Shown here in pieces: positions 1-64,000 of a stretch of DNA of 64,000 nucleotides (positions are counted from its first letter, which is position 1; the number at the start of each line of letters is the position of its first letter). The DNA is taken from assembly GCA_022448455.1 (NCBI GenBank), contig JAKUUR010000004.1:29608-93607 (forward strand). Reading direction: 5' to 3'. The translations under genes were made by a program, and so were the position numbers. The notes below the pieces were generated by a model. That model ran no database searches, was not told the origin of the DNA, and saw only the letters and a program-made list of their open reading frames with translations. The DNA comes from Candidatus Thioglobus autotrophicus (GTDB lineage: Bacteria > Pseudomonadota > Gammaproteobacteria > PS1 > Pseudothioglobaceae).

Positions 1-552
1 GAGACAATTATCAACAGCTAATATGATATTGTGTTTTTTTGATATGGCTGAAAGTGCTCGCAAATCGACAACCTCACCCAGGGGGTTTGATGGTGTTTCA
101 AGAATGAATAACTTTGTGTTGGACTGAATACTGTCCTGCCAGCTGACTAAATCGGGTAAGTCTACAAATGTTACTTCGATACCAAACTTGTTGACAATGG
201 TATTTAGAAGTACAGTAGTGGTGCCAAACATTCCACGAGATGCAACAATATGATCTCCGGCTTTAGATAGTGCCATAATGGTGGCGAAAATAGCCGACAT
301 GCCGCTAGCGGTTGCAAGACATGATTCAGCGCCCTCCAGGGAGGCTAATTTATCTTGAAAAGTCTCCACGGTTGGGTTAGTGAATCTCGAATATACATTA
401 CCCTGTTCTTCCTTGGCGAACCTTTGAGCGGCCTGCTCGGCGCTATCAAAAATAAAACTAGAGGTAAGAAAAATAGCAGCAGAATGCTCTTGTTCTTGGC
501 TAGTTTTATAGCCTTCACGAATTGCTTTGGTTTCAAATTTATTTTCTTTCAT
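1..552 (-). CDS. metZ: O-succinylhomocysteine sulfhydrylase / Cys-Met metabolism PLP enzyme (5' part of gene, runs off window edge)
   Basis: Reverse-strand translation from ATG at 552: MKENKFETKAIREGYKTSQEQEHSAAIFLTSSFIFDSAEQAAQRFA...NVYSRFTNPT...LFILETPSNPLGEVVDL; Cys/Met PLP-enzyme signatures; next to purF. Confidence 0.8.
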   Translation of the reverse strand, partial: MKENKFETKAIREGYKTSQEQEHSAAIFLTSSFIFDSAEQAAQRFAKEEQGNVYSRFTNPTVETFQDKLASLEGAESCLATASGMSAIFATIMALSKAGDHIVASRGMFGTTTVLLNTIVNKFGIEVTFVDLPDLVSWQDSIQSNTKLFILETPSNPLGEVVDLRALSAISKKHNIILAVDNCL

Positions 553-568
553 ATAACTTTATAGTTAG

Positions 569-2086
569 TCAATCAACTTCATTGTAGATTAATTCTGAGT
601 TTTCATTGGTAATGTTGTTTTGTTTAGCCTCATCGGATCTAAGGATTTCAATATTGTCCAGATAAGAGGTATCAATATCTTTAGTTAGATATTTACCGTC
701 AAAACAAGAGCAATCAAAAGATGAGATATCAGGGTTGCCTTGTTGAACAGACCAAATCAAATCCTCTAGATTTTGATAAATCAATTTATCAGCACCAATT
801 GTTTGGCACACCTCATCGGTGGTTTTATTGTGTGCAACAAACTCATTCTTGCTGGCCATATCAATGCCGTATACATTAGGGTAGCGAACCGGTGGTGCGG
901 CTGATGCAAAAAAGACTTTTTTTGCACCCGCAAGTCTAGCCATTTGAACGATTTCTTTGCTGGTTGTACCACGCACAATAGAGTCATCTACTAAAAGAAC
1001 GTTCTTGTCCTTAAATTCGAGCTCGATTGCGCTCAGTTTTTGACGTACAGATTTTTTTCTTTGTTTTTGTCCTGGCATAATAAAGGTTCTAGCAATATAG
1101 CGGTTCTTAATAAAACCTTCACGATACTTAAGGTCCAATTCATTGGCTAGCTGCAGAGCAGCTGTTCTTGAGGTGTCAGGAATAGGCATAACCACATCAA
1201 TTGTTTCATCTGGCCACTTTGACTTAATCTTTGCTGCAAGCCGTTCGCCCATTCTCAGGCGTGATTTATAAACCGGGATTTTGTCAATAATGGAATCAGG
1301 TCTTGCAAAATAAACAAATTCAAAAATACAGGGAGATAATTCTGAACTGTCTGCACATTGTTTAGAGTGAATATTTCCTTTACGATCAATTACAACAGCC
1401 TCTCCTGGATTTACATCACGCATAATTTTGTAACCAAGAGCTGTTAAAGCTACGCTCTCAGATGCAACCATGTAACTAGCGCCTTTCGCTGTAGTTTTTT
1501 CTCCAAGTATGAGAGGTCTTATTCCGTAAGGATCTCTAAACGCAAAGATGCCATAGCCTGGAATCATTCCAATCGCTGCATAAGCCCCCTTGACACGATG
1601 ATGAAGTTTTTTTACTGCTTTAAATATATCCGTCTCGTTAATTCGATGTTTTTGTTCTTTTGCTATTTCACTTGCCAATATATTGAGCAGTATTTCTGAA
1701 TCAGAATTGGTGTTAATGTGCCTCAGATCTTGCTCAAAAAGCTCTTTCGTTAATGCCTCAGTATTGGTTAAATTACCATTATGTGCAAAAGCAATTCCGT
1801 AGGGCGAGTTTACATAAAAGGGCTGAGCTTCAGCGCCTGAAGAGCTTCCAGCCGTTGGGTAGCGGACATGTCCAATCCCCATATCGCCTATCAGTTTGGT
1901 CATATGTTTTGTTCTAAAAACATTGCGCACCATGCCATTACCTTTGCGCATGTAAAAGCGCCCTTTGCTGGCTGTGGTTATTCCTGCAGCGTCTTGACCA
2001 CGATGCTGGATAATAGCTAGTGCATCATAAATATACACACCCACATTCTTTTTTGTAGTTGACAATATTCCAACAATACCGCACAT
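569..2086 (-). CDS. purF: amidophosphoribosyltransferase
   Basis: MCGIVGI N-terminal Ntn Cys, IQHRGQDAAGI, VDDSIVRGTTSKEI PRPP motif. Confidence 0.97.
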   Translation of the reverse strand: MCGIVGILSTTKKNVGVYIYDALAIIQHRGQDAAGITTASKGRFYMRKGNGMVRNVFRTKHMTKLIGDMGIGHVRYPTAGSSSGAEAQPFYVNSPYGIAFAHNGNLTNTEALTKELFEQDLRHINTNSDSEILLNILASEIAKEQKHRINETDIFKAVKKLHHRVKGAYAAIGMIPGYGIFAFRDPYGIRPLILGEKTTAKGASYMVASESVALTALGYKIMRDVNPGEAVVIDRKGNIHSKQCADSSELSPCIFEFVYFARPDSIIDKIPVYKSRLRMGERLAAKIKSKWPDETIDVVMPIPDTSRTAALQLANELDLKYREGFIKNRYIARTFIMPGQKQRKKSVRQKLSAIELEFKDKNVLLVDDSIVRGTTSKEIVQMARLAGAKKVFFASAAPPVRYPNVYGIDMASKNEFVAHNKTTDEVCQTIGADKLIYQNLEDLIWSVQQGNPDISSFDCSCFDGKYLTKDIDTSYLDNIEILRSDEAKQNNITNENSELIYNEVD

Positions 2087-2089
2087 AAT

Positions 2090-2986
2090 TTATTCCCCTA
2101 ATATTTCGCTTTCTATGAATGAGACAACTGCGTCGCCAGGTTCAAGTTTAACAAATAACAAATGTTCTGACAAAAAAGGTTTAATGTCAACTGCCCAATT
2201 TTGAAATGTTCTCAGTGCACCACTGGTTTCAACCCATGCATGACTTTGGGTTACCCAGCTTAAGTTTTGCAATACAAGTACTATTATTAGAACAAAAATT
2301 CCGCCCTTAAATAAGCCTAAAACTGCACCAAGAAAGTTATTCTTCAATCCATCTACATTGCGTGCATTTATTAACACATCAAGAGCTTGAAGAATGTTGA
2401 GAATTTTTTCAAATACTGGCGCCATCAGGCAAGGCTTTTCAGTGTTAATTGTAATATTAAGAAGTTTTGATAAAGCCATTACAGCACTAATAAAGGCGGC
2501 AAAAACAATACCAAATGATATAAAAATACGCAGGGAATTGCTAGTCACAATGGATTCCATTGTCTGGAGTTCAGCAACTACTCCCATGTAGTGGTAACTC
2601 AGAATAACGACCAATACAGTAACTATGATCTTCGTGAATGAACGATTAAGTTCACAGGGATTGTCAATTTGTGAGGAAGCTTCTGCTGTCTTATAAAGTG
2701 CTTTCTTGACAAACAAAATACCCAGAAAGATTACTCCAAACGATAGCGCGAAGATTGATTGGCCCTCCGAAGTGGTTGGGTCACTCAATAAAGTGTTGGC
2801 TAAATTATCATAGTAAAGCCAGGCAAGAATAATCGCCAGAATGACAAAAAATAGACTAATAATCTCTTTTGCAAGGCCCTGTACAAAACCTCTAATAATA
2901 AAAAAGATTAGAATGATGAGGGTGAGCCAATCTGACCAAGCCAGCACACTTATCGTGTTCCAAAAGTTGTCAAAAAAATTACCCAT
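2090..2986 (-). CDS. cvpA: CvpA family membrane protein (colicin V production), long form
   Basis: N-terminal CvpA-like DWLTLIILIFFIIRGFVQGLAKEI; multiple TM; directly upstream of purF. Confidence 0.85.
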   Translation of the reverse strand: MGNFFDNFWNTISVLAWSDWLTLIILIFFIIRGFVQGLAKEIISLFFVILAIILAWLYYDNLANTLLSDPTTSEGQSIFALSFGVIFLGILFVKKALYKTAEASSQIDNPCELNRSFTKIIVTVLVVILSYHYMGVVAELQTMESIVTSNSLRIFISFGIVFAAFISAVMALSKLLNITINTEKPCLMAPVFEKILNILQALDVLINARNVDGLKNNFLGAVLGLFKGGIFVLIIVLVLQNLSWVTQSHAWVETSGALRTFQNWAVDIKPFLSEHLLFVKLEPGDAVVSFIESEILGE

Positions 2987-3061
2987 GGTCTCCCTGATTG
3001 ATAAGGCTAATTTTACAATAGTTTCCTAGGACAGAGCACGAACTCCATTAACTAATAGTAC

Positions 3062-4258
3062 TCAGATTTCTTTTAAGATAACGCTGGCATCGGCGACCGT
3101 ATAGAAGGAGCCAAAAATGACAATCCTTTGAATCTCTTTCAGTGCAAGTGCCTGCTCTATAGCGCTAGCCATACTAACGCAAACCGTTGTTTCCTGAGAG
3201 TCGTCAAACTTATCCTCAAGGGTTTCTATTTGAATAGAGCGTTCAGCTGAGAGTGGCACCAAAAACCAGTGCTTAATATGAGCTGCAGCCAAGCTAATCA
3301 TGTCATCGATATTTTTGTCAGCCAGTGCAGAAAAAATAGCCACCGTATCCATGGGTGAGTCTGACAATGTGTTGACCAGAGTCTGAACCGCTGCAGGGTT
3401 GTGGGCGACATCAAGAATTACAGTTTTACTACCTACATTGACTTTTTCAAATCGGGCAACGATTTGGGCCTGTTTGATTCCGCATTTAATCATTTTTTTG
3501 GAGACAGGGAATTGCTCACTGATTGCTTCGATGACTTTTATAGCTACAGCTGCATTCAGTTTTTGGTGGACACCTTCTAGTCCTATTTCGCCTTTATATT
3601 GTTCCTTGACAAGCGTCAATGGAGTGTCTATCTTTTTAGCGTAGGCTAGTACACTGTTTGGCGGGTGTTGATCACCACAAATGCAAGGCTTTGCAGTACG
3701 CATAATGCCGGCCTTTTCAGTACCGATTGATTCGCGCGTGTCACCAAGGTAGTAAGTATGATCTATTGCAATATCGGTAATAACACTGACATCGCTATTG
3801 ACAACATTGACCGAATCTAGACGACCTCCAAGTCCCACTTCGAGGATGGCAATATCGACAGTAGCTTCAGAGAAAATAATTAATGCTGCCAAGGTTGAAA
3901 ATTCAAAGTAAGTTAAAGAGACACCTTCCCTTTTTTCCTCAATCGCTTCAAAGGCATTAATGATCACTGAATCATTAACAATCTCCCCATTGATAGCGAA
4001 GCGCTCGTTGTACTTAATGAGGTGTGGTGAAGTAAAACGACCCACTCTATATTTTGACTCTCTATAAATACTATCGATAAAGGCGATCGTTGAACCTTTA
4101 CCATTTGTACCTCCCACTGTAATGGCTAAAAATGCTACCCCATCAGGGAAAAGGCGTTGATAGACCAGTTGAACTCTGTCTAAGCCGAGAAGAATGGTTT
4201 CTTCCATCAGCTGCTCTTGCCAGCTCAACCATTCATCAAGAGTTTTTTTATTGTGCAT
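3062..4258 (-). CDS. folC: bifunctional folylpolyglutamate/dihydrofolate synthase
   Basis: VGGTNGKGSTIAFI P-loop, FTSPHLIKYNERFAING, VILDVAHNPAA. Confidence 0.95.
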   Translation of the reverse strand: MHNKKTLDEWLSWQEQLMEETILLGLDRVQLVYQRLFPDGVAFLAITVGGTNGKGSTIAFIDSIYRESKYRVGRFTSPHLIKYNERFAINGEIVNDSVIINAFEAIEEKREGVSLTYFEFSTLAALIIFSEATVDIAILEVGLGGRLDSVNVVNSDVSVITDIAIDHTYYLGDTRESIGTEKAGIMRTAKPCICGDQHPPNSVLAYAKKIDTPLTLVKEQYKGEIGLEGVHQKLNAAVAIKVIEAISEQFPVSKKMIKCGIKQAQIVARFEKVNVGSKTVILDVAHNPAAVQTLVNTLSDSPMDTVAIFSALADKNIDDMISLAAAHIKHWFLVPLSAERSIQIETLEDKFDDSQETTVCVSMASAIEQALALKEIQRIVIFGSFYTVADASVILKEI

Positions 4259-4303
4259 AGTGAGAAGTTACTATACCTAATCGCAAACTAGTAAAAAGTC
4301 ATT

Positions 4304-4756
4304 TTAGTCTTCCCAGAACTCACCTTCGATAGTTTCATTTTTGTTGTTACTTGTCTTCTCTTGATTTCTAGTTCTGTGAATAAAAACTGAATTTCTTTGG
4401 CTAAAAACACGTTCCGCATTTTTCTCAAGGATGTGATTAATAAAATATCTTCTAGTCCAAGGCATTAACCCCAATAAGCCCAAGCCATCAGTAATAAAAC
4501 CAGGCGTTAATAGCAAGACACCTGAAACAAGAATAACGACACCCTCCAGCATCTCTAATGCGGGTGTTTTGCCTTCAGCTATGCTCTGTTGAGCCTTTGC
4601 CATCGTTGACCAGCCCTGTTGCCTTAACAGGGTCGAGCCAATCAGTGCAGTCACAATAACGAGTAGCACAGTTGAGAAACCACCAATAGCCTGCCCTACA
4701 GTCACTAAGACGTAAATTTCAAGAAGAGTCATCACCACAAAAATAGGGAATAACAT
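4304..4756 (-). CDS. fxsA: FxsA family membrane protein
   Basis: FVVMTLLEIYVLVTVGQAIGGFSTVLLVIVTALIGSTLLRQQG. Confidence 0.9.
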   Translation of the reverse strand: MLFPIFVVMTLLEIYVLVTVGQAIGGFSTVLLVIVTALIGSTLLRQQGWSTMAKAQQSIAEGKTPALEMLEGVVILVSGVLLLTPGFITDGLGLLGLMPWTRRYFINHILEKNAERVFSQRNSVFIHRTRNQEKTSNNKNETIEGEFWED

Positions 4757-5452
4757 TTAACCTCCTTTCGAGTTAGTAAAAATAATATCCCAGACACCGT
4801 GGCCTAATTTTTGACCACGATTTTCAAATTTGGTCAACGGCCGATGTTTGGGCCTTGGAGAATATATATGGTCACCCAAGGTGTTTTTAAAGTGTTGATG
4901 AGATTCCAGTGTTTCCATGATGTGCTCGGCATAGTTTTCCCAGTCAGTAACTATATGGACAATGCCATCCGTTTTTAGCTTTTTTGTAAGAATGTCTAGA
5001 AAGCTGGTTTGTATAATTCTCCGCTTGTGATGTCTCTTTTTATGCCAAGGGTCTGGAAAAAATAACTGAAATTTTGAAAGGCCGTCGTCAGGAATATGAT
5101 TTTGAAGTACTTCAACTGCATCCTCTTTAATAATTTTAAGGTTGCTTAGTTGGTGTTTGTTGGCTTCATTGATGAGCCTACCAACACCGGCCTCATAGAC
5201 CTCAATTCCTAAGAAGTTTTGTTTCGGTTGTTGGATTGCCATTTCTAACAAGCTATCACCATTTCCAAAGCCAACTTCAAGAGTTACATCATGAGAATTG
5301 AAGAAGAGTTCTACGAAGTTGAGCTGATTGTCTGTAAGACTGACACCATAGTTTGGCCACAATTCATGTAAAGCAATTGCCTGAGCTTTGGATAATCTCC
5401 CAGAGCGCTTAACAAAACTTTGAATTTTACGCAAGGACTTGACCTCAGTCAT
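4757..5452 (-). CDS. trmB: tRNA (guanine-N7-)-methyltransferase
   Basis: EVGFGNGDSLLEMA, FFPDPWHKKRHHKRRI. Confidence 0.95.
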   Translation of the reverse strand: MTEVKSLRKIQSFVKRSGRLSKAQAIALHELWPNYGVSLTDNQLNFVELFFNSHDVTLEVGFGNGDSLLEMAIQQPKQNFLGIEVYEAGVGRLINEANKHQLSNLKIIKEDAVEVLQNHIPDDGLSKFQLFFPDPWHKKRHHKRRIIQTSFLDILTKKLKTDGIVHIVTDWENYAEHIMETLESHQHFKNTLGDHIYSPRPKHRPLTKFENRGQKLGHGVWDIIFTNSKGG

Positions 5453-6213
5453 AAGTTGTAATCCATAATGAGTGGAGAGTGGTCAGAAAAACGTTCTTTT
5501 TTGTAGATCTCACAAGCCGTCGCAAGACCAGCGAGGTTTGAGCTTACCACTTGGTAATCGAGACGCCAACCGGTATTGTGTAGCCAGGCCTGGCCTCGAT
5601 TGGACCACCATGTGTATTGAAATTCATCTTGATTAATTTCTCTGAAAGCGTCAATATAGCCCACCTCTTCATAGAGTTTGTCTAGCCAAGCTCTCTCTTC
5701 AGGCAGGAATCCAGAGTTTTTTTGGTTCGATTGCCAGTTTTTTAAATCAATCTTTTTGTGGGCGATATTCCAGTCACCACAATAAATGTACTGTCTACCG
5801 TCATTTTGTAATGCATGCAAATGAGGCAACAAGCGATTGCTGATAAATTCCATTTTAAAGGCCTGCCTCTCCTCCTTAGAAGAACCAGAGGGTAAGTAAA
5901 TGGAAGCTACACTTAAATTTCCAAAGTCAGCCTGAATAAGTCGGCCCTCTGAATTGATGTCCTGCCAGGGACTATAAATCACTTGATCGGGTTTTGATTT
6001 ACAATAAAGAGCAGTTCCACTATAGCCTTTCCGTACCGCGCTATGATAATAGGTGTGCATTCCTGAAGGGTAAAAGCGCTCATCAAGCTGATGTTCTTGG
6101 GCCTTAATTTCTTGCAAACAAACAACATCTGCATTTTGTTTTTCTAACCAACTAAAAAAACCTTTTCGCTCAGCCGCGCGAATTCCATTGACATTAATTG
6201 TTATAATTCTCAT
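5449..6213 (-). CDS. xthA: exodeoxyribonuclease III (EEP family)
   Basis: MRIITINVNGIRAAERKGFFSWLEKQNADVVCLQEIKA, YCGDWNIAH, RFSDHSPLIMDY. Confidence 0.93.
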   Translation of the reverse strand: MRIITINVNGIRAAERKGFFSWLEKQNADVVCLQEIKAQEHQLDERFYPSGMHTYYHSAVRKGYSGTALYCKSKPDQVIYSPWQDINSEGRLIQADFGNLSVASIYLPSGSSKEERQAFKMEFISNRLLPHLHALQNDGRQYIYCGDWNIAHKKIDLKNWQSNQKNSGFLPEERAWLDKLYEEVGYIDAFREINQDEFQYTWWSNRGQAWLHNTGWRLDYQVVSSNLAGLATACEIYKKERFSDHSPLIMDYNL

Positions 6214-6244
6214 TGCAATTATTTTAATAGTTTAGGAATATTTG

Positions 6245-6886
6245 ATGGAACAGTATCAAAACGATTTTGTAGACTTTATGTTGGAAATCGGAGCCCTTAA
6301 GTTTGGAGAATTTACACTTAAATCTGGTCGGGTGAGTCCTTATTTTTTTAATGCAGGTCAATTTAATCAAGGCAGCCATTTATCCCAGCTCGGACAATTT
6401 TATGCTCAAGCCATCGAAGCCAGTGGCATCAAATTTGATGTTCTATTTGGCCCCGCCTATAAAGGAATTCCACTCGTAGCTGCAACAGCTATTGCACTCA
6501 ATGACAGTTTCAACAGAAGTGTTCCCTATAGTTTTAATCGAAAAGAAGCCAAGGATCATGGTGAAGGTGGAAACATTGTCGGTCATCCGCTAGAGGGAGA
6601 CATTCTAATCATAGACGATGTCATAACCGCAGGAACAGCGATCAGAGAAGCAAAAGACATTATCAACGCCAATGGCGCCAAAACGAAAGGTGTGGTTGTT
6701 GCATTAGACCGACAAGAGAAGGGCAAAGGCGAACTCTCTGCCATTCAAGAGGTGGAACAAAATTTTGGTATTGCCGTTGTGAGCATCATTAACTTGTCTC
6801 ATATCGTTGATTACCTGAAAGCCAATGATGATAAAAATATCATCAGCAGGATTGAGAGTTACCGTTCTCAGTATGGTATTTCTTAA
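6245..6886 (+). CDS. pyrE: orotate phosphoribosyltransferase
   Basis: [35 protein letters not shown] at 6245 (track start 6242 is an upstream TTG). Confidence 0.96.
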
Positions 6887-6895
6887 TTAAATCAA

Positions 6896-7342
6896 TTAGC
6901 TAGCTTCTGTAAACGGTTCGACGATAAGTATCGAAGAGTCTGCATCAATGATTCGAACTTTTTGTCCAACACTCATTTCACAACCCTTTGCAAACCACAA
7001 AGACTCACCCAACCTAACTTTGACAATATTGTTTTCAATAGAGACAACTGTGCATTCTTTGCCAATGTGGCCCTTAGCATTAAGGTTTATCTCATCATCA
7101 ACCGTTTTCACTGGGAAGTATTTTTTTGCTAAAAATGTGGAAACTGCTGAGAGCAATACAAAACTTAGGACTTGTAATCCCCAGGAAACTTCTGGGTACA
7201 AATAGAACACAATACTGATTGTGATAGCAGATGCACCAATCCAGAGCAGGAACATTGACCACAAAAAGAGTTCAACGATGACCAGTGCGAGTCCGAATAC
7301 AAGCCAATGCAAGTAGTTTAGGTTGTCTAATAACATTTCCAT
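6896..7342 (-). CDS. NfeD-like C-terminal domain membrane protein
   Basis: Two TM segments then small OB-like beta domain (GKECTVVSIENNIVKVRLGESLWFAKGCEMSVGQKVRIID). Confidence 0.75.
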   Translation of the reverse strand: MEMLLDNLNYLHWLVFGLALVIVELFLWSMFLLWIGASAITISIVFYLYPEVSWGLQVLSFVLLSAVSTFLAKKYFPVKTVDDEINLNAKGHIGKECTVVSIENNIVKVRLGESLWFAKGCEMSVGQKVRIIDADSSILIVEPFTEAS

Positions 7343-7457
7343 GAAGGTGATTTTATATTCTTTATGAGAGAGTAATAAAACTTTCCTTAGTGTTAGTCTA
7401 AAAAATATTTATTTTTTTTGCAATTTAGGTCATAATGCAGATACTACTGGGGTCTTT

Positions 7458-8342
7458 ATGGAAAATGAAAAACCTGTAAAAAATACAAAACTGGTTGAAA
7501 AGTTTCAAAAGGACGGCTTTGTCGTTCTTGAAAATGCATTAACTGATTCTCAATTGTCGGCACTAAATAGTGACTTATCAATGTGGGTTGAAGAAAGCAG
7601 GAGAAATCAAAAGCCTTACGGAAAAATCATGGATGGAAGGCCACGTTTTGATTTACAAGTAGATACCCATTCATTTGAAAACCCTGCACTTAGAAGAATA
7701 ACTTCGCCTGCCGAAATTTCACAAGCATGCCTGGATGTAGTCAAAGATAACAAAGCGCTCGATCTAGTTAGTGAAATTTTTGGTCCAAATATAAAGCACT
7801 GGACAAATAAAATTAACCTTAAGCTTCCTGGCTCTGGCACGGAAGTGAAATTTCATCAGGATTTTCCTTTTGAGCCTCACTCAAATGAAGACTTAATGAC
7901 AGTTTTATTTTTTCTTGATGACGTGACACTTGAAAATGGGCCCTTAGAGGTGGTTGCTGGTTCACATCAGGGACCGCTTTATTCATTATGGCATGATGGT
8001 ATCTTTACGGGCGCCGTTTCTGAAGAAATTGAAGCCGACTGCAAAACCAAGGCTATTAGTTGTGTAGGCAAGGCAGGTTCGGCATGTTTAATGCATTCAA
8101 AATTAATGCATGGCTCTAAATCAAACAACACTAAATCACCGCGCTCTCTATTCATTGTGTCCTATACAGCAGAAGACGCGGTGAAGCTGACTAAAAACCC
8201 ACTCCCAAGTGAATTAGAAGGAATGATTGTTAGAGGGAAGAAAACTGGTACCATTCGTTCTAGTAACTATAGTATTGAGTTGCCAGAATACCCAAAAGAG
8301 GTATCGTTCTTCGATCAGCAATCTAAAATGAAGGATATTTGA
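7458..8342 (+). CDS. phytanoyl-CoA dioxygenase (PhyH) family Fe(II)/2OG oxygenase, PhnY-like role possible
   Basis: HxD facial-triad start FHQDFPFEPH, distal His MHSKLMHGSKSN, GPLEVVAGSHQGP typical of PhyH family; first gene of the phosphonate-type operon. Confidence 0.8.
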   Translation: MENEKPVKNTKLVEKFQKDGFVVLENALTDSQLSALNSDLSMWVEESRRNQKPYGKIMDGRPRFDLQVDTHSFENPALRRITSPAEISQACLDVVKDNKALDLVSEIFGPNIKHWTNKINLKLPGSGTEVKFHQDFPFEPHSNEDLMTVLFFLDDVTLENGPLEVVAGSHQGPLYSLWHDGIFTGAVSEEIEADCKTKAISCVGKAGSACLMHSKLMHGSKSNNTKSPRSLFIVSYTAEDAVKLTKNPLPSELEGMIVRGKKTGTIRSSNYSIELPEYPKEVSFFDQQSKMKDI

Positions 8343-8369
8343 TTATTTGTAATTTGTGAAGATATTAGA

Positions 8370-9515
8370 ATGTCACAGGAAATAGAACTCATAGTTAAAT
8401 TCTCTATTGTTGATGATGAGTTAGTCATTGAGTGGTATGACGGTAAGGAGAGTCGAGTATATGCCCACTGGTTGCGAGATCACTGCCAAATGCCAACCTC
8501 TATAAATACTAATAATGGGCAGCGCCTGTTTAGTGTAGTCGATATACCCGAAGAAACATACATCGAAAAAGCTTATAAGGATGAAAAAGGAAATGTCTGT
8601 GTTCTTTTTCAACCAGAAAATCATTTGTCTGTTTTTTCTCAGAGCTGGTTAAGAAAGAATTGTTATGACCTTAATCTTCACTTCGATGACAGAAGTGAAA
8701 GACAAAAAAAATTATGGCAAAAGGACACTTTTGAAGCCGGCCTTCCTTTTGTTGATTTCGAGTCCATGTGTAATGACGAGAGTGGCAAGTTAGATATGCT
8801 ACGTTTGATTAGAGATGTTGGTTTTGTTGTTCTTGAAAATGTACCAACTAAAGAAGGCCAAGTTTTAAAAGTTATTAGCGAGTTGGGTTACACTAGAGAG
8901 ACTAATTATGGCGCCTTATTTGAAGTAAGAACTGAAGTCAACCCTAATAACCTTGCGTATACCAATATGGGGCTCAGATCTCATACCGACAACCCTTACA
9001 GAGACCCTGTACCAACCGTTCAACTTTTGCATTGTCTAGAAAGCTCGACAGAGGGTGGAGACTCAGTGCTGGTGGATGGTTTTAAAGCTGCCACTGTTTT
9101 ACGTCAAGAAAGTAAAGAAGATTTTGATATCTTAACCAGCACTTGGATTAATTTCCGCTTTTCTGATGCCAAAACCGACCTCCGTTCTAGAGTGCCAATG
9201 ATTGAACTAAATGACAACAATGAAATTGTCAAAGTCAGATATAACAATCGCTCAATCGACACAATAAAATTGCCCACAAACAAAATACGGCATTTTTACA
9301 AAGCCTATCGTCATTGGAGTGAAATTATTGAAAGAGATGATTTGAAAATTATATTTAAGCTCTCAGAGGGTGATTTAATGCTATTGGACAACACCAGAAT
9401 AATGCATGCGAGGACAGCTTTTTCGAAAAAAGGTAAGCGTTATTTACAGGGTGCTTATACAGATTTAGATGGTCTTTACAGCCTACTCAACATCTTAGAA
9501 AATCGAAAAAAATGA
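8370..9515 (+). CDS. gamma-butyrobetaine-hydroxylase/TauD-type Fe(II)/2OG dioxygenase, TmpA-like
   Basis: N-terminal GBBH_N-like domain (VYAHWLRDHC...QRLFSVVDIP) plus TauD core: GLRSHTDNPYRDPVPTVQLLHCL (HxD) and LLDNTRIMHARTAF (distal His); overlaps the HD-oxygenase gene by 4 nt, as tmpA/tmpB pairs would. Confidence 0.78.
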   Translation: MSQEIELIVKFSIVDDELVIEWYDGKESRVYAHWLRDHCQMPTSINTNNGQRLFSVVDIPEETYIEKAYKDEKGNVCVLFQPENHLSVFSQSWLRKNCYDLNLHFDDRSERQKKLWQKDTFEAGLPFVDFESMCNDESGKLDMLRLIRDVGFVVLENVPTKEGQVLKVISELGYTRETNYGALFEVRTEVNPNNLAYTNMGLRSHTDNPYRDPVPTVQLLHCLESSTEGGDSVLVDGFKAATVLRQESKEDFDILTSTWINFRFSDAKTDLRSRVPMIELNDNNEIVKVRYNNRSIDTIKLPTNKIRHFYKAYRHWSEIIERDDLKIIFKLSEGDLMLLDNTRIMHARTAFSKKGKRYLQGAYTDLDGLYSLLNILENRKK

Positions 9516-10075
9516 CTAAGCTTAGTAGTCAAAATATTGTAAATCATATTGAAGATGTCTTTACTAGGCGCGGTGCAGAATCGTATTTGGGTGAAGACGT
9601 AACAATGGCACAGCATATGCTTCAAGCTGCGCAGTCTGCTGAAAAATCTGGAGCGGAGGATAGTTTAATTGTTGCTGCATTGCTCCATGATATTGGTCAC
9701 TTTAAAAACGAAATCCCTGAAACAGCTTTAGCAAAAGGTAAAAATAATTACCATGAAGAGGCGGGCGCTAATTTTTTAGAAGATTTTTTTCCAAGCTCAG
9801 TTGTTGAGCCTATTCGTCAACATGTTTCTGCAAAGCGTTATCTATGTGCAGTTAAGTCCGATTATTTTGAACATCTTTCAGCTGCATCAGTCCACAGTCT
9901 GAATTTGCAAGGTGGGCCGATGAATGAAGATGAGGTCAGAGAATTTGAAAAAAATGATTATTTAGAGCAGTGTTTAAAGTTGCGTTACTGGGATGATGAT
10001 GGTAAAGATCCAGAAAGGAAACATCCGCCATTTTCATACTACCGCCCGTTGATTGAGTCTCTAGTAAAACGCTAA
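9512..10075 (+). CDS. HD-domain mixed-valent di-iron oxygenase, PhnZ/TmpB-like
   Basis: YLGE (PhnZ Tyr24/Glu27-type gate), TMAQHML, LLHDIGHF, NYHEEAG, RQHVSAKRYL, RYWDDDGKD: His/Asp ligand order and KRY motif match PhnZ-class HD oxygenases. Confidence 0.82.
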   Translation: MTKLSSQNIVNHIEDVFTRRGAESYLGEDVTMAQHMLQAAQSAEKSGAEDSLIVAALLHDIGHFKNEIPETALAKGKNNYHEEAGANFLEDFFPSSVVEPIRQHVSAKRYLCAVKSDYFEHLSAASVHSLNLQGGPMNEDEVREFEKNDYLEQCLKLRYWDDDGKDPERKHPPFSYYRPLIESLVKR

Positions 10076-10103
10076 TTATTATAATTTATTAAAATATCAT
10101 TTC

Positions 10104-11402
10104 ATGATTGAAGAATTAATTTTCCCCGCCGGTTTGCGACTTTTTCACCGATGGCAAGAGGGCGATCCACAAGCCTCAAATCGATTAAAGGAAATATTTG
10201 ATAAAACCATTGATGGAGAATATGACGAGATCTTTGCGCTTAAACCTTCTCCAAACTCTGTTCAGGCTTCTGCTTCAATAAATTTATTTGTATTGGCTGT
10301 TTTGACAAGGTTTTACGGTCTTAATTCTGCAGAAGCCTATAAAGGAGATGCGAAACGTTACGTTCGGGTTTCACTTATGATTCGTAAGTTGCTTGGTCTG
10401 CCAAAGTTATATCTCGAGTGGCCGGTGTATGCATTTACTGCTGAAGCTCTTGGAGCAGTAATGATGTATCCTGTTGGAGCTCCTCCAGGAACTGATCCTG
10501 GCATCCCATTAATTAATAAAGATAATTGGCAAGACTTAAAAGCGCTAGAAATGGACAGTGAAATTCCCAAACTGTTTGATGAGATGTTAGAGTTTTATCA
10601 GGGTTTAACAGGGCTCGAACCTGTTTTGCACTTAACAGCGCCCTATAGCTTGGCGGCAGATATTTACGGGCAGTCAGAATTGGCAACAGCCCTAAATGAT
10701 GAACCTGATCATGTCAATGTATTGCTTGATCATTTGGTTGATAATGTATTGATGCCATGGGCAGATCATTTTTTTGAAAAATTTCCAAATGGTTGGCTAG
10801 AGTTGTCAGATGCTTCAGGCTCACCTTTTTTTATTGGTCCTGAAAATTGCAAAAATACAGCGATTCGTTCAATACTTAGATTAAAAAATGAAAATTCTTG
10901 GGGATCTCGAGTTTATGATGCCAACTATAGAGGTGACTACGTTACTCAAGCAAAAAAAACAAGTCGTTTATCAAGAAGAAGAAAAACAACTCAAAAGTCC
11001 TCCTCTAAAGAGCTTAGTTTTTCTGAATTATTTGCAGTAAAGCAGGCCGTTTGCACTGATTACGTTATGCGTCTTCATGACGACAGGATGCCTCTTAAAT
11101 TATACCAAGAACAAGCAATTAAGCACAATGTTCCATTATTTATAGGCATTGGTGCATCCCAAATTGATTGTAATTCCATTGCTGATATAAGTGCTACCAA
11201 AGAAGAAATAAAGCAGCTTTCACTGGAGTATGTGGAATCCATAAAAAAAGTTGCCCAAGTGATTAAAAAAAATGGGCACAAGTTACGTAAACCTCCCTGG
11301 CCGGGAGCAGTTTACTTCGAGGATGTTAGTGCTAATAGTAGCATGGAAATAATTGAAACCATTATAAGCACAGTGCTGAAAAAGGGCGCACTTAAAGGAT
11401 AA
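10104..11402 (+). CDS. uroporphyrinogen decarboxylase-superfamily protein (UroD/MtaA-like), substrate unknown
   Basis: UroD-like fold signatures (GAVMMYPVGAPPGTDPGIPLI, EPVLHLTAPYSLAADIYG, FPNGWLELSDASGSPFFIGPENC); carries a basic low-complexity insertion RLSRRRKTTQKSSSKELS. Confidence 0.55.
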   Translation: MIEELIFPAGLRLFHRWQEGDPQASNRLKEIFDKTIDGEYDEIFALKPSPNSVQASASINLFVLAVLTRFYGLNSAEAYKGDAKRYVRVSLMIRKLLGLPKLYLEWPVYAFTAEALGAVMMYPVGAPPGTDPGIPLINKDNWQDLKALEMDSEIPKLFDEMLEFYQGLTGLEPVLHLTAPYSLAADIYGQSELATALNDEPDHVNVLLDHLVDNVLMPWADHFFEKFPNGWLELSDASGSPFFIGPENCKNTAIRSILRLKNENSWGSRVYDANYRGDYVTQAKKTSRLSRRRKTTQKSSSKELSFSELFAVKQAVCTDYVMRLHDDRMPLKLYQEQAIKHNVPLFIGIGASQIDCNSIADISATKEEIKQLSLEYVESIKKVAQVIKKNGHKLRKPPWPGAVYFEDVSANSSMEIIETIISTVLKKGALKG

Positions 11403-11518
11403 GATTAAGTCCGTATACAACAAACCTTGAGGTATATATAATATGCCAGGGTATTATTTACTATATGTACCGTAAGAAATATTAAGTAATTATTCTCAAT
11501 AATGGACTTAATCAAAAA

Positions 11519-11989
11519 ATGAACAACAATAAATTATTAATAATAAATGGCCCTGGACTCTCAGATTTAAGTAACCTCAATGAGATGGGTTATGGCCATC
11601 TAACATTGGACATGGTTCGAAAAAAATGTGCAGAAACTTGTGAAATTTTTGGCATTAAAATGGATTTTCGCCAAACTGATGATGAGACTGAGCTATCTCG
11701 TTTTTTAATAGAGGGTATTGAAGATTTTGATGCTTTAATAATTAACCCAGTTGGATATTCTCATGCGCCATCTATAGACTTTGCTATTTATAGTTCTGCA
11801 ATTAAAATGATCACTCAACAAAACAAGCCAGTTATTGAAGTGCATATTTCAAATATTTTTCAACAAGATGTTGAAAATACTAAGCCAATACAAGTTCCAG
11901 GAGGCGAAGTGGGTTTTGTAAGTGGGCTTGGCATTCATAGCTATGATCTTGCTATTAGGGCAGTTAACAAGAAACTTAGTAAAAATTAG
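11519..11989 (+). CDS. divergent type II 3-dehydroquinase-like protein (AroQ fold, catalytic residues partly lost)
   Basis: LLIINGPGLSDLSNLNEMGYGHLTLD, INPVGYSHAPSIDFAIYSS, VIEVHISNIFQQD, GFVSGLGIHSYDLAI; aligns along its length with the next ORF but lacks TREP Arg and ExFRH Arg residues. Confidence 0.7.
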   Translation: MNNNKLLIINGPGLSDLSNLNEMGYGHLTLDMVRKKCAETCEIFGIKMDFRQTDDETELSRFLIEGIEDFDALIINPVGYSHAPSIDFAIYSSAIKMITQQNKPVIEVHISNIFQQDVENTKPIQVPGGEVGFVSGLGIHSYDLAIRAVNKKLSKN

Positions 11990-12460
11990 ATGAATATATA
12001 CGTTATAAATGGTCCAAACATAAATCTTCTTGGCACTCGTGAGCCAGAAATTTATGGCAAGGAGACATTAAAAAGTATTTCAAAAAAATGCATAAAGCAG
12101 GGCTTGAGAGATGGGCATGATGTTAAATTTATGCAGTCTAATTACGAAGGAGAGATAGTAGGATGGATTCAGAATGCAATTATAGAAAAAGTAGATGCAA
12201 TTGTTATCAATGCTGCTGCTTATACCCACACATCGATAGCAATTCATGACGCATTGAAATCATACTCTGGTTTCAAAATAGAACTTCATATTTCGAACCC
12301 ACATTTGCGTGAAACTTTTAGACATGTTTCGTATATTTCTTCAGTGGTGGATGCTATTGTTGCTGGACTTGGTGCTGACGGCTATAGTCACGTGATCGAA
12401 TTATTGGCGGATCTACAAAAGCACTATAAGCAAAAAAATAAAAGCCTCAATACTTTCTAA
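11990..12460 (+). CDS. aroQ: type II 3-dehydroquinate dehydratase family protein
   Basis: VINGPNINLLGTREPEIYG, QSNYEGEIVGWIQ, INAAAYTHTSIAIHDAL, IELHISNPHLRETFRHVSYIS, GLGADGY. Confidence 0.85.
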   Translation: MNIYVINGPNINLLGTREPEIYGKETLKSISKKCIKQGLRDGHDVKFMQSNYEGEIVGWIQNAIIEKVDAIVINAAAYTHTSIAIHDALKSYSGFKIELHISNPHLRETFRHVSYISSVVDAIVAGLGADGYSHVIELLADLQKHYKQKNKSLNTF

Positions 12461-12464
12461 GAAA

Positions 12465-13367
12465 TTATCTCGTATTCGTAAATAACTCTCTACGCATCAT
12501 ATCAATGTGGTCTGTATGAACGCCACAGCAACCACCGATAAAATTTATACCACGCTTTTTCCAATTAGAAGAATATGCGCAATATTCATCTGCTGAAATT
12601 ACGTTATTGAATGTCCAGTCACCGTCTATCGAAGTTCCAGAATGTGCATAGACGCCGATATGGCCGTCCCACTTATTCTGAAGGATATCTAAGCATTGAT
12701 CAACATATTCAACCTCTGTGTGCATTATGTTTATTACATCTGGGTTGTATGATTTCAGCTCATGAATGGTGTCTTCTAGGCTATCTTTATCTAGCAAACA
12801 CATTTTTTGGGATTGGTCAGGCTCACAACTAAGTCCTACCCAAATAGGTAGTCCAGAAGCTTGAGCGGCTTTCAGTGTTGTCATCATCTGCTCTATGTCA
12901 ACCATCATTTCAAGCATTATTAAATCTGCACCCGCGTCTGCCATAATTTTAGCTTGTTGAGTAATCGAAGAATTTAGTTCACCTAAAGAAGGCTTGTTAT
13001 CAGTCCAGGTCCAGTAGGAAATGCCCCCAGCAACCAGAACATTGTCTTTATTCAAGTGCTCTCTTGCTTCGACAGCGAGTTTTACACCGCGTTCATTCAA
13101 AGCTTTAAAGTTATGATCTAGCTCGGCATCAGATAGAGCATGCTTATTCGTTGAAAAAGTGTTACTAATTACAATCTCAGCTCCTAGATTAATATATTCT
13201 TGATGAACTTGCCTTACAATGTCAGGATGGCTTAGGGCAGCTCCACCATTCCAAGCATTTTTGAGTTGAGGTACTCCTCTACGTTCAACTTCTGTGCCGG
13301 TTGCGCCATCTATTAGAATGCACTCTCCATCCTTAACTCTTTTCATTAAACTACTGTATCTGTCCAT
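12465..13367 (-). CDS. homocysteine S-methyltransferase family protein (BHMT-like)
   Basis: LIDGATGTEVERRGVP, SNTFSTNKHAL, Zn-ligand motif FIGGCCGVHTDHI. Confidence 0.85.
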   Translation of the reverse strand: MDRYSSLMKRVKDGECILIDGATGTEVERRGVPQLKNAWNGGAALSHPDIVRQVHQEYINLGAEIVISNTFSTNKHALSDAELDHNFKALNERGVKLAVEAREHLNKDNVLVAGGISYWTWTDNKPSLGELNSSITQQAKIMADAGADLIMLEMMVDIEQMMTTLKAAQASGLPIWVGLSCEPDQSQKMCLLDKDSLEDTIHELKSYNPDVINIMHTEVEYVDQCLDILQNKWDGHIGVYAHSGTSIDGDWTFNNVISADEYCAYSSNWKKRGINFIGGCCGVHTDHIDMMRRELFTNTR

Positions 13368-13392
13368 AAATTTCTCCTTTTATGCAATTGAA

Positions 13393-13566
13393 TTAAAGAA
13401 GAATAGGGTAAGCCTGTCGAATTGAATTGTCAATCTCACTAGTTAAATAATTTGGGTGATGTTCAAGTAAAACAACATCACTCCAACCTTCCTGAGTCAG
13501 GTGATAAAGAGTAGAAAGACCCCCAATTCCACCACCAATGACGACGACCCTAGTTCGCGATTTCAT
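13393..13566 (-). pseudogene. N-terminal remnant of a dimethylglycine/sarcosine dehydrogenase-like FAD oxidoreductase
   Basis: From internal ATG: MKSRTRVVVIGGGIGGLSTLYHLTQEGWSDVVLLEHHPNYLTS then stops after 57 aa; FAD GxGxxG motif intact, rest missing. Confidence 0.7.
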
Positions 13567-13776
13567 ATACGGAATTATATAGATACAAATTAATGCAGCA
13601 AGGAAAATAGAAATCCTCTTGCAGGGGGGGTAGTGGAGGAGGCACAATGAAAATCTTCATCAAGTCGCATTACCCTTGGAACTCAGAGATTAATACCCCC
13701 TTAGCCGATGCCTGACTGTCTTCGTTCTGCTAGAAAGTAACTAACAAGCCCTTTTTTTTCAAGCTATATTATTACT

Positions 13777-14529
13777 CTAAGCACTCTGACTAAATATATT
13801 TTCTGCCAGCACAAAATCTTCTTGGGTGTCAATTTCAGTCCATTTGAGTCCTGAAATATCCAAAGCATAAAATGGAACAAAGTTGGCAATTAACCTCTCA
13901 TACGCACCTTCGTAATATTCTTGATGATTTTGCTCGTCCTGCATCATTATTGCTAACTCTGTGAACAAAAGTTTTGCAGTTTCGCCACCAATTTTTTCAA
14001 TCCCTATGGATTCACCGATGGCATCTTTAGGATTAACTGTTTTACTGGCCTTGATAACTCTGTTTTGCTTATCAGTAATGACTTTCATTGCTTCAGCATC
14101 AAGATTAATGTTTTTATCAAGACATAAACAATTTTCATATTCGCATTCAATAAGTTTCGTCAGGATCTTTTTATCAAATACCACATCCGCATCAAACTTG
14201 ATAAAAGTTGAATCTTGAATCCAATCCCTGGTTAACATCAGAGAATACCCAGTATTCGTTTCAAAGTATCTTTCGTTGGTGACAAAATGGGCGTCTAAAT
14301 CCGGAAACTGTTTGTTTACATAATCCTTTATTTTTTCTTGTAAATAGCCAACCACAAAAACAACTTCGTTGATTCCACAACTCTGAATATGAGAAATCAT
14401 CATTTCCAGAATTGTATTACCACCTATCTCCAACAGACTTTTGGGACAATTATCGGTCAACGGCCTGATTCTTGAGCCGACTCCTGCTGCTAGAATGACT
14501 GCCTTAATTTTGCTGCTTTTATTTTTCAT
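13777..14529 (-). CDS. sugar-phosphate/phosphonate-type NTP nucleotidyltransferase (PntC N-domain/LicC-like)
   Basis: KAVILAAGVGSRIRPLTDNCPKSLLEIGG, FIKFDADVVFD. Confidence 0.82.
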   Translation of the reverse strand: MKNKSSKIKAVILAAGVGSRIRPLTDNCPKSLLEIGGNTILEMMISHIQSCGINEVVFVVGYLQEKIKDYVNKQFPDLDAHFVTNERYFETNTGYSLMLTRDWIQDSTFIKFDADVVFDKKILTKLIECEYENCLCLDKNINLDAEAMKVITDKQNRVIKASKTVNPKDAIGESIGIEKIGGETAKLLFTELAIMMQDEQNHQEYYEGAYERLIANFVPFYALDISGLKWTEIDTQEDFVLAENIFSQSA

Positions 14530-14531
14530 AT

Positions 14532-15092
14532 TTATAAACCAAACCTTTCCTTAATTATTTCGGCCACCCTCTCTGCGTTTAATTCTGTGTTATTAATCTT
14601 TAAATGGTTTTTGTTACGAAATTCACCTACATACGAGTTTAGGATATGCTCTCGATCTGTTTCTAACAATTCTTTTTCAGAGGCGTCAAAATCAATTTTT
14701 GATGGTTTGTATCGCAATCGGTTGGGCGATATGTTGCGCTTAAGCCTTTCCTCGGCACTGGCCTCAAGCTCCACATAACAGACTGTGGCCTGTGCCCGTT
14801 CAAATATGTTCACTATGGTATTGATAAAATAAGTATCATTACTTGAATCCAACTTCCAAACATAAGTAAAAATCAGCCCGTCCAAATCGCTTTTAGCCAC
14901 CTCTTCAAACATCTTAATTCGAAATTCAGTTACCAATTTTTTAAAACTTGGAGATTTCATATCGAAGTATGGCAAAATCACTTCGATCGTCATATGATTA
15001 TGAAATAATTTTAAATCGGTTATTTTCTCCAACTCCTGACCAACTGTCATTTTTCCAACAGCCAAAGGACCAAATATGACAACAAAGTTCAT
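14532..15092 (-). CDS. P-loop small-molecule kinase-like protein
   Basis: Degenerate Walker A IFGPLAVGKMTVGQEL; LID-like ERLKRNISPNRLRYKPSKID; located within the operon. Confidence 0.65.
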   Translation of the reverse strand: MNFVVIFGPLAVGKMTVGQELEKITDLKLFHNHMTIEVILPYFDMKSPSFKKLVTEFRIKMFEEVAKSDLDGLIFTYVWKLDSSNDTYFINTIVNIFERAQATVCYVELEASAEERLKRNISPNRLRYKPSKIDFDASEKELLETDREHILNSYVGEFRNKNHLKINNTELNAERVAEIIKERFGL

Positions 15093-15118
15093 ATTTACTT
15101 TTCCTCCTTCATAGATAA

Positions 15119-15895
15119 TTATTTTTCAAAAGAGATTTTTCGGTTGTGCTCTATCTGCCGTCCTCGCTGCATTCCACGAGCAAGACCGTAAAAAAGTTGA
15201 CTGACAGCGAACACCCAAAGCATCGGCACCAGTGCATCAAGTATCAAAGCCAGCGATAGCATAAAGATAAAAACGCCTTCGTTGAAGGCAATAATTTTCC
15301 GCTGTTCGTTAAAAAACCATCGTAAGTTTGCCAAAACGCCAAAGCCGAGACCTGCAGCATCTTCTTTTTTTGCGCCAGAATCTTGTATAGCAAGTTTTTC
15401 CAAGAAGCTACTATCTTGTGACATTTTTGTATAAATAGTGACGTATTTTACGTAGCCCCTCAGGGAGTAAAAAGCAACACCAGTAAACGCCAAAAGTACT
15501 GGTATGACGTCATTAGTCTGACTGTAAGCGGCGTATCCTACCGCTCCAAACCATAGGGTAACCTGGATCTGGTCGCTCAACTTGTCATAAAAACCACCTG
15601 ATAACGAGGTTGCTTTTCGATAACGCGCCATTTGCCCATCCATGCAATCAAAAACATGACTCAAATGGATAAGCACTGCGGCACTGACAAAATTTTCACT
15701 GCCGCCAATTACAATAAGTAGCGACGCTATGATTGCAGTAATAAAAGAAATGAGCGTGATCAAGTTCGGCGTTAACCATTTAATATCGACAACGAGATAA
15801 TTAAGCGCAATAGCCAGAGGTGATGTGACAAAAGAAGACCACCATTCGTCATCTTTTGTTTTCGTCGCCCATAAGCGAGTCAGTTTTTCATTCAA
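15119..15895 (-). CDS. CDP-alcohol phosphatidyltransferase family protein (PntP-like candidate)
   Basis: Perfect CDP-AP motif DCMDGQMARYRKATSLSGGFYDKLSDQ (D-x2-DG-x2-AR-x8-G-x3-D-x3-D); multi-TM. Confidence 0.88.
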   Translation of the reverse strand: MNEKLTRLWATKTKDDEWWSSFVTSPLAIALNYLVVDIKWLTPNLITLISFITAIIASLLIVIGGSENFVSAAVLIHLSHVFDCMDGQMARYRKATSLSGGFYDKLSDQIQVTLWFGAVGYAAYSQTNDVIPVLLAFTGVAFYSLRGYVKYVTIYTKMSQDSSFLEKLAIQDSGAKKEDAAGLGFGVLANLRWFFNEQRKIIAFNEGVFIFMLSLALILDALVPMLWVFAVSQLFYGLARGMQRGRQIEHNRKISFEK

Positions 15896-17118
15896 AGTCT
15901 CTCTTCCGATATCAGAAGATCGGCACTGATTTTTTCAATTTCAGGAATGAGTTTCGGGATTTGACTGCTGGTTCCAACAATACGTGTTTTCCTAACCAGT
16001 TCAACACTGGGTAATATTTTTCCAATTGGCTCAAAACTAACCAATACCTGCTCCAGAGAATCCAAAAAATATTGGATATCAGTAAAAGACAATTCCCCTA
16101 TATTTCCAACCTGAAAAACACGATTCTTAAAGCAACCTTTTCCCTCGTAGATAATAATGGATTTTTCGCGCAATTTATGCCGCAAAACACCAACATCGAT
16201 ATGCGATGGAGTATAAACAGTGGTTAATACCGAGCACATGTCTTTCTGATTAATTACAAACTTAAGCCCCATACTCAGCATACCTTGTCTTAACATATTG
16301 GCCTTGTCTCTCAGATCGGCATAGCGATTTACAACACCTTCGTTGAGTATATTGGATAGCGCTTGCTCTAGAGCATAGAACAAGTGTACCGCTGGTGTAT
16401 TCGGTGTCTGCGAAAAAGTTCTTATAAAATCATAAAATTTATACAAATTTAGATACATCGATTTAATGGCAAGAGTCTTTAATTTCTCAAACTCTTGAGT
16501 TTGACCAACCACAAAAGACAATCCAGGATAAGAGCCGATTGCCTTTGAACTCGAACTTGAGCAAAATGCAATGTGGCATTTTTCCAGATCAATTACTTCT
16601 GCGCCTGCGCTGCTTACACAGTCGACAATAAATATCGCACCATGTGATTTTGCAAGTTTGCCGATTTCTTCCAAAGGATTTAACATGCCAGAACTGGTTT
16701 CATGGTGAACCATGGCAATGACATCAATCTTCTGTATCTGCAAAAAATCTTCAATTTTTTTCAGGCTCAGTTTTTCTCCCCAGTTAAATTCCAGTAAAAA
16801 AGTATTTTCATTATGAATCTTAGATATGTTGTGTAGTCTTTCGCCAAACTCGCCATTAGACAGAATAAGAATATTCTTCCTTTCAACAACTGAAGACAAC
16901 ATTGATTCATTGGCGGCAGTTCCCGAGCCGGTAATGACTACCGCTCGATAATCCGCTGTATTCTTTATCTCGAAGAGTGTGAGTAATTTATTCTCAATAC
17001 TTTGTAACAAATAATCAAAATCGATTTCACGATGACAAATATCTTGTTTACAAATAGCCTCTCGTACATTCTGAGCCACATTGACTGGGCCCGGTGTAAA
17101 TAACAAATGTTGATTCAC
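15892..17118 (-). CDS. class V PLP aminotransferase, 2-aminoethylphosphonate--pyruvate transaminase-like (PhnW/PntC C-domain)
   Basis: LLFTPGPVNVAQNVREAI, VITGSGTAANE, VHHETSSGMLNPLEEIG, PLP-Lys SSSSSKAIGSYPGLSFVVG, FQVGNIGELS; 4-nt overlap with downstream CDP-AP gene. Confidence 0.78.
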   Translation of the reverse strand: MNQHLLFTPGPVNVAQNVREAICKQDICHREIDFDYLLQSIENKLLTLFEIKNTADYRAVVITGSGTAANESMLSSVVERKNILILSNGEFGERLHNISKIHNENTFLLEFNWGEKLSLKKIEDFLQIQKIDVIAMVHHETSSGMLNPLEEIGKLAKSHGAIFIVDCVSSAGAEVIDLEKCHIAFCSSSSSKAIGSYPGLSFVVGQTQEFEKLKTLAIKSMYLNLYKFYDFIRTFSQTPNTPAVHLFYALEQALSNILNEGVVNRYADLRDKANMLRQGMLSMGLKFVINQKDMCSVLTTVYTPSHIDVGVLRHKLREKSIIIYEGKGCFKNRVFQVGNIGELSFTDIQYFLDSLEQVLVSFEPIGKILPSVELVRKTRIVGTSSQIPKLIPEIEKISADLLISEERL

Positions 17119-17123
17119 TTTTT

Positions 17124-17400
17124 TTAGTTACTCCTAATATTATTCCGCATCCCTATCATTAGTGATGCGTCAGCCACTTTCATTAATAAATGAACTGTCA
17201 TCAGGAAACCCTCCGCTGTTCTTCTAGGATATCGGCTAATAACTTCATGACTTGCATTTGAACGGTCACATCCAAAGCCTACAGTTGGCTCGTCAGAGAG
17301 CAGCAGCTTCACCGATAAATACAACTGTACGGTTGCTTATCTCGGTCTTGTGCTAATGCAGACAAAAGCCAACAGTGTATTTTAGCACATTTGCTTTGTC
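17124..17400 (-). pseudogene. decayed ATP-binding subunit of an oligopeptide/dipeptide-type ABC transporter
   Basis: Two reverse-strand frames give consecutive hallmarks: LYLSVKLLLSDEPTV then (+1 frameshift) ALDVTVQMQVMKLLADILEEQ; then MTVHLLMKVAD resembling the ITHDLGVVAD segment. Composite DEPT-ALDVTVQ is the Opp/Dpp ATPase Walker B/D-loop. Confidence 0.65.
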
Positions 17401-17895
17401 AACACTACACTAGAGCGAATAGTCGTCTTGGTAACGAACATCGCAGATAACTAATGTGGAAAAGTGATTGCGCTCTTCATCTGCGGGGATACTGGTATAG
17501 ATGTTGGGGTATTATTGCACTAATGTTGGACGAAGAAGACCAAAGTAGCACTATTCAGACACATATTAATGCAACAATTTTTTGAGGATGCTTTAGTAGG
17601 GGGGGTGAGTGGTGGAGGGACAGACCATCGAAGAGTAAGATATAACCCTTACCGATAAAGGATAGTCAACTTAATTAAAAGAATTATATACACAATAATA
17701 TACACAATAAAAAGTGGTAGCTCATTAGATACATAGTATATATTTATTAATTTTACTAGGAAAATCAATGACTTATAAGAACATTAGTTTCCTGTTGATA
17801 AAGATTAGATAAATATCCACCCTCCTTCGCATATTTATTTAGACTTTGACCCCCCAGGGGGAGGCTCATTGCTCTTGGCTATGTATTAATATAAC

Positions 17896-17927
17896 CTCCC
17901 TCACACATCAAACGAAATTTGGACTTT
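17896..17927 (+). repeat. 32-bp direct repeat copy 1 (ctccctcacacatcaaacgaaatttggacttt)
   Basis: 31/32 identical to 20799-20830. Confidence 0.9.
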
Positions 17928-18307
17928 GCGGTTGTTTTCTCATTGCTGAAGCAATCAAGACTCTCTTTCTACTGTGCCAGTAAAATCAATCTTTTTAATC
18001 GCGAAATTGTTCAGTAAATTAAGCCATACAGCCCAAATTATTTCAGAAGCTACTGTCATCAATAGTATTAATAATTCAGGGGATTTTCGAGCTGTTTTCA
18101 TAGCCTGTTAACTATACTTTTAAAGCTGTAATATGAAAGATCTTAAAAGTCTTAATCTTGACTAAGATAAGGATGCTATGAAGATAATATAAATTCATTA
18201 ATTTAAATTATGCATGTATTAATAGTTATAACTCACGGCATTAGACGAAAAGAGTCACTTAAATTCTTCTTCATACCAATAGCTATTTTGTTCCGCTCTT
18301 AAATTGA

Positions 18308-19522
18308 TTAAGAGACGATACCACTTTCTCTAAGGTGTTGAATTTTTTCACTATCATATCCGAGCTCACTTGATAAGATTTGCTCGCAATGCTCTGATAG
18401 ATCTGGCGACGCTGATCTATATTGCAAGGGTGTTTCGGAAAGATTGATTGGCGAGGCAATAGTGTAAATCTGTTTGTCACAATTATCAGGAATTTTCCTA
18501 ACTAGATTTCTATGCTTTATTTGCGAGTGGTTAAAGACTTCTTGCAAAGTGTTGATAGGTCCGCAGGGGATATCCAATGTTTCCAATTGATTAACCCACC
18601 AAACTGTCGGCTGTGATAGAAGGATTTTACTTAAATGTTCAATAAGAGATTCTCGATTAATCACTCGCTGTTCATTGGTTTGGAAGTTGGGGTTATCTGC
18701 TAACTCTGGTCGCTCAACAAACTGGCAAAATTTTCTAAATTGAGTGTCATTGCCAATCGCAAGCATTATTATTCCATCGCTAGTATTAAAAGTTTGGTAG
18801 GGTACGATATTAGGATGGGCATTTCCTTGGCGCTTTGGATTATTTCCAGTCGCTAAATAGTTCAAGCCTTGATTCGCAAGGGTTGCTGCTTGAACATCTA
18901 ACAAAGCGATATCAATATATTGTCCTTTATCAATATGGTTGCGTGCCATCAAAGCTGCAAGTATTGCGTTACTACAGTAGAGACCAGTCATTATGTCAGT
19001 AAGTGCGACTCCTACTTTCATTGGCTCTCCATTAGCCACGCCAGTGATACTCATCAGTCCTCCCTCACCCTGTATCATAGCGTCGTATCCGGCCCGTTCT
19101 GATGAAGGACCAGTTTGGCCAAAACCCGTAATGGAACAGTAAATTAAATTCGGATTAAGTAATTTCAATTTAGGATAATCAAGACCATATCTTGCGAGAG
19201 CACCAACTTTGAAATTCTCAATAAAGACATCGGCATTTTTCACCAAATCCTTGATAATTTGCTGACCAGTTTTATGTTGTATATCAATTGCAATAGATTG
19301 TTTATTTCGATTGGTAGAGTGGAAGTAGGCTGCCTGAGGAGGTTGAGTGGAAGTTTTTTCCTTGATAAATGGCGGTCCCCAATATCTTGTATCGTCGCCT
19401 TTGTTGGGTCGCTCTATTTTAATAACCTGAGCACCAAAATCAGCAAGCATCTGTGATGCCCATGGTCCTGCTAAAATACGGCTCAAGTCAATAACTTTTA
19501 TTCCTTTAAGGGCTACTGTCAT
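18308..19522 (-). CDS. CaiB/BaiF family CoA-transferase (probable glutarate CoA-transferase)
   Basis: GIKVIDLSRILAGPWASQMLADFGAQVIKIERP...GDDTRYWGPP; adjacent to glutaryl-CoA dehydrogenase. Confidence 0.88.
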   Translation of the reverse strand: MTVALKGIKVIDLSRILAGPWASQMLADFGAQVIKIERPNKGDDTRYWGPPFIKEKTSTQPPQAAYFHSTNRNKQSIAIDIQHKTGQQIIKDLVKNADVFIENFKVGALARYGLDYPKLKLLNPNLIYCSITGFGQTGPSSERAGYDAMIQGEGGLMSITGVANGEPMKVGVALTDIMTGLYCSNAILAALMARNHIDKGQYIDIALLDVQAATLANQGLNYLATGNNPKRQGNAHPNIVPYQTFNTSDGIIMLAIGNDTQFRKFCQFVERPELADNPNFQTNEQRVINRESLIEHLSKILLSQPTVWWVNQLETLDIPCGPINTLQEVFNHSQIKHRNLVRKIPDNCDKQIYTIASPINLSETPLQYRSASPDLSEHCEQILSSELGYDSEKIQHLRESGIVS

Positions 19523-20703
19523 TAGAAAAAAGCTTGTATGCCAGTAATCGCTTTGCCTAAGATGAGTGCGTGGATATCATGTGTACCTTCATAAGTATTA
19601 ACTGTTTCAAGGTTCATCATATGGCGAATAATGTGATATTCATCGACTATTCCATATGCTCCGTGCATATCTCTAGCACTACGGGCAATATTTAAAGCCT
19701 TTCCACAGGAATTACGCTTCATCATTGAAATGAGCTCAACAGGACAATGATCGTTGTCCATTAGGCGACCCATCTGTAAGCAACCTTGCAATCCAAGACT
19801 AATATCAGTTAGCATATCGGCAAGTTTTTTTTGAATGAGCTGGTTGCTGGCTAATGGACGATTAAATTGTTTTCGTTCTAAGGTGTAGTTTCGTGTTGAC
19901 TGATAACAGAATTCAGCAGCGCCGAGGACTCCCCAAGCGATACCATAACGCGCTTTATTTAAGCAGCCAAATGGACCTGCAAGGCCGCTAATATTGGGAA
20001 AAAGGTTCTCATCGGGCACAAAAACATTGTCCATTACGATTTCTCCAGTAATAGAGGTTCGCAGTGAGAATTTACCATTTATTTTTGGTGCCGACAATCC
20101 ATTCATGCCCTTTTCAAGAATAAAACCTCGGACTACACCATCTAACTTTGCCCAAACAACAAACACATCTGCAATAGGAGAATTGGTAATCCACATTTTA
20201 TTGCCGGTTAGACGATAACCTCCTTCAATCTTTTCAGCACTTGTAGACATTGAAGCGGGGTCACTACCTGAGTTTGGTTCAGTTAATCCAAAACAACCAA
20301 CCAACTCACCGCTGAGCAATTTTGGTAGATATTTACTTTTTTGTTCTTCGCTACCATAACTATATATTGGGTGAATTACAAGAGAAGACTGAACACTCAT
20401 TACTGAACGATAGCCACTATCAATACGTTCAATTTCACGAGCAATAAGACCATAGCTGACATAATTGACCTCACTACCGCCATACTTTGCAGGCAAGGTT
20501 GGACCTAAAAGGCCAAGTTCTCCCAGTTCGGTTACAATATTACGATCAAACGTTTCATTTCTATTAGCCATCAGCACTCGAGGTGCTAAATATTCCTGAC
20601 AGTAATCGTGAGCTGTATCGCGGATAAGTTTTTCTTCGCCACTCAGCTGACCTTCTAAAAACATACTATCTTGCCAGTTAAAATTTGTTAATGATTGGCT
20701 CAT
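19522..20703 (-). CDS. gcdH: glutaryl-CoA dehydrogenase
   Basis: ACAD signatures [58 protein letters not shown] typical of GCDH. Confidence 0.9.
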
Positions 20704-20798
20704 ATAATTTCCATATATAGGTATTAAATCTGTGATTAAGGATAGATTATATCTAAAAAATTTCTATTGCAGTAATCACTATCAAGGTTATGTACACT

Positions 20799-20830
20799 CT
20801 CCCTCACACATCAAACGGAATTTGGACTTT
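20799..20830 (+). repeat. 32-bp direct repeat copy 2 (ctccctcacacatcaaacggaatttggacttt)
   Basis: 31/32 identical to 17896-17927. Confidence 0.9.
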
Positions 20831-20867
20831 TATTTATACTAAGTTCAAATTGAAATATAATGAATAA

Positions 20868-21611
20868 ATGAAAAAACTACTCTTACTTATAGCATTATCT
20901 TTTATCTCAACTCAGAGTTTTTGTAAAGAACCTCCATTTTGGGGAACAATTTTTATTGACCCCAACATTGTTACTGCTTCAGATCCCTCGGCTTTTAAAA
21001 GTATTTCATACAAAGGACAAGCCTCAAGACAAATGTATGACAAGAGAAGCTCTTGGGTTAACTTACAGGCTTTTTTATTTGAAGCTAAATTTGAAGATGG
21101 AAGCATAATTGAGATGCAAGTAAACCCTGAATTTAAAGATAAGTCACTTGCAGAGGCTGAGGCTAAAAAGTATGCCTGGTTAATTGGACAACTTCCAGTA
21201 GTTCTTAGGAAAGATATACAAACATCTTGGATTCACAAAGGAATTAACCCTTATGGAGGCGGCAATAACAATATATTAATCCATACTGGCCAAACGAAAG
21301 AATATGAAAGAGATGGTATTTTAGAGGAGACTCTAATTCATGAGGCCTCACACACATCTCTAGATTCATATCATGCCAATAATTATGCTTGGCTTAACGC
21401 ACAATCGAAGGATAATAATTTTATTTCGAATTACGCTAGAGACAATCCCTTGAGGGAAGATATTGCTGAAAGTTTTCTAACGTATATAGCAGCGATTCAT
21501 CTAAGTGACAGAATTTCATCTGAACTGAAGTTACAAATACTTTCAACTATACCAAACAGAATTGAGTATTTTGAAAATCAGAACTTTGACCTATCTCAAT
21601 ACTCAAGATAG
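20868..21611 (+). CDS. secreted putative zinc metallopeptidase-like protein
   Basis: Signal peptide MKKLLLLIALSFISTQSFC; HExxH-type LIHEASHTSLD followed by REDIAESFLTY. Confidence 0.6.
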   Translation: MKKLLLLIALSFISTQSFCKEPPFWGTIFIDPNIVTASDPSAFKSISYKGQASRQMYDKRSSWVNLQAFLFEAKFEDGSIIEMQVNPEFKDKSLAEAEAKKYAWLIGQLPVVLRKDIQTSWIHKGINPYGGGNNNILIHTGQTKEYERDGILEETLIHEASHTSLDSYHANNYAWLNAQSKDNNFISNYARDNPLREDIAESFLTYIAAIHLSDRISSELKLQILSTIPNRIEYFENQNFDLSQYSR

Positions 21612-21763
21612 ATAGTCTCTCTCATAACCACTCCGCTATAGTCGCAACGATTTAATACTATGTAAGCATCAAGGCTGAGTGATTTAGACGCTCTACAACC
21701 CTTATGATTAGTGGTTTATAATCAAGTAAAGGTTGTTATAGAGGGCGTTAAAGATAAGATGTT

Positions 21764-22112
21764 TGGTGGAGATGGGGGGAATTGAACCCCCGTCCGAAAA
21801 CCTTCAGTCAAGAAGTCTACATGCTTAGTACAGGCCTATTGCTTTAACTTTTTACCACCCGGCCAACAGGGATGTAGAAAGCGATTTTAGATTAGGTTTT
21901 AACCCTATTACCCTAAAAAAATAATAGTGGCGAGTCTGTAAGCGACCGTTATCCCAAAAGCACAGACAACTTCTAAGTAACGGTTAGCATTATGCTGCTA
22001 AAGCGTAGTTGTCTTCGTTTGCAACTATTATTTAAAGAACGTTTTTACGAGCAATCTTTATCCTCGACATGCATCCTTGAAATCCAACTCCTCGTCGAAG
22101 CCAGTCATCCCC
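21764..22112 (-). ncRNA. ssrA: transfer-messenger RNA (one-piece tmRNA), tag (A)ANEDNYALAA
   Basis: 5' GGGGATGACTGGCTTCGACG..., 3' GGACGGGGGTTCAATTCCCCCCATCTCCACCA; tag ORF gca aac gaa gac aac tac gct tta gca gca taa at 22022..21990. Confidence 0.97.
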
Positions 22113-22145
22113 AGATGCTTACATTATACGCTTCATTATGAGAAT

Positions 22146-23330
22146 TTAGCTAATTGTAACTCGTGCAAATTTTCTTTTGCCAACCTGATACACTGAGGTA
22201 CCTGCTGTTGGCTCAAGATCCTTGTTGGTAATTTTTTCGCCATCCATTTTAGCTGCCCCTTGCTTGATCATACGGAATGCTTCGGAAGTCGAACTAACTA
22301 AGTTTGAGTCTTTTAGAAGGTTGGCAATCTTGGTTCCATTTTGAAAGGTAAATTCGTCCATCTTATCAGGGGTTTGGTTTTTAGCAAACCGGTCAATGAA
22401 GTTTTGTTGAGCTTGTTTTGCTAGTTCATTGCTATGGAAACGTGTAATAATCTCTTCTGCTAAGCGAAATTTAATATTTCTTGGGTTTTCGCCATCTTCA
22501 ACTTCCTTTTTCCAAGACTCAATTGTTTCTAATGATTCAAAACTCAACAGCTCAAGGTAGCGCCACATCAGCTCGTCTGATATTGACATAAGCTTGCCAA
22601 ACATATCATCAGGAGTCTCGTCGATACCGATATAGTTATCTAATGACTTGCTCATCTTTTGAACTCCATCAAGACCTTCTAATAATGGCATTGTAAGAAT
22701 CACTTGTGGCTCTTTTCCGGCTTGTTTTTGAAGGTCTCTGCCCATTAAAAGGTTAAATTTTTGATCTGTTCCTCCTAGCTCCATGTCAGCCTGAAGTGCA
22801 AGTGAGTCATAACCTTGGACTAGAGGGTATAAGAATTCATGTATTGAAATTGCTTGCTCAGACTTGTAGCGTTTGGAAAAATCATCCCGCTCTAGCATTC
22901 TTGCGACTGTTTGTTTTGATGCCAAAGAAACCATCTCCGAAGAACTCATCTTTCCCATCCATTCAGAATTAAAAACTATCCTTGTTTTGTCTTTATCTAG
23001 TATTTTGAAGACTTGCTCTTGATAACTTTTAGAATTTTCAAGCACTTCATCTTTTGTGAGCGGTTTGCGAGTTACATTTTTACCACTTGGGTCACCGATC
23101 ATGCCAGTAAAGTCGCCAATCAAGAAAATGATTTCGTGGCCAAGATCTTGAAGTTGCTTCATCTTGTTAATAACAACTGTATGTCCAAGGTGCAAGTCTG
23201 GTGCAGTTGGATCAAAGCCCACCTTGATTCTTAGAGGTTTATTTTTTTGCAGCTTTTTCTTGAGCTCTTCAAGGGGCAGTATTTCATCTGCACCTCTTTC
23301 AAAAATGGCTAATGTGTCTTGAATTGTCAT
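22146..23330 (-). CDS. tyrS: tyrosyl-tRNA synthetase
   Basis: [28 protein letters not shown]-terminal S4-like domain. Confidence 0.97.
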
Positions 23331-23342
23331 AATTGTGTCACT

Positions 23343-24602
23343 CTATGGCCTCGTATGTCCATCACCTAGGACGATATATTTTTGTGAAGTTAAGCCTTCA
23401 AGTCCAACTGGACCGCGTACATGAAATTTATCTGTACTGATGCCAATCTCTGCACCTAGACCATACTCAAAGCCATCTGCAAATGCTGTTGATGCGTTAA
23501 CCATCACTGAGGATGAGTCCACTTCGGCTAGAAATTTTCTTGCACTTGTTTTGTTTTCTGTGACGATAGTGTCGGTATGTGAAGACCCGTATTGCTCTAT
23601 ATGAGAAATAGCTTCATCCAATGAACTCACAATCTTTATTGATAGGATTGGAGCAAGGTACTCCTCACTCCAGTCATCTTCTGTGGCTGCAATGATTTTA
23701 TTTGAACGTTTTTGAGATTCTTGACATCCACGTAATTCCACTCCTTCTTCAACATATAAGTCAATCAGTTGATCGAATGTAGCAAAATCCAAATCCTGAT
23801 GAACTAGAAGTGTTTCTGTGGCGTTACAGACACCATATCGTCGGGTTTTGCCATTAAATGCTACATTTATAGCTTTCTGAGAGTCAGCCTCTTTGTCTAG
23901 GTAGGTGTGACATACACCGTGAAGGTGTTTAATGACTGGCATCCTGGCATTGGCGCTCACATTTTCAATTAAGCCTTTGCCACCTCTTGGTATGATAACA
24001 TCAACATAATCGCTAGCTTGAACAAGTCTTGTCACCGCCTCACGATCAGTGATGTCGATTAGTTGCACTGCGTCAAAATTTATGCCGGCCTCAGTTAATG
24101 CATCTTTAATACACTCATATAAAGCTCGGTTTGAGTTTATTGCATCCGAACTGCCCCGTAAAATTACCGCGTTACCTGATTTTAAACACAGAACTGCTGC
24201 GTCGATAGTGACATTTGGACGAGACTCATAGATCATTCCTATAACACCTATTGGTACTCTCATTTTGCCGACCTGAATACCACTAGGGCGATACTCTAAG
24301 TCGGTTATTTCACCGATTGGATCAGGAAGAGATGCGACTTGCTCTAAACCTTCAACAATGTCATTAATTCTTTCAGGATTGAGCATTAATCGATCTAAAA
24401 AGACATCATTTAAGCCGTTACTTTTCCCTTGAGTTAAATCCTGTTTATTGGCATCAAGTATCGCTTTTTGGTTTTTCTGGATATTACTGGCAATGTTATG
24501 CAAAACAGCATTTTTTGTTTCAGTATCTGCTGTGCGCAAGGAACGAGAGGCTTTTTTTGCCTTCTGTCCAAGATTTAAAATTAGTTCGGCTATTGAGTCC
24601 AT
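23343..24602 (-). CDS. proA: gamma-glutamyl phosphate reductase
   Basis: [58 protein letters not shown]. Confidence 0.97.
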
Positions 24603-25609
24603 TGCGTTTTTCCTGACAAAGTGATAAGAACACTTTGCAACTCATCGTAAACGTTGAGATTATCCATACCTTTTAGTGAGCGGTCAATACGCCCGAGTGA
24701 TAATAGCAATTTTTGTAGTCGTTGATAAGAATGTTTATTGAGAGCATTTGAAATCAAAGGTTTTCTTTTTTGCCATACCCGGTGTTTTTCGAGTATAGCC
24801 TCAATTGGTTCATTGTGTTTCAATTCGACAGACATCGTTACCAGAGACTTTATCTCTCGGTACAGGGATGAAACGATAATCACTGGCGGTGTCGTTTCAT
24901 CAACAAGCGAGTTGAATATTTTGTTGACTTTTGTTGAATCACCTTTGAGTGCGGCATCAATCAGTCCAAAGACCGAGTAATGGGACTGTTGGTCGATTTG
25001 ATTGAGGAACTCATTAGCGTTAATATGACCATCAGGATAGGCGATTTTGAGTTTTTGTATTTCTTGCATAGATGCCAAAAGGTTGCCTTCTGTGCAATAA
25101 GCGATTGCCTCAGCAACCTCGTGATTAGTTTTCAGGCCTAACTGGGTCATTTGGTTAATAATCCAGCCAACGAGATGTTCATTTTGAACCTCCCAGTGTT
25201 GAATGATAGCACCCCTTTTATCTAGAGCTTTAAACCACTTACTTTTTTGCTGGTTTATGTCTAGTTTGCCTGTAGAGATAATGAGCAAAACATCATCTGG
25301 GAGACTGTCAACTAATTCTGTTAGTGCTTTTGAACCTTTGATACCAAGTTTTCCAGTGGTAAGGCAGCACTCAATGATACGCTTCTCTGTGAAAAGTGAT
25401 GGGCTTGCCATGTCACTAATGATAGTGTCCCAAGAGAACTGTCCGTCAATATCAAAACGAACACGATCGCTAAAACTATTCTCTTTCGCAGCTTCTTTAA
25501 TTAGAGCCAAGCTTTGCTCAACCAAGAGAATTTCTGGGCCAAAGGCAAAATAGAGTGATTCCAAACCGTTTGAGAGGTGTTTTGAGAGCTGATCTGGCTT
25601 TATTTTCAT
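24590..25609 (-). CDS. holA: DNA polymerase III delta subunit
   Basis: HolA-like: [38 protein letters not shown]. Confidence 0.9.
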
Positions 25610-25714
25610 GAGTTTTCTTAAGAAATTCGGGTCGAGTGGAAAAAATGAGCCAAAACGACATTAATTTTTGTAATATTCATTATGTCATAATTGTAAAATA
25701 ATTTGTCATCAAAC

Positions 25715-25742
25715 CTTGAAAAATTGCCATCAAACCCTATAT
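25715..25742 (+). promoter_or_regulatory. sigma-32 (heat-shock)-like promoter upstream of ftsH
   Basis: cttgaaa-N13-ccctatat versus consensus CTTGAAA-N13/15-CCCCATNT. Confidence 0.5.
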
Positions 25743-25794
25743 AAGTAATCAATAGGGTATATTTACCGTTCTACATTTAGGTTAAATTTTATAT

Positions 25795-27717
25795 ATGTAT
25801 AAGAATATTTTACTATGGCTGGTATTGGGCAGTGTCCTTGCCTCTCTGTTTGGTCAATTTAAACCTACCAATAATTCAACCGAGATTAGTTACTCTCAGT
25901 TCATCCAAAGTGTCAAACAAGGGAACGTTTCCAGCGTCAAGATTGCGGGAAGTCAAATTAGCGGTGTAACTTCACTAGGTGAAGAGTTTGACACCTATAG
26001 CCCTGGTGATTTGGGTTTGATGGGAGACCTACTAAATAATGGCGTTTCTGTTCAGGCTACGCCACCAGCAAAAGAGAGCTTCTTGAAGCAACTGATAATT
26101 TCACTAGCACCCATACTATTACTGATTGGCGTCATTATGTATACCATGCGTAGTGCTGGAGGCGCTATGGGTGGAAAGAATCCGATGTCATTCGGTAAAT
26201 CAAAGGCACGTTTAATTACCAAGGACGAGGCACAGGTCACCTTTGCGGATGTTGCAGGCGTTGATGAGGCAAAAGAAGAGGTCAGTGAATTAGTTGACTT
26301 CCTCTCTGACCCGAGCAAATTTACTAGAGTTGGTGGAAAGATTCCAAAAGGTGTACTCATGATTGGTCCACCCGGAACAGGTAAGACTTTACTAGCAAAG
26401 GCAGTGGCGGGTGAGGCTGACGTACCATTCTTCTTTATTTCTGGTTCCGACTTTGTTGAAATGTTTGTTGGTGTTGGAGCATCTCGCGTACGTGACATGT
26501 TTGAACAGGCCAAAAAAAATGCCCCCTGTATCATCTTTATTGATGAGATTGATGCAGTAGGTCGTCAGCGTGGAGCTGGTTTGGGTGGTGGACATGATGA
26601 GCGTGAACAAACCCTTAACCAGATGCTGGTTGAAATGGATGGTTTCGAAGGGACAGAGGGTGTTATCGTTGTTGCAGCAACTAACCGTCCAGATGTACTT
26701 GATCCTGCGCTACTCAGGGCTGGAAGGTTTGATCGCACAGTCACTGTTGGTTTGCCTGATATAAAAGGGCGCGATGCTATTTTGAAGATACATATGAGGA
26801 AGCTGCCTGTTGCAAAAAATGTCAAATCTATGGATATAGCCAGAGGTACTCCAGGCTTTTCGGGTGCGGATCTAGCTAATTTAACTAATGAAGCTGCTTT
26901 GCTTGCAGCTGGGAAAAGTAAAAAACTGGTAGGAATGCAAGAATTCGAAAAAGCCAAAGACAAGATAATGATGGGCTCGGAACGCAAGAGCATGGTTATG
27001 GATGAAGCGGAAAAAGAAATGACTGCCTTTCATGAGGCCGGACACGCAATAGTTGGACGTTTGGTACCTGAACATGACCCGGTTTACAAGGTCAGCATTA
27101 TTCCAAGAGGTAGGGCTTTGGGTGTGACTATGTTTCTACCCGTAAAAGATAAGTATAGTGTTTCAAAGCGCAAGATTAACTCTCAAATTTCCTCATTATT
27201 TGGTGGCCGAATTGCAGAAGAGCTTGTTTATGGTAAAGACGATGTAACAACTGGTGCAAGTAATGACATAGAACGTGCCACTGAACTTGCCCATAAAATG
27301 GTCAAACTTTGGGGAATGTCTGACGTGATGGGTCCGTTGGCTTATGGTGAAGAAGAGGGAGAGATTTTCTTAGGTCGACAGGTAACCAAACATAAGCACA
27401 TTTCTGATGACACATTTAATAAAGTGGATGCTGAAATTCGTATAATTATTGATGCCAATTACGATATAGCTTACAAAATTCTTGAGGAAAACAGAGATAT
27501 TCTAGACTCAATGGCAGCAGCATTAATCGAGTTTGAAACTATTGACGTGGGTCAGATTGATGACCTGATGGCTAGAAAACCAATGCGAGAGGCAGCTGAA
27601 GTTGTTGATTCTGAAGAAGTTTCGTCCGAGTTGGGAACCGGTAGTAAATCTAAAGGTTCCGAACCGTCTTCAGATGACAACCGAGGTGGTGACAGTAGTA
27701 CTGAGCAGTTTGCATAG
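25795..27717 (+). CDS. ftsH: ATP-dependent zinc metalloprotease FtsH
   Basis: [28 protein letters not shown]. Confidence 0.98.
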
Positions 27718-27723
27718 TTCGAA

Positions 27724-28539
27724 GTGAGCTTGATGGTCGACCAACCAATCGTCATGGGTGTACTCAACATTACCCCAGATTCATTTTCTGATGGTGGCTT
27801 ATTTTTAGAAGCTCAAAGTGCAATTGATCAAGCCATCTTAATGGTTGAACAAGGCGCTGATATTATTGATATTGGCGGTGAATCAACTCGACCAGGAGCA
27901 CCTGATGTAAGTGCTAAAGATGAGTTGAAGCGAGTTCTGCCTGTCATTGAAGCTTTGAGTGGTAACATTGACGTACCAATATCGATTGATACCTCTAAAC
28001 CTGTTGTTATGGAGAGAGCTTTCGGTGCAGGTGCAAGTATTATTAATGACGTCTATGCTCTTCGCTCTAAAGGCGCCTTAGAAATGGCAGCTTCGTTGGG
28101 TGCCGATGTATGTTTAATGCATATGCAAGGAAATCCAAGAACGATGCAAAAAAATCCGAAGTACGATGATGTTGTTAGTGATGTGAAAATTTTCTTTACA
28201 GAACGACTCGAGGCTTGTTCAGATGTTGGGATTAAACTAGAGTCTATAACCCTTGACCCAGGATTTGGTTTCGGGAAGAACCTAGCTCATAACATAGCAT
28301 TGTTAAAAAATCTGGCTGAATTTCATGACTTTGGAGTCTCTATTTTGGCTGGACTTTCAAGGAAATCAATGATCGGTTCATTGTTAGGCGATAAAGAAGT
28401 TGACTCAAGAATGATTGGCAGTGTTACAGCTGCATTAATTGCAGTGGAGAATGGCGCCAACATTATTAGAGCTCATGACGTTGCTGAAACCAAAGATGCA
28501 CTTACGGTTTGGCAACAAATTAAGCATTTTAGGGAATAA
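27724..28539 (+). CDS. folP: dihydropteroate synthase
   Basis: VMGVLNITPDSFSDGG, DIGGESTRPGA, LDPGFGFGKN. Confidence 0.97.
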   Translation: MSLMVDQPIVMGVLNITPDSFSDGGLFLEAQSAIDQAILMVEQGADIIDIGGESTRPGAPDVSAKDELKRVLPVIEALSGNIDVPISIDTSKPVVMERAFGAGASIINDVYALRSKGALEMAASLGADVCLMHMQGNPRTMQKNPKYDDVVSDVKIFFTERLEACSDVGIKLESITLDPGFGFGKNLAHNIALLKNLAEFHDFGVSILAGLSRKSMIGSLLGDKEVDSRMIGSVTAALIAVENGANIIRAHDVAETKDALTVWQQIKHFRE

Positions 28540-28542
28540 TTT

Positions 28543-29874
28543 GTGGATAAATTCTTTGGTACCGATGGCATAAGAGGAACGGTTGGCAAGCCACCTATTA
28601 CGGCGGACTTTTTGTTGAAAGTAGGTTGGGCAGTAGGTTCTGTTTTGTCGGAAAATGGGCCCGCAAGTGTGATTATTGGTAAGGACACTCGCGTTTCAGG
28701 TTATCTGTTTGAATCCGCCCTCGAGGCGGGTTTTTTGTCTGCAGGGGTTAGTGTGGGACTGTTAGGACCAATGCCTTCACCGGCGATTGCCTATTTAACC
28801 AAAGCTTATGGTGCGAGTGCAGGAGTTGTAATCAGTGCCTCCCATAATAACTTTCAAGATAACGGCGTTAAGTTTTTCTCAAGTCAAGGTTTAAAGCTAA
28901 GCGATAAAACCCAGAAAGCCATAGAGAAAAAAATTTCTACTCCCATGGTTAGTGTTGATTCAGCCAATATTGGTAAAGCATTCAGGCATGACCAGGCTTT
29001 AGGTAGATATATCGAATTTTGTAAATCAACTTTCGATCGAATTTGTAATCTTTCTCATCTAACTATTGTTGTTGATTGTGCCAACGGCGCAACTTACAAT
29101 ATTGCACAATGTGTGTTTGAAGAGTTGGGTGCTAAGGTGATTATGATTAATAACCAGCCTGATGGTTACAACATTAACCATAATTGCGGCGCAACTGACA
29201 CAACACATTTACAACAAGAAGTTTTAAACCACGAAGCAGACTTAGGTATCGCTTTTGATGGTGACGGTGATCGCTTGATAATGGTTGATCATACTGGCGA
29301 GAAGGTTGATGGAGATGAGCTAGTATTTATCATTGCCAAGGCATGGAAAAAAAATGGTACCCTTAAATCAAGCACAGTGGTTGGAACAAAAATGTCCAAT
29401 TTGGGAATGCGCGAAGCACTTTCAGATCTGGATATCAATTTTATTGAAGCTGACGTGGGTGACAGATTTGTGATGGAACAATTGATACTAAACAAAGCTA
29501 ATCTTGGTGGTGAAGGCTCTGGACACATTATTTGTCTTAATAAATCTACCTCGGGTGACGGCATTATTGCTGCATTGCAAGTTTTAGAAGTTATGTTGAA
29601 GTCTAATCAATCTTTGTATGACCTCAAAAAGGAAATGACTAAGTACCCCCAGGTGCTCATTAATGTTAAAACGAATGGTAAGCTGGACTTGGAGAATCAC
29701 GAAAATCTTAATCAAGTCATATCAGTTGTTAAAGGAGAACTTGCAGACAAAGGACGCGTACTTATTAGGGAATCAGGTACTGAGCCTCTAGTTAGAATTA
29801 TGGTAGAAAGCATCGATTTAGATTTAGCGAATAAAAGTGCAAATCAGTTAGCAGAAGCTCTGCAATCAAGTTAA
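28543..29874 (+). CDS. glmM: phosphoglucosamine mutase
   Basis: [31 protein letters not shown]. Confidence 0.97.
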
Positions 29875-29934
29875 TCTTTACCATAATTTCAATATAATAT
29901 CGTTTTTCATAACGATAACCTACCAGAGGAAAGC

Positions 29935-30672
29935 ATGAGTTTTACAGCTTTAGAGTTAGGAGTAGTTGCTTTGATTTTTTCCTGGTCAGGTTTCGTAAGA
30001 ACAGGACTTGGTTTTGGTGGTGCGGCTTTGGGACTACCTCTAATGATGCTCGTTGGTGGATCTCCGATTGACTGGTTACCAATTATTGGAATTCATTTAT
30101 TCTTTTTTTCAGGTATTGCTCTCTCCAAGGTATTGAAGAAAGTTGATTGGAGGTATTTAAAGAGCTCATTGCCGTGGATTTTGCCTGCAAAATTATTAGG
30201 TGTCATTGGCCTGATAAACCTTCCGGCAGATGTGATGACTGTGATTGTTTACCTGATCACTAGCTTTTATGCATTTACCTGGATCCTTGATCGTCCAATC
30301 GGATCTCAGAAAAATTGGGTTGATAATTTATTATTGTTCTTAGGTGGATATATATCTGGAACTTCTTTAACTGGAGCTCCATTAATAGTTGCAGTTTATA
30401 TGCGCCACATTGTTAAGGAGCAGTTGCGAAATACACTATTTGTTTTGTGGATTTTCCTGGTTGCAATTAAGATGAGCGCATTTATAGTGGTTGGGGTTTA
30501 TATTGACTGGCGTTTTGCTTTAATGTTAATTCCAGCGGCAGCTATTGGACATTACGTTGGACTCAAAGCTCACGATAAAATTATGGAAAATAATGATCGA
30601 TTCAAGAGGTGGATAGGAGGAGTGTTGCTGTCAGTTTGTGCTATTGGCTTTATAAGGCTTTTTATTATTTAA
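29935..30672 (+). CDS. TauE/SafE family sulfite/anion exporter
   Basis: Multi-TM, GFVRTGLGFGGAALGLPLMML, GTSLTGAPLIVAVYM. Confidence 0.88.
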   Translation: MSFTALELGVVALIFSWSGFVRTGLGFGGAALGLPLMMLVGGSPIDWLPIIGIHLFFFSGIALSKVLKKVDWRYLKSSLPWILPAKLLGVIGLINLPADVMTVIVYLITSFYAFTWILDRPIGSQKNWVDNLLLFLGGYISGTSLTGAPLIVAVYMRHIVKEQLRNTLFVLWIFLVAIKMSAFIVVGVYIDWRFALMLIPAAAIGHYVGLKAHDKIMENNDRFKRWIGGVLLSVCAIGFIRLFII

Positions 30673-30689
30673 TCTTAACTTCTGAGAGT

Positions 30690-31151
30690 TTATTCAATCA
30701 AACCAAGAGGTATTTCGGTGGTATGTTTAATTTCTTCAATAGCGAAATGTGAGGTCACCTTAGCAAATTGAACTTTATCAATTAAACGTTTATAAAAGCT
30801 GTCATAGCTTTCAATATCACTAACAATAACTTTTAATAGGTAGTCAATTTCACCGCTCATTCGGTAACACTCTACAACTTCAGGAATCTGTCGGATAGTT
30901 TCGTCAAAAATTCTGATTTTTTCTTGATCATGTGTATTCAATGTCACAAAAACCATCGTCGTGACGTTTAATCCAATTTTTTTGCGGTCAACTAGAGAGA
31001 CGGTTTTACTGATGTAGCCAAGATTTTTTAATTGCTTTATGCGCTTCCAGCAAGGCGTAGTTGATAAGTGAACTTCAGCTGAGAGTTGTTGAATGGTCAT
31101 TTCTGCATTATGTTGCAGTAACTCTAGCAGTTTGACATCTATTGCATCCAT
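30690..31151 (-). CDS. Lrp/AsnC family transcriptional regulator
   Basis: MDAIDVKLLELLQHNAEMTIQQLSAEVHLSTTPCWKRIKQLKNLGYI; RAM-like C-domain; divergent from sulfite reductase. Confidence 0.95.
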   Translation of the reverse strand: MDAIDVKLLELLQHNAEMTIQQLSAEVHLSTTPCWKRIKQLKNLGYISKTVSLVDRKKIGLNVTTMVFVTLNTHDQEKIRIFDETIRQIPEVVECYRMSGEIDYLLKVIVSDIESYDSFYKRLIDKVQFAKVTSHFAIEEIKHTTEIPLGLIE

Positions 31152-31176
31152 AATCTAATCCAAAAATAGGAAAAAA

Positions 31177-31191
31177 TATAATATTTTTCTA
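31177..31191 (-). promoter_or_regulatory. candidate Lrp-family operator (tataatatttttcta; reverse tagaaaaatattata)
   Basis: 13/15 to Lrp consensus YAGHAWATTWTDCTR. Confidence 0.3.
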
Positions 31192-31247
31192 TAATTTTGA
31201 ATTTTACCAGTAAATAAGCATTATTTTTTCTATAAATATTCAAATAA

Positions 31248-31262
31248 TAGAATATGTTACTA
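31248..31262 (+). promoter_or_regulatory. candidate Lrp-family operator tagaatatgttacta
   Basis: 14/15 to YAGHAWATTWTDCTR in the divergent lrp/sulfite reductase intergenic region. Confidence 0.45.
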
Positions 31263-31296
31263 TAATATTTCAATATCTATATATAGAAGTAATAAC

Positions 31297-32934
31297 ATGT
31301 ATCAATATAGCCCTGAAGATACTAAATTTTTAGTTGAAAGAGTGGATCAGTTTGAGAAGCAATTAAAACGTCATTTGGATGGTGATTTAGATGCTGCTAA
31401 ATTTAGAAGTCTCAGATTAAGAAACGGACTTTATATGGAATTGCATGCTCATATGTTGAGGGTTGCTATTCCATACGGAACTTTAAACACAATTCAACTT
31501 AGAGCGCTTGCCGATGTGGCCGATAAGTATGATCGTGGCTTTGGCCATTTCACAACTCGTCAAAATATCCAATATAATTGGATTGAATTGTCTGAGATTG
31601 CCAATCTACTTCGTGAGTTATCAAGTGTAGGTCTTCACGCCATTCAGACTAGCGGTAAAGCAACACGGAACATTACAGCTGACCCATTATCTGGACTGAC
31701 AGAGGGAGAGATTGCTGATGCCAGACCCTATTGCGAATTGATTCGTCGATGGTTGAATTTACATCCAGAATTTTCTTGGTTACCAGGTAAATTCAAGATT
31801 GCTATTAATGGCGCAAAGTTAGATGAAACAGCACTTAGAGTTCATGACCTTGGGTTGAGATTGATTCGAAATAAAGAAGGTGAGCTCGGTTTTACTGTTT
31901 ATGTTGGCGGAGGCTTGGGTGCAGCGGCAATGGTGGCAGCTGAAACAGCATCTTTTGTTCCTGTTGAGGATATCCTTAGTTATCTTGAATCTGCTATGAG
32001 AATATACAATTTAAAAGGCCGTCGAGATCATCTTAAAAAGTTACGAATCAAATTTTTAGTTCGTGAGCTTGGTGCAAAGGAATATTCCCGATTAGTTGAT
32101 GAAGACTGGAAACAAACCAGGGACGATCCCGAGTTGAAGTTAAACTTAACTCATTTATCAGAACTTGAAAAAGATTTTGCTCTGCCAATTAAACCATTGG
32201 CTCTTGATGGTTTTGTAGACAAAGTTGATTTTAATTACAGTATATGGAAGAAAAACAATGTTCGAGCTCATAAAGTATCGGGTCACAGTATCGTCAACAT
32301 ATCGCTCACAAAACTTGGCGAAGCTCCTGGCGATGCAACTTCAGAGCAGATGCGGATTTTGGCAGATTTAGCTGACCAATACAGTTATAGCGAGCTTAGA
32401 ACAACAAAAAGGCAAACAATTGTTTTTCCTTATGTTCGAAAAGATCAGGTTTTTGATTTATGGCAGTCACTTGAAAAATATGGATTAGCGAGTCCGCATC
32501 AGGGAACTCTGGCACAGATTGTGGCTTGTCCTGGTGGTGATTATTGTGATTTAGCAAAGGCCGGCTCTATTCCTATTGCAACAAGAGTACAACAGCGTTT
32601 TGACGATATGGATAAATTGCTTGACATTGGCGACCTAAATATCAACATATCAGGCTGTGAAAACTCTTGTGCACATCATCACGTAGCTGATATAGGCTTA
32701 CTGGGAATGCAAAAGAATGGAGAGGAGTATTATCAAATAACTGTTGCTGGTGAAACTCTTCATAAAACTGTTATTGGTAAAAAGTTAGGTCCTTCTGTTA
32801 GTGGGGATAACGTTGTTGATGCGGTTGAAGATATCGTCAATGTTTACTTAGATAATCGTGAAGAGGAAGAAAAATTCACGGAAGTTTTCAAGCGTATCGG
32901 TATTAAGCCATTTAAGGAGAAGGTCTATGAGTGA
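31297..32934 (+). CDS. cysI: siroheme [4Fe-4S] sulfite/nitrite reductase hemoprotein (assimilatory sulfite reductase)
   Basis: FGHFTTRQNIQYNWIEL, CPGGDYCDLAKA, INISGCENSCAHHHVADIGLLG Cys motifs. Confidence 0.9.
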   Translation: MYQYSPEDTKFLVERVDQFEKQLKRHLDGDLDAAKFRSLRLRNGLYMELHAHMLRVAIPYGTLNTIQLRALADVADKYDRGFGHFTTRQNIQYNWIELSEIANLLRELSSVGLHAIQTSGKATRNITADPLSGLTEGEIADARPYCELIRRWLNLHPEFSWLPGKFKIAINGAKLDETALRVHDLGLRLIRNKEGELGFTVYVGGGLGAAAMVAAETASFVPVEDILSYLESAMRIYNLKGRRDHLKKLRIKFLVRELGAKEYSRLVDEDWKQTRDDPELKLNLTHLSELEKDFALPIKPLALDGFVDKVDFNYSIWKKNNVRAHKVSGHSIVNISLTKLGEAPGDATSEQMRILADLADQYSYSELRTTKRQTIVFPYVRKDQVFDLWQSLEKYGLASPHQGTLAQIVACPGGDYCDLAKAGSIPIATRVQQRFDDMDKLLDIGDLNINISGCENSCAHHHVADIGLLGMQKNGEEYYQITVAGETLHKTVIGKKLGPSVSGDNVVDAVEDIVNVYLDNREEEEKFTEVFKRIGIKPFKEKVYE

Positions 32935-33421
32935 GTCTAATGAATTAACTGCTGCAAGTGCAACTTTAGGAGCTAAGGTTGCGGAATCAAGGCCACTTGA
33001 CACTAGTGTATTAAATAAAGACAACGAAAGTATTGAGCTTTTCAGTGTCGAACAATGGATTGAAAACGTAGATGAAGTATCAAAGTTAGGAGTTGGAGTA
33101 ATTGTTAAGCCTGCAGATGATGTACAACTGCTGAAAGACACTTTGAATGATGTCGCTTTGATTGCACTAGATTTTAATAATTTCGATGATGGTAGAGGAT
33201 ACTCTCAGGCTTACTTGTTAAGCAAGAGGTGGAAGTATGCAGGGGAAATTATTGGCATCAATGCACACTTGGATCAATTACAATTCATGCTCAGATCTGG
33301 AGTGACTAGCTACAAACTTTTGGAAGGCTATGAGGGCTTTGATGAGCTCGACTACTCTAATGGATTCAGTATCTGCTATCAAGCAGCAGCAAACAATTCA
33401 GGATTGAAAAAAAAGTTTTAA
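32927..33421 (+). CDS. DUF934 family protein (sulfite-reductase partner)
   Basis: VIVKPADDVQLLKD...IALDFNNFDDGRGYSQAYLLSKRWKYAGEI; overlaps sulfite reductase gene; start at 32927. Confidence 0.9.
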   Translation: MSESNELTAASATLGAKVAESRPLDTSVLNKDNESIELFSVEQWIENVDEVSKLGVGVIVKPADDVQLLKDTLNDVALIALDFNNFDDGRGYSQAYLLSKRWKYAGEIIGINAHLDQLQFMLRSGVTSYKLLEGYEGFDELDYSNGFSICYQAAANNSGLKKKF

Positions 33422-33509
33422 TTTCCCCAGTCTAAAGAAAATTTCTTATAAAAGGAATTAATTCAGAGTAGAGATTGGACAGAATATATAGTTTAAAATT
33501 GCGCTGATT

Positions 33510-34085
33510 ATGAATGAGTACTTGTTAATCCTAGTTAGTACAATTTTGGTTAACAATTTTGTACTGGTAAAGTTTTTGGGGCTTTGTCCTTTTATGGGTG
33601 TCTCCAAGAAAATGGATACAGCCATAGGTATGGGCTTTGCAACGACATTTGTCTTGACTTTGGCAAGTATTACTAGTTACCTCATTAATACTTATCTTTT
33701 AATTCCGCTTGAATTAGAGTACCTTAGAACAATCGCTTTTATCGTAACGATTGCCGCTGTTGTTGGCTTTACTGAATTAGTTGTTAATAAAACTTCACCA
33801 GTTTTGCACCAATCATTGGGCGTTTTTTTACCGCTCATTACGACGAACTGTGCGGTGCTTGGTGTTGCTCTTTTGAATGTTGCAGCGAGTAATAGTTTTC
33901 TCCAGTCAGCAGTTTATGGCTTTGGTGCTGCTGTTGGTTTTTCTTTTGTTTTGGTGCTTTTTTCAGGTATTAGAGAACGTATTGAGTCAGCCGATGTTCC
34001 AAAAATCTTTCAAGGTGTTCCTATTGCACTGATTACTGCGGGCTTGATGTCTATGGCATTTATGGGCTTTATTGGATTAGTGTAA
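33510..34085 (+). CDS. rnfA: electron transport complex subunit RnfA
   Basis: [36 protein letters not shown]. Confidence 0.96.
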
Positions 34086-34627
34086 TGTTAGATGCAATCT
34101 CAACTCTTTCCCTATTGGCACTATTATTGGGTTTAGGCTTAGGTTACGCTGCGATAAGATACAGAGTAAAAGGTAACCCTTTGATTGACCAAATCGATGC
34201 AATCTTGCCACAAACGCAATGTGGCCAATGTGACTTTCCAGGTTGTCGTCCTTATGCAGAAGCAATAGCCAGTGGTGAGGTAGAAATTAATCAGTGTCCA
34301 CCAGGTGGCCAGGAGGGCGTCGACGCTCTTGCAGAGCTTTTAGGTGTTGAAACATTGCCTTTAAATCAAGTGCACGGAGAAACCAAACCAAAGCGAGTTG
34401 CTGTGGTTGATGAAAAGGTTTGTATTGGCTGTACTTTATGTATTCAAGCTTGTCCAGTTGATGCTTTTGTGGGCTCCTCGAAGGTTATGACAACTGTTAT
34501 CGCCGAAGAGTGTACTGGCTGTGATTTATGCTTACCTGTATGCCCTGTAGATTGTATTGATATGGTTGAAATTAAGCCCACATTTAGAACTTATGTGCCA
34601 GATATTTCGGAGTTAGCCCATGCTTAA
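34085..34627 (+). CDS. rnfB: electron transport complex subunit RnfB
   Basis: [16 protein letters not shown] plus 2x[4Fe-4S] [31 protein letters not shown]. Confidence 0.96.
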
Positions 34628-36137
34628 GTTTAAATATAATGGTGGCTTGAAATTGGAAAACCCATATCCAGTTGATGCAATTGACTTGATTCGAATACCT
34701 CTGCCAGACAAAGTAGTTTTACCTATGCAGCAGCGTATTGGAAATCAAGCGATACCAATCGTTAGTGTCGGTGAACGCGTTTTAACGGGTCAAATTGTAG
34801 CTACAATAGATGACCAGCGTTGTGCCCCTGTTCACGCTTCTATTTCAGGTACTGTTGTGGCCATTGACGAGCATGTGTACGCTCACAAGTCAGGACTCAA
34901 AGGGCTTTGTGTGACTATTGAATCTGATGGCAAGGATGAATGGGTTGATACCAGTATTGGTTGCACAGAGCATTACGAGGCTTGTACAGCTAATACAATC
35001 TATAACAAAATACGCGTTTCTGGGATTGTAGGAATGGGTGGTGCCGGCTTCCCTACACATACTAAAGTGAGATTGGCAGAAGGATGTCATACCTTGCTTG
35101 TGAATGCAACTGAATGTGAACCTGGTATTACCTGTGACGCAGCATTAATGCAGGCTTATCCTACTAAGGTAATCAGAGGTATCGAAGTCTTACTCCATAT
35201 TTGTCAAGCTGAACGTGCAATTATTGCTATCGAAGATGACAAACAGGATGCCATCGCAGCGCTCAATAAGTTTTGTAATAATGAAAACATCACTATTGAA
35301 GTGATGCCAACTAAATACACTTCAGGAGCCGAAAAATTACTACTTAAATCTCTTTTGGGAATTGAGGTTCCTACAGGAAAATTTGCATCTGACGTTGGTG
35401 TTCTTTGTCAGAATGTAGCTACTGTAGTTGCAATGTTTGATGCTGTGGTTGAGAATAGACCTTTAATTTCCCGTGCAGTGACTGTAGCAGGTAGTGCTGT
35501 AAAAGAGTCAAAAAATTTCCAAGTTAGGCTTGGGGCAAGTTACGACTACTTATTAAGTTTTGTTGATATTGTAGAAGGAAGTCACAAGATTAGTATGAAT
35601 GGCTTAATGATGGGAATTGAACTTGATAGTACTAATTATTCTGTCTCTAAAAATACCAATTGTGTTTTTATTGATCAGTTAGAGGAGAGTAAACCGACAA
35701 AAGAATGCATTCGATGTGGATTATGTAATACAGTTTGTCCAGTCGATTTACTACCTCAACAGCTCTATTGGTATTCTAAAAGTGAAAATATTGATAAAGC
35801 GATTGAATATAATCTTCTAGATTGTATCGAGTGCAATTGTTGTTCTTACGTCTGTCCAAGTTACATTCCTTTAGTGGATTATTACCAATACTCTAAATCA
35901 CTTTATAAACAACAAGTTAAAGAAAAGCAACAAACTGAGAGCGCTAGAGAGCGATACGAATTTCGCGAGTTGCGTCTAGAGAGAAACAAACGCGAGAGAG
36001 CGGAGATGATGGAAGCTAAGAAAATAGCCTTGAAAGAAAAAATGGCCAAAGATAAAGCGCACAAGGCAACAGTTGAAGCTGCCTTGGAGCGTGTTGACGC
36101 TGCTAAATCAGCTCACGGGTCTCAAGATGACGGTTAA
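34620..36137 (+). CDS. rnfC: electron transport complex subunit RnfC
   Basis: [36 protein letters not shown]. Confidence 0.96.
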
Positions 36138-37071
36138 GTTACTCAACACCAATCAAATCATGCGTCAAGTTAGTTATGCTCTCGCATTAGGTGTTGGTGC
36201 ACAAGTATATTTTTTTGGTTCGTCAGTTCTTATCCAGATTTTTTTAGCTTGCATTACAGGTCTTATTACTGAGGCGCTCTTCTTGAGATTACGTGGTTCA
36301 GAAATTAAGCCTGAAATTGCTGATGGATCTGTCGTTTTGACAGCTATTTTGCTAGCTATTTCTATTCCCAGTATTGCACCCTGGTGGATCATAGTATTGG
36401 GTGTTTCATTTGCAGTTATTTTTGGCAAACAGATCTTCGGAGGTTTGGGCAATAATCCCTTTAATCCTGCAATGCTAGGTTATGCATTTTTACTAATCTC
36501 TTACCCAATGCAAATGACTCAGTGGCCAGCTGACTACATATCCATGGGTCAAGCTGCCGATGTGATATTTGGTTTGTCTAACATCGATGGTTTGACAGGA
36601 GCAACGAGTTTAGATCATGTGAAAACACAATTAACGATGGGCATTCCAATACAAGAGCTCGAGCTAAATTCCATCAGCCAACTATGGATCAATATTGGCT
36701 TTCTAATAGGAGGAATTTACCTACTTTTACGTAGAATAATTCTTTGGCAGATTCCTGTTTCATTACTATCAGGCGTAGTAGTGATGTCAACAGCTCTATA
36801 CCTAGTAGACTCTAATCAGTTTGCGTCATCACTCTTTCATCTTGTCAATGGGGCAACGATGTTGGCAGCATTTTTCATTGCCACGGATCCAGTAACTGCC
36901 AGTACGACACCGTCAGGTAGAATAATTTATGGCTTTTTGATTGGCATTTTGATTGTCATAATTAGGGTATTTGGTGGCTATCCAGATGCAGTTGCTTTTG
37001 CTGTACTTCTGTTAAATATCACCGTTCCTTTGATTGATTTTTATACGCAACCCAAAGTGTTTGGAAAATGA
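36127..37071 (+). CDS. rnfD: electron transport complex subunit RnfD
   Basis: FGGLGNNPFNPAMLGYAFLL, LTGATSLD FMN site, ATDPVTASTTPSG; start 36127 preferred over track 36073. Confidence 0.95.
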   Translation: MTVKLLNTNQIMRQVSYALALGVGAQVYFFGSSVLIQIFLACITGLITEALFLRLRGSEIKPEIADGSVVLTAILLAISIPSIAPWWIIVLGVSFAVIFGKQIFGGLGNNPFNPAMLGYAFLLISYPMQMTQWPADYISMGQAADVIFGLSNIDGLTGATSLDHVKTQLTMGIPIQELELNSISQLWINIGFLIGGIYLLLRRIILWQIPVSLLSGVVVMSTALYLVDSNQFASSLFHLVNGATMLAAFFIATDPVTASTTPSGRIIYGFLIGILIVIIRVFGGYPDAVAFAVLLLNITVPLIDFYTQPKVFGK

Positions 37072-37661
37072 AGAACTCAACCATTATAAAGTCAGGCTTG
37101 CTGATGTTTATTTTTACTCTCGCTTGTGTTTTTATTGTTAGCCTTGCTGAAAAAAACACCAAAGACAGAATTGAAATAAATGAGCAGCAATTACTCATTA
37201 AGCGTCTTAATGAAATTGTCACTGAGTATGACAATCCGATTCTGAGTGAAAGCTTTGATCGGAATATTAACCTTCATGGAATAGAACAGACAGTCACAAT
37301 TTTCCCTGCGAAAAATAATAATAAAGTTTTTGCGCACCTTGTTGAACATACTTACCCTAATGGCTACAACGGCAATATCAGACTTCTAACTGGGATTAGT
37401 ATTGAAGGAGAATTATTGGGTGTTCGAGTAATTAACCATAAAGAAACACCAGGCCTAGGTGACAAAATAGAAACTCGCAAATCAGATTGGATTAAGAGTT
37501 TTACGGGACTTTCATTGAATCAACCTGAAAAATCCAAATGGAAAGTTAAGAGAGACGGTGGTTTCTTTGATCAATTTACTGGAGCCACTATTACTCCACG
37601 TGCAATTGTAACTGCCGCTTATCAAATACTAGATTACTTCGACAAGTATGAAATTAAGTGA
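37068..37661 (+). CDS. rnfG: electron transport complex subunit RnfG
   Basis: NHKETPGLGDKIE, DQFTGATITPRAIV covalent FMN motif. Confidence 0.95.
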   Translation: MKNSTIIKSGLLMFIFTLACVFIVSLAEKNTKDRIEINEQQLLIKRLNEIVTEYDNPILSESFDRNINLHGIEQTVTIFPAKNNNKVFAHLVEHTYPNGYNGNIRLLTGISIEGELLGVRVINHKETPGLGDKIETRKSDWIKSFTGLSLNQPEKSKWKVKRDGGFFDQFTGATITPRAIVTAAYQILDYFDKYEIK

Positions 37662-38664
37662 TTTTGATTTTGATTTACCTAATTCATTAATTGCTCAATA
37701 TCCTAGTGAAAAGAGAACCGATTCGCGTTTATTAGTTGTACAAGACGATTTTATTAATACAACATTTTCTCAATTAGGTGAATTTCTTAAACCCAAAGAT
37801 TTATTAATTCTTAATGACACTAAGGTAATTCCTGCAAGACTTTTTGGACGCAAAGAGTCTGGTGGAAAGGTTGAAATACTAGTCGAACGACTGATTAATG
37901 ACTTTCAAGCTTTGGTGATGATTAAGGCAAGCAGGGCTCCAAAGATTGACAGTTATATAGTGCTAGAAAATGACAAAAGGGTGAGGGTATGTGATAAAGA
38001 TGCTGAACTGTATAAATTAAGCTTTGGTAGTAACTCTATTCTGACTTTGCTTAATGAAATTGGGCATGTTCCCCTTCCTCCTTATATTGAGCGAATTGAC
38101 GGAAAGGAGGACTTAATCCGTTATCAAACGGTTTATGCAAAAAATGATGGAGCTGTTGCTGCTCCAACAGCAGGACTTCATTTTGATGAACCATTACTTT
38201 CTAACCTAAATAGTTATGGGGTTAACCACGCATTTGTGACACTTCACGTGGGTGCGGGGACTTTTCAACCAGTGAAAGTTGAAGATATCAAAGATCATCA
38301 AATGCACAGTGAGTACTTTGAAGTTTGTCAGGAAACTGTTGATAAAATAGTAACTACAAAAGCAAATGGTGGTCGAATTGTCGCTGTCGGCACAACTGCT
38401 GTTAGAACACTGGAGTCAATTGCACTTCAAGGAAAGCTTTCCAGTGCAAAAGGGGATACGGATATATTTATTTATCCCGGATTTGAGTTTCGTTTGGTAG
38501 ATGCTATGATTACTAATTTTCATTTGCCAAAATCTTCTTTACTGATGTTGGTAAGCGCTTTTATTGGTATCGAGAAAATGTTTCAGATATACCAGTACGC
38601 TATCGAAGAAAAATATCGTTTTTTTAGTTACGGAGATGCGATGTTACTAGAAAAAAAACTATAG
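37648..38664 (+). CDS. queA: S-adenosylmethionine:tRNA ribosyltransferase-isomerase
   Basis: DLPNSLIAQYPSEKRTDSRLLV, APTAGLHFDEPLL, HVGAGTFQPV. Confidence 0.97.
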   Translation: MKLSDFDFDLPNSLIAQYPSEKRTDSRLLVVQDDFINTTFSQLGEFLKPKDLLILNDTKVIPARLFGRKESGGKVEILVERLINDFQALVMIKASRAPKIDSYIVLENDKRVRVCDKDAELYKLSFGSNSILTLLNEIGHVPLPPYIERIDGKEDLIRYQTVYAKNDGAVAAPTAGLHFDEPLLSNLNSYGVNHAFVTLHVGAGTFQPVKVEDIKDHQMHSEYFEVCQETVDKIVTTKANGGRIVAVGTTAVRTLESIALQGKLSSAKGDTDIFIYPGFEFRLVDAMITNFHLPKSSLLMLVSAFIGIEKMFQIYQYAIEEKYRFFSYGDAMLLEKKL

Positions 38665-39828
38665 AGACTTTGTTGAGAGATGTTTTGAGAGGGCGAAGAT
38701 TAGGAATGCCAATATTGGAAAGATTAAGAAACTGGTTTTGATTGATGTAGCCTGTGCAATAAACCCAATAAATAATGGACCTATAAGCATTCCACCATAC
38801 CCCAGTGTTGCGATGCTCGCTATTGCTGTGCCTTGAGGTATATTTTTGTCATTTGCTGCACGAGAAAAAGCTAACGGTATGATGACTGCGATACCTAACC
38901 CTATTAAACTAAAACCAATCACTAATGGAAGAAGAGATCCGAATGTAACTAAAATTATGGATCCTATCATAGCAACTAATCCAGAGTATTGGGCTGTCTT
39001 CGAAGGTCCGATGATAGATACAATTTTGTCACCCATCAATCTCATGGTAAACATACAAATAGAAAAAGCAGTAAAACCTAGAGCTGCACTACCATCGTCA
39101 ATGCTGGCAACGCTAATAAGAAAAATTGCGCTCCAGTCTGCTACAGCACCTTCACCCAATGAAGCAAAAAACGTTATAAAGGCTACGGTAAGTAAAGGCC
39201 CCCTAGGTATTGAAATAAATGGAACATTTTTGTCTCTTTGTCTTTTCTCAGATTGAAATGGAATTGTCAAAATACTAAGTGTAACCAAAAAAATCACAAT
39301 TGAGCTGATTGTAAAATGAGTCTTTACGCCTAGATTATAGGTAGCTAATAAAACACCAGAGCCTGCTCCAATTCCTGATCCAAGACTCCACATTGCGTGA
39401 AAGGATGACATTAAAGGTCGCTTATTTTTACGTTCTACTTCCGCAGCCCAGGCATTCATTGCAACGTCAATTCCTCCATGAATTCCTCCAAAAAATATTA
39501 TTGCAGCAATAAGCATCCAGATTGAGTTTGCATATGCGATGAAGATAAGGGTTAGTGGAAGAAATATACTACTAGCAAGCTTGGTCACAAATGCCGCACC
39601 ATAATGATCAGCAGCTCTTCCAAAAATAGAGAATGCAACAACAGCTGATAAGCCTGCTAAGAAAATTAATAATCCTAAAGAGGCTGGCGATAAATCATGA
39701 ATATTTGAAATTGCTGGAATACGTGACGCCCAAGTTCCAAATAAAGCACCATTAATAGCAAAAATCATTGAAACTGCAAATCTACTATTTCGAATTTTAG
39801 TCATGAATTTGTGGAACGTTAATGTCAT
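38659..39828 (-). CDS. MFS transporter
   Basis: 12-TM-like, FAINGALFGTWASRIPAISN. Confidence 0.85.
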   Translation of the reverse strand: MTLTFHKFMTKIRNSRFAVSMIFAINGALFGTWASRIPAISNIHDLSPASLGLLIFLAGLSAVVAFSIFGRAADHYGAAFVTKLASSIFLPLTLIFIAYANSIWMLIAAIIFFGGIHGGIDVAMNAWAAEVERKNKRPLMSSFHAMWSLGSGIGAGSGVLLATYNLGVKTHFTISSIVIFLVTLSILTIPFQSEKRQRDKNVPFISIPRGPLLTVAFITFFASLGEGAVADWSAIFLISVASIDDGSAALGFTAFSICMFTMRLMGDKIVSIIGPSKTAQYSGLVAMIGSIILVTFGSLLPLVIGFSLIGLGIAVIIPLAFSRAANDKNIPQGTAIASIATLGYGGMLIGPLFIGFIAQATSIKTSFLIFPILAFLIFALSKHLSTKSL

Positions 39829-39859
39829 TAATAATCATGTATGTTCCTAGTTATAAGTT

Positions 39860-40732
39860 CTAATTTGCTATAGTTTCAAGCAAGGTTTTGCCAATCATTG
39901 CTGGAGTTGGTGAAATACTTACACCAGCTTTTTCCAAAGATTTAATTTTGTTTTTAGCGCCTCCACTTCCACCACTTATGACTGCACCTGCGTGTCCCAT
40001 TCTTTTACCTTTTGGAGCCGTCAGTCCTGCGATGTAGGAAATAACTGGTTTAGATATGTTTGATGAAATATACTCTGCAGCCTCTTCTTCTGCACTTCCC
40101 CCAATTTCTCCTACCATTACAATCGATTGAGTATCTTTATCGTGTTCAAACAACTCAAGACAGTCTATGAAATTCATTCCATGTACAGGGTCTCCACCGA
40201 TACCGATACAAGTACTTTGACCTAACCCAGCAAGAGTGGTTTGAAAGACAGCCTCATAAGTCAATGTTCCTGAGCGTGAGACGATACCAACACTCCCGCT
40301 CTGATGAATATTGCCAGGCATAATGCCAAGTTTACACTCGTCTGGAGTTATTACACCAGGACAATTAGGACCAATCAATCTTGATTTACTGCCTTTAATT
40401 ATGGCTTTGATTTTAATCATATCTTGAACTGGAATACCTTCAGTAATACAAGTAATAACAGGCATTTCTGCTTCGATAGCCTCAACGATTGATGCAAATG
40501 CAAATCTAGGTGGAACGTAGATCATCGAGGCGTTAGCACCAACCTCCGTCATAGATTCCTTGACTGAATTAAAAACAGGCCTATCTAGGTGAGTCTGTCC
40601 GCCTTTCCCAGGAGTTACTCCACCGACTAATTGTGTGCCATATGTAATTGACTGTTGAGAATGAAATGTACCTTGTTTACCAGTGAATCCTTGACAAATA
40701 ACTTTTGTTTGTTTGTTAATCAGTACACTCAT
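39860..40732 (-). CDS. sucD: succinate--CoA ligase alpha subunit
   Basis: [35 protein letters not shown]. Confidence 0.96.
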
Positions 40733-41889
40733 TTTGCCATCTCCACAACTTGTTTGGCTGCCTGAGTTAAATCAGCCTCAGTCATAATGTTAAAGTCACT
40801 GTCATTTAAAATTTTGAGCCCCTTAGGAGCATTTGTGCCTTCAAGTCTAACAACAATTGGTAAAGTTAGACCTACCTTTTCTATCGCTTGTAGAATTCCC
40901 TCTGCAATTAAGTCACAGTGAACAATGCCACCAAAAATATTGACCAAAATTGCTTTCACATTTTGACCGCTCTGAATAATTTCAAACGCCTTTGCGACTC
41001 TTTCGGCTGTTGTACTGCCACCGACATCCAGAAAGTTGGCAGGAGAGCCACCGTGATATTCAATTAAATCCATTGTAGCCATGGCCAACCCTGCACCATT
41101 TACCATACACCCGACTGTTCCATCTAGGGAAATGTAATTGAGCTGGTATTCACTTGCGATTCTTTCTTTTTCGTCTTCCTGTTCAAAATCTCTTAGGTTA
41201 AGGATATCTTCATTACGATAGAGTGCATTGTCATCAAAATCAATTTTGCCATCAAGCGCAATAATTTCATTTTGTTTGGTGATGATTAATGGGTTGATTT
41301 CAATAAGATTGCCATCATAATTAGTAAAGATGGAGTAAAGACCGATTAAAGTTTTTGTAAATTGCTCCAGAAGTACTGAATCTAAATTGAGTTTTTTAGC
41401 AATATTTTGACATTCTTTTGTTGATAAGCTGCCTAAAGGATCGATCGCATGTTTAATAATTTTCTTTGGTGATTCAGAGGCAACTTGTTCAATATCCATG
41501 CCTCCTTCAGTAGACGCTAGGATAACGATTCTTTCTGTTGAACGATCAACTAATAAGCCTAAGTATAACTCTTTAAATATATCTTGACCCGCCTCAATAA
41601 TAACTTGATTGATGGGTTGTCCATCTTCATCAGTTTGCGGAGTCACTAGTTTTTTTCCTAATAGTTTTTGGCTTGCTTTCTCTGCATCTTCGATATTATT
41701 GCAGACTATAACGCCTCCACCTTTACCTCGACCACCTGCATGAACTTGAGCCTTCACCACCCATACATTGCCACCAAGTTTTTTACATGCAGATCGTGTT
41801 TCATTGCTATTAGAAATAACTTTTAAATCTGGAACTTTAATACCATTTTGTTTGAACAATGCTTTCGCTTGATATTCATGGATGTGCAT
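40729..41889 (-). CDS. sucC: succinate--CoA ligase beta subunit
   Basis: [47 protein letters not shown]. Confidence 0.96.
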
Positions 41890-42073
41890 ATAATCTAAGG
41901 AAAATAAAGGTTAAAATATGTGGGGAAGCATTTTATCATTTTTGTGATGAAGCCTTTATTTTATTGACTTAATTGTTTACATTTTGAAATTCAATTTTTT
42001 TTATTTCACATAGTTAGGAAATTTAGATGAGGAAAAACCAGGAAGTGTATCAAGTCAAATTGAATTAAATAAT

Positions 42074-42634
42074 GTGAATTACAGTACGAGTCAATTTAAA
42101 AATGGTTTGAAATTAATGCTCGATGGCAACCCTTGCTCAATTATTAATAATGAATTCTTCAAGCCTGGTAAAGGGAAGGCATTTTATCGAGTAAAGTTTA
42201 AAGACCTGATTACTGGAAAGACTCTAGAAAAAACTTTTAAATCTGGTGAGTCTCTTGAAGCAGCTGACGTGATGGAGTTGGAGATGCAGTACTTATATAA
42301 CGATGGTGAAAGTTGGTATTTTATGGATCCCTCTTCTTTTGATCAGTTTGACTTGGGAGAGACGGCTTTGGGGAGTGTAATTAATTACTTAGTTGAACAG
42401 GACAACTGTATTGTGACTCTATGGAACAATAATCCAATTTCTGTTACACCCCTAAATCATGTAATTTTGGAGGTGGCTGATACTGACCCAGGTCTTAAAG
42501 GAGATACCGCAGGAACTGGAGGTAAGCCAGCAACGTTGAGTACAGGTGTTGTTGTCCAGGTTCCTTTATTCATCAGTATTGGAGACAAAGTTAAAGTTGA
42601 TACTCGTACCAACGAGTACTCAGGTCGCGCTTAG
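42074..42634 (+). CDS. efp: elongation factor P
   Basis: [44 protein letters not shown] start. Confidence 0.96.
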
Positions 42635-42768
42635 GTTAATTCATGCGCCTAAGTGAAAGAGGGGGTGCTTTCCTGCTCTGGTGTTGCTATTGGAATGGAG
42701 AGATTATTTGCCGCAATAGGTTTATAATTAGTTTTAGCAGTGTTAAATAATAATTTACATAGCAGACA

Positions 42769-43218
42769 TTGAAAGCTCAAGAAAAACCTTTCTGGCAATC
42801 TAAGACGTTATCGCAAATGACTACTGAAGAATGGGAATCACTCTGTGATGGCTGTGGGCGCTGCTGTTTGTATAAGCTAAAAAATAAAGATTCTGGTGAT
42901 ATTTACTTTACAGATGTTGCTTGTCACTACTTGGATGAAGAAGATTGTACTTGTCAACATTATGAGGACCGTCAAAGTTATGTGCCTGATTGTTTAAGTA
43001 TTGAACCCAATTGGGGAGAAAAATTTAATTGGTTGCCCAGCACCTGTGCATATCGATTACTATACGAAGGTAAAGATTTGCCAGTTTGGCACCACTTAAT
43101 TAGTGGCGACAGAAATAGTGTTCATTTGGCTGGCATTTCAGTGCGAGGTCGTACTTACAGTGGTAATAAAGTTTCAAAAGATCAATTGTTTGAGCATGTG
43201 ATAACTTGGGTGGATTGA
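42769..43218 (+). CDS. YcgN family Cys-cluster protein (UPF0260)
   Basis: FWQSKTLSQMTTEEWESLCDGCGRCCLYKL, TCAYRLLYEGKDLPVWHHL. Confidence 0.93.
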   Translation: MKAQEKPFWQSKTLSQMTTEEWESLCDGCGRCCLYKLKNKDSGDIYFTDVACHYLDEEDCTCQHYEDRQSYVPDCLSIEPNWGEKFNWLPSTCAYRLLYEGKDLPVWHHLISGDRNSVHLAGISVRGRTYSGNKVSKDQLFEHVITWVD

Positions 43219-43614
43219 ATGAATAAAATCATCATATTAATTTTTGGCTTATTTCTTTCATTAACTGTTTTATCTGATGAATGGCCTCATGAAAATATAT
43301 CTAATGCGGTTTTTGCTTTAGATGTTGAGGACAGAGTTCCAATTAATATTGTTGAAGAGTCCGATAATTCTTTGGGTAAAATCTACTTTTTTACCAATAT
43401 CCGTAACCTCAGTGGTGAGCGTATAACTCATCGTTGGATTTACCAAGGTAGAGTCATGGCTGATGTTAGTTTCAATATTAATGGCCCGCGATGGCGTGTA
43501 TGGTCATCAAAAAACTTGTGGCATACTTGGATAGGTGAATGGAGAGTGGAAGTACTTACTGATGATGGCAGTATGCTTTACGAGAAAGTATTTAATTACA
43601 TGGATAAAGAATGA
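43219..43614 (+). CDS. DUF2914 domain protein with signal peptide
   Basis: [41 protein letters not shown]. Confidence 0.85.
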
Positions 43615-44807
43615 ATAAAGTTGTATTGGCCTACTCGGGTGGATTGGACACTAGTATTATCGCAAAATGGCTACAAGAAACTTACAATTGCGAAGTTGTA
43701 ACATTTACTGCGGATATTGGTCAGGGTGAAGAGGTTGAGCCAGCTCGTGCTAAAGCTGAGGCGATGGGTATCAAGGAAATTTATATCGAGGATTTGCGTG
43801 AAGAGTTTGCGCGTGACTTTGTTTTTCCAATGTTCCGTGCTAATGCGGTTTACGAAGGTGAGTATTTATTAGGGACATCTATTGCTCGACCCCTCATTTC
43901 AAAGCGGTTGGTTGAGATTGCCAAGAAAGTTGGTGCTGACGCTATCTCTCATGGCGCTACCGGCAAAGGCAACGACCAAGTTAGACTTGAACTTAATGCC
44001 TATGCCATTAACCCTGATATTAAGGTGATTGCACCATGGCGTGAGTGGGATTTGTCTTCTCGTGAAAGTTTAATGAAGTATGCTGAAGAGCATAACATCG
44101 AAATCGATTACCAGAAGCAGTCCAAAAAGTCGCCGTATTCTATGGATGCTAACCTTTTGCATATCTCTTACGAAGGTGATATTTTGGAGGATCCATGGCA
44201 GGAGGCTGAAGATAATATGTGGCGCTGGACTGTGTCACCAGAGAAAGCTCCTGATAAGGCTGAGTATGTTGAAATTACATACGAAAAGGGTGACATCGTT
44301 GCCATTAACGGAGAAACTAAAACCCCTGCAGAAGTGATGGAAGATTTAAATAGTCGTGCTGGTGCTAATGGTGTGGGTCGCTTAGACCTCGTTGAAAATC
44401 GCTTTGTTGGTATGAAATCTAGAGGCTGTTATGAGACGCCAGCAGGGACGGTTATGTTGAAAGCTCATCGTGCTATTGAATCTCTTACCTTAGATAGAGA
44501 GGCAGCACATTTAAAGGACGAACTTATGCCAAAGTATGCCAAGCTTGTATATAACGGTTTCTGGTTTGCTCCAGAGCGTGAGATGATGCAAGCAGCGATT
44601 GATGCTAGTCAGGAAAATGTTAGTGGTATTGTTAGGGTTAAGCTTTACAAAGGCAATGTGTCTGTTGTCGGACGTAAATCAGACAATAGTTTATTTAGTG
44701 AAAAGTTAGCAACGTTTGAAGATGATCAAGGTGCTTATAATCAAAAAGATGCAGAAGGTTTTATCAAGCTCAATGCATTGCGTTTAAGACTCAAGTCCTT
44801 ACAGTAA
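43611..44807 (+). CDS. argG: argininosuccinate synthase
   Basis: [31 protein letters not shown]. Confidence 0.98.
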
Positions 44808-44809
44808 GC

Positions 44810-45286
44810 ATGATAAAAATAGGTATTCTTTCAGATACACACGGATCAGTTCATCCACAGATTGTGGAACTCATGAATAACTGCGATTTTGCTCTTCATG
44901 CTGGTGATATAGTTGATATAGAAGTCTTACAAAAACTCAACCCGAAGCAAAGAATTGTTGCTGTGAGAGGGAATAATGATGCACACATGACTAACCTTGA
45001 GGATGTAGAGGTACTGGAATTACCAGGTGGAAAGATTGTTGTTGAGCATGGACATAAGCATGGTCACGAAAAACCCTGCCATGATTCACTGAGACGAGCA
45101 TACCCAGATGCCAAAGCTATTATTTATGGTCACACTCATAAACAGGTAATAGATAAGAAGAAAACACCCTGGGTAATTAACCCTGGTGCAGCAGGAAAAA
45201 CTCGGAATTACGATGGGGCAAAATGCTTGACACTTACTATTACAAACCAAAACGATTGGAATATAGAGTCTTTTATTTTTGACTAA
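44810..45286 (+). CDS. YfcE/MJ0936-type metallophosphoesterase
   Basis: IGILSDTHG, HAGDI, VRGNND, YGHTHKQ. Confidence 0.93.
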   Translation: MIKIGILSDTHGSVHPQIVELMNNCDFALHAGDIVDIEVLQKLNPKQRIVAVRGNNDAHMTNLEDVEVLELPGGKIVVEHGHKHGHEKPCHDSLRRAYPDAKAIIYGHTHKQVIDKKKTPWVINPGAAGKTRNYDGAKCLTLTITNQNDWNIESFIFD

Positions 45287-45366
45287 TCTAGTTAAACGTT
45301 GTAATTACTTGTGGATCGAAAGAGGCTTGTTAAGACTATTTTCGGTCATCGATAGTTTTTAAAATA

Positions 45367-45843
45367 TTAACCTTCATTTACAGGCCCACCTGCAATAATT
45401 TCTTCCTCAGTAGCATCACGAATTGATAATACTTCAACTAAAAAAGTAATATCTTTTCCAGCAAGCGGGTGGTTTCCATCAACCGTTAACTTTTCATTCT
45501 CAATCTTCGTAACAATGAAATCTTTAGTTTCACCTTTGTCGTTTTTCGTGGTTACATTTGCACCAATGGCTCTATACTCTATCGGAACATTGTTAATATC
45601 ATCAGTAAAGGTTAGTTCTTCATGTCTTGGTCCAAAGGCTTCAGTACAGTTAAGAAGAGTTTCAACTTTATCACCTACAGACTTGCCTTCCAGAGCTTTT
45701 GTTACTTCATTAAATAAAAGTGAATTGTCGCCTTGTACATAACCTAATGGAGTGTCTACTTGTTCAATGATTTCACTGCTAGACTGATCTAAAATTTTGT
45801 AGGTTAATTCAACAAACTTATTTACTGTGATTGTCTTTTTCAT
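45367..45843 (-). CDS. slyD: FKBP-type peptidyl-prolyl isomerase SlyD-like
   Basis: PLGYVQGDNSLLFNEVTKALEGKSVGDK, VDGNHPLAGKDITFLVEV. Confidence 0.93.
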   Translation of the reverse strand: MKKTITVNKFVELTYKILDQSSSEIIEQVDTPLGYVQGDNSLLFNEVTKALEGKSVGDKVETLLNCTEAFGPRHEELTFTDDINNVPIEYRAIGANVTTKNDKGETKDFIVTKIENEKLTVDGNHPLAGKDITFLVEVLSIRDATEEEIIAGGPVNEG

Positions 45844-45986
45844 AAGGATTTTGTGTATTCAAGTATCAAAGAATTTCAACCAATTGGTAAGTTATATAAT
45901 TTTTCAGATAATTATAATTAATTGGACTGAAATATTAATCTTTTGATAATGATCAGCCCAATATAAAATACTAGTTTAATGAGTTA

Positions 45987-46337
45987 CTAAAAAATTGTTG
46001 CACCAAAGATTTTAACTTCATCATCTTCAACACCTAGCACCAAACGTCCTAGAAATTCTCCTGGAACTTTATTACTAGTCTGTTTATAAAGGACTGTTAC
46101 GTGACTGTTTCTTCTCAAGCAGCCAAAATACTCTCTTTCATTAGATAAGCTTGTTAACATTTCGATATTTGTCCACTGTTTGCCTATCTCTACTTCACTT
46201 GCTGCCAAAATCATGGCCTTAGAGAAGTGCTTTATAAAACCAAGGTAATCCTTGTTATTAGAGGACTCAACAAGATTGTCCAACAAGGGGTCAGCAATCT
46301 CCAATATTTCTTTGTCCGTTTTCTCAAGAAGGTTCAT
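45987..46337 (-). CDS. small conserved-type hypothetical protein downstream of aprBA
   Basis: 116-aa ORF, own ATG, AT-rich flanks, same strand as aprBA. Confidence 0.55.
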   Translation of the reverse strand: MNLLEKTDKEILEIADPLLDNLVESSNNKDYLGFIKHFSKAMILAASEVEIGKQWTNIEMLTSLSNEREYFGCLRRNSHVTVLYKQTSNKVPGEFLGRLVLGVEDDEVKIFGATIF

Positions 46338-46390
46338 TTAAGGTGTTCACTAAAAATAAAAAATACTAATAAGAGGCATTTATTGAGAGG

Positions 46391-48244
46391 TTATTTGTCG
46401 TCTTCTTTCTCATCTACAATATGATAAAGTGGTGCTTTTTCCATAGTCCATTCCCCGGTTTCAGGATCTCGGCGAGAAACGGTTAGGCAATGCCAATTAT
46501 CATCGTCCAACTTCATATAGTCACCCCTATAGTAGTATCCCGGCCAACGCGTCTCCTCACGAAATAGTGTGTGTTGTGCCACACATTCTGAAGTAATTGT
46601 ACGGTGCTTTAACTCCCATGCTCTCATAAGCTGGTGTAAATCTTCAGCTCCAATATGTTCGAGATCTTCTTGAAGTGTGCCTAGCAATTCGATTCCACGT
46701 TTTAGCATATTACCGTTCGTCATATAGTTCACACTAATACCGCCAACATATTCATCCATAATTTTTTCAAGACGCTGAAGACCTTGAATAGGTAAAAGGT
46801 AGCTTGGTGAAACTGTTCCCGCGGTTATCTCATTACGGCCTACAGTGTAGTTCTCCAAAGGTTTGTATATGATCTCTTTAAGATCTTCACATTGTTTGTT
46901 ATTGACTTCGATTTTTTCATTGCCCAAATCTAGTATGTATTTGACTGCAGCTTTTGCAGCAATTCGACCTTCTGTAAAGGAGCCAGAAGAAAATTTGTGA
47001 GCGGTACCCCCAACCGTATCTCCTGCTCCAAAAAGTCCATCAACTGTCAACATTCGGTTATATCCCCAAAAATATTCAGGTGGTGAAATGTCTTCGGGGC
47101 CACTTACCCAAGCACCAGAACATGTTGCGTGAGAACCCATAACATAAGGCTCAGATGTAGTCAGTTCAGGGTTTACATATTTAGGATCAATATCTTGAGA
47201 AGCCCAAACAACAGCTTGCCCAACAGTCATTCCAAGGAAGTTTTCCCATCCAACTTCTTCTAGGTGAGGGTCTTGGAATGCTTCCATGGTTACCATATGA
47301 ATTGGACCTCTGCCGGCCTTAACTTCCTCGATGAAAGCATGGTTACGTAAACATGTTGGTGTTGGTGTATGATCGATATACTCTCCTACCATTGCCTTGG
47401 TGTGGTCGTACCATTTTGATTCGTATTCCTCTCCATAGGTATTTTGAGTGTAAGTTTTGAGATGCAGGAAGTAGGCACCAACTGGGCCATAACCATCCTT
47501 GAATCTAGTTAGAACGATACGGTTTTCCATTTGAGTCATTTTTGCACCAACAGCAATTGGTAATGCATAGGCTGAACCACTACTCCAAGGTGCATACCAA
47601 GTTCTGCCCATGCCTTCACCTACAGAGCGGGGTTTAAAAATATGTGAAGCTCCACCAGCAGCAACAATAACAGCCTTGGCACGGAAGACATGGTAGGCAC
47701 CAGTGCGACAGTTAAAGCCTACCGCACCACCCACTCGATTTTCTTTGCTTTCGTCCATCAAAAGGTGGGTCACCATAATTCGATTATATATTTTGTCAGC
47801 AGATTTACGAGCTGCTTCAGCAACGATTGGTTTGAAACTCTCCCCATGGATCATTATTTGCCATTTACCCTCACGCTGGTAATGTCCAGTTTTTTCATTT
47901 CTCATAATTGGAAGACCCCACTCTTCAAACTTATGAACAGCAGAATCCACATGACGTGCCATATCAAAAGCAAGATCTTCACGAATCAACCCCATTAAGT
48001 CGTTACGAGCATAACGTACATGGTCCTCTGGCTGATTTTCATCCCACTGCATTCCCATGTAGCAGTTAATTGCGTAAAGCCCTTGAGCTACTGCACCACT
48101 GCGATCAATGTTGGCTTTTTCAGCACAAATAATCTTCATATCTCGACCCCAATATCTGGCCTCATATGTAGCTCCGGTGCCTGCCATACCACCACCAACA
48201 ACAAGAATATCGCAGTCTTCCCAAACTGTTTTAACCTTGCCCAT
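46391..48244 (-). CDS. aprA: adenylylsulfate reductase alpha subunit
   Basis: DILVVGGGMAGTGATYEARYWG, AEKANIDRSGAVAQGLYAINCYMG, GSHATCSGAWVSGPEDISPPEYFWGYNRM. Confidence 0.98.
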   Translation of the reverse strand: MGKVKTVWEDCDILVVGGGMAGTGATYEARYWGRDMKIICAEKANIDRSGAVAQGLYAINCYMGMQWDENQPEDHVRYARNDLMGLIREDLAFDMARHVDSAVHKFEEWGLPIMRNEKTGHYQREGKWQIMIHGESFKPIVAEAARKSADKIYNRIMVTHLLMDESKENRVGGAVGFNCRTGAYHVFRAKAVIVAAGGASHIFKPRSVGEGMGRTWYAPWSSGSAYALPIAVGAKMTQMENRIVLTRFKDGYGPVGAYFLHLKTYTQNTYGEEYESKWYDHTKAMVGEYIDHTPTPTCLRNHAFIEEVKAGRGPIHMVTMEAFQDPHLEEVGWENFLGMTVGQAVVWASQDIDPKYVNPELTTSEPYVMGSHATCSGAWVSGPEDISPPEYFWGYNRMLTVDGLFGAGDTVGGTAHKFSSGSFTEGRIAAKAAVKYILDLGNEKIEVNNKQCEDLKEIIYKPLENYTVGRNEITAGTVSPSYLLPIQGLQRLEKIMDEYVGGISVNYMTNGNMLKRGIELLGTLQEDLEHIGAEDLHQLMRAWELKHRTITSECVAQHTLFREETRWPGYYYRGDYMKLDDDNWHCLTVSRRDPETGEWTMEKAPLYHIVDEKEDDK

Positions 48245-48714
48245 TAGTAATACACCCCTTCTTTTAATTGTGCTTTATCTAAAACTGGTAGGCCTGTATC
48301 AATGTTCAGTGCATCTGGTTCAAAACAAAGTAATTGTGAATTGAGTGCCTCTTTATCAGGTAACTCTAACTCGCCAAGTTTTGGAATATTTTTTCCCCAT
48401 GGCTGAGTGGTAATTGGAGAAAGGAAATTTTTCTCTCGACCATCTCGGAACTTAATCTTCCAGGATATTGTACCTTTCTCTTCCTCTCGAAGCACTCGTA
48501 CGCTATGACCAAGAGGAGCAAAATCAGCATATCCACGAACATCAATTGCATTTTGTGGACAAGCCTTCACGCATGCATAACATTCCCAACACATGTTAGG
48601 TTCAATATTCACAGCTCGTCTGACAGTTTTATCGATGTGCATAATATCAGACGGACAAATATCAACACAGTGTCCACAGCCGTCACAACGTGTCATGTAT
48701 ACAAAAGTTGGCAT
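48244..48714 (-). CDS. aprB: adenylylsulfate reductase beta subunit
   Basis: MPTFVYMTRCDGCGHCVDICPSDIMHIDK, CWECYACVKACPQNAIDVRGYADF. Confidence 0.98.
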   Translation of the reverse strand: MPTFVYMTRCDGCGHCVDICPSDIMHIDKTVRRAVNIEPNMCWECYACVKACPQNAIDVRGYADFAPLGHSVRVLREEEKGTISWKIKFRDGREKNFLSPITTQPWGKNIPKLGELELPDKEALNSQLLCFEPDALNIDTGLPVLDKAQLKEGVYY

Positions 48715-48762
48715 ATTATTTTCTCTCCTCGTTATTTCGTTATTTATTAGTTATAAAAGTTA

Positions 48763-49557
48763 TTAATAGTGTCTTGGTGCTTCACGCTTAATACCCAAAC
48801 CAAATTGTTCTGGTCTATCGGCTGGTGCCGGTAAATTTTCCCTTGAACCATCTGCTTGTGTTACTCGTTTCTGAAAAGCCGCCGCTGGCTTGAAAAACAT
48901 ATGTGCAAATTTAGACCATAACACTCCTCCAAATAGTACGGTGCTAGAAAGAACAAATAAAACAAAAAACAGGGTGTCCCAACCAGATACATCTGAAGCT
49001 TGGAAATAAGACCATATTAGGCTAAAAGTGGCAGTGGCAAGAAGTGATAGGATAAAAAGATCAGCACGTATCACTCGATACCATGGGTTTCCTTCCACTG
49101 CTACGTCAACACGAATAAAAAACCAAAACCAATAACCACCAACACACAGCATAAGTGCACCAATATGCCACAATATTGGCAGAATCGAAGGTGTAATAGC
49201 TGTTATTGAAGCATAGCAGAAAATCATAATAGCCGAAGTGGTTACAAACAATACGAAACCATACATTGTAAGAAGGTGTGCAATTCTTCTCTTTGTGTTG
49301 CAGAATTCAGCAGAGGTTAGAACATCTTCAGCTACAGTTCTCAAGGCAATTGAAGCTTTTTCTCCAGCACTAACAGGATTAGTAGCAAACTTTTTTGCCT
49401 TTTCAGAATTTCTGAAGAAGTACTTGGCGCTTTGCTTATGAGCCATATCAAGCATCGTTCCTCCTGCTACCAAGATCACCATCGCAATGACATATGCTTG
49501 CATTGCAATGGAAGGTATAAATTCAGAAAGTTCGGAAAATGGATTGATAGTAATCAT
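48763..49557 (-). CDS. aprM: AprM-like membrane anchor of APS reductase
   Basis: Multi-TM protein immediately upstream of aprBA in the same orientation; typical sat-aprMBA context. Confidence 0.85.
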   Translation of the reverse strand: MITINPFSELSEFIPSIAMQAYVIAMVILVAGGTMLDMAHKQSAKYFFRNSEKAKKFATNPVSAGEKASIALRTVAEDVLTSAEFCNTKRRIAHLLTMYGFVLFVTTSAIMIFCYASITAITPSILPILWHIGALMLCVGGYWFWFFIRVDVAVEGNPWYRVIRADLFILSLLATATFSLIWSYFQASDVSGWDTLFFVLFVLSSTVLFGGVLWSKFAHMFFKPAAAFQKRVTQADGSRENLPAPADRPEQFGLGIKREAPRHY

Positions 49558-49742
49558 AGTATTTTATTCTTTGACATTAATTGAATCATGTAGTTTCCAC
49601 CGCTAAATTAACTTTTATTTGAGTCTAGAATTGTAGAATATAAGTGTCTTTGAATATCTAAATTTATAGAACCAGAAAACTTACAATTAATAGACCAGAA
49701 TTGTGAATTAAATATAGTAATTATTGTATTATTCATATTGCA

Positions 49743-50948
49743 CTACCTAGCTGAGTGACCTTTTAATTCCACGTTTACTTTCTCATCCTCTTTAATGCTG
49801 GCGTAATATTTACGAAGGATTGTCAATACTTCTGAACGGGAAAAGTTCTCAGGAACCTCTAAGTTTTCACTAAGTAGATATCGCAATTTTGAACCTGACA
49901 ATAATAGTCTATCTTCATTACTATGCGGACAAATATCCATACTCGTTATGTCGGCACACTTATAACACCAGAATGACCAGTCGAGCTTGAGTGGCTGAGT
50001 CAATAACGCATCACCAATCTCATCAAATATATTATGCGCATCAAACGGACCATAGTAGTCGCCAATACCAGCATGGTCACGCCCAACTATTAAGTGAGAA
50101 CAGCCATAGTTTTGTCTAAATAGTGCATGCAATAAGGCCTCACGTGGACCAGCATAGCGCATATCCAGCGGGTATCCAGATTGTAATACTGTGTTTTCTA
50201 CAAAGTAATTATCAATTAAAGTAGATATCGCTTCAGAGCGAACCTCAGCTGGAATGTCACCTGGTTTTAATTCACCTAATGTAGAGTGAATCATTACGCC
50301 GTCACAACTCTTAAGTGCCGTATTAACCAAATATTCATGAGACATGTGCATTGGGTTACGAGTTTGAAATGCTGCAACAGTTGACCAGCCTTTATCCTTA
50401 AAATAATCACGAGTCTCAATTGGTGTCATGTACAGGTCACCATATTTTTCTGGGTAGCCACCATCTGACAATACCTTAATTGGTCCACCAAGATTGTACT
50501 TACCTTGCTCCATGACCATGACAACACCTGGATGCTCCATTTCAGTTGTTTTATAAACCATCTCACACTCGTATTCTTTATCAATGGTGTATTTTTCATT
50601 GACAACCATGGTGGCAATAATTTCATCAGTTTTACTATTAACTAGTGCTACTTCATCTTCTTCTTTTATATTTTCATCATCAGTAGATAAAGTAATTGGG
50701 ATTGGCCAGAAAGTACCGTTTGAAGTGGTCATATTGTCACATACACTGTGCCAATCTAGTTTAGTCATAAAGCCATCAAGAGGGGTAAATCCTCCAATAC
50801 CTAACATAATTACGTCCCCAAATTCTCTTGAAGAGCAAGTAATTTTAGGTAAAGATTTTGCTTTTTTTAATTCTGTTACCAAGGCATCATCTTCCAAAGC
50901 AAGAGGTACCAGAGTTTTACTTCCATGTGGCAGGACTATTTCAGACAT
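49743..50948 (-). CDS. sat: dissimilatory-type sulfate adenylyltransferase (homooligomeric ATP sulfurylase)
   Basis: [35 protein letters not shown]. Confidence 0.97.
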
Positions 50949-51295
50949 AGTTTCGTTAGCATGTGTTTAGGTTTAGTATAGTTTGTTTTTTAGGTTTCTT
51001 CAACTCATATATATGAGTTATTAATACTTAATTAAAAGAAATTACTTATTAATTTACTGATAAAAGTTGGGGAAATAAGAGCAAATAAAATTTGAATTAG
51101 TATACATGAATTAATATATATGTATTTATTAAAAAATACATATGAACATATTATTTATATATGAAAAAAAATCTAAATTAACATCTAAGAATATATAACA
51201 ATTAATTCAATCAAACTTTCCACCAAAAATAAGTATTAAAATTACTAGAATAATAACAAGTTCTAAATTCATATGAATATATTATTTAAATATAT

Positions 51296-51323
51296 AAAAA
51301 AAGCCCAAATTAACGGGCTTTTT
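51296..51323 (-). terminator. intrinsic terminator downstream of cysH
   Basis: aaaaaaagcccaaattaacgggctttttc hairpin with U-tract on both strands. Confidence 0.75.
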
Positions 51324-51345
51324 CGTTAAAGAGTTGAATGTAAAT

Positions 51346-52044
51346 TTAATTACTTAATGTATGAAGACCACACTCACGACCCGCTTCCACCTTGGTCGGG
51401 TCAAAGTAGCGAGTTTCATCAGGAAGATTATTTTTTTCAAGGTAATTCTTCATATCGTTATACGTCCAGTTTAATAAAGGAGAAACTTTGATTACTCCAT
51501 TTGGTCCTAAAGTGACTGTGTCCATTTTTTGTCGTACTGCTGTTTGTTCTCGTCTGACGGCAGTTAACCAAACATCAGCATTAATTTCTTTCATGGCACG
51601 TTTAAATGGTTCGAGTTTGAATTGTTCTGAAAACTCTCCATGAGCATGATTGTCAATATTTGGAATTCCATCCATAATAGCGTCACGTCTTGCAGCACTC
51701 ACTACTGGAGTATATACAGTAAGATTCAAATCAAGTTTCTTTGTAACGTCATCTGCAAATTTGTAAGTTTCTGGCTTGTTATAACCTGAGTCTATCCATA
51801 GTACTTCGATTCTTGGTGTCACTTGATTTACCATGTGAAGTAATACCGCTTCCTGTGGACCAAAGTTTGTTGTAACAATAATTTTTCCTTCAATGGATAA
51901 TGCCCATTTGACAACCTCTTCTGCTGTTGCGTCTTTAAGTTTTTTGTTTATATCTCTAAAGTAGGATTGTGATTCCTCTATATCAATAATTTCAGCCTCT
52001 GACTGATTTGAATGAGTTAAGTGTTGTTCCGTTAAAGTGTTCAT
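51346..52044 (-). CDS. cysH: phosphoadenylylsulfate/adenylylsulfate reductase
   Basis: VVTTNFGPQEAVLLHM-like (IIVTTNFGPQEAVLLHMV), TAVRREQTAVR, C-terminal ECGLHT; no CC pairs, i.e. PAPS-reductase type. Confidence 0.93.
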   Translation of the reverse strand: MNTLTEQHLTHSNQSEAEIIDIEESQSYFRDINKKLKDATAEEVVKWALSIEGKIIVTTNFGPQEAVLLHMVNQVTPRIEVLWIDSGYNKPETYKFADDVTKKLDLNLTVYTPVVSAARRDAIMDGIPNIDNHAHGEFSEQFKLEPFKRAMKEINADVWLTAVRREQTAVRQKMDTVTLGPNGVIKVSPLLNWTYNDMKNYLEKNNLPDETRYFDPTKVEAGRECGLHTLSN

Positions 52045-52105
52045 ATAAAATGCCCTATTTGTTTAATTTTTTTAATGGTATTCTGAATTAGAATTTTCGA
52101 AATTA

Positions 52106-52120
52106 TAGTATAAAATTCTA
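52106..52120 (+). promoter_or_regulatory. candidate Lrp-family operator tagtataaaattcta upstream of cysH
   Basis: 13/15 to YAGHAWATTWTDCTR. Confidence 0.35.
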
Positions 52121-52176
52121 TTAATTTAATTTAATTAAAAAAATAATATTTTTATTATATATAAATGATAATAATA

Positions 52177-52191
52177 TAGAAATATTTTCTA
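52177..52191 (+). promoter_or_regulatory. candidate Lrp-family operator tagaaatattttcta upstream of cysH
   Basis: Near-perfect palindrome, 13/15 to YAGHAWATTWTDCTR. Confidence 0.4.
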
Positions 52192-52316
52192 ATATCATTA
52201 AATGTAATAGAAATGCAATAAGGTGTTTTATAGATTCAATCGATATATAATCAAATTGATTATATTTGGCTTGCTAATTAACACATCCAAAGTGAGCTGA
52301 AGTTATAATTGCGCCA

Positions 52317-52991
52317 ATGATTCGTAGCGTAATAAAAACCACCTTGCCAATTCTTTTTGGCTTTCTGCCATTAGGTATTGCTTTTGGAATCTTGTTCCAA
52401 GAGCTTGGTTATCCTTGGTATTTCGCAACCTTGATGGGGATTTGTGTCTATGCTGGTGCGGCGCAATTCATGGCAGTGGGTATGCTAGGTGCAGGTGTAG
52501 GTTTATTTGAAATCGCAATTTCTACTTTTTTTCTTAATTCTCGTCATTTATTTTACGGATTGGCACTGTTAAATAGTTTTGGTGCATGGGGCCTAAGAAA
52601 GTTTTATCTAATTTTTGGTTTGACCGATGAGACTTATGCACTAATGACAACAATAACAGTTCCAAAAGAGTTTAATAGGGAGCGTTATTATTTTTTGATT
52701 ACCTTGTTTTCGCAAAGTTATTGGGTGCTCGGCTGTTCCATCGGTGCTTTAGCAAGTAGCTCTCTTGATTTCAATACCGAGGGTATGGATTTTGCCGCAA
52801 CTGCGCTCTTTACTGTACTTTTAATTGAGCAGTGGCTAAAAGTCAGAAAACCATTACCATTTGTTGTGGCTTTTGGCTCATCCTGCATTACACTGATATT
52901 GTTTTTTCAACACATGCTTTTGGCGGCGATTGTTTTATCAATAACCACGATAATTGTTTTACGTTTTATCAAATCGAAGAAAAATGACTGA
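52317..52991 (+). CDS. azlC: AzlC family branched-chain amino acid exporter subunit
   Basis: LPILFGFLPLGIAFGILFQELGYPWYFATLMGICVYAGAAQFMAVG. Confidence 0.93.
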   Translation: MIRSVIKTTLPILFGFLPLGIAFGILFQELGYPWYFATLMGICVYAGAAQFMAVGMLGAGVGLFEIAISTFFLNSRHLFYGLALLNSFGAWGLRKFYLIFGLTDETYALMTTITVPKEFNRERYYFLITLFSQSYWVLGCSIGALASSSLDFNTEGMDFAATALFTVLLIEQWLKVRKPLPFVVAFGSSCITLILFFQHMLLAAIVLSITTIIVLRFIKSKKND

Positions 52992-53301
52992 TATTAGCTA
53001 TTTATTATTAGTAATGCTAGTGATGACAGTCGCAACTTACGCGACGAGATTGGCGCCTTTCATGCTTTTTAGTCGTGGTCAAGAAAGACCATTAATAAAT
53101 TTTATTGCAAAAAATACACCACCAATGGTGATGACAATTCTTGTTATATATATGCTTAAAGGGGTTAACTATAGCTCATTTGAAGGCGTTTATACTTTTA
53201 TAGCGTTACTAGTGACTGTCGTTTTTCATCTATACAGAAGAAACGCATTACTCAGCATTATTGCTGGCACTGCAGTCTATATGGTTGCAGTACAAATGTA
53301 G
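52984..53301 (+). CDS. azlD: AzlD family exporter subunit
   Basis: VMTVATYATRLAPFMLF; overlaps azlC. Confidence 0.9.
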   Translation: MTDISYLLLVMLVMTVATYATRLAPFMLFSRGQERPLINFIAKNTPPMVMTILVIYMLKGVNYSSFEGVYTFIALLVTVVFHLYRRNALLSIIAGTAVYMVAVQM

Positions 53302-53423
53302 TTTTAACCTTTATTTATGAAATGTTATTGGTATACAAATCTTACTTTCCTGGTTCATGGTTCATATCTTAAATGAGAACACTTACGTTATAATTTAGCA
53401 CCCATTATTTAATATAGTAATTT

Positions 53424-55157
53424 ATGAGAAAGTTAGTAGACATTTTCCCGTTTCTGGTTTGGTTTAGATTAACCACAATTGAGACAATAAAAGCAGATTT
53501 TATTGCAGGACTAACGGGTGCCATTATCGTCTTGCCGCAAAGTGTGGCATTTGCGACAATTGCCGGTATGCCTCCAGAATATGGTCTTTATACTGCCATG
53601 GTTGTTCCTATTATTGCAGCACTTTTTGGCTCATCTTTCCATCTCATTTCTGGACCTACCACTGCCATTTCAATTGTGGTATTTGCAGCGGTAAGTAAGC
53701 ACGCTGTTCCTGGCAGTGAGGAGTTTATTGCAATGGTTCTCACATTGACTTTTTTAGCTGGTGTTTATCAACTGGTTTTTGGGTTAGCTAAATTTGGTTT
53801 GTTGGTTAATTTTGTTTCTCATAATGTTGTTACTGGCTTTACTGCTGGTGCAGCACTGTTGATTGCAAGTACCCAGATACCCTATATATTGGGCATAGAT
53901 GTAACTAGAGGTGGAAGCTTTATTGAAACCTGGATTAATCTATATTCAGGTGTTGGAGAGTTTAATATTTACTTAGTTATAGTAGGACTGAGCACATTAG
54001 GAAGTGCAATTCTCATTAAACTTATAAAACCTCAATTACCCAACTTATTGATTGGAATGTTTGTTGGTGGTTTCTTGGCTTTTTATTTAAGCAGCTTCAC
54101 CGAAAGTATAGAAACCATTGGAGTCATACCAACTTATTTCCCACCTTTATCAACACCTGACTTTTCTTTAAGTTCATTAAAATCGCTTGCACCTGAAGCA
54201 TTTGCTATAGCACTCTTAGGACTTATTGAAGCTTCCTCAATTGGCCGATCTATTGCCACCAAAACTAATCAAAGAATTAACCCCAGTCAGGAGTTTATTG
54301 GGCAAGGGGCATCTAATATTGTTGGCAGTTTTTTCTCAAGTTATGCTTCTTCAGGTTCATTTACCCGGACTAGTGTTAACTATGAAGCTGGTGCAAGAAC
54401 GCCACTTTCTGCAATATTAGCTGCACTTATCTTAATGCTGATTGTCTTACTCGTCGCACCTTTAATCTCGTATTTGCCAATGGCAGCAATGGCAGGTGTT
54501 ATATTGTTGGTTGCCTACAACCTTATTGATTTTAATAATATCAAAAAGACTTTTGCTTTTAGCAGATCTGAAAGTGTCATATTTACTGCCACCTTTTTAG
54601 CTACTTTATTATTTGAATTAGAGTTTGCGATTTATTTAGGCGTGTTATTGTCATTGATGTTTTTTATAGCCAAAACGGCTACCCCAGAGATTCATACCTT
54701 AGCCTTTGGAAGTCCCCCAGGTGAAGGGGTAAGAAAATTACAAAGCATTAGGAAGTCTCCTTTGGTACAGTGCCCACAACTTAAAATAATTCGCATTGAT
54801 ATGTCAATTTACTTTGGCTCTATTAATCATATCCAAAAACAAATTAATCAGATTGTTGATAACCAGAGAATCTATCACATTTTAATTGTTGCTAGTGGTG
54901 TCAACTTTATTGATCTTGCTGGTATGGAAGGTTTATTAATAGAAAACAAGCGACTCAAGGAGCTAAATGGCAGTTTGTATTTTGTTTCTGTTAAATCCTC
55001 TGTCCTTGAATTTATGGAAAAAGTTCACTTTGTAGATGACATTGGTCGTGAGAATTTTTTCGAATCAAAAGAACAAGCAATTCACATGATTTTTGATCGA
55101 CTTGATCGCAGTAAGTGTGAAAAGTGTCAAGCACTAATTTTTAATGAGTGTCAATAA
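53424..55157 (+). CDS. SulP family anion transporter with C-terminal STAS domain
   Basis: LTGAIIVLPQSVAFATIAGMPPEYGLYTAMV, ASSIGRSIATKTNQRINPSQEFIGQGASNIVGSFF, STAS-like C-terminus. Confidence 0.95.
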   Translation: MRKLVDIFPFLVWFRLTTIETIKADFIAGLTGAIIVLPQSVAFATIAGMPPEYGLYTAMVVPIIAALFGSSFHLISGPTTAISIVVFAAVSKHAVPGSEEFIAMVLTLTFLAGVYQLVFGLAKFGLLVNFVSHNVVTGFTAGAALLIASTQIPYILGIDVTRGGSFIETWINLYSGVGEFNIYLVIVGLSTLGSAILIKLIKPQLPNLLIGMFVGGFLAFYLSSFTESIETIGVIPTYFPPLSTPDFSLSSLKSLAPEAFAIALLGLIEASSIGRSIATKTNQRINPSQEFIGQGASNIVGSFFSSYASSGSFTRTSVNYEAGARTPLSAILAALILMLIVLLVAPLISYLPMAAMAGVILLVAYNLIDFNNIKKTFAFSRSESVIFTATFLATLLFELEFAIYLGVLLSLMFFIAKTATPEIHTLAFGSPPGEGVRKLQSIRKSPLVQCPQLKIIRIDMSIYFGSINHIQKQINQIVDNQRIYHILIVASGVNFIDLAGMEGLLIENKRLKELNGSLYFVSVKSSVLEFMEKVHFVDDIGRENFFESKEQAIHMIFDRLDRSKCEKCQALIFNECQ

Positions 55158-55187
55158 ATATGATTATATAAATAGCAATATTTAAAA

Positions 55188-55217
55188 GAAAAAAGCTCGA
55201 TTAAATCGAGCTTTTTT
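55188..55217. terminator. bidirectional intrinsic terminator between SulP gene and tRNA genes
   Basis: aaaaaagctcgattaaatcgagctttttt. Confidence 0.85.
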
Positions 55218-55221
55218 ATGA

Positions 55222-55295
55222 TGGAGGCTGGGACCGGAGTCGAACCGGTCTATAAGGCTTTGCAGGCCCCTGCATAACCGCTTTGCTACCCAGCC
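55222..55295 (-). tRNA. tRNA-Cys (GCA)
   Basis: GGCTGGGTAGCAAAGCGGTTATGCAGGGGCCTGCAAAGCC...GGTTCGACTCCGGTCCCAGCCTCCA cloverleaf. Confidence 0.95.
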
Positions 55296-55311
55296 AATTC
55301 AACTTAATAAT

Positions 55312-55333
55312 AAAAAAGCCTGTTCACACAGGC
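55312..55333 (-). terminator. intrinsic terminator between tRNA-Gly and tRNA-Cys
   Basis: Reverse strand gcctgtgtgaacaggc followed by tttttt. Confidence 0.7.
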
Positions 55334-55353
55334 CAACGCAAACAGTTAGAACT

Positions 55354-55429
55354 TGGAGCGGGAAACGAGATTCGAACTCGCGACATTCACGTTGGCAACG
55401 TGATGCTCTACCAGCTGAGCTATTCCCGC
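55354..55429 (-). tRNA. tRNA-Gly (GCC)
   Basis: GCGGGAATAGCTCAGCTGGTAGAGCATCACGTTGCCAACGTGAATGTCGCGAGTTCGAATCTCGTTTCCCGCTCCA. Confidence 0.97.
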
Positions 55430-55458
55430 ACAAGGTCTGAAATTATAGTGTTTTTTTT

Positions 55459-56043
55459 CTAGCTGTCAAATGTTTTTAAACCTGCAATTAGATATTTTAT
55501 ACCAGACCAGAGAGTAAGAATTGTAGCTGAAAATAGAAGAACTCGACCCATCATATTAATCTCATTATATGAAAAAATAAATAGTGGCTGATGAAACAAA
55601 AGAAACAGTATGGCAATCATTTGCATAAATGTTTTTGACTTACCAATCCACGAAACCGAAATGTTAGCCCTTTTGCCAATTTCACTCATCCATTCCCTTA
55701 AAGCAGAGACTAGAATTTCTCTAGAAATTATAATAATTGAAGGTATGGTAATAAACCAAGTTTGATAATAATCTGTCAATAGAATAAGGGCTGTACAAAC
55801 CATTAACTTATCTGCAACTGGATCAAGAAAAGTCCCAAGATCTGATATTTGATTAAGTTTTCTAGCTAACAAACCATCAAGAAAGTCAGTGCTGGAAATA
55901 AGCACATAAATTGCAACTAAAGAGTTGTTGATCCAGGCTAATGGTTCACCCTCTAAATAGTTTGGTTGCAAATAAAACAAAACTACAAAGACCGGAAGTA
56001 ATCCGATTCTTGATAGAGTGACCATGTTTGGTATTGTCATCAT
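55459..56043 (-). CDS. pgsA: CDP-diacylglycerol--glycerol-3-phosphate 3-phosphatidyltransferase
   Basis: IPNMVTLSRIGLLPVFVVLFYL, STDFLDGLLARKLNQISDLGTFLDPVADKLMV. Confidence 0.95.
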   Translation of the reverse strand: MMTIPNMVTLSRIGLLPVFVVLFYLQPNYLEGEPLAWINNSLVAIYVLISSTDFLDGLLARKLNQISDLGTFLDPVADKLMVCTALILLTDYYQTWFITIPSIIIISREILVSALREWMSEIGKRANISVSWIGKSKTFMQMIAILFLLFHQPLFIFSYNEINMMGRVLLFSATILTLWSGIKYLIAGLKTFDS

Positions 56044-56096
56044 ATGTTGTTCATTCTATCAAAGACTTAAAGCCTATATAATAACTTTTTCATGAA

Positions 56097-56173
56097 TGGC
56101 GCGCTCGGCAGGAGTCGAACCTGCAACCGCTCGGTTCGTAGCCGAGTACTCTATCCAGTTGAGCTACGAGCGC
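56097..56173 (-). tRNA. tRNA-Arg (ACG)
   Basis: GCGCTCGTAGCTCAACTGGATAGAGTACTCGGCTACGAACCGAGCGGTTGCAGGTTCGACTCCTGCCGAGCGCGCCA. Confidence 0.97.
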
Positions 56174-56207
56174 AGCTGCGTAATTATCGCTATCTTTCAA
56201 CTAAAGG

Positions 56208-57536
56208 TCAAGAAGAGATTGAGTTTTTCGACAAAATATCAACCAATGCATCTAGCTTCATCATTCTTGAGCCTTTGATTAGAATTGTTGCACCTGAGTG
56301 GCATTCATTAAGTTGATTGTAAAGTGACTCAATATCTGGAAAAAGCTCCCCATTATAGTGTTTTGAATCTTCACCAAAAGTATAAAGTTTATCCAACCCC
56401 GCTTGACTCACGTATTCTCCAATTTCTTGGTGAAGTTCTCTCGAATTAGCTCCTAATTCGGCCATTGAACCTAGGACAGCAATTTTTTCTCCAGAAAAGG
56501 ATTGTAATGTATCGATCGCAGCCTTCATCGAGTGAGGGTTGGCATTATAACTATCATCCAGTATCGTGAAGCGATCACTTTCAAGTAATTCAAGCCTACC
56601 TTTTTCAGTGGTGGTCTTTTCAAGGCCTTCTTTTATAAGAGGAAGACTAACTCCAAGCTCATTAGCACAAGCTGCAGCTGCCAGTGCATTGTCTATTTGA
56701 TGCAATCCAATCATGGCCAGTTTGATGTTGATAACGCCGTTGTTGCAATGTAGATCAAAGTTCAAATACGCTCTCTTATGTCGAATATTACTTGCATAAA
56801 TAGAGCTCATATTTCCAAAAAAAGTAAATTTTTGAGTTCCAGACATTTGTTCCCAAACACTCTTATGTGGTGACTCTTTATTCATCAAAGCATTGCCATT
56901 TTGGGAAAGAGATTTGAATATTTCACCTTTAGCTTTTACCAGGCTCTCAAGAGAGCCAAACTCTCCTAAATGGGCGTTATTAGCATTTGTAATTAATGCC
57001 AAATCGGGTTTGGCAATATCACAAAGTAATGTAATTTCTTTTTCATGGTTTGCACCCATCTCGATCACGCAATATCGATGCTTTTCTGTTAGTTCAAGAA
57101 TCGTTTTAGGAACACCTAGGTGATTATTAAGGTTGCCTTTTGTTGAGAGGGTAGGCGCTTGTAATGACAAGATAGAGTCAAGCATGTTTTTTGTACTTGT
57201 TTTACCATTACTACCGGTTATTGCTATAACTTGAGGTGAGAGTGATTGGCGGTACCAAGTGGCTAATTGTTGATAAGCCTTCTCCGTGTCTTTCACAATA
57301 ATAGTAGGCAAACTTGTGCTCACTTTTTTGTGAGCAATAATCGCCTTAGCTCCTAATTCTTCAGCATTTTGGGTGAAAAGGTGCCCGTCAAAATTTTCAC
57401 CTTCGAGGGCTATAAAAAGTCTATCAGCAACTCTTTGACGAGTGTCAGTACAAACTCCCTTAAACTTGATTTCTTCATCTATAGAAAGACTTCCATTGAC
57501 AATATTGGCGACCTTGTGTGTATTAGATAAGAGCAT
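56208..57536 (-). CDS. murF: UDP-N-acetylmuramoyl-tripeptide--D-alanyl-D-alanine ligase
   Basis: AITGSNGKTSTKNML, DDSYNANPHSMKAAIDTL. Confidence 0.96.
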   Translation of the reverse strand: MLLSNTHKVANIVNGSLSIDEEIKFKGVCTDTRQRVADRLFIALEGENFDGHLFTQNAEELGAKAIIAHKKVSTSLPTIIVKDTEKAYQQLATWYRQSLSPQVIAITGSNGKTSTKNMLDSILSLQAPTLSTKGNLNNHLGVPKTILELTEKHRYCVIEMGANHEKEITLLCDIAKPDLALITNANNAHLGEFGSLESLVKAKGEIFKSLSQNGNALMNKESPHKSVWEQMSGTQKFTFFGNMSSIYASNIRHKRAYLNFDLHCNNGVINIKLAMIGLHQIDNALAAAACANELGVSLPLIKEGLEKTTTEKGRLELLESDRFTILDDSYNANPHSMKAAIDTLQSFSGEKIAVLGSMAELGANSRELHQEIGEYVSQAGLDKLYTFGEDSKHYNGELFPDIESLYNQLNECHSGATILIKGSRMMKLDALVDILSKNSISS

Positions 57537-58911
57537 CTAATGCTATCTCAATGTCACTGAAAGGAAGTACTTGGGACCCTATGATTTGGGTTGTTTCATG
57601 ACCTTTTCCGGCAATAAGCAAGACTTCATCTTCATTCAATGTAGTTATGGCTGTGTTGATGGCAATTTTTCTATCTAGAATAACTTGGGTGTTATTTTCT
57701 ATTTTTACTCCAACCAGGATATCTTTAATAATGTTTTCGGGTTGTTCGTTTCTTGGATTATCATTTGTCAGAATAATACTGTGAGCAAGTTCACTGGCGA
57801 TATTACCCATCTGTTGTCTTTTACTTTTATCTCTATCACCTCCGCAACCAAACACTACTCTCAGTTTTGATTCCGGATAATGAAGATGTAAGGTTTGTAA
57901 GGCATTTGATAGGGCATCAGGAGTGTGAGCGTAGTCAATCCAAATATTGTTCTTGGCTAACTTTTGCATTCTTCCAGGTGGTGGTGATAGCTTTGCAAGC
58001 TTTGGAATGACGAGGTCATCGCTATAACCCAGAGACTTTATGCTTACAAATGCTGCAAGAGCATTAGATAGGTTAAAGTGACCCAGTAGTGGTAATTCAA
58101 AAACAAAATTAAAAAGACGACAGATAAACCCTTTTGTACTAACCTGGTAATCACTAAAATCATCAATACTGAAGGTTTTAATCACTTTGTCTTCTGCGAC
58201 ATCTAAGAAGTAGGAGTGGTTTTCGTCATCTCGATTAATAATTACTGTTTGTGCTTTACTATTACTAAATAATTTCCCTTTAGCCTCACGATACTGTTCC
58301 ATGGTTTCGTGGTAATCCAAATGGTCTTGCGTTAGGTTGGTAAAAATAGCTTGCTCAAAAGCTAATCCTGACAATCTATTTTGCATTAAGGCATGAGAAG
58401 ATGCCTCGATAACAGCTACTTCAATCCCTTTTTTGCTGTACTCTTGAAGTGACTTATAAATCGTAAAAATATCAGGTGTTGTGTTACTTGTTTTATTATC
58501 TGAATGGCTGATACCTAAAGTACCAATAACACCAGTCCTAACATTTAAAGCTTCAAGGAGTTGTGAGATAAAGAGACTGACCGAAGTTTTTCCATTAGTT
58601 CCAGTTACCCCAATTAGCTTGATGTTTTGTGCTTCTTGATAAAAGGTTTGAGCCAGATCTGATAGATAAGAGCTAAGATTATCAATCCGAATACTCGGTA
58701 CAGAACACTGAAAATCCCTATCTTCTACCAATATAGCGATACAGCCTTTATCAATTGCATTTTGGACAAACTCAGAACCATGTTTTTGTGTCCCTTGTAT
58801 GGCTACAAAGATGTCACCCTTTTGAAGGCTTTGAGTATTTAGTGAGAGCCCTGTAACATCGAATGTATGTGATGTTTTTTGGATCCCAGATAGTAATGTT
58901 TTAATATTCAT
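57523..58911 (-). CDS. murE: UDP-N-acetylmuramoyl-tripeptide synthetase
   Basis: GVTGTNGKTSVSLFI, DYAHTPDALSNAL, TNDNPRNEQP (mDAP-type DNPR motif). Confidence 0.96.
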   Translation of the reverse strand: MNIKTLLSGIQKTSHTFDVTGLSLNTQSLQKGDIFVAIQGTQKHGSEFVQNAIDKGCIAILVEDRDFQCSVPSIRIDNLSSYLSDLAQTFYQEAQNIKLIGVTGTNGKTSVSLFISQLLEALNVRTGVIGTLGISHSDNKTSNTTPDIFTIYKSLQEYSKKGIEVAVIEASSHALMQNRLSGLAFEQAIFTNLTQDHLDYHETMEQYREAKGKLFSNSKAQTVIINRDDENHSYFLDVAEDKVIKTFSIDDFSDYQVSTKGFICRLFNFVFELPLLGHFNLSNALAAFVSIKSLGYSDDLVIPKLAKLSPPPGRMQKLAKNNIWIDYAHTPDALSNALQTLHLHYPESKLRVVFGCGGDRDKSKRQQMGNIASELAHSIILTNDNPRNEQPENIIKDILVGVKIENNTQVILDRKIAINTAITTLNEDEVLLIAGKGHETTQIIGSQVLPFSDIEIALDALI

Positions 58912-58988
58912 TATGTTTAATTAACTAGGGTCATATGAAGCATTCAAAAGCACCACAAAAAATAATACTGTTTTTGGAGAGACAAACT

Positions 58989-59957
58989 TTAAGCCACTTT
59001 TGCCTGCATTAAAGTGTGCATATTGATAGCACCAATAACTTGATTATTGCCGTCTACTACTGGTAATGAATTTAAGCTATATTCCTCCATCATTTGTAAA
59101 GCTATAAGGGCAGGCTTGTTGGGTTGTATCGACTTGCAATTTTGAGTCATAACGTCCTTAATTGACAAGTCTTGGAAGTTAATATTTTTTTCAATTGCAC
59201 GTCTCAGGTCGCCATCAGTGAAAATTCCCAGCAAAGTATTATTTTTATCAGTAATCAGAACCATGCCGAGAGATTTTTGACTCATTACTAAAAGGCTGTC
59301 TATGATTGACGTTTCTTTTGACACGATAGGAATGTCATCACCTGATTTCATAATATTTGAAACAAGCGTTAATAAGCGTCTTCCTAAGGCTCCTGAGGGA
59401 TGTGATTTGGCAAAATCTTCAGGAGTAAAGCCACGAGCATTTAAAAGTGTAATAGCAATTGCATCTCCCATAACTAAAGCTACAGTTGTGCTAGACGTAG
59501 GAGTCAGATTATGAGGGCAAGCCTCTTGGTCGACACTGACATCTAGATGCACATCACTCTCTTCGGCGATAGTAGAGCTAGAGTTTCCAGTCATACTGAT
59601 CACAGCTATATTGAGTCGCTTTATACTTGGAAGAAGTGTAATGATTTCGTCTGACTCTCCAGAATATGAAATGATAATGACAACATCCTTATCATTAACC
59701 ATGCCTAAATCTCCATGACCTGCTTCGCCCGGGTGAACGTAAAAAGAAGGTGTACCAGTAGAAGCAAGTGTAGCAGCAATTTTTTTAGCAATATGACCAG
59801 ATTTTCCCATACCAATGAGGATAACTTTGCCTTGACAGGACAGCATAAGTTGACATGCGTCATTAAAGGTTTGATCAATCCTATCTTTTAACATTAGGAT
59901 GGAATCGGCCTCAGTTTGAACAACCGCTTTTGCTATTTCAAGTAATGGTTTAGTCAC
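58989..59957 (-). CDS. kdsD: arabinose-5-phosphate isomerase (KpsF/GutQ family)
   Basis: SIS domain GMGKSGHIAKKIAATLASTGTPSFYVHPGEAGHGDLGM plus CBS pair. Confidence 0.93.
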   Translation of the reverse strand: MTKPLLEIAKAVVQTEADSILMLKDRIDQTFNDACQLMLSCQGKVILIGMGKSGHIAKKIAATLASTGTPSFYVHPGEAGHGDLGMVNDKDVVIIISYSGESDEIITLLPSIKRLNIAVISMTGNSSSTIAEESDVHLDVSVDQEACPHNLTPTSSTTVALVMGDAIAITLLNARGFTPEDFAKSHPSGALGRRLLTLVSNIMKSGDDIPIVSKETSIIDSLLVMSQKSLGMVLITDKNNTLLGIFTDGDLRRAIEKNINFQDLSIKDVMTQNCKSIQPNKPALIALQMMEEYSLNSLPVVDGNNQVIGAINMHTLMQAKVA

Positions 59958-60065
59958 AAGATTAATCAGGTTAGTTATTGTTATTTGGTAGATTATAAAT
60001 ATTATTTGTTAAACATGGGCCTTATAATGCTAGTCAGATTGGGTGTTAGAGTTTAATGAGTATAA

Positions 60066-60533
60066 ATGAAAACCAAGATTTTGTTTGTCTGTATGGGTAA
60101 TATTTGCCGTTCCCCGACCGCTGAAGGTTCCTTTCGATCTATTGTATCAAAACAAGACCTTTCCGATTGTTTTGAAATAGATTCTGCTGGTACACATGCC
60201 TATCACGTAGGCAATCCCCCAGATAGTAGGTCACAACAAACTGCAAGAAAGTATGGTATTGACTTATCAAGCCAAAGAGCCAGAAAAGTTCATGAAAGTG
60301 ATTTTTATTACTTCGACCATATAATCGCAATGGATACGGATAATATTGAGATCTTAAAATCTATCTGTCCAACCGACAGTCAATCTCAAATTAAATTATT
60401 GCTTGATTATCTTCCCGATGCTGGCTTTCAAAGTGTACCAGATCCATATTTTGAAGGAAAATTTGATGAAGTGTTTGAAATGGTTTATGAAGCCTGCACT
60501 TCTTTTTTGGAAAGCCTCGTAAAAAAAGCCTAA
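60066..60533 (+). CDS. low molecular weight protein-tyrosine phosphatase
   Basis: LFVCMGNICRSPTAEG, VPDPYFEG. Confidence 0.95.
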   Translation: MKTKILFVCMGNICRSPTAEGSFRSIVSKQDLSDCFEIDSAGTHAYHVGNPPDSRSQQTARKYGIDLSSQRARKVHESDFYYFDHIIAMDTDNIEILKSICPTDSQSQIKLLLDYLPDAGFQSVPDPYFEGKFDEVFEMVYEACTSFLESLVKKA

Positions 60534-60539
60534 TATTGA

Positions 60540-60569
60540 TTGACATTAGAGTACCCACCAAAGTATAAT
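60540..60569 (+). promoter_or_regulatory. sigma-70-type promoter of the str operon
   Basis: ttgaca (60540-60545) N18 tataat (60564-60569), both consensus, upstream of rpsL. Confidence 0.75.
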
Positions 60570-60633
60570 TCTCCGCTTTATTGGCCCCGCTATAAGGGCA
60601 AAAATTAGAAAAAAGCTTGGAGTAGAAACTTTT

Positions 60634-61008
60634 ATGTCAACGATTAACCAATTGGTACGCAAGCCGCGCAGTAAAAAGATTGCTAAAACGGGTGTACCAG
60701 CACTAGATAGTTGTCCACAAAAGCGTGGTGTATGTACACGTGTGTATACGACAACGCCAAAGAAACCAAACTCGGCTTTAAGAAAAGTTGCCCGTGTTAG
60801 ATTAACTAATGCGGCTGAAGTGACAACTTATATTGGTGGTGAAGGCCATAACTTACAAGAACACTCGGTAATTCTTATCCGTGGTGGCCGTGTAAAGGAT
60901 CTACCAGGTGTGCGATATCACACGGTTCGTGGTGCATTGGATGCAAATGGTGTTGACGGCAGAATGCAAGGACGTTCTAAATATGGCACTAAAAAACCTA
61001 AAAAATAA
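60634..61008 (+). CDS. rpsL: 30S ribosomal protein S12
   Basis: [33 protein letters not shown]. Confidence 0.98.
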
Positions 61009-61015
61009 TTCATAA

Positions 61016-61495
<480 letters not shown>

Positions 61496-61510
61496 TTTAA
61501 GGACTCTATC

Positions 61511-63613
61511 ATGCCAAGAACTACTCAAATTAATCGTTATCGTAATGTTGGCATTATGGCACACATCGATGCTGGAAAAACAACCACCACTGAACGTATT
61601 CTTTTGTACACAGGCCGCACTCATAAAATTGGTGAAGTACATGACGGTAGCGCAACCATGGACTGGATGGAGCAAGAGCAAGAACGTGGTATTACTATTA
61701 CTTCTGCTGCAACTACTTGTTTCTGGAAAGGAATGGATAATCAATTTGAGAATCATCGAATCAATATTATTGACACTCCCGGACACGTTGACTTTACGAT
61801 TGAAGTAGAACGTTCATTAAAAGTACTAGATGGGGCATGTGCAGTTTTTTGTGCAGTAGGTGGAGTTGAACCTCAGTCCGAAACGGTTTGGAGGCAAGCC
61901 AATAAATATAATGTCCCAAGAATTGGTTTTGTTAACAAGATGGACAGAGCAGGCGCTGACTTTTTTCGAGTTTGTGATCAAGTTAAAACCCGATTAGGTG
62001 CGAAACCAATACCTCTGCAAATTGCGATTGGTGCAGAAGAAACATTCAAAGGTGTTGTTGACCTGGTTCATATGAAAGCTATTTACTGGAATGAAGAAGA
62101 CCAGGGTGAGACCTATGAAATTAAAGATATTCCTGCAGAGTTACAAGGCCTAGCTGAAGAGAAGCGTGAGTTTTTGATTGAATCTGCTGCAGAAGCAAAC
62201 GAAGAGTTAATGGAAAAGTACCTAGAGGAAGGTACTTTGACAGAAGATGAAATAAAAGAAGGCATTCGTTTACAAACAATTGCAAATGAAATTATTCCAA
62301 TGTTTTGTGGTTCAGCTTTTAAAAACAAAGGCGTTCAAGCAATATTAGATGCAATGATAATGTATATGCCATCGCCGCTAGATGTGGACCCTATTTGTGG
62401 TATTTTAGATGACGCCGATGAAACTTTAGCGCCAAGAATTCCTGATGATAACGAGCCCTTCGCTGCGCTAGCTTTCAAAATTGCAACTGACCCATTTGTT
62501 GGTAACTTGACATTTTTTAGAGTCTACTCAGGTGTGCTAAATTCAGGTGATTTTGTTTTCAACTCTTCTAAAGGTAAAAAAGAACGAATTGGACGTATTG
62601 TACAAATGCACTCTAATGATCGTGAAGAAATTAAAGAGGTACGAGCTGGAGATATTGCCGCAGCCATTGGCCTCAAAGATGTCACAACAGGAGACACCTT
62701 GTGTGACTTGAAGGATAGGATTGTTCTTGAAAGAATGGAATTTCCTGAGCCAGTTATTGCTGTTGCAGTAGAGCCAAAAACCAAAGCTGATCAAGAAAAA
62801 ATGGGCATTGCATTGGGTAAGCTAGCAAAAGAGGACCCTTCATTCAAGGTTTCCACTGATGAAGAGTCAGGTCAGACCATTATTGCTGGCATGGGAGAGC
62901 TCCATTTAGATATTATCGTCGATCGCATGATGCGTGAATTTGATGTAGCGTGCAATGTAGGTACACCTCAAGTGGCTTATCGTGAAACTATCACTTCTCT
63001 TGTTGAGCAAGAAAATAAATTTGTCAAACAGTCAGGTGGTCGTGGTCAGTATGGTCACGTTTATTTACGTATAGAGCCACAAGAGCCAGGTGCTGGCTAT
63101 GAATTTGTTGATGAAGTTAAAGGTGGTGCTATTCCTAAAGAATACATACCAGCAGTTAACAAAGGTGTTCAAGAACAAATGCAAAACGGTGTCATTGCTG
63201 GCTTTCCACTAGTTGATTTAAAAGTAACTGTTTATGATGGCTCATACCATGATGTTGATTCAAGCGAAATGGCATTTAAAATTGCAGCATCTATGTGTTT
63301 AAGAGAAGGTGTAAAACTTGCCAATCCTCAATTACTAGAACCCATGATGAGTGTTGAGGTAATAACTCCCGAGGATTACATGGGTGACGTTATGGGTGAC
63401 TTAAATCGTCGTCGTGGCATAGTAAACGCAATGGACGATACACCAGCCGGCAAACAAATTCAAGCCGAAGTACCATTGGCAGAAATGTTTGGTTATGCAA
63501 CAGATCTCCGTTCAATGTCGCAAGGTCGTGCAAATTATTCAATGGAATTTGTTAAATATTCTGCTGCACCTAGAAATGTTGCTGATGCAGTTATTGAAAA
63601 ATTAACTAAATAA
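61511..63613 (+). CDS. fusA: elongation factor G
   Basis: [40 protein letters not shown]. Confidence 0.99.
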
Positions 63614-63625
63614 AGGGGAATAGAC

Positions 63626-64000
63626 ATGTCAAAAGAAAAATTCGAAAGAACCAAACCACATGTGAATGTGGGCACAATCGGTCACGTTGACCATGGCAAG
63701 ACTACATTAACTGCAGCCCTGACTAAATGTATGTCCGAAGCTCGTGGTGGTGATGTCAAAAATTACGCAGATATCGATAACGCACCTGAAGAAAGAGAGC
63801 GCGGTATCACCATCTCAACTGCACACGTAGAGTATGAGTCAGAAGCTCGTCACTACGCTCACGTTGACTGTCCAGGGCACGCTGACTATGTTAAGAATAT
63901 GATTACTGGTGCTGCGCAAATGGACGGCGCTATTATTGTCATCGCTGCGACTGACGGACCAATGGCTCAAACTCGTGAGCACATTCTTTTGTCTCGCCAG
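63626..64000 (+). CDS. tuf: elongation factor Tu (partial, runs off window)
   Basis: [32 protein letters not shown]. Confidence 0.98.

Follow-up and report, generated by a model that had tools for sequence, protein, structure and literature searches.

The oxygenases TmpA and TmpB convert 2-trimethylaminoethylphosphonate (TMAEP) to glycine betaine and phosphate. Phosphonate binding by TmpA involves N187, N287 and R288 (PMC9296572), and the roles of the YxxE loop and the metal ligands in the HD-type partner have been described (PMC8177086). Fusion of a hydroxylase with a C-P oxygenase has a fungal precedent in PhoF, which combines PhnY and PhnZ (PMC10574752). We analysed a stretch of 64,000 nucleotides (the window) from a Candidatus Thioglobus autotrophicus assembly of 1.71 Mb in 70 contigs, 95% complete, whose close relatives are Thioglobaceae. 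Judging from the sequence, positions 8370-10075 very probably encode a TmpA/TmpB pathway that releases phosphate and glycine betaine from TMAEP. Oxidative C-P cleavage by such a pair in a sulfur oxidiser was the central proposal of an earlier note on this DNA, and it is upheld by phylogeny, active-site residues, gene fusion and conserved gene order.

The three open reading frames of the note were recovered with the same coordinates and strands, and tmpA and tmpB overlap by 4 bases (ATGA). All of its motifs were found as well (HQD...MHGS, HTD...IMHAR, YLGE, HDIGH, HVSAKRY and WDDD, the last of which reads YWDDD). The PhyH, TmpA-like and TmpB-like proteins keep about 68-90% identity to those of relatives, and therefore PhyH, tmpA and tmpB are considered real genes.

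Table 1. Features of the tmpAB locus and its surroundings in the window.
Feature	Position	Strand	Details
PhyH-family 2OG oxygenase gene	7458..8342	+	294 aa; PhyH 100 bits (Pfam)
tmpA orthologue (Fe(II)/2OG hydroxylase, predicted)	8370..9515	+	381 aa; TauD 153 and GBBH-like_N 34 bits (Pfam)
tmpB orthologue (HD-domain mixed-valent diiron oxygenase, predicted)	9512..10075	+	187 aa; HD 35 bits (Pfam)
UROD/MtaA-like protein gene	10104..11402	+	directly 3' of tmpB; candidate for a third gene in the tmpAB unit
Homocysteine S-methyltransferase family gene (BHMT/MtgE-like)	12465..13367	-	PF02574 169 bits; BHMT 1umy 1.5e-16
DMGDH-like gene remnant	13456..13566	-	37 codons; 86% identity to the start of the L042 gene

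Relationships of the tmpA and tmpB products

The HD protein finds TmpB as its top match in a PDB search (6npa, 2.5e-59; PhnZ, 1.6e-34), with 52% identity to TmpB versus 39% to PhnZ. In the phylogenetic tree, the Thioglobaceae proteins join all alphaproteobacterial TmpBs with a support of 100/99 as their own sister clade, and the PhnZ types lie outside. This phylogeny, which the earlier note had suggested as a check, places the protein with TmpB and not outside the PhnZ/TmpB group. The YxxE loop and the diiron ligands (H..HD..H..H..D) are all kept in the alignment. Against the NCBIfam TmpB model NF049941, the protein reaches 270 bits, under the cut-off of 300 but still the best score of all models; this cut-off was set on lineages other than Thioglobaceae, and the assignment to TmpB follows from the tree and the residues. 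The TmpB orthologue is expected to cleave the C-P bond, yielding glycine betaine and phosphate.

The top PDB match of the TmpA-like protein is TmpA (6npb, 4.8e-96), and human gamma-butyrobetaine hydroxylase (GBBH) follows at 8e-56. Maximum-likelihood analysis unites the Thioglobaceae proteins with the set of HD-linked TmpAs, 6npb among them (support 100/98); within this group the Thioglobaceae are again a separate clade, sister to the alphaproteobacterial TmpAs. Human BBOX and the proteins without an HD neighbour fall outside this group; one HD-linked row, L102, lies just outside it. Asn187, Asn287 and Arg288 are all present in the aligned window protein. The motif around residues 287 and 288 reads NNRS in all 24 Thioglobaceae rows and NNRS or NARS in all 15 other HD-linked rows, and occurs in none of the 15 rows without an HD neighbour. 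Arginine alone at position 288 is seen in 1 of these 15 rows and in three second paralogues (SPRL). The TmpA orthologue is thus expected to hydroxylate TMAEP to (R)-1-hydroxy-2-trimethylaminoethylphosphonate.

The two genes are also tightly coupled across the family. The HD protein is present in 24 of the 83 family genomes, including 23 of the 29 genomes of the window's genus, and tmpA adjoins its gene in the Thioglobaceae wherever the contig allows. Furthermore, in three genomes (G014, G028 and G030) tmpA and tmpB are joined through a short linker into a single open reading frame of 569-587 aa; no earlier report of a TmpA-TmpB fusion was found in a literature search of limited coverage. A second, divergent TmpA-like paralogue with the SPRL motif is located a few kb downstream in the relatives with fused proteins (L035, L038 and L039).

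Alternatively, both proteins could be orthologues whose substrate has shifted, for instance to a longer aminoalkylphosphonate or to a different N-methylated one. The separate Thioglobaceae clades, the TmpB score under the equivalog cut-off and the differing neighbours, notably the UROD-like gene, are consistent with such a shift. Against it, the phosphonate-binding residues match those of TmpA, as do Tyr, Phe, Tyr and Tyr at the aromatic positions of the window protein in the alignment. We consider a shift unlikely, and TMAEP is kept as the predicted substrate.

Alternative roles of the two 2OG oxygenases

The earlier note had two hydroxylases serving one PhnZ/TmpB-type lyase, with the PhyH protein acting as PhnY on 2-aminoethylphosphonate (AEP) and TmpA acting on TMAEP. 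The gene order agrees with this model: 27 bases separate the PhyH gene from tmpA downstream of it, and tmpA is preceded by PhyH in 20 of 24 Thioglobaceae loci, in two of them with an intervening open reading frame. However, PhyH is missing at all 13 alphaproteobacterial tmpAB loci and is unlinked to tmpAB in G014, G028 and G047, and no orthologue was found in G030. In G014 and G028, which carry the fused TmpAB, PhyH stands alone near an ftsK-like gene, and the G047 homologue (40%) is located away from tmpAB. PhyH homologues with 44-53% identity reside in other clusters without HD genes. The PhyH protein scores 33 bits against the NCBIfam PhnY model, which has a cut-off of 500 and represents the methylphosphonate PhnY only. 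A search with the PhyH profile found no member in the roughly 5 kb around each of 33 TmpB/PhnZ loci, and the homologue loci together with the TmpB/PhnZ loci revealed no link of PhyH to an HD oxygenase outside Thioglobaceae. The predicted structure of PhyH (pLDDT 62) was left out of the evidence. Because PhyH is separable from tmpAB and has homologues in other clusters, it is probably an independent neighbour with its own substrate, outside the C-P pathway. Linkage and family evidence lead us to reject PhyH as PhnY, and the supply of one lyase by two hydroxylases is quite improbable.

In other proteobacteria, the PhyH homologues are found amid genes for amino-acid-type ABC transporters and for LysR, DUF1028-like, RidA-like and flavin-monooxygenase-like proteins, or amid unrelated genes; these names were mostly read from the sequences and not from profile searches. 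A PhyH homologue recurs with an amino-acid-type ABC transporter, LysR and a flavin-monooxygenase-like gene at three loci of other Gammaproteobacteria (L300, L301 and L302).

With NCBIfam, the TmpA-like protein scores 436 bits against the TmpA model NF049936, above the cut-off of 400, and its top match is the GBBH model TIGR02409 (536 bits, also above cut-off). Since five HD-linked TmpAs elsewhere score 514-541 with TIGR02409, this rank does not separate TmpA from GBBH. The zinc cysteines (CxC..C) are absent in all 24 Thioglobaceae rows and in 14 of 15 other HD-linked rows, and present in 12 of 15 rows without an HD neighbour; the earlier note was correct that the GBBH_N zinc motif is missing, but the trait is general to TmpAs. 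A true gamma-butyrobetaine hydroxylase of carnitine synthesis, leaving another role to the HD protein, would account for the top NCBIfam rank, but is hardly credible for a protein that groups with TmpA and apart from the GBBH rows lacking an HD neighbour, possesses Arg288 without the zinc cysteines, and is encoded by a gene that overlaps tmpB here and is fused to it in relatives.

The UROD/MtaA-like gene and other neighbours

The UROD-like protein has no Pfam match. Its gene occurs in 7 of the 83 family genomes, directly 3' of tmpB in all seven, including the three fused loci; one of the seven loci is cut by a contig end. A 47% paralogue is encoded elsewhere in the genome. MtaA and UroD are the top Foldseek matches of the AlphaFold model (pLDDT 71) and are weakly indicated as the closest folds; a UROD function was not adopted, as the E values of 0.003-0.03 are too weak for assigning chemistry.

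A scan of named genomes yielded a wider family of 80 loci (L201-L280, 41-92%). A MocR-type regulator is found at 47 of the 80, DUF47 with a PiT phosphate transporter at 15, PhnW-like genes at 8, PhnA-like, PhnY-like and TmpA-type genes at 6 each, and MTTB with DMGDH at 2; since closely related Rhodobacteraceae contribute many of the loci, the counts are not independent of one another. A stretch of 8 kb in one actinomycetal MAG (L210) contains both a family member and a TmpA/TmpB-like pair. The clade of the window's protein is separate from the phnWAY-linked clade. Flanking genes of 493, 218 and 349 aa were considered as MtgBCD and rejected, being the MocR-type regulator, the DUF47 protein and the PiT transporter.

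The UROD-like gene is a better-linked partner of tmpAB than PhyH. Tentatively, its product may belong to an undescribed family in (methyl)aminophosphonate/betaine catabolism, possibly in methyl transfer, and form a three-gene unit with tmpAB. A protein family that lacks a Pfam model accompanies tmpAB and, elsewhere, AEP-degradation genes, which opens it to tests as a new component of the pathway.

Further downstream, the S-methyltransferase gene is retained close to tmpAB in some members of the genus. The adjacent remnant corresponds to residues 1-37 of the 811-aa DMGDH-like gene of L042; in relatives the DMGDH-like gene is intact beside the S-methyltransferase, and distant paralogues (about 30-38%) exist elsewhere in the genome. 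Two adjacent type II dehydroquinase genes occupy 11519-12460. The first (11519-11989) may have another function, since its scores fall well short of the family cut-offs and arginines of the second are missing from it in the alignment. On the minus strand, 13777-17118 encodes an NTP transferase, a kinase-like protein, a CDP-alcohol phosphatidyltransferase and a PhnW/AepZ-like aminotransferase, an island that was not seen at the same place in relatives. Phosphonate synthesis by this island was rejected: no PepM was found in the assembly, and the best PF13714 match resembles a methylisocitrate lyase and has citrate-synthase-like and PrpD-like genes next to it.

Predicted pathway and comparison with known systems

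In the proposed pathway, TMAEP would be imported and hydroxylated at C1 by TmpA (Fe(II)/2OG). TmpB, a diiron oxygenase of the HD type (Fe(II)/Fe(III)), would then use O2 to split the C-P bond, releasing glycine betaine and phosphate. The phosphate would enter P metabolism, and the glycine betaine could either serve as an osmolyte or be demethylated by DMGDH-like enzymes and methyltransferases of the MTTB type. The genome encodes five MTTB proteins, and one of the DMGDH-like genes located elsewhere in it adjoins an MTTB gene on contig C70. MtgBCD-type glycine betaine demethylation is known in marine bacteria, with mtgC reads assigned to Candidatus Thioglobus (PMC12478193). Together, these genes and reads make demethylation a plausible fate for TmpB-derived glycine betaine. 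No PhnD-type phosphonate-binding protein that would explain the uptake of TMAEP was found in the genome; import by a betaine transporter is our guess. PhnJ was not detected in the genome, with a positive E. coli control. Pho-box control was discarded, as the 18 degenerate matches are at chance level (17.9 expected) and none lies upstream of the operon. With this locus, the known TmpA/TmpB pathway extends to the arctic96BD-19-type Thioglobaceae, a group common in oceans worldwide, where it would couple the release of P from phosphonates to the use of glycine betaine by mixotrophic sulfur oxidisers.

The window pair shares with TmpA/TmpB of Leisingera caerulea (PDB 6npb, 6npa) the pairing, the tmpA-tmpB order, the phosphonate- and diiron-binding residues and the missing zinc cysteines. 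It differs in belonging to a separate gammaproteobacterial clade (52% identity for TmpB), in having PhyH upstream and the UROD-like gene downstream, and in the single fused frame of three relatives. PhnY/PhnZ, which oxidise AEP or methylphosphonate, likewise combine an HD-type diiron oxygenase bearing YxxE with a 2OG partner, whereas the HD protein of the window groups with TmpB and its coupled partner has the GBBH fold, not that of PhyH. Gamma-butyrobetaine hydroxylase (BBOX) has the same fold, Fe ligands and aromatic positions as the window protein, which in contrast lacks the zinc cysteines and possesses the NNRS motif with Arg288 and an HD partner gene. Fungal PhoF fuses PhnY with PhnZ, whereas TmpA and TmpB are fused, and only in relatives of the window. 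In conclusion, the window pair is a further member of the known TmpA/TmpB pathway.
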